From contig JALFAW010000099.1 of assembly GCA_022773305.1 (NCBI GenBank), forward strand, positions 1 through 32,964: a stretch of DNA of 32,964 bases, read 5' to 3'. The notes under the pieces were generated by a model. The model had not been told where the DNA came from and searched no databases. It was given only the letters and a program-made list of their open reading frames with translations. How positions within the stretch are numbered: the stretch's first letter is position 1; every line of letters begins with the position of its first letter. Positions 1-32,964 of the stretch are shown here, one piece after another. Source of the DNA: Spirochaetia bacterium (GTDB lineage: Bacteria > Spirochaetota > Spirochaetia > Treponematales > Treponemataceae). Position numbers and translations under genes: made by a program.

Positions 1-81
1 TATCTGAAAAAAATCGGTATGAATATCACACAGATTTCCAGAGTTACAGAAATTCCAAGACAGATTGTAGCTTTGGCATAG
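1..81 (+). CDS. C-terminal tail of an upstream gene, possibly Rpn-family nuclease/PD-(D/E)XK transposase-like
   Basis: Open frame from base 1 ends ...YLKKIGMNITQISRVTEIPRQIVALA* at 81; helix-turn-helix-like tail resembles the C-terminus of Rpn/PD-(D/E)XK proteins. Truncated by the window edge. Confidence 0.3.
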   Translation, partial: YLKKIGMNITQISRVTEIPRQIVALA

Positions 82-209
82 AGGTTTCCACTTTTTTTCT
101 ATCATTCTGATTTTGTGAAATGAAAAAGAATTGGAAAGATGCCAATAAAACGAGGTCTGTCCCCTGTTTTCCACTTTATATTTTATCAAAAGTGTGCTAA
201 AATTACTTT

Positions 210-1454
210 ATGAAGAAGGTATTGATTTCTGATAACTATCCTCTTTTTAGAGATTTCCTAAAACAAAAACTTTCAGAAGAACAGATTGAGATTATAACAA
301 CACAAGAAAATCGTGATTTATATACAAAACTTATCACTAATCTTCCCAATCTCCTTATATTGGATTTACCCGATGATGATTCTCTTGATATGGAATTCCT
401 TCAAAAAAAACTTGCTGACTCAAATACAGCTGGTATTCCAATAATAATCACAGGTCCAAAAAAAGACCGTTCCTCAATTGCATCTCTTGCAAAATATGGT
501 GTAATTAAGTATTTCGAAAAACCAGTTCAATTTGATTTGCTTTTCAAATCCATAGGAAATACAATACACGTTCCCATTCCAATGGATACAACACCTTGTG
601 TACTTGATTTGCACAGAAATAACAAAGTAATTTTTATCGAACTAGCACTTGGCTTAAATCGAGAAAAGCTATCACTTATGCGTTTCAAGCTTTCAGAAAT
701 GATCGAATCAGAACAAATTGAAAGCCCAAAAATCATAATAATGCTTACAAACCTAGAATTGACATTTGTAGATGGTTATAATCTTGAATATTTGATTGAC
801 AATGTACTATCTTGCCCTAGAGTTCATAATAAGAACGTAAAAATTCTTTCATTAAGCCCATTTTTAAAAGAACTTTTAGAAGGACATCCAAATTACTCAG
901 AAATAGAAATGTCGAACAATTTATCACGCATATTAAATGACCTTGTAGATACATCACTTTCCACAAATATCCCAGACATAATAACAAGTCAAATTTTAAC
1001 CAAAACTGATATAGAAAGAATGGATAAAGAAAGCATGGCAACTAGGTTTTCTTCAGATTCAATCGACAAATCAATTAAAAAGAATACAGGAACAGTTTTA
1101 AGCGTTGCTATAATCGACAGTGACGAAAGTGCACTTGAAATCTCCAAGAATAGTTTTGAACAAGTCGGTGCAATCTGTCAATGTTTCACAAAAGGCAAAC
1201 AGTTTATCGAAAATTATGCAGAAGGAAAATATGATTTAATAATATTGGATGTACTTTTAGAAGATAAAACAGGACTTTCACTTTTACAAGTTTTACAAAA
1301 AAGACCACATTCACCTCCCATCATTGTATATTCACAAAGCCTTCAAAAGGAGATTGTTGTAAAAGTTTTGAGTAGCGGAGCAAAATCTTACATCGTGAAA
1401 CCACAAAAACCAGATATTTTCGTCAAAAAAGCACTTGCTGTATTAAAGAATTAG
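210..1454 (+). CDS. Response-regulator protein with N-terminal REC, central STAS-like segment and C-terminal REC
   Basis: N-terminal MKKVLISDNYPLFRDFL...LLILDLPDD...; C-terminal VAIIDSDESALEISKNSF...YDLIILDVLLEDKTGLSLLQ...GAKSYIVKPQKPD typical of REC; the middle (VIFIELALGLNREKLSLMRFKLSEMIE...KIIIMLTNLELTFVDGYNLEYLID) looks STAS-like. Confidence 0.75.
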   Translation: MKKVLISDNYPLFRDFLKQKLSEEQIEIITTQENRDLYTKLITNLPNLLILDLPDDDSLDMEFLQKKLADSNTAGIPIIITGPKKDRSSIASLAKYGVIKYFEKPVQFDLLFKSIGNTIHVPIPMDTTPCVLDLHRNNKVIFIELALGLNREKLSLMRFKLSEMIESEQIESPKIIIMLTNLELTFVDGYNLEYLIDNVLSCPRVHNKNVKILSLSPFLKELLEGHPNYSEIEMSNNLSRILNDLVDTSLSTNIPDIITSQILTKTDIERMDKESMATRFSSDSIDKSIKKNTGTVLSVAIIDSDESALEISKNSFEQVGAICQCFTKGKQFIENYAEGKYDLIILDVLLEDKTGLSLLQVLQKRPHSPPIIVYSQSLQKEIVVKVLSSGAKSYIVKPQKPDIFVKKALAVLKN

Positions 1455-1478
1455 TGAATTCAGAAATAAGAGACAATT

Positions 1479-2366
1479 ATGTTTACCAAAGATTTTCAAA
1501 AGGATGATAAGAAAAATAATACAATAATAAATGGAAAAATCAATTTTCATACTCACAGTTCTTTTTGTGATGGAAAAAACACCCCGGAAGAATTAATTCA
1601 CTCTGCCATAGAAAAAGGATTTTCAATACTAGGATTTTCAAGTCATTCGATTTATCCTTTTGCTGAAAAATGGCACATTGCTCCAAATGAACATTATCAC
1701 TATGTTGAACACATCAAACAACTTATGCAAAAATATCAAAATGAAATAACAATTCTATGCGGATTTGAGGTAGATTTTTTACCTCCTTATTCTCAACTTC
1801 AAGTAAATCAATTTGAAGATTTTAAACCAGACTATTTAATTGGAGCAGTTCATTACGTCTCAAATAACAATGGGTATTTCGCAATAGATGATTCAATCGA
1901 GAATATCAAAAAAGGAATTACCCAAGTTTTTAAAGGCGATGGGAAAGCCTGTATCTGTGAATATTTTAAAACACAGCGAGAAATGATTTCAACAGGAAGA
2001 TTTAATATTATTGCTCATCCAGATTTACCACGAAAACGAAACAATTTTCTTCATTTTTTTGATGAAACAGAGACATGGTATAAAGAACAAATAACAGAAA
2101 CAGTTAGAACAATTGCAAAAACAAATCTTGTAGTCGAAATAAACACAGGTGCAATTGCTAGAGGCATTATGAATGACGTATATCCATCACAATATTTTTT
2201 AGAAAAACTATATGAAGCAAAAGTTCCAATTTGTATAAACTCAGACTGCCACAATGCACCACAACTAGATGCTGCTTTTGACAAAGCACAATCCATCGCA
2301 AAGAAAATAGGATACAAAGAACTAATATACCCAACTTTCAAAGAAGAATTCATCGTCAAATTGTGA
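1479..2366 (+). CDS. PHP-domain phosphoesterase, histidinol-phosphatase (HisK type) like
   Basis: NFHTHSSFCDGKNTPEELIHSAIEKGFSILGFSSHS, CGFEVDFLP, YLIGAVHYV, IIAHPDL, INTGAIARG, INSDCHNAPQL: PHP metal-binding motifs. Confidence 0.85.
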   Translation: MFTKDFQKDDKKNNTIINGKINFHTHSSFCDGKNTPEELIHSAIEKGFSILGFSSHSIYPFAEKWHIAPNEHYHYVEHIKQLMQKYQNEITILCGFEVDFLPPYSQLQVNQFEDFKPDYLIGAVHYVSNNNGYFAIDDSIENIKKGITQVFKGDGKACICEYFKTQREMISTGRFNIIAHPDLPRKRNNFLHFFDETETWYKEQITETVRTIAKTNLVVEINTGAIARGIMNDVYPSQYFLEKLYEAKVPICINSDCHNAPQLDAAFDKAQSIAKKIGYKELIYPTFKEEFIVKL

Positions 2367-2576
2367 TTTTATTTCAACTTTTTTTTCTCATCCAGTTTTC
2401 TTTCATAACTCACTCAAGCTCATTCTTTGGTATGTACTGAGAATTCACACCTTACTCATATGTAAAGTACTTTTTATACCACTATATCGTATTCTCACTT
2501 CCTCCAAGAATATTCTTTTCAAAATTAAGGACTGTCCCTATGTCTCATAATAGTTTATGTCTCAGTAGTTTAACCA

Positions 2577-2618
2577 GGGACAGACCTTAATTTCAGAACT
2601 TAATTTAAGGTCTGTCCC
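2577..2618. repeat. Inverted repeat of the GGGACAGACCTT family, perfect 14-bp stem
   Basis: GGGACAGACCTTAA (2577-2590) and TTAAGGTCTGTCCC (2605-2618) are exact reverse complements. Single copies lie nearby at 2527-2538 (AAGGACTGTCCC) and 2668-2681 (GGGACAGACCTTGG). Confidence 0.9.
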
Positions 2619-3004
2619 CATTTTAAAACAAGTAAGATTAAATCAAAATCTGATCCCACAAAAACAAGGGACAGACCTTGGTTTATTGACCTTGCCATAT
2701 AAAATCGATAATAGTATCTGTGGAGTTAAAACATTCAGATTCACCAACTTTTAATTTAAGAAACACTTGCAAAGGGAGAATTCAATTTCATAAAAAAAAG
2801 CATTTGAGAAAAGAATTGCTTGTTTAATCGTTTTATAGAAAATGACAATAACGAAGCATATATGTCAATTATAGATGGACAACAAAAAAAATATTTTTTT
2901 TAATACTGAACTAGAATCAGGTAATCAAAGTATCATTATGAGAGACCATACAGATATAGAAAACACATCTACTAGGTTCAATTTCGAGTATTTGATTTAC
3001 AAAC

Positions 3005-3113
3005 CGTGGTAAGGATTGTAAGGGCTGGCGAAGCCAGTTCCGAAGCGGAGCGAAGGAATGAAGCGATAGCGTAACCCTGAAAAGCCTGATTTTTGAGAAG
3101 CAAAAAGCCACCC
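3005..3113 (-). repeat. Dispersed hairpin-rich element, copy R1 (reverse orientation)
   Basis: Reverse complement GGGTGGCTTTTTGCTTCTCAAAAATCAGGCTTTTCAGGGTTACGCTATCGCTTCATTCCTTCGCTCCGCTTCGGAACTGGCTTCGCCAGCCCTTACAATCCTTACCACG is nearly identical to the copy at 15719-15826. Confidence 0.9.
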
Positions 3114-3603
3114 TAAAAATAAAAATTCAAAACTCGACATTTGTCCTACTAATCAAATCTTCTTATTTTTTATTTATGAGACAAAAAAAGTTAAACAAAC
3201 TTATAAAATCATGAAAGGGCGAAACAATATATAAATGGGAAAAATTTTATCTTATATTTAATACACTAGCGACACAAACGAACAAATTTCAATTGAAGTG
3301 AAACTTTTCCGTACATACCATCAAACATCTCAAAGTCGATACATAATTATCAGAAAATTGTAAAAGACAATAAACAACTTTTACTTTACAGAGATGATGA
3401 TTTCCACTTTTGGGATACATAGTGCAATCGTAAGGTTTTGATTCTTTTAGAATGTTTTTTTTTGTTACGCTAAAGGACTTGGAGTAATACATAAACACTT
3501 CGTGCTTCTTTAATTCCTTAACTATGATTCAGAACAAACTTCTCCAGTCCCCGAAAAAAAACTTGCTACAGTTTACACTATAATTTTAGACTATGTAATT
3601 ATC

Positions 3604-3960
3604 CTATCTATTGCGTCGCTCTTCCGCACTTGCACATTGAATACACATCAATGCATAAGGAAGGACTTCAAGTCTTTCTTCTGGAATTTCTTTTCCACAT
3701 TTTATACATCGCCCATATTTATCCTGATTAATTCTATCCAGGGCATTTTCTATCTGCTGTAATCTTATCGCATCCTGTGTCCCAATTGATGTCAAAAGTT
3801 GTCTGTCAATTACATCAGCTGCAACATCAGCTTCATCACCTGAATCTACAGTTTTTACAAGATTTTTCATATCTTCACTTTGATCAGCAAGAGAATCTAG
3901 AAGAGTTTTCTTCTGTTCCATAAGTTTTGTCTTCATATTTTCTAAAAAAACTTTATCCAT
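3604..3960 (-). CDS. DksA/TraR C4-type zinc-finger protein
   Basis: C-terminal CIKCGKEIPEERLEVLPYALMCIQC zinc finger. The ORF call extends to 4056, but the ATG ending at 3960 has a strong Shine-Dalgarno (AGGAGGcaacttATG). Confidence 0.85.
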   Translation of the reverse strand: MDKVFLENMKTKLMEQKKTLLDSLADQSEDMKNLVKTVDSGDEADVAADVIDRQLLTSIGTQDAIRLQQIENALDRINQDKYGRCIKCGKEIPEERLEVLPYALMCIQCASAEERRNR

Positions 3961-4164
3961 AAGTTGCCTCCTAAAAACACCAAGAGTTACAATTCCATTT
4001 TTTATATTTTGCGTGGATTTTGTTTTTGCAGCCATATAATCTACAAGTATTTCCACGAATTAAACATAAAAAAACAAAACTGAACCTAAGAAGTAAAATC
4101 TGCAAATCGAAAATCATTTTTAATGATTTCTTATACATTTTTTAATTTTACACTTTTTAGTGTG

Positions 4165-4193
4165 TTGTAATGAAATAATTTTTTGTATATAAT
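4165..4193 (+). promoter_or_regulatory. Predicted sigma70-type promoter for infA
   Basis: TTGTAA (4165-4170), 17-nt spacer, TATAAT (4188-4193); about a 70-nt leader to the infA ATG. Confidence 0.6.
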
Positions 4194-4269
4194 AATATAA
4201 ATGTAAAATCTCAAAAAGACAAATACTTTTTTCTGAAATTACATAATTTTATTTTTTTTAAGGTTTAAC

Positions 4270-4488
4270 ATGGCAAAAGAAGAAGCTATTGAAGTTGAAG
4301 GCGTTGTAAAAGAAGCACTTCCTAACACAACATTCCGCGTTGAATTACAAGGTGGTCACGTTATTCTGGCTCACTTGTCTGGAAAAATGCGTAAACATTA
4401 CATCAGAATTGTTCCTGGAGATAATGTAAAAGTTGAACTTTCTCCTTATGATTTAAACAAAGGACGCATTGTTTTCCGCGAACGTTAA
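4270..4488 (+). CDS. infA: Translation initiation factor IF-1
   Basis: [72 protein letters not shown] is canonical IF-1. Confidence 0.97.
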
Positions 4489-4650
4489 TTTCGTTAATTT
4501 TATGATGAACTTAAAAAACACTGCCCGTTGGGCTCAAAAAATCAATTCCTCAATGTTGGCTTACTTTTATTATGGCAAGTCTATTTTTCAGTGGGAAGGC
4601 TAACCTTGTGTGTTTTGATTTTTTTTACAAAACCAATTATGGTGATTTCA

Positions 4651-4680
4651 AGTCTTCCATTACAGGAAGACTTTTTTTTT
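4651..4680 (+). terminator. Rho-independent terminator between infA and tyrS
   Basis: AGTCTTCC-ATTACA-GGAAGACT (perfect 8-bp stem) followed by a T run. Confidence 0.85.
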
Positions 4681-4740
4681 GGAGATTTTTAATTCACTTT
4701 ATTAAAATTACAAAATAAATATTGATTTCTGGAGGATAAT

Positions 4741-5973
4741 ATGTCACTTTATGAAGATTTAAAATGGCGAGGTCTAATTAAAGACGTTGCTGGAGAAGAA
4801 TGCGAATTACAGAAAGTTCTAGATGGAAAACCTTTTTCATTTTACTGGGGGACAGACCCTACAGCAGATTCTTTACACATCGGTCATTACTCGTCGCTTT
4901 GTATGGCAAAACGTCTTGCAAACGCAGGTCATCATCCAGTTTTGCTTTGCGGTGGTGCAACAGGACGCATTGGAGACCCTCGTCCAACAGCAGAACGAGA
5001 AATAATTTCTGAAGAAAAAGTAAACAATAACATAGAAGGAATTCGCCAGCAAATTAAAGCTTTGGTTCCTTCTGCAGAACTTGTTGATAATTATGATTGG
5101 ATGAAAGATTACACTTTCTTGAACTTTTTACGCGACATCGGAAAATACATCAATGTAAATTACATGCTTGACAAAGATATTATCCGCCGTCGTCTTGAAA
5201 ATGGTATTACCTTTGCAGAGTTTTCTTACATGCTTTTACAGGGATACGATTTTGTTCACCTTTATCAAGAAAAAAACTGCATTATGCAGGTTGCTGGTTC
5301 TGACCAATGGGGAAACATAACAACAGGAGTTGATTTAATCCGCAAAATTCTTGACAAACCAGCTTATGCATTTACAATGCCGCTTATTCTCGATGCAACA
5401 GGCAAAAAATTCGGAAAATCTGAAGGAAATGCACTTTGGCTCAACAAAGAAAAAACTGCACCATACGCAATCTATCAATATCTTATAAATTCAGATGATT
5501 CAAAAGTTCTCGAATATTTAAAAGTTTTCACATTCCTTTCACGCCAGCAAATAGAAGAGGTTTATGCTCAACATCAGCAGGCACCAGAGAAACGAATTGC
5601 TCAAAAAACACTTGCATGGGAAATTGTAAAAGACTTACACGGTCAGGCAGAAGCAGACAATGCAGTTCAAGTCAGCGAAAAACTTTTTGCAGGAAATTTC
5701 GAAGGACTTTCAGTTCGTGATATTCTTACAGGAATGAAAGGTGTTCCAACTTTTAAATATGAAAATGAACTTTCTCTAGTTGATTTGCTTGTAAACAACA
5801 AAATCGCATCTTCAAAACGTGAAGCACGCGAATTCATCAAAGGAAATGCAATCTCAATAAATGGAAAAATCTTCAACGATGAAACACAAATAATCACAAA
5901 AGATTTGGCACTCGAAAACAAAGTGATAATAATCAGACGCGGAAAGAAAAAGTATTTTCTCGCTGAAGTGTAA
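4741..5973 (+). CDS. tyrS: Tyrosyl-tRNA synthetase
   Basis: WGTDPTADSLHIGHYSSL, QVAGSDQWGNITTGVDLIRK, KFGKSEGNALWLN, C-terminal S4-like domain; SD TGGAGG. Confidence 0.97.
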   Translation: MSLYEDLKWRGLIKDVAGEECELQKVLDGKPFSFYWGTDPTADSLHIGHYSSLCMAKRLANAGHHPVLLCGGATGRIGDPRPTAEREIISEEKVNNNIEGIRQQIKALVPSAELVDNYDWMKDYTFLNFLRDIGKYINVNYMLDKDIIRRRLENGITFAEFSYMLLQGYDFVHLYQEKNCIMQVAGSDQWGNITTGVDLIRKILDKPAYAFTMPLILDATGKKFGKSEGNALWLNKEKTAPYAIYQYLINSDDSKVLEYLKVFTFLSRQQIEEVYAQHQQAPEKRIAQKTLAWEIVKDLHGQAEADNAVQVSEKLFAGNFEGLSVRDILTGMKGVPTFKYENELSLVDLLVNNKIASSKREAREFIKGNAISINGKIFNDETQIITKDLALENKVIIIRRGKKKYFLAEV

Positions 5974-6045
5974 TCAATTTAGAGAATGTAGAATTAAACA
6001 TATTAACAGAATCACTAAAAAAATCATAAGGGATTCTTATTATAT

Positions 6046-6193
6046 GGGTGGCTTTTGGTAGGTCAGTTTCCTTCGGCAAGCTTCGGAAACAAACCTGCCA
6101 AAAACAGGCTTTGCGCACTTCGCCGACTAACCGCGGCTCATCCCTACGCTACGCTTCGGGACTGCCTTCGGCAGGTGCTCCAATCCTTGCCAC
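6046..6193 (+). repeat. Dispersed hairpin-rich element, copy R2 (diverged internal hairpin)
   Basis: Starts GGGTGGCTTTT and ends CAATCCTTGCCAC like R3/R4, but the first hairpin is replaced by TTTTGGTAGG...CCTGCCAAAA with an inner TTTCC...GGAAA arm. Confidence 0.8.
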
Positions 6194-6208
6194 AAAAAAT
6201 TGAAAAAA

Positions 6209-6790
6209 TCAGTTTTTAACGCGGCGCAATCCTCTAATTGCCTCAAAAATCCCAGAAATTCCATTTATCATAACACCTAAACAAATAAAGAATCCAAATG
6301 GAATAAAGAACGAAATTCTAAACATAAGTAAAGCTGCCAAAGTTTGTAAACTTTTTGAAAAAAGCATCGATTTATACGAACTTTTTGTGCGCTTTTTGAA
6401 ATCCTGAGAATCATAGTGCTGATTGTAATTCTGTTGCGAACTATTGTTGTTTGCAGCGTTCTGACGGTTTGCACCACCAAACCATTGCCAGAAATTTTCG
6501 TCCCCAAAAGGATTTTGATAAGTATATTGATATTGACGCTGATATTGAGCATTTGAGTTCGCATTTGCATAAGAAGACTCAGAATATCCGCCTAAATCAT
6601 AATTTTTGCGTTTTACCTCATCACCCAAAACATCATAAGCCGCAGAAATCTGTTTAAATTTTTCTTCCGCCGCTTTGTCTCCAGGATTTCTGTCAGGATG
6701 ATATTTAAAAGCAAGGTTTCTATAAGCCTTTTTTATTTCGTCTTTAGTAGCGTTTTTAGAAACACCAAGTATTTGATAATAATCATTCAT
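6209..6790 (-). CDS. J-domain (DnaJ-like) protein with C-terminal hydrophobic segment
   Basis: [66 protein letters not shown] domain with HPD; Q/N-rich linker; hydrophobic C-terminus; no Cys-rich zinc domain. Confidence 0.9.
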
Positions 6791-6796
6791 ACTAAT

Positions 6797-6825
6797 AAAA
6801 TAACCATTTTTTAATAAAGTTACAA
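6797..6825 (-). promoter_or_regulatory. Predicted promoter of the J-domain gene, placing +1 at the ATG
   Basis: Minus strand TTGTAA - 17 nt - TATTTT - 6 nt - ATG; no Shine-Dalgarno. Confidence 0.45.
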
Positions 6826-6901
6826 GGTAATTTTGAAACCAACAATTAAAACATCTAAAAGAGGTACGACCTTCACACTTGCGACCTTATTACATAGAAA
6901 A

Positions 6902-7399
6902 GGGGGACAGACCTCGTTTATTTGTCGATGAGGTGTGTCCCCCGTATTAATCAAGGTCTGTCCCTGTTTTAAACCTGACTTTTTGTAAAAGAGGGACACA
7001 CCTTGCTTTGCGAACTTGATAAAAAAGGGGGACAGACCTACTACAGACATAATAAATTGGGGTACGACCTTGTTTTCCTCCTTTTTTCAAACCTATAACC
7101 AGAATGATAAGCTCAGTTTTGCCGAGCAGTTTGTAAATCTGAAGTCTGTTGCAGAAAGTAACCAGATGTTCCTTCGTATCGTTTCCAATGATTTTTTATG
7201 GCATCCAAAAGTGTTGTGCAGAAGATGATTACCAGAGAGTACAATGCGCAAAATGTTCAAGTATTTGTAACTAAGGTCTGTCCCTGTTTTTTAGGTGTGT
7301 TCCCTTTTTTAATCAAGGTCTGTCCCTGTTTTAAACCTGACTTTCTGTAAAAGAGGGACACACCTTGCTTTGCGAACTTGGTAAAAAGGGGGACAGACC
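6902..7399. repeat. Cluster of GGGACAGACCT / GGGACACACCT repeats with a ~90-bp direct duplication
   Basis: AATCAAGGTCTGTCCCTGTTTTAAACCTGACTTT(T/C)TGTAAAAGAGGGACACACCTTGCTTTGCGAACTTG(A/G)TAAAAA(A)GGGGGACAGACCT occurs at about 6949-7038 and 7311-7399 with only a few differences. An extra inverted pair lies at 6902-6943. Confidence 0.9.
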
Positions 7400-7424
7400 T
7401 TAGTTAAACTTAAGTCCCACAATT

Positions 7425-8095
7425 TTCTTATACAGACTTTCTCATATTTTTACAAAAAGAAATTCATTCTGAGAACCTTTTAAAGTGAATGTGTAGGTTG
7501 TGTAAACGTTTTCGATTTCCTTGATTGTTCCATAGCAGACATATTCAACGCCGACAATATTACCGATATTTACCGACTGCTTTCGTTTACAAGCCCAGAG
7601 GAGTGAAGTTTTTGCTCGTTAAGGATTTTTTCAAGATTGTCACGTTCAATTATTTTAACTTTACCCATATAAAAAACAGACTCTGTAAAGGCATCGGTGA
7701 CGTATTTTTCAACTGAAGAATTTTGATTATCTGTCGAAAAATCCAGGAACGCATAAGATGCTTTTTCGCCTTTTTTAGTTTCCTGCAGAAGTTTTTAGGC
7801 AAGACCGTCAAACTGTTTTACAAAATCCGAAGAATTTGTTGAATCAGATGAATTTGTAGAACCACTTTCATCTGTAATCTGACCAAATAACTTTCCAAAT
7901 ATTTTCCAGTCAAAAATGAAACTTAGAATTCTTGTAGTACCATCCATAATAAATGAAGCACTTAAATTATTATCTACTTCAAAAGCAAAAAAAAGCTCCT
8001 CCTGAAAAACCTGTCGAAACAATATTTTCGCCGTAACGAGATTTTAAAGTCTGAATACTAAAGTTTTTTCATTCCAAAGTTTATCCAGAAACTCT
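7425..8095 (-). pseudogene. Decayed CsgG/LpoB/FlgO-like (putative lipoprotein) gene
   Basis: Minus-strand pieces in different frames join as SIQTLKSRYGENIVSTGFSGGAFF / AFEVDNNLSASFIMDG...FVKQFDGLA* / KLLQETKKGEKASYAFLDFSTDNQNSSVEKYVTDAFTESVFYMGKVKIIERDNLEKILNEQKLHSSGLVNESSR / VNIGNIVGVEYVCYGTIKEIENVYTTYTFTLKGSQNEFLFVKI*. At least one in-frame stop and two frameshifts. Confidence 0.65.
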
Positions 8096-8098
8096 AAG

Positions 8099-8208
8099 TT
8101 AACTCAAATGGCGCTATTTTAGCCATTTGAGTTAAACTTCCTTAAAATCATAAACTTGAAGAAAGTTTCAACTTTCGAAAGTTTATGATTCGTTCGCGCC
8201 AAGCGAAC
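8099..8208 (-). repeat. Hairpin train downstream of the GH115 gene (diverged relative of the 21.8/24.3/25.1 kb leaders)
   Basis: TTAACTCAAATGGC-GCTATTTTA-GCCATTTGAGTTAA (8099-8135, 14-bp perfect stem); ATCATAAACTT...AAGTTTATGAT (8147-8189) with inner GAAAGTT/AACTTTC; GTTCGC-...-GCGAAC (8192-8208). Confidence 0.8.
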
Positions 8209-8231
8209 AGGCTAGCAATTTCAATCAATTT

Positions 8232-11156
8232 TTATTTTATTCTAAAACTTTCTGGTGCACCTAAATATGATTTTGACATTTCTTTTCCTGCATCATAAAT
8301 CACAATTTTTTCCAAAACAACATTGGGAGTTACAGGATAAACCCTTAAAGTGTTCATTCCATCACAACAATCAGCTGCAATCGTACAGATTCTGATGTTA
8401 TTTGTTATGTCATTTCCCCATTCATACTGATTGTCGCCAACCGTAAAACCTTTTTTTGCAGCAACAACTGACACTTTTTTGCCATTTATTTCAGCAATAA
8501 ATTCAACACCACAAGATTTATAAGCTGGATTCGAAGGATTTATATAAAAATCAAACACTTTTGTGCCAGATGATTTTGGTACAAATTTATATTCCACGTA
8601 AGGAGCTTTTTTTCCTTTATCATAAGAATTAATTAACGGATAAGCTTTTACCGCACCCAAAGTTTTACCATAACCTTCGAGTACTTCAAAATGCCCATTC
8701 AAAACTCCAGATTTTTCTTCTTCCAAAGATGAAGTTTTTACAAAATGTTCAGCTTCAATACTGATATAATCTTCTGTTTGTACAAATGTTCCCACAGGAT
8801 AGTCAAGTTCTACGACAGCAGCATCAATTTCCACAAAAACTTTAATTCCAGCTCCGTGTCCATCTTTTGCTTCAAAAATCAAAGAATCTTTTTTGTTTGA
8901 TGAATTTGCAAGTTTTTCACGATTAATTGTCACAACTATCTGTTGAATTTGCGAAACACCTGGTTCTCCCCAGCATGCCTCGTGTTTTTCAACTTTTGCA
9001 CTCAAAAATAACTGTTCAGGATTTTTTTCATTTGCAAAACTGATTTTATATGATGGAAATTCTTTTCCACAATTTGCAACATTTAATCTAAACTCAGAAA
9101 CTTCAGGATTTTTAAATCCATCATACTTAAATACTCTGTTTGTCCAATCCTGACCGCTTGTAGTTTTATCACTGCCATCTATCCAGAACAAACATCTGCC
9201 TTTTCGAGTTGGCTCAACATAAGTATATGTAGGATAATGATTTTCGGCTTCGCACCAGTTTTTAAATCCAAAATGCTCAGACCAGCCGGATGCAAAGAAT
9301 TTTCCACCGTCAACAACATCACATTCATCCACAAGTTTTTGATCGTATTCGTAACATTCTTTTACTTTCTGTGCATACCAGTTTGCCGCCAAAGCTCCAT
9401 TTTTTGCAAACCAAACATTCTTTCCACTATAAAGCTGCATTCTCAAAACATTCAGCACGCCGCAGGCAGGAAGATAAACTTCAAGAAAATAACCAGGCAA
9501 TAAATTTTCTGGCATTCTTGCTTTTAATTTTTCCGCTTTTTCGATAATGCTATTTGCTTTTTCCAGTAAAATATCACTTTCATTAAAATTCACAGGAGCA
9601 TAAGTGTCATTTTGAATACATTCGGTTCGTCTCATATTCGCAATCTTTGTAAAATCATTCAAAATTTCACAAATTTCTTTTTTATCACCTGCTTCCAGTC
9701 CACCAAAATTCTTGTTTACCCAAGCTGATGTATAATCAAAAGTATTTTGAACACTTGTTTTTTCATAATTGTAAGCCAAATCAAGAAAATAAGCGAGCGG
9801 AAATTCGTTTGTCATAATATCACCAACATTTACAATCCACAAATCACGAATTCCAAACTCATAAGCTGCACACATCTGTTCTTTCACTTTTGGCAGATAA
9901 CTTGTATTAAACCATTCATAACTAAAAGGCCAGCCGTGATAATCAAAATGATAATACATTCCATATCCGCCTTTATGATTCCTCATTTTTTCAGTCGGAA
10001 CAGTACGTAGATTTCCATGATTATCATCACAAAGCATAAGAGTTACACCTTCTAACTCTGGACTATCCATAAGACCTGGCGTAGTTTCATCACCATAAAA
10101 ATAAGGTTCAACTTCCTTGTACAAAGCAAGCATTCTTGGAACATTATCAAGATTTTCATCAACATTTTCTTTGATAAGGCGATTTTGAGTCTTCAAAACA
10201 TCACGGAGTAAATCAATATTATCTTTCAAAGTTGCATTCTGCATAATTGCAGTATCGGCCTCACCTCGCATTCCCACAGTAATGACGTTTTCAAACTTTC
10301 CATTACGTTTCAAACCATCTTCCCAGAATTTTGTGATTCCCTTTTCATTTGAACGGAAATTCCATGCATCACCATAAACAGAATCAGGACCACGAAGATA
10401 TTTATATTCTTCACCGGCACGACAACATGGTTCATGATGACTTGCTCCCATAATAACGCCAAGTTCATCAGCAAGTTCAGCATTCGCAAGACCAGGTCCA
10501 TCATCACTAAAGCGGGATGCCCACATTGCAGGCCACAAATAGTTCCCTTTCATACGCAGTAAAAGTTCAAACACATGTTCATACATCTGTGCATTTACGC
10601 CGCCAAAATTATGTCCGCTCCAGTTTCCAAAAGCCGGCCACTCGTCATTAATAAAAAATCCACGAAAACGCACACTCGGTTCATTCGCATAAAAATCAAT
10701 TTCAGGAATTTCCACACAATCTTTATGCTCAGGAAGCAAATCTGCCCAATCTACTAGCGGAGAAACTCCCATCAATTCAGAAAGATGAAAAAGACCATAA
10801 ATTGTTCCACGCTTGTCCGAACCAATTATAATGATACTATCGCAAGAAACTGCAAAAACATAACATTCACGCTTACCGCGAATTCTTTCCAATTCAAGAT
10901 TGTTTTCTTTCGCAATTTTTTCAATTTTTTCAAGATTTTTTCCTGCAGGATTTGAAATCGTAGCAAAAAAAACTTTTGATTTTAGCACTTCACTGGAAAT
11001 ATTGTCAGTTTCTTCAAGACAAGGCTTTTTTCCAGTAACTCGTTCCACATCAAGACAAACTTTTTGTGCAATTTTTTTTACTCCAGAAAATTCATCATCA
11101 AAACAGCAAAACCCCACAGATGATTTTCCATTAATTTCTTCTATTTTAAACATCAT
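8232..11156 (-). CDS. Glycoside hydrolase family 115 (xylan alpha-glucuronidase-like)
   Basis: SVRFRGFFINDEWPAFGNWSGHNFGGVNAQMYEHVFELLLRMKGNYLWPAMWASRFSDDGPGLANAELADELGVIMGASHHEPCCRAGEEY is characteristic of GH115. Adjacent ATG at 11153 is an alternative start. Confidence 0.88.
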   Translation of the reverse strand: MMFKIEEINGKSSVGFCCFDDEFSGVKKIAQKVCLDVERVTGKKPCLEETDNISSEVLKSKVFFATISNPAGKNLEKIEKIAKENNLELERIRGKRECYVFAVSCDSIIIIGSDKRGTIYGLFHLSELMGVSPLVDWADLLPEHKDCVEIPEIDFYANEPSVRFRGFFINDEWPAFGNWSGHNFGGVNAQMYEHVFELLLRMKGNYLWPAMWASRFSDDGPGLANAELADELGVIMGASHHEPCCRAGEEYKYLRGPDSVYGDAWNFRSNEKGITKFWEDGLKRNGKFENVITVGMRGEADTAIMQNATLKDNIDLLRDVLKTQNRLIKENVDENLDNVPRMLALYKEVEPYFYGDETTPGLMDSPELEGVTLMLCDDNHGNLRTVPTEKMRNHKGGYGMYYHFDYHGWPFSYEWFNTSYLPKVKEQMCAAYEFGIRDLWIVNVGDIMTNEFPLAYFLDLAYNYEKTSVQNTFDYTSAWVNKNFGGLEAGDKKEICEILNDFTKIANMRRTECIQNDTYAPVNFNESDILLEKANSIIEKAEKLKARMPENLLPGYFLEVYLPACGVLNVLRMQLYSGKNVWFAKNGALAANWYAQKVKECYEYDQKLVDECDVVDGGKFFASGWSEHFGFKNWCEAENHYPTYTYVEPTRKGRCLFWIDGSDKTTSGQDWTNRVFKYDGFKNPEVSEFRLNVANCGKEFPSYKISFANEKNPEQLFLSAKVEKHEACWGEPGVSQIQQIVVTINREKLANSSNKKDSLIFEAKDGHGAGIKVFVEIDAAVVELDYPVGTFVQTEDYISIEAEHFVKTSSLEEEKSGVLNGHFEVLEGYGKTLGAVKAYPLINSYDKGKKAPYVEYKFVPKSSGTKVFDFYINPSNPAYKSCGVEFIAEINGKKVSVVAAKKGFTVGDNQYEWGNDITNNIRICTIAADCCDGMNTLRVYPVTPNVVLEKIVIYDAGKEMSKSYLGAPESFRIK

Positions 11157-11179
11157 TTCCTCACTTATTTTTTTTATTC

Positions 11180-11294
11180 GGGTGGCTTTTTGCTTCGCAA
11201 AAAACAGGCTATTCGCCCTTCGCTAACGCTCATCCGCTTCCCTCGCTTCGCTCAGTCCAGTGGACTGCTTCGCAGGGGCTACTATCCTTGCCAC
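11180..11294 (+). repeat. Dispersed hairpin-rich element, copy R3
   Basis: GGGTGGCTTTTTGCTTCGCAAAAAACAGGCTATTCGCCCTTCGC...CTATCCTTGCCAC; internal CAGTCC-AGT-GGACTG hairpin. Confidence 0.88.
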
Positions 11295-11344
11295 AGTTTA
11301 AACTTTCTGCCACAGTTTACCCATATCCCCACATCTTACAGCAA

Positions 11345-12442
11345 CTAGTAACTCTGATATTTTCCACTCAATGCTAAAATAGCAAAAAAGTAAAGACAAT
11401 TGTCATAATAACGACGACGACCAACACGCATTGGAGTATCCCATAAACGTTTCACAGCTGCTTTTGCTTTTTCCACAGCAACACTGTCATTCTCATCAAC
11501 TGCAATTGCAGCTTCAGCAACAGTTGCAATCAATCCGATAGGGTGCCGCGCATTTTTCTTTAATTCACGACCGTCAATCATATAATCTTTGAGTTCTTCA
11601 GGCTTTTTACCATCAAAAAAATTTATAATATTTGCAGCTATTTTTGAAAGTTCAGGCGTTTTTCCACACCACAAAGCATCCAATCCGATATTTGCAGCCA
11701 CACGATAAGAATCACTGAAGAAAGTTCCGTGCATTTTTTTCTCCAGTGGCTCTCCTTCATCAGTTGCATATTCAGCAGCAAGCCCAGTTTCAGGATGACA
11801 TGCCTTTACAAGATATTTTCTGCTTGCTTCAGCAGCCGAAAGCCAGAATTCTTTATCACAAGGATCAGCATATTTTGCAAAAAGTTCATAAAAATGAGGA
11901 AGATGATAAGACGGGTCTGTAAAAGGACAATTACACACAAATCTGATATGATGATATTTTTCATCCCACATTTTGCAAGGACCGTGAATTGCAGTTCTCA
12001 AAATTGCACGAGCTTCCTCAGTGTAATTAAAAATGCCTTCGCCGTTTCCCCAGCGATTCGCAGCAAAAAACAAAGCCATTGCAAAATACTCTTCACCATC
12101 TGGAGCAGGTCCATCTGCATTCTTTTTTCCATTTGTTTGATTTGACCAGCAGAAAAAACCTTTATTTGGACCATCTTCAAGATACATATTCACTCTAGCC
12201 CACTTCCAGATTCTATCAAAGATGTCTTTTCTGTTCATCTGCAAAGCCATCATCATACCATAAGACATACCTTCAGTACGAGCGTCATCGTTTCCAGTAT
12301 CTTCCATGTAACCAGTATTATCAGGAGCATCAAAATAAAAATGATTAGGATTTTTTGGATCAAAAATCTCATTCCAGCAGTCAATAACTTTGTTTTCAAT
12401 GTCAAATTTCGAGTAACCATACTCTTCAAATAAATTTCTCAT
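11345..12442 (-). CDS. Glycoside hydrolase family 8, reducing-end xylose-releasing exo-oligoxylanase-like
   Basis: DARTEGMSYGMMMALQMNRKDIFDRIWKWARVNMYLEDGPNKGFFCWS...ADGPAPDGEEYFAMALFFAANRWG: GH8 Rex motifs. Confidence 0.88.
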   Translation of the reverse strand: MRNLFEEYGYSKFDIENKVIDCWNEIFDPKNPNHFYFDAPDNTGYMEDTGNDDARTEGMSYGMMMALQMNRKDIFDRIWKWARVNMYLEDGPNKGFFCWSNQTNGKKNADGPAPDGEEYFAMALFFAANRWGNGEGIFNYTEEARAILRTAIHGPCKMWDEKYHHIRFVCNCPFTDPSYHLPHFYELFAKYADPCDKEFWLSAAEASRKYLVKACHPETGLAAEYATDEGEPLEKKMHGTFFSDSYRVAANIGLDALWCGKTPELSKIAANIINFFDGKKPEELKDYMIDGRELKKNARHPIGLIATVAEAAIAVDENDSVAVEKAKAAVKRLWDTPMRVGRRRYYDNCLYFFAILALSGKYQSY

Positions 12443-12586
12443 AAAAAAATACTACCTTTAATTATTTTTCAAGTCTATAAAAGATTTTACCTAATTTGAA
12501 AACCAAACTCAATCTAAAAATCAGACTTTCCTTTCACTATTATTTTAAATAGAAAATGAAACAACAAAACCGTATAAATAAAAAAA

Positions 12587-12615
12587 ACGCCCTAAACAAA
12601 AAAGTTCAGAGCGTT
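12587..12615 (-). terminator. Rho-independent terminator of the phosphofructokinase gene
   Basis: Minus strand AACGCTCTGAAC-...-GTTTAGGGCGTT followed by a T run. Confidence 0.75.
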
Positions 12616-12628
12616 GATTTATTAATTT

Positions 12629-14035
12629 TTATTTTGATTTCTTTTGTTCACTCGGCTTGGATTTTGCACCAGCTACAGCAGCAGCCATTTTTGCCTGAGC
12701 TTTTTCCATATCATTAACCATAAGAACAGGCTGACCTGTGGCATCCAAAGCATCTCTCCACAAAGAACCTTCAGGATCAACTGCATTTCTGTGAGCAGTT
12801 ACTGCTTTTATCGGTAAATGCACAAATTTATCATGAACAAGACCGATTACACATTTTGTTTTACCTGCCATCGCAGCATGTACAGCATTATTTCCAAGAC
12901 GTTCACAATAAATTGAATCGCTGGCAGTCGTAACAGAAGCTCTAACCTGATAAGAAGGGTCGATATATTTCAAGTTGATTTCTATATTCTTTGCTTTGAA
13001 ATATTTTTCAATTTCATTTTTCAAAAAAATTCCGATATCAGCAAGTTTTTTGTTTCCAGAAGCATCAGTTGCATTTGTAGTAACAAGTAAATCCTGCCCC
13101 GCACCTTCAGAAACAACAATTACTGCATGACCACGTTTTGCAAGACGACGTTCCAGACAAGCCAAAAATCCGTGTTCACCTTCCATTTCAAAAGGAACTT
13201 CTGGAATCAAACAGAAATTTGTTTCATGACTTGCCAAAGCAGCAGCAGTTGCAATAAATCCTGCCTCACGTCCCATAAGTTTTACAAGACCAATTCCGTT
13301 TATCTGACTCGCAGCTTCCATATGAACGGCAGCAACAGCTTCTTTTGCACGCTGAACAGCAGTTTCGAAACCAAACGAACGGTCAATAAACATCAAATCA
13401 TTATCAACGGTTTTTGGAACACCAACAACGGCACATTTTAAGCCACGTTTTTCCACTTCGCATGCAATATCATAAGAACCACGCTGAGTTCCATCACCAC
13501 CAATAATAAAAAGCATATTGATTCCATCGCGTTCAAGACAATCAACAATTTCAGAAACTCTTTGACCGCCACCACGACTAGTTCCAAGATAAGTTCCACC
13601 AATCTTATGAATTTCATCAATCAAATAACGATCAAGTTCTATCGGTGCATAACCAGATTCTGCAAAAAATCCATGAAAACCAAACTGATATCCTTTTACA
13701 GTTTTTACACCATAACGAGTATTCAAACAGCGCACAATTGCACGGATAACATCATTCAAACCAGGACACAAACCACCACAAGTACAAATACCTGCTTTTG
13801 CATGAGTTGGATCAAAATAAATATTTTGACGTGGACCTGCTTTTTCAATCAAATTTGAAGAATCAAGAACAACAGGTTTTGTTTTATCATAAACATTCAC
13901 ATTAGAAATCACATAAGAATCATCACTAACATAATTTGCAGTATAGTCCCCATGTTCAGTTGACAGTTTAATTGGAGAAGGAATAGTACAAGGTCCCAAA
14001 CTATCTATAGAAAAATCAAATTTTTCTTCAGCCAT
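12629..14035 (-). CDS. 6-phosphofructokinase, long group-III-like type
   Basis: [70 protein letters not shown] runs to 14047 via TTG; the ATG ending at 14035 has SD GAGGTG. Confidence 0.88.
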
Positions 14036-14147
14036 AACACACCTCAAGTATTAAAAAAATGCACTCTACCCTTTAAAATAACATAAATCACAAAAATCTT
14101 CAATATAATAATTAATTACAAGGAAAACGCATTATAAAAAATCATTC

Positions 14148-15686
14148 TTAAAAAATTTCTTTAACTGCATTCATAAATTGATTTCCCCTGTCAAATTCAT
14201 TTGCAAACATTCCAAAAGAAGTCGCTCCAGGGCTAAACACAATTATTTCTGAATCATTTTCTTCTATTAAGTCTAAATTATCCGCATTATCAATATCTTC
14301 CTGATTTTCAAGATTGGTTTTAAGAACCTGCAAAAGTTCAACAAGACTTCCAAACGGTCCAAAATAATGAACATCAGGCTGATTCAACATTGGAATGATT
14401 TTTTGAGTTGCCGTTCCATCAAGAAAATAAACTTGCTTTACATCAAAAGTAAGTTCTCCACAAAGAGCCTGCACAAGTTTATCAAGGTCGAGTCCTTTAT
14501 CAGTTCCGCCGGTAATCAGAATAACAGGTTTTTCAAAAGCCTGAGTTGCTGCAGCCGCCGCTTCAGGTACAGTAGCACAAGTATCATTATAAAACTTATA
14601 TTCAATTTCCTTTTTCACATTTCCAACCGACTTTGAAATTTCAATATTATTTGAAAATTTCACAGTTTTTTTCCAGCTGTGAAAATATTGCAAACGATGA
14701 TTTATTCCAGGCCAAGTCTGTAAAATTTTAACGATTTTATCTTTCGGAACATTCATAAGCTGCATCACAAGAGCCGCATTTTGTGCATTTGTCTGCATGT
14801 GCTTTCCAGGAACAAGAAGTTTCCCCAAATCATAACGAGGTTTGTCAGCATTGTAACGCAAGACAGTCGCCTTTGACTCACTTGCAAACAAATCACCCCA
14901 GCTTGCAATTCCAGGATGCAAAGCAGAATCAGGGGCTGTCCCCTCTTCATCACCACCTTCATCAAAAATCGAATAATCACCACTATCCTGATCGGCGTAA
15001 ATCAACCGTTTGTCCGCAACATAATCTTCCATATTGCCATACCAGTTCTGATGGTCAGGAACGATTTTCGTAATCAAACTAATATGAGGTTTCAAAACTT
15101 TTCTGCCCCGCAAATCGGCAAGTTGCCACGAAGAAAATTCAATCACCACAGGTGTGTCAGCAGAGACTTCATCAAAAAAAGTTAATGGACTCACAGTGAT
15201 GTTTCCACCCAAAAAAGTTTTGTAGCCAGCCTTCGAAAGCCCATAATAAATCGCACTCACAGTCGACGATTTTCCCTTGCTTCCAGTCACAGCAATAATC
15301 GGGCAATCAGTAAAACGCAGAAAAATACTCAAATCAGTTTCAATCGCCTTTGCTGCCGCAATATAAACATTTCCTTCATATTTAACACCAGGATTTTTGA
15401 TAACACAGTCAGCATTTTCAAAATCTTCAATCCGATGCTCACCAAGTCTGTAAGTCAGTCGCGAAATATCAATCGTCGAATCAGCATGAATTCTGTCAAT
15501 AGTCGGCTGCAACTGTTCCTGAGTTTTCATATCAGTCACAAGCACAAACGCACCTTTTTTCAGGAAAAACTTAACTGCAGCTTCTCCGCCCCCATTCAAT
15601 CCCAATCCCATAACCGTAACGTGTTTTTCTTTGATATCCTCAATCGATTTAAAAGGGCAAACCGGCGAATACGAATGAAATTCCAT
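14148..15686 (-). CDS. murD: UDP-N-acetylmuramoylalanine--D-glutamate ligase
   Basis: VTVMGLGLNGGGEAAVKFF, VTGSKGKSSTVSAIYYGL, KPHISLITKIVPDHQNWYGNMEDYVADK, ILITGGTDKGLDLDKL, VFSPGATSFGMFANEFDRGNQF. The ATG ending at 15686 is preceded by TGGAG. Confidence 0.92.
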   Translation of the reverse strand: MEFHSYSPVCPFKSIEDIKEKHVTVMGLGLNGGGEAAVKFFLKKGAFVLVTDMKTQEQLQPTIDRIHADSTIDISRLTYRLGEHRIEDFENADCVIKNPGVKYEGNVYIAAAKAIETDLSIFLRFTDCPIIAVTGSKGKSSTVSAIYYGLSKAGYKTFLGGNITVSPLTFFDEVSADTPVVIEFSSWQLADLRGRKVLKPHISLITKIVPDHQNWYGNMEDYVADKRLIYADQDSGDYSIFDEGGDEEGTAPDSALHPGIASWGDLFASESKATVLRYNADKPRYDLGKLLVPGKHMQTNAQNAALVMQLMNVPKDKIVKILQTWPGINHRLQYFHSWKKTVKFSNNIEISKSVGNVKKEIEYKFYNDTCATVPEAAAAATQAFEKPVILITGGTDKGLDLDKLVQALCGELTFDVKQVYFLDGTATQKIIPMLNQPDVHYFGPFGSLVELLQVLKTNLENQEDIDNADNLDLIEENDSEIIVFSPGATSFGMFANEFDRGNQFMNAVKEIF

Positions 15687-15718
15687 ATCAATCTCCACAA
15701 TATTAATTTTTATATTCA

Positions 15719-15826
15719 GGGTGGCTTTTTGCTTCGCAAAAAACAGGCTTTTCAGGGTTCCGCTATCGCTTCATTCCTTCGCTACGCTTCGGAACTGGCT
15801 ACGCCAGCCCTTACAATCCTTGCCAC
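15719..15826 (+). repeat. Dispersed hairpin-rich element, copy R4
   Basis: GGGTGGCTTTTTGCTTCGCAAAAAACAGGCTTTTCAGGGTTCCGCTATCGC...GGCTACGCCAGCCCTTACAATCCTTGCCAC; near-identical to R1. Confidence 0.92.
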
Positions 15827-15855
15827 GTTTAAAAAGAAATATTTTGTTCAAAAGC

Positions 15856-15885
15856 AAAAAAAAAGCCCCCTTTCACAAGGAGGCC
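15856..15885 (-). terminator. Rho-independent terminator of tRNA-Leu
   Basis: Minus strand GGCCTCCTTGTGAAAGGGGGCTTTTTTTT. Confidence 0.8.
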
Positions 15886-15887
15886 AT

Positions 15888-15973
15888 TGCCGGGAACCAG
15901 AATCGAACTGGCACGTCAATTGCTTGACACAGGATTTTAAGTCCTGGGCGTCTACCAATTCCGCCATCCCGGC
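15888..15973 (-). tRNA. tRNA-Leu (anticodon UAA), no encoded CCA
   Basis: Minus strand GCCGGGATGGCGGAATTGGTAGACGCCCAGGACTTAAAATCCTGTGTCAAGCAATTGACGTGCCAGTTCGATTCTGGTTCCCGGCA: GCCGGGA/TCCCGGC acceptor, TAA anticodon, long variable arm. Confidence 0.95.
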
Positions 15974-16006
15974 AAGTAAAAATTATTATATTACAATAAA
16001 AATATA

Positions 16007-16035
16007 TTTTCAAGTACCTAATAATAATATATAAT
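16007..16035 (+). promoter_or_regulatory. Predicted promoter of the 16042 gene, placing +1 at the ATG
   Basis: TTTTCA (16007-16012), 17 nt, consensus TATAAT (16030-16035), 6 nt, ATG (16042). Confidence 0.5.
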
Positions 16036-16041
16036 GCCATT

Positions 16042-16524
16042 ATGATAAAAAATTACCTTATAATATTTTTAATTTCTATGGTTCCTTTAATTGAACTTCG
16101 CGGAGCTATTCCCGTATCACAAGCGATGCAACTACCAATCATTCCATCCTACATCATCTGCATTTTAGGAAATATGATTCCAGTTCCAATTATATATCTG
16201 TTTGCAAGAAAATTTCTAGAATGGGGACAGAATAAAAAAATCATTGGCGGTATTTGCAGATTTTTCTTGGAAAAAGGAACAAAAGCTGGTGATAAACTTC
16301 AATCAAAAGCAGGACGTGGAATTTTTCTGGCACTTTTGCTTTTTGTAGGAATTCCGTTACCAGGAACAGGTGCGTGGACAGGAACTTTAGCAGCAAGTTT
16401 CTTGAATATGAATTTTAAACAAACTGTCATAGCCGTTATGCTAGGTGTTTTACTTGCTGGTCTTATAATGATGGCTGGTTCGCTTGGACTTTTTTCAGCT
16501 ATTTTTGCAGTTTTTGGAAAATAA
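16042..16524 (+). CDS. Small multidrug-export-type membrane protein (COG2426-like)
   Basis: MVPLIELRGAIPVSQAMQLPIIPSYIICILGNMIPVPIIYLFARKFLEW...GIPLPGTGAWTGTLAASFLNMNFKQTVIAVMLGVLLAGLIM. Confidence 0.85.
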   Translation: MIKNYLIIFLISMVPLIELRGAIPVSQAMQLPIIPSYIICILGNMIPVPIIYLFARKFLEWGQNKKIIGGICRFFLEKGTKAGDKLQSKAGRGIFLALLLFVGIPLPGTGAWTGTLAASFLNMNFKQTVIAVMLGVLLAGLIMMAGSLGLFSAIFAVFGK

Positions 16525-16553
16525 TTTTTTTCGGTTTTATTTGAGGCATAAAA

Positions 16554-17471
16554 ATGTATATTCTGGTAACAAAACAGTTAATCACGATGTTTTTAATCAT
16601 GCTTTGTGGATTTATTTTCGCAAAAGTTTTTAGAGTTCAGGAAATTGAGCGAAAGTTTTTGAGTAAACTTCTACTTTATTTTATCAATCCCTGTATCATC
16701 ATAAACGCTTTCAACAAAAATTATAACAGTGATGAACTGAAAAAACTGATTTTTGTAGTTCTCCTTTCGCTTTTCATCACCCTTATCATGATTTTGATTG
16801 GAATTCTTACTTCCAAAAATATCATCGACAGATTGTGCATTGCATTCACAAACTGCGGTTTTATGGGAATACCTTTGATTCGCGGTGTTTTTGGTGAAGA
16901 AGGTGTATTTTATCTGATGGGATATCTTGTGATTTTCAACTTTCTTGTTTGGACTTATGGATACTGCCAGATGAGCGGCTCTTTCAACATCAAAAAAATA
17001 ATCTTCAATCCAAATATCATCTGTATTTTCGTGGGAATCATTATTTACTGCATGCCGTTTACACTACCACAATTTATCAAAAATCCCCTTATTATGATTG
17101 GAGATTTAAACACGGCTGTGAGTATGATTTTAATTGGCGTTCTACTTTCCGAACTCAGAATTGTTGAAGTAAAAAAATACTGCTGGAGTATAGTAAAATT
17201 CTGTTTTATCAGACTTATTTTATGTGGCATTATCAATATTCTGATTCTATATTTTGTAATGAAAGTTTTCGGTGGTAATATTGGCAATGCAAGACTTCTA
17301 TGCTATGTTGTTTTGATATGTTCACTTTGTCCGGCTGCTACTTCAATTCCAGGATTAGCGTGCGTTTTCAACAAAAATGCATCTTATGCAAGTCTTATCG
17401 TTTCAATTTCTAGTGTTGTCTGCATCGCAACCTTACCAACTTTGATTGCTCTGGCGGAACTGTTTTTTTAG
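16554..17471 (+). CDS. AEC (auxin efflux carrier) family transporter
   Basis: About ten hydrophobic segments; FINPCIIINAF, FTNCGFMGIPLIRGVFGEEGVFY, MILIGVLLSEL, LICSLCPAATSIPGLA typical of AEC permeases. Confidence 0.85.
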   Translation: MYILVTKQLITMFLIMLCGFIFAKVFRVQEIERKFLSKLLLYFINPCIIINAFNKNYNSDELKKLIFVVLLSLFITLIMILIGILTSKNIIDRLCIAFTNCGFMGIPLIRGVFGEEGVFYLMGYLVIFNFLVWTYGYCQMSGSFNIKKIIFNPNIICIFVGIIIYCMPFTLPQFIKNPLIMIGDLNTAVSMILIGVLLSELRIVEVKKYCWSIVKFCFIRLILCGIINILILYFVMKVFGGNIGNARLLCYVVLICSLCPAATSIPGLACVFNKNASYASLIVSISSVVCIATLPTLIALAELFF

Positions 17472-17541
17472 TTTATTTTGATAATTATAAGTGATTTTTC
17501 ATTCATAACTATTTTTAAAAATCATTTTTTTGAAATTTCAC

Positions 17542-17570
17542 TTGACTTATTTTTACTATACGATTATATT
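17542..17570 (+). promoter_or_regulatory. Predicted promoter of the 17577 gene, placing +1 at the ATG
   Basis: TTGACT (17542-17547), 17 nt, TATATT (17565-17570), 6 nt, ATG (17577). Confidence 0.55.
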
Positions 17571-17576
17571 ATATTT

Positions 17577-18638
17577 ATGAAGTTTTACGGCGAACTTTTG
17601 ATTTTTGTACTGCTCTTTATCACTAATCTTCGTGTTTTTTTTACTAGAAAACCACGAAGAGATCCTCTGACTGTTGTTGCACCTTTTACATTTCTGCTTT
17701 CGATTTTACAGATAATTGCATGGGGAGTTGAATTACTGACGGTTTTGGGTGTTGTGATTGCATTTCTGGTCCTAATTTCAAATTTTCATGCGCTTTTTCG
17801 ATATTCTGAACAACTTTTTATCGACAGATACAGTCCGCTTATGAAATTTTGGGCGGTTTTAACTACCTTTTTATCAACAGTTGCAATTGTTGCTACTTTT
17901 TTAACAGCACCTGTAGAATTTTCTCCTAATGAATTAAATGTCAAAAAAAATCTTACAAATTATACAGGAAGTTTTCGAGCAGGTTTTCAAAAGTCGAGCA
18001 TCTTTTCCTATTCTAATGTAAAGCTATACACATTTTCTCCTATAGAAAATGACGAAAAACTTTTTGAATCAGATATTCAAAACGACGAAAAGCCAATCAT
18101 TTTATTTTTCCCTGACAAACGTGCTGATACTCACAACTATACTCCTTATCTTCAGCTTTTGGCTCAGAAAGGATTTACAGTTCTGTCTGGGGATTTTTTC
18201 TGTGATGATGTAAAATGGATGCATTCTTTCGAGGATTCTAAACTTTTTAGACAATCAGCCTGTTTATTCAGAAGTTTACAGAATAATCAAAAATTTATGG
18301 CTCAAAGAGAATTTTATTCGTATAATATTTTACAGGAATGTAAAGCCATGTTGCAGTTTGTTGACCAGATTTTTTCTCCACAAACCAAAGTTTTTCTTGT
18401 AACTGATGTGATGGGAAATTCAGCAATTAATGATTTTGCAAAAATGAACAGTTCACGAGTTTCGTCTGTTTTTTTTCTAGATTCTGTGGAAGAATACAAA
18501 ACTGCAGGATATGGATGTGTGGAACAAACATCTCCATTAACTGCTTATTTACTTGGACAGAAACGTGAAAAAACTTTTTACACACCAAAGATTCTTGCAG
18601 AACGAACTTATCAACATTTTTGTAAAACAAAATTATAA
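17577..18638 (+). CDS. Membrane-anchored alpha/beta-hydrolase-like protein of unknown function
   Basis: Several N-terminal TM segments, then EKPIILFFPDKRADTHNYTPYLQLLAQKGFTVLSGDFF, a typical alpha/beta hydrolase opening. ORF call starts at 17478; the promoter supports ATG 17577. Confidence 0.6.
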   Translation: MKFYGELLIFVLLFITNLRVFFTRKPRRDPLTVVAPFTFLLSILQIIAWGVELLTVLGVVIAFLVLISNFHALFRYSEQLFIDRYSPLMKFWAVLTTFLSTVAIVATFLTAPVEFSPNELNVKKNLTNYTGSFRAGFQKSSIFSYSNVKLYTFSPIENDEKLFESDIQNDEKPIILFFPDKRADTHNYTPYLQLLAQKGFTVLSGDFFCDDVKWMHSFEDSKLFRQSACLFRSLQNNQKFMAQREFYSYNILQECKAMLQFVDQIFSPQTKVFLVTDVMGNSAINDFAKMNSSRVSSVFFLDSVEEYKTAGYGCVEQTSPLTAYLLGQKREKTFYTPKILAERTYQHFCKTKL

Positions 18639-18705
18639 ACTGTAATACAATATAACAAAGGAAAACTAAATTTTGGGAAAAAAAGAATAACTTTTTGGAG
18701 ACTTT

Positions 18706-19473
18706 ATGAATTTATTTGAGTTAAATAATTATCTGAATAGTTTTTTGTGTAAGGAGAATTTCTTATCTGATCCTTCAAAAAACGGAATTCAAATTCAAAA
18801 TTCAGATCCTTTAGCTAAAGAGATAAAAACTGTAGCTTTTGCTGTAGATGCTTGTGAGAAATCTGCTTTGATTGCAGCTCAAAACAATGCCGATGTTCTT
18901 ATTTGTCATCATGGTCTTTTTTGGGGAAACTGCACTCCTATCGTTGACTCACATTACAAACGAATATCAGCTTTTGTTCAAAATGATTTGGCATTGATTG
19001 CTTACCATTTACCTTTAGACGCAAATAATCCATATGGAAATAACTTTGGTTTAGCAAAAAAAATAGATCTGAATAATTTGGAACAGTTTGGTTTTTGGCA
19101 CAATATGAAAATTGGGGTTCGCGGTGAATTTGATTATCCAAAATCAATAGATGAAATTTCACTTTTGATTGGAAAACACACTCACACAGAACCCCAAAAA
19201 TTCTCGTTTGGAAAAAAACAGATTAAAACAGTGGGAATTTCTTCGGGTGGTTCAAGCGATTTAACACAACAAGCAGCAGATGAAAAACTGGATCTATTTA
19301 TTTCAGGGGAGTTTGCACACGAAGATTATCATTTAGCACAAGAACTTGGTATTAACGTAATAGCAGCAGGACATTATGGAACTGAAATTATAGGAGTTTC
19401 ACTAATAAAAGAAAAAATTGAAAAGGAATTGGCTCTAAAAACAATTTTTATTGATTTACCTACAGGTTTATAA
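18706..19473 (+). CDS. Nif3-like dinuclear metal-centre protein
   Basis: DPSKNGIQIQNSDPLAKEIKTVAFAVDACEKSALIAAQNNADVLICHHGLFWG...AYHLPLDANNPYGNNFGLAK...GISSGGSSDLTQQAADEKLDLFISGEFAHEDYHLAQELGINVIAAGHYGTE. Confidence 0.92.
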   Translation: MNLFELNNYLNSFLCKENFLSDPSKNGIQIQNSDPLAKEIKTVAFAVDACEKSALIAAQNNADVLICHHGLFWGNCTPIVDSHYKRISAFVQNDLALIAYHLPLDANNPYGNNFGLAKKIDLNNLEQFGFWHNMKIGVRGEFDYPKSIDEISLLIGKHTHTEPQKFSFGKKQIKTVGISSGGSSDLTQQAADEKLDLFISGEFAHEDYHLAQELGINVIAAGHYGTEIIGVSLIKEKIEKELALKTIFIDLPTGL

Positions 19474-19537
19474 TTCAATTTTTGTTTTTTGAGTTTTTTT
19501 CCTTTAAACATAATTTATAAAGAGGTATATTTAAAAT

Positions 19538-20077
19538 ATGAATAAAAAAATTCAATCAAAATTATGGCCGTTAAGTTTAACTTTGTTTATCATTATTCTT
19601 GATCAAATCACAAAAACTCTTGTCGTAAAAAATATCCCACTTCATACTATTGGTACAGAGTTTTTTGGAGATTTTCTGAGAATTATTCATGTATCGAATA
19701 CCGGAGTTGCATTTAGTGTTGGAGCAACATGGTCAGATATAGTTCGTTTTGCAGCTTTCGTAATAGTTCCACTTGTTGTTATTGTTCTTGTTTTTATTGT
19801 CTACTTCAGAAATAATGAATGGACGACTTTACAACGATGGGCAATTATGGGAATTGTAGGTGGTGGAATTGGTAATTTAATTGATAGAGCATTCAGAGCT
19901 GAAGGTGTAGTAGATTTTATTGATGTAAAATTCTTTGGCATTTTTGGATTAGACAGATGGCCAACTTTTAATGTTGCAGATTCTTCGATAATTATTTGTG
20001 GAATTTTGCTAGCCATCACTTTTATAATTTCAATTAAAAAAGAAAAATCAACAGAGAAATCTAAAGAGAATAATTGA
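19538..20077 (+). CDS. lspA: Lipoprotein signal peptidase (SPase II)
   Basis: ILDQITKTLVVKNIP, VSNTGVAFSVG, GIVGGGIGNLIDRAFRAEGVVDFIDVKF, FNVADSSI catalytic motifs. Confidence 0.95.
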   Translation: MNKKIQSKLWPLSLTLFIIILDQITKTLVVKNIPLHTIGTEFFGDFLRIIHVSNTGVAFSVGATWSDIVRFAAFVIVPLVVIVLVFIVYFRNNEWTTLQRWAIMGIVGGGIGNLIDRAFRAEGVVDFIDVKFFGIFGLDRWPTFNVADSSIIICGILLAITFIISIKKEKSTEKSKENN

Positions 20078-20092
20078 TTTTTGAGGTGAACT

Positions 20093-20479
20093 ATGAATAT
20101 GGATAATTTAGACGATGAAGAAAAAGCAAGACACAAACAACAGCAGATTGAATATCGAAATAAAAAGAGATTCTCTTCTATTTTTCTGTTTATTGCAACG
20201 ATTTTTGAAATAATAGAAACGTTCCTTATAATACTTTTACTTATTATTGGTTCTGTAGCTGTTACTACACGATTTGTTGATGTAAACAGTGCATTGTTTT
20301 CAAATATTCTTGGGATAATTTTAATTGTTTTTTCTCTCGGTGGTCTTGTAATTGGTTTTATTATTTACAAAAAAGCGATGGGTTGGGCTATAAAAAAGTT
20401 TAATCTTAAAGATAAACTTTTGGACGATGTAACTTCTCACTATATCAAAAAAAATGAAAACGAGGACAAACTTAGATGA
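20093..20479 (+). CDS. Hypothetical membrane protein
   Basis: SD GAGGTG before ATG; two hydrophobic segments; stop overlaps the mtnN start. Confidence 0.7.
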   Translation: MNMDNLDDEEKARHKQQQIEYRNKKRFSSIFLFIATIFEIIETFLIILLLIIGSVAVTTRFVDVNSALFSNILGIILIVFSLGGLVIGFIIYKKAMGWAIKKFNLKDKLLDDVTSHYIKKNENEDKLR

Positions 20480-21165
20480 TTGGAATAATAGGAGCAATGG
20501 AAAGCGAAGTCAAAGCGATTTACCAGAAAATGACTTCAAAACAGGAAATAAAATTATGCGATTTAATCTTTTACAAAGGTTTTATTAATGAAAAAGAAAT
20601 TGTTGTAGTGAAATGCGGTGTCGGAAAAGTAAACGCAGCACTGTGCACTCAAGTTTTAATTTCTAATTTTCATCCATCTCAAATTATTAACACAGGAATT
20701 GCAGGTGCTACAGGAGTTGGACTTGAAATTTATGATTTTGTGATTTCATCAGAAGCAGTATATCACGATTTTGACACCAGTGCCTTTGGATACAAACTCG
20801 GACAAGTTCCAGGTCTTCCAGAAAGATTCAAAGCAGATGAAAAATTGATTAGCACTTTTGAGAATGCTTTTTATCAAACAGATTTTTCTAAATCACATAA
20901 AATTCAAAAAGGAACGGTTGCTAGTGGGGATCAATTTATTTCTGATTCTAAGAAAAAATCTTTCATCATTCAGAATTTTCATCCTAAATGTGTTGAAATG
21001 GAAGGTGCCGCAATAGCACAAACTTGTTATAAAAACCAAGTGCCATTTTTGATTATCAGATGCATGTCAGACTGCGCAGACGACAATGTTCAGTCAGTTT
21101 ATGATGAAGAAAAAGCAGCAGGTTTAAGCAGCGAATTTCTTTTAGAAGCAGTTAGTAAAATTTAA
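20476..21165 (+). CDS. mtnN: 5'-methylthioadenosine/S-adenosylhomocysteine nucleosidase
   Basis: MIGIIGAMESEVKAIYQKM, VVVKCGVGKVNAALCTQVLI, NTGIAGATG, VEMEGAAIAQTCYKNQVPFLIIRCMSDCADD. Confidence 0.95.
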   Translation: MIGIIGAMESEVKAIYQKMTSKQEIKLCDLIFYKGFINEKEIVVVKCGVGKVNAALCTQVLISNFHPSQIINTGIAGATGVGLEIYDFVISSEAVYHDFDTSAFGYKLGQVPGLPERFKADEKLISTFENAFYQTDFSKSHKIQKGTVASGDQFISDSKKKSFIIQNFHPKCVEMEGAAIAQTCYKNQVPFLIIRCMSDCADDNVQSVYDEEKAAGLSSEFLLEAVSKI

Positions 21166-21274
21166 AACTTTATGTTTTTTTTGCTTGTTTTTGGTGATTT
21201 TTTCTAACATTTATAAAAAATCTGCTAAAAAAAGCGATTGGTAGATGGAAATATTAAAAAAAAGAGGTTTTTTT

Positions 21275-21742
21275 ATGGAAAAAAAATATAATGTTGATAG
21301 TTTTAATTTGGATCATACAAAAGTAAAAGCTCCTTTTGTAAGACTTGCAGGAACAAAAAAAGGAACAATAGGTGACATCGTCACAAAATTTGACATTCGT
21401 TTTTGTCAACCAAACAAGGAGTTTATGTCTACAGGAGCAATTCATACCCTAGAACATCTAATGGCAGAATACATTCGAGACGAAATGGATGGCGTAATTG
21501 ATCTAAGTCCTATGGGATGCCGTACAGGTTTTTATTTCACTGTGTTTGGAGAACATACAGAAGAAGAAATTTCAAAAGTTTTTTTTAATGTTTTAGAAAA
21601 AGTCTCTGTTTGGGATAAACCGATTCCTGCTACAACAGAAGCAGAATGTGGAAATTATCGAGACCATGATTTAGAAAGCGCAAAAAAATTCGCTAAACAA
21701 TGGTGTGATGGAATCAAACAAAAAGGTTGGAGCGCATTTTAA
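21275..21742 (+). CDS. luxS: S-ribosylhomocysteine lyase
   Basis: VNSFNLDHTK-like start, PFVRLAGTKKG, FDIRFCQPNKEFMSTGAIHTLEHLMAEYIRDEMDGVIDLSPMGCRTGFY (HxxEH). The ATG at 21275 has SD AAGAGG; ORF call starts at 21245. Confidence 0.96.
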   Translation: MEKKYNVDSFNLDHTKVKAPFVRLAGTKKGTIGDIVTKFDIRFCQPNKEFMSTGAIHTLEHLMAEYIRDEMDGVIDLSPMGCRTGFYFTVFGEHTEEEISKVFFNVLEKVSVWDKPIPATTEAECGNYRDHDLESAKKFAKQWCDGIKQKGWSAF

Positions 21743-21786
21743 TCACTTTCAATTCAATTAACATTGATTTAATCTCGATTAATATA

Positions 21787-22052
21787 AAGGAGGTGTGATA
21801 AAAATTACGTCCGTGTAATTTTTATCACTGCAGATTTTGCCGTTGGCAAAACTGCGATTCGATGCCTCGTGCATCGCCGCTGAACGCGGAGTTTTTAAAG
21901 GAGTGTAAGATAAAACCGCTAAAATAGCGCGGCTTTATCTTACCTAAAGTTTGCGTTGCAAACTTATTATCAACTGCTGTTCCTCATTACATTACGGAAC
22001 AGCGTAAAAAGACAATCGATTGTTGAAACAATCTTCTTGATTTTTTATGGGA
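21787..22052 (+). repeat. Hairpin-train leader, copy A, upstream of the DUF1538 gene
   Basis: GTGATAAAAATTAC-GTCCGT-GTAATTTTTATCAC (21795-21828); GCAGATTTTGCC-GTT-GGCAAAACTGC; CGATGC..GCATCG; CCGC..GCGG; GTAAGATAAA.CCGC-TAAAATAGC-GCGG.TTTATCTTAC (21905-21943); AAGTTTGC-GTT-GCAAACTT; GCTGTTCC...GGAACAGC (21976-22003); GATTGTT-GAA-AACAATC. Confidence 0.9.
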
Positions 22053-22079
22053 GTATAAAAACAAAATAAAAGGAATGAG

Positions 22080-23570
22080 ATGAATCTTCTTATAAAACTT
22101 AAAGAAACTGCAATTTCTGTTATTCCCGTTATGATAATAGTTTTGATTTTGGGAATATTTATTGTTCCCATCGAAAAAACATTATTATGTGGATTTATTG
22201 TTAGTGGATTTCTACTTACTATGGGATTGACCATTTTTCTTTTAGGAGTAGATTTGGGAATTCAACCAATGGGAGAAAGAACTGGAGCTGCTTTAACAAA
22301 TAAAAAAAATCTCTTTCTTCTATTATCATGTGCTTTTTTAATTGGATTTATTGTCACCGCAGCGGAACCTGATATTCAAGTATTTGCTTCACAAGTAAAA
22401 AATCAATTTCCTAGCATTTCAAAACCTATATTTACCATTTCGATTGCTATTGGAGTAGGATTATTTATCACAATTGGGCTATTAAAAACAGTTCTAAACT
22501 GGTCGTTAAAATGGACATTATTTATTTTCTATGTATTGTTATTTGCGATTCTGTTTTTTGTTTCTGACAATTTTGTTGGAATTGGTTTTGATTCTGGCGG
22601 TGCAACAACAGGACCAATGACGGTTCCTTTTATCATGGCTCTGGGACTTGGAGTTTCGTCTGTTCGAGCTACAAACGACAATAAAAACTCATTTGGATTA
22701 ACTGGAGTAGCCTCTTTAGGTCCTGTGATTGCTGTTCTTATTTATTCTTTTTTTGTAAATCAAAATATGAATCTACCAGAACTTTCAGCTAATCAAGTAG
22801 ATTCAGTTTCACAAGTAAGTTTTTTTTCTAAAATTTTTCTTCCTTTTGCACAATGTTTTTTTCATGTTTTACAAGAATCGTTAATTTCTATTTTACCTTT
22901 GTTTGTTTTATTTATAATTTTTCAATTATTTCTTTTAAAAATGACAAAACGACAAGTTATAAGAATGACGATAGGATTTTTATATAGTTTCATGGGACTT
23001 TTATTATTTTTGGTTGGTGTAAACGGCGGATTCATGCAAACTGGAGAAGTACTTGGTAAAACTTTGGGAGAAATGGTTGCTCAAAGTGGAGGGATTTGGT
23101 ATGTTGTTTTGATTGTGACAGGACTTCTACTCGGTGCAATTATTGTTTGTGCAGAACCTGCAGTTTGGGTTTTGAGTGAACAAGTGGAGGCTGTAAGCGG
23201 AGGAACAATCAAACGAAAAGTTCTTCTTGTTTTTTTATCTGTTGGAACAGCTATTGCAATAGGACTGTCTTTATGGCGCTCTATTCTAGGAATTAACTTG
23301 CGTTTCATTTTAATTCCAGGATACGTCATTGCTTTCGTTTTGATGATATTTTGTCCTGAGCTATTTACAGGAATTGCATTTGACTCAGGTGGGGTTGCTT
23401 CAGGTCCATTAACTTCAACTTTTGTTCTTTCTTTCACTATTGGAGCAGCAAACGGATGTGGAAAAACAAACGACACTTTTGGTGTAATTTCACTGGTTGC
23501 ACTCATGCCTTTGATTGCCATTCAGATTATGGGAATTATCTTTAAGATTAAATCAAAAAAGAGAGGGTAA
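22080..23570 (+). CDS. DUF1538-type membrane protein with internal duplication
   Basis: Two repeats: (VGIGFDSGGATTGPMTVPFIMALGLGVSS...NSFGLTGVASLGPVIAV) and (TGIAFDSGGVASGPLTSTFVLSFTIGAAN...DTFGVISLVALMPLIAI), each preceded by AEP-containing segments (TAAEPDIQVFASQV / CAEPAVWVLSEQV). Confidence 0.82.
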   Translation: MNLLIKLKETAISVIPVMIIVLILGIFIVPIEKTLLCGFIVSGFLLTMGLTIFLLGVDLGIQPMGERTGAALTNKKNLFLLLSCAFLIGFIVTAAEPDIQVFASQVKNQFPSISKPIFTISIAIGVGLFITIGLLKTVLNWSLKWTLFIFYVLLFAILFFVSDNFVGIGFDSGGATTGPMTVPFIMALGLGVSSVRATNDNKNSFGLTGVASLGPVIAVLIYSFFVNQNMNLPELSANQVDSVSQVSFFSKIFLPFAQCFFHVLQESLISILPLFVLFIIFQLFLLKMTKRQVIRMTIGFLYSFMGLLLFLVGVNGGFMQTGEVLGKTLGEMVAQSGGIWYVVLIVTGLLLGAIIVCAEPAVWVLSEQVEAVSGGTIKRKVLLVFLSVGTAIAIGLSLWRSILGINLRFILIPGYVIAFVLMIFCPELFTGIAFDSGGVASGPLTSTFVLSFTIGAANGCGKTNDTFGVISLVALMPLIAIQIMGIIFKIKSKKRG

Positions 23571-23574
23571 TTTT

Positions 23575-24222
23575 ATGTATAAACTGATTATTAGCATTGT
23601 TCCTCACGACTGTGGAGAAATAATCACAAATGCAGCTGTTGAAGCTGGTGCAACAGGCGGAACCATTTTAATGGGAAGTGGAACGGCAAAAAACAATCTT
23701 TTGCAGTTACTCGGTTTAGGAGAAACCTCTAAAGATATTACATTTATTCTAACCAAGACAGAACAAACTTTGCAAATTATCGAAAAAATTAAAGAAATTT
23801 CGAATTCTAAAAAAAATCATTTTGGAATTCTTTTTTCAGTAAACGTAAATACTTTCATAAAAAGTGGTGAAGCAAAATTCAGAAAATATGGAGATGATTT
23901 TATGGAAAACAACAATGAATCTTATGAAATGATAAATGTTATTGTAAATAAAGGTTATGCTGAAGATGCAATGGATGCAGCGAGAAAAGCAGGTGCAGGT
24001 GGTGGTACAATCATAAATGCTCGCGGAACTGCAAAACCAGGCGACGCAACTTTTTTTGGTGTTGATATCATTCCTGAAAAAGAAATGCTTTTGATTTTAA
24101 CCGAAAAAAACAAAAAAGAAGACATTATAAAAGCAATTTCTTCATTGGAGTGTTTTCAAAAAACTGGAAGTGGAATAATCTTTTGTAATCAGGCAGAAAA
24201 CTTCACCTTTCTTGGAAAGTAA
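23575..24222 (+). CDS. Tandem P-II-like regulatory protein (two P-II domains in one chain)
   Basis: YKLIISIVPHDCGEIITNAAVEAGATGGTILMGSGTA... and YEMINVIVNKGYAEDAMDAARKAGAGGGTIINARGTA.... Start ATG at 23575 after GAGAGGG; ORF call starts at 23515. Confidence 0.78.
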   Translation: MYKLIISIVPHDCGEIITNAAVEAGATGGTILMGSGTAKNNLLQLLGLGETSKDITFILTKTEQTLQIIEKIKEISNSKKNHFGILFSVNVNTFIKSGEAKFRKYGDDFMENNNESYEMINVIVNKGYAEDAMDAARKAGAGGGTIINARGTAKPGDATFFGVDIIPEKEMLLILTEKNKKEDIIKAISSLECFQKTGSGIIFCNQAENFTFLGK

Positions 24223-24283
24223 GATTTTTTGTGCAGACATTTTAAAGTCCTCAAATGCTGTTTCAAATTTTTTTCAATAACAC

Positions 24284-24312
24284 TTGAATATTTATTCAAA
24301 TATAGTTATATT
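24284..24312 (+). promoter_or_regulatory. Predicted arsR promoter with overlapping ArsR-type operator
   Basis: TTGAAT (24284-24289), 17 nt, TATATT (24307-24312); palindrome TTGAAT-ATTT-ATTCAA (24284-24299) covers the -35 and half the spacer. Confidence 0.65.
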
Positions 24313-24343
24313 TTAGGCAGCTAAAATTGTTGAAAAGCAAATG

Positions 24344-24595
24344 AAAGGAGGTGTGATAAAAATTACGTCCGTGTAATTTTTATCACCAAGTATATTTCGT
24401 GTTCTGCACTTCATAAACTTGGATACTCGCCATCCTGGCTCGCCGCTAACGCGGTGTTTTAAAAGGAGTGTAAGATAAAATCGCTAAAATTGCGCGGCTT
24501 TATCTTACATTGAACTGTTGTTCCTCATTACATTACGGAACAGCATAAAAAGTCAATCGATTGCTGAAACAATATTCTTGACTTTTTATGGGAGA
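24344..24595 (+). repeat. Hairpin-train leader, copy B, upstream of arsR
   Basis: First hairpin identical to copy A (AAAGGAGGTGTGATAAAAATTACGTCCGTGTAATTTTTATCAC); different middle hairpins (CCAAGT...ACTTGG, GCCA-TCC-TGGC, CCGC-TAAC-GCGG); GTAAGATAAAATCGCTAAAATTGCGCGGCTTTATCTTAC; CTGTTCC..GGAACAG; AAAAAGTCAA...TTGACTTTTT, then GGGAG. Confidence 0.9.
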
Positions 24596-24599
24596 ATGC

Positions 24600-24971
24600 A
24601 TGAGAAAATCTGAATATTTGGACATTTGTTGTGAAATCCACAAAGAAACTGTTCATGAGATTGAAAAAGTTTTTCCTCAAGAGCAAACTATGTTCTGTCT
24701 TTCTGATTTTTTTAAGCTTTTTGGTGACAATACAAGAATTAAAATTCTTTATTCACTATTAAAAAATGAATTATGTGTATGCGACATTGCAGCATTATTA
24801 AAAATGACTATTTCTGCTATTTCTCATCAATTAAAATTGTTAAGGGAAGCAAATCTTGTAAAAACAAGACGCGAAGGTAAGTCAATTTTTTATTCGCTGG
24901 CAGATGAGCATGTTTCAAAGATTATTGAATTTGGAATGGAACACATATTTGAAAAAAGTGAAGAAGAATAA
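24600..24971 (+). CDS. ArsR/SmtB-family metal-sensing repressor
   Basis: LSDFFKLFGDNTRIKILYSLLKNELCVCDIAALLKMTISAISHQLKLLREANLVKTRREGKSIFYSLADEHVSKIIEFGMEHIFE: winged HTH, ELCVCD motif, and a DxHx10HxxE alpha5 site. In-frame ATG at 24588 is an alternative start. Confidence 0.92.
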   Translation: MRKSEYLDICCEIHKETVHEIEKVFPQEQTMFCLSDFFKLFGDNTRIKILYSLLKNELCVCDIAALLKMTISAISHQLKLLREANLVKTRREGKSIFYSLADEHVSKIIEFGMEHIFEKSEEE

Positions 24972-24974
24972 TCG

Positions 24975-25123
24975 GGTTCAAAACCTGTGAGCGCTGGGAG
25001 GGGCACCGAAGGTGGCCACCGGAACGACGGGAGGAAACGTAGTGGACGACCAAAGTGAGGAGGCTGGAGCGATAGCGGAACCCCGTACATAGCGACCCGA
25101 AGCTTGCTGAGGGGCACAGCCAG
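24975..25123 (+). repeat. GC-rich, structure-prone intergenic island (repeat-like)
   Basis: Sharply GC- and purine-rich block between arsR and the ATPase. Its GGCTGGAGCGATAGCGGAACCCCG matches the reverse complement of the element at the window end (CGGGGTTCCGCTATCGCTCCAGCC). Confidence 0.65.
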
Positions 25124-25133
25124 ATGAAAAAAA

Positions 25134-25289
25134 AGAGGTGTAAGATAAAACCGCTAAAATAGCGCGGCTTTATCTTACCTAAAGTTTGCGTTGCAAACTT
25201 ATTATCAACTGCTGTTCCTCATTGCATTTCGGAACAGCGGAAAAAGTCAATCGATTGTTGAAACAATCTTCTTGACTTTTACGGGAGGT
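25134..25289 (+). repeat. Hairpin-train leader, copy C (5'-shortened), upstream of the metal ATPase
   Basis: GAGGTGTAAGATAAAACCGCTAAAATAGCGCGGCTTTATCTTACCTAAAGTTTGCGTTGCAAACTTATTATCAACTGCTGTTCCTCATTGCATTTCGGAACAGCGGAAAAAGTCAATCGATTGTTGAAACAATCTTCTTGACTTTT then GGGAGG; closely matches the 3' part of copy A. Confidence 0.9.
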
Positions 25290-25294
25290 ATTCT

Positions 25295-27397
25295 ATGAAA
25301 AAAAATATTAACTGTACTGATGAAATGGAAAAATGTGACAAAAATAAGAAAAAATGTTGCTGTCACGAGCATGAACATTTGAATGAGCATGAAAATGAGC
25401 ACGGGGAACACTCTCATAATGGGCATTCGCACGAGCATGGTCACAATCATGAACATGAAGGAAAGGAGCTTTCAACAAAAGGGTTGATTTTGGCGGCGAC
25501 TTTGTATATTTGCGGAATAATTGTTGAACACTTACCGATTGATTCGTGGTTTGGCATTTCGCAGACTGTACACGAAGCGATTGTTTTGGTGTTGCAGTTT
25601 TTTGCATATATAATTGCTGGAAAAAATGTAATTTTAAATGCGATAAGCAACATTATGCATGGCGAATTTATGGACGAAGCTTTTTTGATGACAATTTCTT
25701 CGATTGGTGCGATTATTTTGGGAAAAGTTGAAGAGGCTACGGCTATTATGGTTTTGTATCAAGTGGGTGAAAAATTTGAAGATTTTGCTGTAGACAAAAG
25801 TCGTCATTCTATAGAAGAAATTGCAAAACTTCGTCCTGACCATGCAACGTTGAAACTGGAAAATGGCACAAAAGATGTTGCTACAGAGGAAGTTTCTCCG
25901 GATTCTATCATAATTGTAAAACCTGGTGAGCGCATTCCTATTGATGGTATTATTTCGGATGGTGAAAGTTTTTTGGATACTTCTGCATTGACTGGGGAAA
26001 GCATTCCAAAAAGAGTTTGTGCTGGTGACGAAGTTCTTTCTGGTTCAATTAATATTCAGGGAGTTCTGGAAATTCGCACTACAAAGCAAGCCGGGGATTC
26101 TGCCTTGTCTAGAATTCTTGAACTTGTGGAAAATGCTTCGGAAAATAAAACTAAATCTGAACAGTTTGTTTCGCGTTTTGCAAAGGTTTACACGCCGATT
26201 GTTGTGTTTGCCGCGCTTGCTGTGGCTGTAATTCCAGGTTTGGTAACTGGTTTTGCGAGTGGAAACTGGAATTATGAGTCAAATTGGAGTATTTGGATTT
26301 ATAGAGCTTTAATGTTCCTTGTTGTCAGCTGTCCGTGTGCACTTGTCATTTCTATTCCGCTTTCTTTTTGTGGTGGAATTACTTCCTGTGCGCGTCGAGG
26401 AATTTTGATAAAAGGCAGTACTTATCTGGAAGCACTTGCTAAAACCAAAACAGCTGTTTTTGATAAAACTGGAACTTTGACAAAAGGAAATTTTGTTGTA
26501 ACTCATATTCATGCAACAAATTCTGAAATCACTGAAGAGGAACTGCTTGCACTTGCAACTCATACTGAAATGTTCTCTACGCATCCGATTTCAACTTCGC
26601 TTAAAGCAGCTCATCATGATAAATGTTGTGATACGGTAGTTCTTGAAAATGTTAACGAAATCACAAGCAAAGGAATTAAAGCGGTAGTTAACGGTAAAGA
26701 GGTTCTGGCTGGTAATACAAGACTAATGAATGATTTTGGTATAGATTATAATGAATGTACTGAACATCAGGACGGAACTGTAATTCATGTTGCATGTAAC
26801 GGAATTTATTCTGGTCATATTGTGATTAGTGATGAAATCAAAGACGACAGCGAACTTACCATAAAAGGTTTGAAATCTGCTGGCGTCGAGAATATTGTAA
26901 TGCTCACTGGTGATAATGAAAAAGCAGCTTACACTGTTGCGGCAAAACTTGGACTTCACAAAGCTTATGGTCAGCTGTTAAGTGCAGATAAACTTGCAAA
27001 GGTTGAAGAACTTCTTAAAGATCTTTCAAAAAACGGAAAAAAACGCGGCTCGTTGATTTTTGTTGGTGACGGAATAAATGATGCTCCTGTTCTTGCACGT
27101 GCTGATGCTGGAATTGCGATGGGTGCAATGGGGTCCGATGCTGCCGTGGAAGCTAGTGATGTTATCATCATGGAAGATAAACCTTCCAAAATTGTTGATG
27201 CGATTAAAATCAGTCGTAAAACTTTAAAAATCGTGTATGAAAACATTATCGGTTCTCTTGGAATAAAAGGAGCTATTTTGATTTGTTCTGCGTTTGGAAT
27301 TACAAATATGTGGCTTGCAGTTTTTGGTGATGTCGGGGTGACAATTCTGGCAGTTTTGAACGCGCTTCGTCTTTTAAAAAAGTCAAAAAAATGTTAA
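25295..27397 (+). CDS. Heavy-metal (Zn/Cd/Pb-type) P1B ATPase with His-rich N-terminus
   Basis: SCPCALVISIPLSFCGG (CPC), FDKTGTLTKG, TGES, VGDGINDAPVLARADAGIAMG; N-terminal CCCHEHEHLNEHENEHGEHSHNGHSHEHGHNHEHEG. Confidence 0.93.
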   Translation: MKKNINCTDEMEKCDKNKKKCCCHEHEHLNEHENEHGEHSHNGHSHEHGHNHEHEGKELSTKGLILAATLYICGIIVEHLPIDSWFGISQTVHEAIVLVLQFFAYIIAGKNVILNAISNIMHGEFMDEAFLMTISSIGAIILGKVEEATAIMVLYQVGEKFEDFAVDKSRHSIEEIAKLRPDHATLKLENGTKDVATEEVSPDSIIIVKPGERIPIDGIISDGESFLDTSALTGESIPKRVCAGDEVLSGSINIQGVLEIRTTKQAGDSALSRILELVENASENKTKSEQFVSRFAKVYTPIVVFAALAVAVIPGLVTGFASGNWNYESNWSIWIYRALMFLVVSCPCALVISIPLSFCGGITSCARRGILIKGSTYLEALAKTKTAVFDKTGTLTKGNFVVTHIHATNSEITEEELLALATHTEMFSTHPISTSLKAAHHDKCCDTVVLENVNEITSKGIKAVVNGKEVLAGNTRLMNDFGIDYNECTEHQDGTVIHVACNGIYSGHIVISDEIKDDSELTIKGLKSAGVENIVMLTGDNEKAAYTVAAKLGLHKAYGQLLSADKLAKVEELLKDLSKNGKKRGSLIFVGDGINDAPVLARADAGIAMGAMGSDAAVEASDVIIMEDKPSKIVDAIKISRKTLKIVYENIIGSLGIKGAILICSAFGITNMWLAVFGDVGVTILAVLNALRLLKKSKKC

Positions 27398-27406
27398 AAC
27401 TTATTT

Positions 27407-28144
27407 ATGAAACTTTCTAATATTGTTATTGTACTTGATCATCCGGATGAATCGCGAAACATTGGTGCGGCTTGTCGTGCCATGGCGAATAATGATATTT
27501 GTGATTTGCGCATTGTCGGAAAAAAAGAAGATTATGACATTGAACATATTCATGTGCTTGCAATTCATGCTGGCAGAATTTTTGACAATGCCCATTTTTA
27601 TGATTCCATTCGTGATGCGACAAAAGATTGTGCGATTTGTGCAGGAACTACTCGAAGACGTGGAAAAAAACGAGGAAAACTTTTTTTGCCTGAAGAATTT
27701 GCTGATTTTGCAGATTTTCAGACTTCAAATGGTGCAAAAGTAGCAGTTGTTTTTGGTAATGAACGCACAGGGTTGACTGATTCACAGCTTGATGAATGTA
27801 ATGTCGGTGTAACGATTCCTTCTTCCTCCGATTTTGGTTCTTTAAATCTTAGTCACGCTGTTCAAATTATGAGCTATCATCTTTTTAGAAAATCGCTTTC
27901 GACAAAAAATGTAGTTCAGGCCGGTTACACCCCCCTTTCGCTTGAACGAATTGATACAATTGTGCAAAACATTACAGATGAAATGCAGAAAATTGGCTTT
28001 TTTAAAATGCCAGGTCGTGAAGATATGGAAAATTTCTGGAGAAGCATTTTATCTCGAGCGAGTCTTTCTGAAGGAGAGGCGAAATATCTGGAAAAAACAT
28101 TCTCAAAAATTGCTGGTTTATCCAAAAAAAATCTGATAGAATAA
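27407..28144 (+). CDS. TrmH/SpoU-family RNA methyltransferase (TrmJ-like)
   Basis: IVIVLDHPDESRNIGAACRAMANNDICDLRIV...VAVVFGNERTGLTDSQLDECNVGVTIPSSSDFGSLNLSHAVQIMSYHLFR: SPOUT motifs. Confidence 0.9.
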   Translation: MKLSNIVIVLDHPDESRNIGAACRAMANNDICDLRIVGKKEDYDIEHIHVLAIHAGRIFDNAHFYDSIRDATKDCAICAGTTRRRGKKRGKLFLPEEFADFADFQTSNGAKVAVVFGNERTGLTDSQLDECNVGVTIPSSSDFGSLNLSHAVQIMSYHLFRKSLSTKNVVQAGYTPLSLERIDTIVQNITDEMQKIGFFKMPGREDMENFWRSILSRASLSEGEAKYLEKTFSKIAGLSKKNLIE

Positions 28145-28148
28145 TATT

Positions 28149-28844
28149 ATGAAAATTTCTCATCTTCTTTTTGATTTAGATAATACGTTGTATCCTTCAA
28201 GTTCACAAATGGATGCTGGAATTACACGCCGCATGCTTGAATGTGTCGCTGAGTATTTTAAGTGTGATTTTGAAACTGCCATTGAATTACGAAAAAAAAA
28301 TATAATTCATTATTCAACAACACTTGAATGGTTACGTGCAGAAGGTTTTAAAAATATTGAAGCTTTTTTTGCACATGTTCATCCGGAATACGAGGCAAAC
28401 GAACTTCAACCTCAACCTGATCTTCGAGATTTTCTGCTTTCTCTTGATTATCCAAAATCCATCCTGACAAATGCACCAATGGAACATGCAAAGCGAGTTT
28501 TGCAGAAACTAGGTATTTCTGACCTTTTCGATAACATTACTGATATTCGTGACGCAAAACTTCTTGGAAAACCTTATCCTCATTCTTATTCTGCCGCTTT
28601 GAAAAAATCGGGGACAGACCTTGCGAATACGCTTTTTTTTGATGATATGCAAAAATATACGGACGGTTGGACAGCAATGGGTGGGACTGCAATTTTGATT
28701 GGTAATAAAAATGGTAGACCTCTTTCTGATGATGCAGAATCTCTTTTACAAGCTCGGAAAATGAATTCTGGCAGATCTGGAAAAACAATCAGACTTAGTT
28801 CAATTTATGATTTTCCTGCAATTATTGATACATTGAAAGACTAA
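28149..28844 (+). CDS. HAD-family pyrimidine 5'-nucleotidase-like hydrolase
   Basis: HLLFDLDNTLYPSSSQM, SILTNAPMEHAKRVLQKLGI, LGKPYPHSYSAAL, LFFDDMQKYTDG. Confidence 0.88.
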   Translation: MKISHLLFDLDNTLYPSSSQMDAGITRRMLECVAEYFKCDFETAIELRKKNIIHYSTTLEWLRAEGFKNIEAFFAHVHPEYEANELQPQPDLRDFLLSLDYPKSILTNAPMEHAKRVLQKLGISDLFDNITDIRDAKLLGKPYPHSYSAALKKSGTDLANTLFFDDMQKYTDGWTAMGGTAILIGNKNGRPLSDDAESLLQARKMNSGRSGKTIRLSSIYDFPAIIDTLKD

Positions 28845-28861
28845 AGTTAGGAGCGTTAATT

Positions 28862-29812
28862 ATGAAAATTCTTTGCATCTGTTTAAGTTCGACTATCCAG
28901 CGAACAATTCATTTTGAAAATCTGATGCTTTCAAAAGTAAATCGTTCAAGAAATTATCGACAGGACGCTTCTGGAAAAGCTGTGAATTCCGCACGAGTTC
29001 TGAATCAACTTGAAAAGAATTGTACAATAACTTTATGTCCGTTGGGTGAAAAAAATCTGGAACTTTTTCTAACGCTTGCACAAAAAGACGAATTATCTCT
29101 AAAAACGCTTTCCATTCCAGGATTTACACGAGAATGTTGGACTTTGCTCGACAATTCAGCTAACACAACTACAGAACTTGTTGTAAGCGAACCTGTTTTA
29201 TCATTACAAAATAATAATTTGACTAAAAAAGAACAAGAAATGCTCAAAAATGTGAATGAAAAATTTCTGGAACTTGTAAAACAAAACATTTGTGATGTGG
29301 ATGCAGTTTTGCTCGCTGGAAGCAGACCTGATTTTTGGGATAAAAATCTTTACGCAGACATTTGTTTAATTGCAAAACAAAATAAAAAATTCTTTTTAGC
29401 TGATTTTATTGGTGATGATTTGAAAAATGTCATTGAAAAAGCAGTTCCTTCTGTAATCAAAATTAATGATGAAGAATTCCTGCAAACTTTTTCAAAATCT
29501 ACTTCGTTATTGCAAAATCAGATTACCGATCTTGAATTCAAAGAATTGATTTGCCAAAAAAGTGCAGAATTAAACAATATGATAATTGTGACACGAGGAA
29601 AAGAATCTACTTATGCAGCAAACAAAGGGATTTTTTTTGAATGTCCAACTGAAAAAGTTTATCCTGTAAATACAACAGCATGTGGTGACAGTTTTAACGC
29701 AGGATTTCTATATGAATATTTAAAAACAAATGACTTTGAATCTTCCCTCAAAAAAGGAACTTGGTGCGCAGCCCGCAATGCTGAAAGAGATTGTCCAGGT
29801 ACAATTTATTAA
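28862..29812 (+). CDS. PfkB-family sugar (1-phosphofructokinase/tagatose-6-P kinase-like) kinase
   Basis: Asp-rich/Gly motifs: DASGKAVNSARVLNQLEKNCTITLCPLGEKN, AVLLAGSRPDFW, VNTTACGDSFNAGFLYEYL. Confidence 0.82.
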   Translation: MKILCICLSSTIQRTIHFENLMLSKVNRSRNYRQDASGKAVNSARVLNQLEKNCTITLCPLGEKNLELFLTLAQKDELSLKTLSIPGFTRECWTLLDNSANTTTELVVSEPVLSLQNNNLTKKEQEMLKNVNEKFLELVKQNICDVDAVLLAGSRPDFWDKNLYADICLIAKQNKKFFLADFIGDDLKNVIEKAVPSVIKINDEEFLQTFSKSTSLLQNQITDLEFKELICQKSAELNNMIIVTRGKESTYAANKGIFFECPTEKVYPVNTTACGDSFNAGFLYEYLKTNDFESSLKKGTWCAARNAERDCPGTIY

Positions 29813-29829
29813 TAAATAATAGAAAAAAA

Positions 29830-29861
29830 AAGGATTTACAACTTTAATTATTGTAAATCCT
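29830..29861 (-). terminator. Terminator, probably bidirectional (tRNA-Ile2 and the PfkB gene)
   Basis: AGGATTTACAA-...-TTGTAAATCCT with a T run on the minus-strand side. Confidence 0.75.
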
Positions 29862-29868
29862 AAAAAAC

Positions 29869-29941
29869 TGGGCCATCTTAGATTTGAACTAAGGACCAAA
29901 GGATTATGAGTCCTCTGCTCTAACCGCTGAGCTAATGGCCC
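29869..29941 (-). tRNA. tRNA with CAU anticodon, most like tRNA-Ile2 (lysidine type)
   Basis: Minus strand GGGCCATTAGCTCAGCGGTTAGAGCAGAGGACTCATAATCCTTTGGTCCTTAGTTCAAATCTAAGATGGCCCA. The TTAGCTCAG.GGTTAGAGCAG..GACTCATAATC.CTTGGTC body resembles E. coli tRNA-Ile2. Confidence 0.9.
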
Positions 29942-30008
29942 GAATTGATATAAAGTATATCATAAAATATTGATTTTAGTCAATAATCCATATCAAACTT
30001 ATTGCAAA

Positions 30009-31853
30009 CTATTCTACAGTAACCGATTTTGCTAGATTTCTTGGTTTATCAGGATCATAGCCACGCTGAATGGCACAATAATATGCAAAAAGTTGTGTCG
30101 GTATAACAGTTAGTAAACTTGCAAGTGTAGAAGAGCATTCTGGTATCTGGAAGATTTCATCTGCTTTTCCATCAAATGCGCAAGTTTTATCTTGAGTGAT
30201 TACAAGAACTGTTGCTCCTCGACTTTTAACTTCAACCATATTTGAACCGATTTTATCATAAAGTTCAGGTTCGCTTGCTATTGCAACGACAAGTGTTTTA
30301 TCATCTATTAATGCGATTGGGCCGTGTTTTAACTCCCCTGCTGCAAAAGCTTCAGAATGCATGTAAGAAACTTCCTTTAATTTCAACGCTGATTCCAATG
30401 AAGTTGCGCTGTCAAACTGACGTCCAATATAAAATATTTTATCTTTATTAAACTGTCTGCTTGCAAATTTCTGAATAGTTTCCTTTCCATCCAAAATTGT
30501 CTGAATTTTTTCAGGAATTGATTCAAGTTCCGTTAATAACTTTACAGCATCTTCTTCCGAAAGTGTACCACGAAGTTTTCCAGCTTTTATTGCCAAAAGA
30601 AACATACACAAAACTTGCGTTGTATAGGCTTTTGTAGATGCAACTGCAATTTCAGGGCCTGCCAAAGTGTAGATTACATCATCAGCTTCACGACTCACAG
30701 TTGAACCAACACAGTTTGTAATAGCCACAACTTTTAATCCATTTTGTTTTGCAAGTCTTAAAGCACTAAGAGTATCAGCAGTTTCACCTGATTGAGAAAC
30801 AACAATGAATATATCATCTTTATCCAAAATAGGATTTCTGTAGCGGAATTCTGATGCAACATCAACATCAACTTTCATTCTTGCAATTTTTTCAAAGGCA
30901 TATTTCGCAACTACTCCAGCATGGTATGCAGTTCCACAAGCAGTAATTACGACACGATGTGCTTTTTTCCATGCTACATCCATTTTATTTTCTTCAAAAT
31001 AAACATCAGTAGGTTTTCCATTTCCATCTTTGATGATTCTTGGACGCATTGTATCAGTCAAACCTTTTGGTTGCTCATGAATTTCTTTAATCATAAAATG
31101 TTCATAACCACCTTTTTCAGCTGCATCCATATCCCATTCAACATGGCTAGGTTCTTTTATGATTTTTTCACCTTCAAAATTAAACAAATCAACATGATCT
31201 GTGTACAAAACAGCAAGTTCTTTTTCTCCAAGATAATAAACATCGCGAGTATGTTCCAAAAGAGCAGGTACATCTGAAGCAATAAAGTTTTCGTTTTTTC
31301 CAAGTCCAATCACAAGAGGACTTTCTTTCCGACAACAAATTACTCTGTCAGGATAATCTTTACAAACAACTCCAAGTGCATAAGAACCTTCAACTACATG
31401 AAGCACTTCGAGAACAGCTTTAAAAATATCTTTATGTTGTTTATAAGACTTATCAATCAGATGCACAACAACTTCAGTATCTGTTTGGGATTTAAAAACA
31501 ACCCCTTGCGCCTGAAGTTTAGCTTTTAGTTCAGCATAATTTTCTATAATTCCGTTATGAACAATTGAAATTGAACCATCCATACTTGCATGAGGATGAC
31601 TATTTGTATCACTTGGTTCTCCGTGAGTTGCCCACCGTGTGTGTCCAATTCCAACAGTTCCTTTTATCACTTCATTTGCAATCTTTTCTTCCAGATATTT
31701 CAAAGCACCTTTGCATTTTCTTACAATAATATCGTCATCTTCGATTATTGCAATTCCAGCACTGTCATATCCTCTATATTCAAGTTTTTTAAGAGCATTA
31801 ATCAAAATTTGTGATGCATTTTTACATCCAACATAACCTACAATCCCGCACAT
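30009..31853 (-). CDS. glmS: Glutamine--fructose-6-phosphate aminotransferase (isomerizing)
   Basis: MCGIVGYVGCKNASQILINALKKLEYRGYDSAGIA...GHTRWATHGEPSDTNSHPH...two SIS domains...NLAKSVTVE. Confidence 0.97.
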   Translation of the reverse strand: MCGIVGYVGCKNASQILINALKKLEYRGYDSAGIAIIEDDDIIVRKCKGALKYLEEKIANEVIKGTVGIGHTRWATHGEPSDTNSHPHASMDGSISIVHNGIIENYAELKAKLQAQGVVFKSQTDTEVVVHLIDKSYKQHKDIFKAVLEVLHVVEGSYALGVVCKDYPDRVICCRKESPLVIGLGKNENFIASDVPALLEHTRDVYYLGEKELAVLYTDHVDLFNFEGEKIIKEPSHVEWDMDAAEKGGYEHFMIKEIHEQPKGLTDTMRPRIIKDGNGKPTDVYFEENKMDVAWKKAHRVVITACGTAYHAGVVAKYAFEKIARMKVDVDVASEFRYRNPILDKDDIFIVVSQSGETADTLSALRLAKQNGLKVVAITNCVGSTVSREADDVIYTLAGPEIAVASTKAYTTQVLCMFLLAIKAGKLRGTLSEEDAVKLLTELESIPEKIQTILDGKETIQKFASRQFNKDKIFYIGRQFDSATSLESALKLKEVSYMHSEAFAAGELKHGPIALIDDKTLVVAIASEPELYDKIGSNMVEVKSRGATVLVITQDKTCAFDGKADEIFQIPECSSTLASLLTVIPTQLFAYYCAIQRGYDPDKPRNLAKSVTVE

Positions 31854-31983
31854 ATTTCCCCCATCTCATTTATCAAAACTGTAATTCCAATTAGTCAGAA
31901 ATATCTTATTATTTTATCAAATTTATGTTATTTTCTCAATCATTTTGATGCTAAATCACTTTGATTAAAATACATTTTGTTTT

Positions 31984-32619
31984 CTATTTTTTTATATTTT
32001 TTATAAAAACTTCCATCCTTGAAATAATTTCGTCTATTTTGTTACCATAATTTGGATCCGTTGCCCATGTGCCTGTCAATCCAAAAATATCTGTTACGAG
32101 TTTTGTTTTGTGAACCCAATTATAACGTGGATCTATAAGCTGATTATTTAACTGTACATCCTGAGTTGTGGCATAAGCTTGAAGATGCTGAATATGAGCT
32201 CTCACACCAAGTTGTTCAGTTTCAAATTTCTCTCCTGGATGTTCTGCGTCCATTGCTCCAAGTCCACAGTAGTTATGAAAATCAGGTTGAACAAGTCCAC
32301 CAAATCTCAAAAATCCAGTTTCAAGACACATTTGAGCAAATGCAACATCAGAATTAATATTCTCCATAGATGCTTCCTGGATATAATAATCCGCAAATTT
32401 CAAAATAAATTCTTTTTCAACATGTTCATTATTATTAATAAAAAAGTCTGCTAATTGAACAGCAGAGAGTTGTCCCTTGCCTAAAATTTCTCTTGAAAGA
32501 TTAATTTCTTTTTCAGGAATAGTTGGAACAGTTTTACAGGAAAACAAACAGTACAAAAGCAAAACTAAGTTTATAAAAAAAATAAATTTTTCAATATCTA
32601 TTCTTCTTTTACATTTCAT
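31984..32619 (-). CDS. Putative lipoprotein glucosaminidase (N-acetylmuramidase-like peptidoglycan hydrolase)
   Basis: Signal with lipobox-like YCLFSCK; YIQEASMENINSDVAFAQMCLETGFLRFGGLVQPDFHNYCGLGAMD...PGEKFETEQLGVRAHIQHLQAYAT...NWVHKTKLVTDIFGLTGTWATDPNYGNKIDEIISRM. Confidence 0.85.
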   Translation of the reverse strand: MKCKRRIDIEKFIFFINLVLLLYCLFSCKTVPTIPEKEINLSREILGKGQLSAVQLADFFINNNEHVEKEFILKFADYYIQEASMENINSDVAFAQMCLETGFLRFGGLVQPDFHNYCGLGAMDAEHPGEKFETEQLGVRAHIQHLQAYATTQDVQLNNQLIDPRYNWVHKTKLVTDIFGLTGTWATDPNYGNKIDEIISRMEVFIKNIKK

Positions 32620-32666
32620 TATTACCTACTTAGCCTGAAAGTTGGATTTTGAATTTTTTAAATCAA

Positions 32667-32755
32667 GGCTGGCTTTTTGCTTCATAAAAAAAACAAGCTT
32701 TTCACCTTCGCTACGCTTCAGAACTAGTTTCACCAGCTCTTACAATTCTAACCAC
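32667..32755 (+). repeat. Dispersed hairpin-rich element, copy R5 (degenerate)
   Basis: GGCTGGCTTTTTGCTTCATAAAAAAAACAAGCTTTTCACCTTCGCTACGCTTCAGAACTAGTTTCACCAGCTCTTACAATTCTAACCAC; mutated version of R4. Confidence 0.75.
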
Positions 32756-32795
32756 GGGAAAACTCAAATTTCAGACTACTTCAAATTGTTATTAT

Positions 32796-32894
32796 TAGGA
32801 CAAATGTCGAGTTTTAAATTTTCATTGAGGGGGTAGTACAACCCCTCAAAACGGCGAAGTCAAGGCTTTAAGCGTTAGCGTGCCTTGACTCGAC
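32796..32894 (+). repeat. Repeat tag plus predicted three-way-junction structure
   Basis: TAGGACAAATGTCGAGTTTT (32796-32815) is an exact reverse-complement copy of 3129-3148. GTCGAG/CTCGAC encloses GAGGGG/CCCCTC and GTCAAGGC/GCCTTGAC. Confidence 0.7.
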
Positions 32895-32903
32895 GTATTC
32901 TTT

Positions 32904-32964
32904 GGGTGGCTTTTTGCTTCGCAAAAAACAGGCTATCCGGGGTTCCGCTATCGCTCCAGCCGCT
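32904..32964 (+). repeat. Dispersed hairpin-rich element, copy R6 (cut by window end)
   Basis: GGGTGGCTTTTTGCTTCGCAAAAAACAGGCTATCCGGGGTTCCGCTATCGCTCCAGCCGCT. Confidence 0.9.

What the first reader, a model, noticed from the sequence alone, without database searches (positions are those of the whole stretch)
8099..8135. Same 9-nt loop (TAAAATAGC) on a completely different but perfectly paired stem
On the minus strand, the hairpin downstream of GH115 reads TTAACTCAAATGGC-TAAAATAGC-GCCATTTGAGTTAA. Leader copies A and C have GTAAGATAAA.CCGC-TAAAATAGC-GCGG.TTTATCTTAC. The stems share little sequence but both are fully paired, and the loop plus its closing C-G are identical (copy B: TAAAATTGC). The upstream context is also alike (TTTTAAGGAAGT vs TTTTTAAAGGAGTG). 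An unchanged loop on an exchanged stem points to a loop-recognising partner, such as a protein, a trans RNA or an ssDNA-binding transposase.
Basis: seen in the sequence. Interest (0 to 1): 0.85.

Follow-up and report, generated by a model that had tools for sequence, protein, structure and literature searches.

The report
Hairpin of a start-signal-targeting mobile repeat
The hairpin is the first of four in a small repeat (catalogued as the "TD-1 RNA") that inserts exactly into the ribosome-binding sites of spirochaete genes and brings a new one with it; it is probably a passenger of RNA-guided IS110 transposons aimed at that signal, and although its stem letters change completely between copies, its loop barely changes.

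Summary
TAAAATAGC sits on a perfect 14-bp stem at 8099-8135(-) and on a different stem in the leader copies; CTAAAATAGCG occurs 29 times in the genome against 4 for the reversed control. The hairpin is module 1 of a four-hairpin, ~145-165 bp interspersed element related to Rfam TD-1 (RF03155). TD-1 models modules 2-4; TD-2 (RF03162) overlaps modules 1-3 on the opposite strand. Across Treponemataceae, the hairpin 5' of TD-1 keeps the loop T-N-AAAT-R-GC on at least 21 unrelated stems. GGAG-ended copies sit at the Shine-Dalgarno: the 3' GGAG of the element is the SD of the next gene. Two close relatives have empty sites with exact junctions, so the element is mobile. Its mobiliser is not an IS200/RAYT transposase: 16 of 18 TD-1-rich genomes have none. 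IS110-family transposons from three spirochaete genera sit in the same SD sites, share both ends with GGAG-ended TD-1, and carry a leader with two SD-like stretches matching target and right end, like bridge-RNA guides. Best reading: TD-1 elements are non-autonomous passengers of SD-programmed IS110. Mobilisation in trans, the link for the GGAAG-ended type at 8099, and why the loop is conserved remain inferred or open.

The parts
8099..8135 (-). HP1 of a B-type element: the reported hairpin, loop TAAAATAGC
   Evidence: nearest copies L023 (96% over 54 nt) and L142-L146
8080..8096 (-). degraded HP2 of the same copy (TAGAGTTTCTGGATAAA); this copy has no HP3-HP4
   Evidence: comparison with L023/L144
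8137..8141 (-). GGAAG junction between two tandem element remnants (3' end of one, insertion point of the next)
8147..8208 (-). HP3 (8192-8208) and HP4 (8147-8189) of the upstream tandem remnant
   Evidence: same order as intact B elements in L144/L023, which match TD-1 at 46-53 bits
21793..21903 (+). C-type (TD-2-like) element after host GGAG 21789-21792, ending TTTTTAAAGGAG
   Evidence: TD-2 matches it on the opposite strand, 29.9 bits, below the gathering score
21904..22053 (+). A-type TD-1 element (leader copy A): HP1 21905-21943, then HP2-HP4, ending ATGGGAG
   Evidence: 54 matches in the genome; TD-1 47.9 bits; an A copy whose SD is not followed at once by a start codon
24351..24468 (+). 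C-type (TD-2-like) element in the SD of the ArsR-type gene; absent from L252 and L274
24469..24594 (+). A-type element without HP2 (leader copy B, loop TAAAATTGC), ending GGGAG = SD of the ArsR-type gene (ATG at 24600)
   Evidence: empty-site comparison with L252 and L274
25138..25287 (+). A-type element (leader copy C), ending GGGAG = SD of the P-type ATPase gene (start 25295); absent from L274, present in L252

Best explanation
The hairpin is the 5' hairpin (HP1) of a non-autonomous mobile element, the TD-1/TD-2 element. Anatomy: host GGAG | HP1 (conserved apical loop) - HP2 - [optional modules] - HP3 - HP4 - TTTTTATRGGAG | host start codon. SHOWN: the elements insert immediately 3' of the GGAG of a Shine-Dalgarno and restore an SD with their own 3' end, so the downstream gene keeps a start signal and the new SD is again a target, which accounts for tandem arrays. 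SHOWN: IS110-family transposons occupy the same kind of site, share both ends with GGAG-ended TD-1 elements, and have a leader with two SD-like stretches, the first matching the target and the second the transposon's right end. INFERRED: these stretches are left target and left donor guides of a bridge RNA programmed to the SD, and the IS110 recombinase also mobilises TD-1 elements in trans through their matching RE|LE junctions. INFERRED: the GGAAG-ended (class II) type, to which the 8099 copy belongs, is a sister type with another target (GGAA). OPEN: why the HP1 and HP4 loops are kept while the stems are exchanged. The scarcity of G-U pairs suggests the fold is kept at DNA level or that copies are young, rather than selection on an RNA.
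For: TD-1 kinship: 13 own-genome hits to RF03155, one above gathering (68.2 bits, C166). SD position: 35 of 40 own GGAG-ended copies have a start codon 3-13 nt after the GGAG by the automatic test and most of the rest by eye, against 18% of all GGAG; family-wide class I 34 with start against 3 without, class II 7 against 15. Empty sites: L252 TTGGAG|AATGCATG against window AAAGGAG|C+A..GGGAG|AATGCATG; L274 empty at both sites, e.g. AAAGAGG|TTTTTATG against AAAGAGG..A..GGGAGG|TATTCTATG; C elements without A in the same genome. IS110 link: PF01548 + PF02371; own C229 IS110 lies directly upstream of an A element; three copies in G043, one at an SD (ATGGGAG|..|GTCATTATG), one beside a TD-1 at a site where G015 has only TD-1, one inside a TD-1 remnant; Thiospirochaeta pSpe copy at an SD. 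Ends: RE 17/17 identical between own IS110 and the A element; LE 12/12 between own IS110 and the D-type TD-1. Guides: G043 first stretch AATGGGAG, all three targets ATGGGAG, although only 4 of 194 GGAG-type SDs there are ATGGGAG; T. perfilievii first stretch AAAGGAG = target AAAGGAG, second ATAGGAG = RE ATAGGAG. The RE|LE junction rebuilds TTGACT-17-TAAAAT/TAAAAA in all three IS110s, as published for IS110 circles (PMC11208160).
Against: No IS110 was found in 400 kb samples of G030 or G064, both TD-1-rich (14-16% of each genome); genome-wide IS110 presence could not be tested. The known own-genome and G043 IS110 genes are interrupted by frameshifts, stops or inserts; only the Thiospirochaeta one reads through. 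The own IS110 first stretch (AAAGGAG) matches its own target (TATAGGAG) only in part. TD-1 of the g15 genomes shares only 12/17 at the RE and 8/12 at the LE with the own IS110; the class II/B type at 8099 shares little and no GGAA-guided IS110 was found. The hairpins themselves have no known role in IS110 transposition.
Confidence: 0.68

Rival explanations
1. A cis-regulatory leader RNA (as Rfam files TD-1): the hairpins act in the mRNA, the loop binds a protein or RNA, and copies spread by some duplication process.
For: Sense orientation directly upstream of start codons in class I; Rfam type Cis-reg; four stable hairpins.
Against: Unrelated downstream genes; tandem arrays and nested insertions; empty sites in 93-97% relatives; class II copies mostly not at start codons; G-T as rare as A-C mismatches in the stems (HP1 12:12, HP4 10:6) with 1.2-2.7% G-U among canonical pairs against 6.4% in tRNAs of the same loci; Rfam models fit both strands of the same element.
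Confidence: 0.12
2. A REP/IS200-type element mobilised by a Y1 (HUH) transposase that recognises the loop and the GGAG tag.
For: GGAG tag 5' of a hairpin, loop and mismatch conservation and strand specificity resemble TnpA-REP recognition (PMC8266576); this genome has Y1 genes.
Against: 16 of 18 TD-1-rich genomes have no PF01797 gene; the own RAYT is flanked by a different palindrome, GGGACAGACCT; Y2 transposases are absent from 18 of 19.
Confidence: 0.06
3. The elements are mobile and SD-directed, but the mobiliser is an unidentified recombinase; IS110 only shares the landing site and borrowed its ends from TD-1.
For: IS110 inserts in and beside TD-1 copies; IS110 not found in two sampled rich genomes.
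Against: The Thiospirochaeta IS110, from another family (TD-1 matches were found in one family only), has the same kind of ends, so these belong to IS110.
Confidence: 0.14

Closest known systems
TD-1 RNA (RF03155) and TD-2 RNA (RF03162), clan CL00124
   Same: HP2-HP4 match TD-1 (46-68 bits in this genome, 120-136 in g15 genomes); HP1-HP3 of a g15 copy match TD-2 on the opposite strand at 58.9 bits, above its cut-off.
   Different: TD-1 leaves out HP1 and its loop; the two entries are overlapping fragments of one element on opposite strands; the element is mobile DNA rather than only a cis-regulatory RNA.
IS110 family insertion sequences with bridge RNA (IS621 and relatives; PMC11208160)
   Same: DEDD/RuvC-like recombinase, long LE leader, RE|LE junction promoter, target-like and donor-like stretches in that order inside the leader.
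   Different: Target is the Shine-Dalgarno of genes; the SD-like stretch lies on the 3' side of the predicted loop; small non-autonomous passengers (TD-1) share the ends.
REP elements / TnpA-REP (RAYT)
   Same: Tag tetranucleotide plus hairpin, high copy number, extragenic.
   Different: Four hairpins, 145-165 bp, SD position, no Y1 transposase in most carriers.
Integron attC sites of Treponema
   Same: Hairpins with conserved unpaired positions and variable stems.
   Different: No R'/R'' AAC/GTT boxes in the consensus HP1 by inspection; dispersed in SDs rather than in a cassette array (PMC3607928).

Membership tests
TD-1 RNA (RF03155) | Covariance-model score at or above the gathering score 64.5 | tested here: inconclusive
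   One own copy passes (68.2, C166); other own copies score 46-60, E down to 1e-9; the 8099 copy lost HP3-HP4 and cannot score itself
TD-1 RNA (RF03155) | Upstream of protein-coding genes, sense strand | tested here: met
   A copies; class II/B copies often not
IS110 family (for the proposed mobiliser) | PF01548 and PF02371 domains | tested here: met
IS110 family (for the proposed mobiliser) | RE|LE junction rebuilds a sigma-70 promoter | tested here: met
   TTGACT-17-TAAAAT/TAAAAA in three elements; transcription not tested
IS110 family (for the proposed mobiliser) | Leader RNA with two loops whose guides match target and donor | tested here: inconclusive
   Left guides match in T. perfilievii and G043, partly in the own copy; right guides not resolved
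Non-autonomous IS110 derivative (TD-1 itself) | Ends shared with an IS110 of the same genome | tested here: met
   A: RE 17/17; D: LE 12/12, RE 16/17; not met for the B type at 8099
Non-autonomous IS110 derivative (TD-1 itself) | Moved in trans by the recombinase | not testable with these tools
   needs an assay
REP/IS200 (Y1) | Y1_Tnp gene in genomes with many copies | tested here: not met
   absent from 16 of 18
Integron attC | R'/R'' core sites with AAC/GTT and a cassette array | tested here: not met
   by inspection of consensus copies and dispersed positions

The most novel reading that the evidence does not exclude
A bridge-RNA-guided transposon lineage has fixed its guides on the Shine-Dalgarno itself, making many gene starts a safe landing site, and has spawned large numbers of small passengers (TD-1/TD-2) whose hairpin loops are a conserved recognition code for the recombinase or its RNA while the stems are free to change.
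Probability: 0.4. Interest if true: 0.9.

Novelty: new variant of a known kind. Interest (0 to 1): 0.77.

Why it matters
It turns two orphan Rfam "RNA motifs" into one mobile DNA element with a testable mobiliser, and gives natural examples of what look like bridge RNAs programmed to a universal gene-start signal. Such elements rewrite 5' leaders without silencing genes, which matters for spirochaete gene regulation, for annotation of leader RNAs, and for understanding what IS110 guides can evolve to target.

Tried and rejected
Rfam at gathering threshold: only two tRNAs in the window. Y1 transposase as general mobiliser: rejected; own RAYT flanked by an unrelated palindrome. Y2/IS91 transposase: absent except one marginal hit. 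Integron attC: no core boxes by inspection. Inner pairing of the loop (GCTA-AAA-TAGC): not kept in other loops (TGATATTGC, TCAAATAGC). IS110 relatives in viral contigs: none. IS110 in 400 kb samples of G030 and G064: none. Literature: no held paper found that describes TD-1 in this sense or IS110 targeting SDs (the 2017 paper on 224 candidate RNAs is not held). The first HP3 structure was mis-set; HP3 is left out of the wobble argument.

Full report
Observation. The hairpin at 8099-8135(-) is as described: 14 paired bases and the loop TAAAATAGC. The leader copies at 21905-21943 and 25140-25178 have the same loop on an unrelated stem with one mismatch; the copy at 24469-24509 has TAAAATTGC. The window holds four TAAAATAGC, none of 100 shuffles that many. 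In the 3.1 Mb assembly CTAAAATAGCG occurs 29 times against 4 for the reversed control: 26 on the leader stem (A), two on the CAAATGG stem (B) and one on a third stem. The bare 9-mer is hardly enriched (84 against 64); non-hairpin copies lie in ordinary sequence.

What it belongs to. A BLAST search with a leader copy gave 54 matches in the genome. Lined up, they are one modular element: HP1 with the loop, HP2 (AAGTTTGCGTTGCAAACTT), an optional 75-bp insert, HP3, HP4 (AAAAAGTCAATCGATTGTTGAAACAATCTTCTTGACTTTTT) and the end ATGGGAG. HP2 or HP3-HP4 may be missing. The B copies (L023, L142-L146) have the same four hairpins with other stems, end in GGAAG and occur in tandem. In the window the B element is two broken tandem copies: HP3-HP4 of one (8147-8208), GGAAG, then HP1 and a decayed HP2 of the next.

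Name. Against Rfam with an E-value threshold, intact copies of both types match TD-1 (RF03155), mostly below its cut-off; one own copy passes at 68.2 bits. TD-1 covers HP2-HP4 and only the 3' arm of HP1. TD-2 (RF03162) overlaps HP1-HP3 on the opposite strand: 58.9 bits, above cut-off, on a g15 copy, and 29.9 bits on the C-type element in the window. So the two families appear to be fragments of one kind of element modelled on opposite strands. TD-1 matches were found in 83 of 197 genomes of the family and, in a 248-genome sample of the phylum, in 22 genomes, all of this family.

Loop and stem. In 78 distinct TD-1 loci of other genomes the stretch just upstream carries TNAAATRGC in 22 cases (shuffled mean 0.62). 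Fifty-three distinct HP1 sequences with a 9-nt loop fall into 21 stem clusters; between clusters the loop is 73% and the stem 45% identical, while 14-21 of 21 clusters keep Watson-Crick pairing at every stem position. HP4 behaves likewise: loop TGAT in 12 of 15 clusters, similar internal loops, exchanged stems. G-T is not clearly favoured over A-C (HP1 12:12, HP4 10:6), and G-U makes up 2.7% and 1.2% of canonical pairs against 6.4% in tRNAs of the same loci. This speaks against long-term selection on an RNA fold and for a DNA-level one, or for young copies; the sequences are related and the tRNA control is small (10 genes).

Position and mobility. In the A copies the terminal GGAG is the Shine-Dalgarno of the next gene: 35 of 40 by an automatic test, most of the others by eye, against 18% of all GGAG in the same loci. 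Family-wide, elements ending in GGAG have a start codon at the right distance in 34 cases and not in 3; elements ending in GGAA in 7 and not in 15 (tandem neighbours set aside). Relatives give empty sites. At the ArsR-type gene, L252 (ATPase 97% identical) reads TTGGAG|AATGCATG where the window has GGAG, a C element, an A element and then AATGCATG; L274 (93%) is empty there and at the ATPase gene, where the window reads AAAGAGG-A element-GGGAGG-TATTCTATG against AAAGAGG-TTTTTATG. Four own C elements end directly in a gene SD where others are followed by A. Insertion or precise loss would both mean mobility.

Mobiliser. Sixteen of 18 TD-1-rich genomes have no Y1 transposase, and 18 of 19 no Y2 transposase. 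At a site where G015 has only TD-1, G043 has in addition an IS110-family transposon directly behind the TD-1 SD (domains). Further copies: two more in 400 kb of G043, one at the SD of a gene and one in a TD-1 remnant; one in this genome directly upstream of an A element; one on plasmid pSpe of Thiospirochaeta perfilievii at an SD. All have LE G-N-R-TGATAAAA and RE TTGACTTTTTATRGGAG. The own A element shares the last 17 bases of the own IS110 RE, the D-type TD-1 the first 12 of its LE. The leader between LE and the gene is homologous in the three genera and holds two SD-like stretches. The first equals the target in T. perfilievii (AAAGGAG) and in the three G043 copies (ATGGGAG, a type found at 4 of 194 GGAG-type SDs there); the second equals the RE (ATAGGAG and ATGGGAG). 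In IS621 a 5' stem-loop is followed by a target-binding and a donor-binding loop, left guides read as the top strand, and the RE|LE circle junction rebuilds a promoter (PMC11208160); here the junction gives TTGACT-17-TAAAAT/TAAAAA. The right guides were not resolved.

Judgement. Mobility, SD targeting and the shared ends are results; that the IS110 recombinase moves TD-1 in trans is inference (about 0.7). For the GGAAG-ended B type that holds the reported hairpin, the link rests on its common four-hairpin plan and TD-1 score, not on shared ends. The conserved loop is real and unexplained.

Noticed in passing
window 2565-2690, 6892-7406, 28599-28622; L067 1301-2320; L252 upstream of arsR: Palindromic GGGACAGACCT/AGGTCTGTCCC repeats, also flanking a 260-aa RAYT-like Y1 gene in L067: a second, REP/RAYT-type repeat family in this genome.
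   Followed up: partly
window 11168-11234, 15707-15773, 32655-32691, 32892-32958: Another intergenic repeat, GGGTGGCTTTTTGCTTCGCAAAAAACAGGC..., in several copies.
   Followed up: no
window 7600-8070: No ORF of 100 aa or more downstream of the B element on the minus strand; looks like a decayed coding region.
   Followed up: no
own contigs C299, C236, C108, C244, C127, C21, C258, C250: A 75-bp insert (CAGGGGTTAATACAACCCCTG...) between HP2 and HP3 of some A elements, apparently a further hairpin module.
   Followed up: partly
L298 (C229) 280-1530, minus strand: The own IS110 gene is broken by stops and by palindromic inserts, one of them AT-rich and near perfect.
   Followed up: no
L207, L218, L219, L228: Another HP1 class with AATGC-AGTTG-GCATT (or AATGC-AGATA-GCATT) at the tip instead of the TNAAATRGC loop.
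   Followed up: no
Rfam RF03155 and RF03162 (L296 2362-2516): The two families overlap on opposite strands of one element; TD-1 lacks the 5' hairpin.
   Followed up: yes
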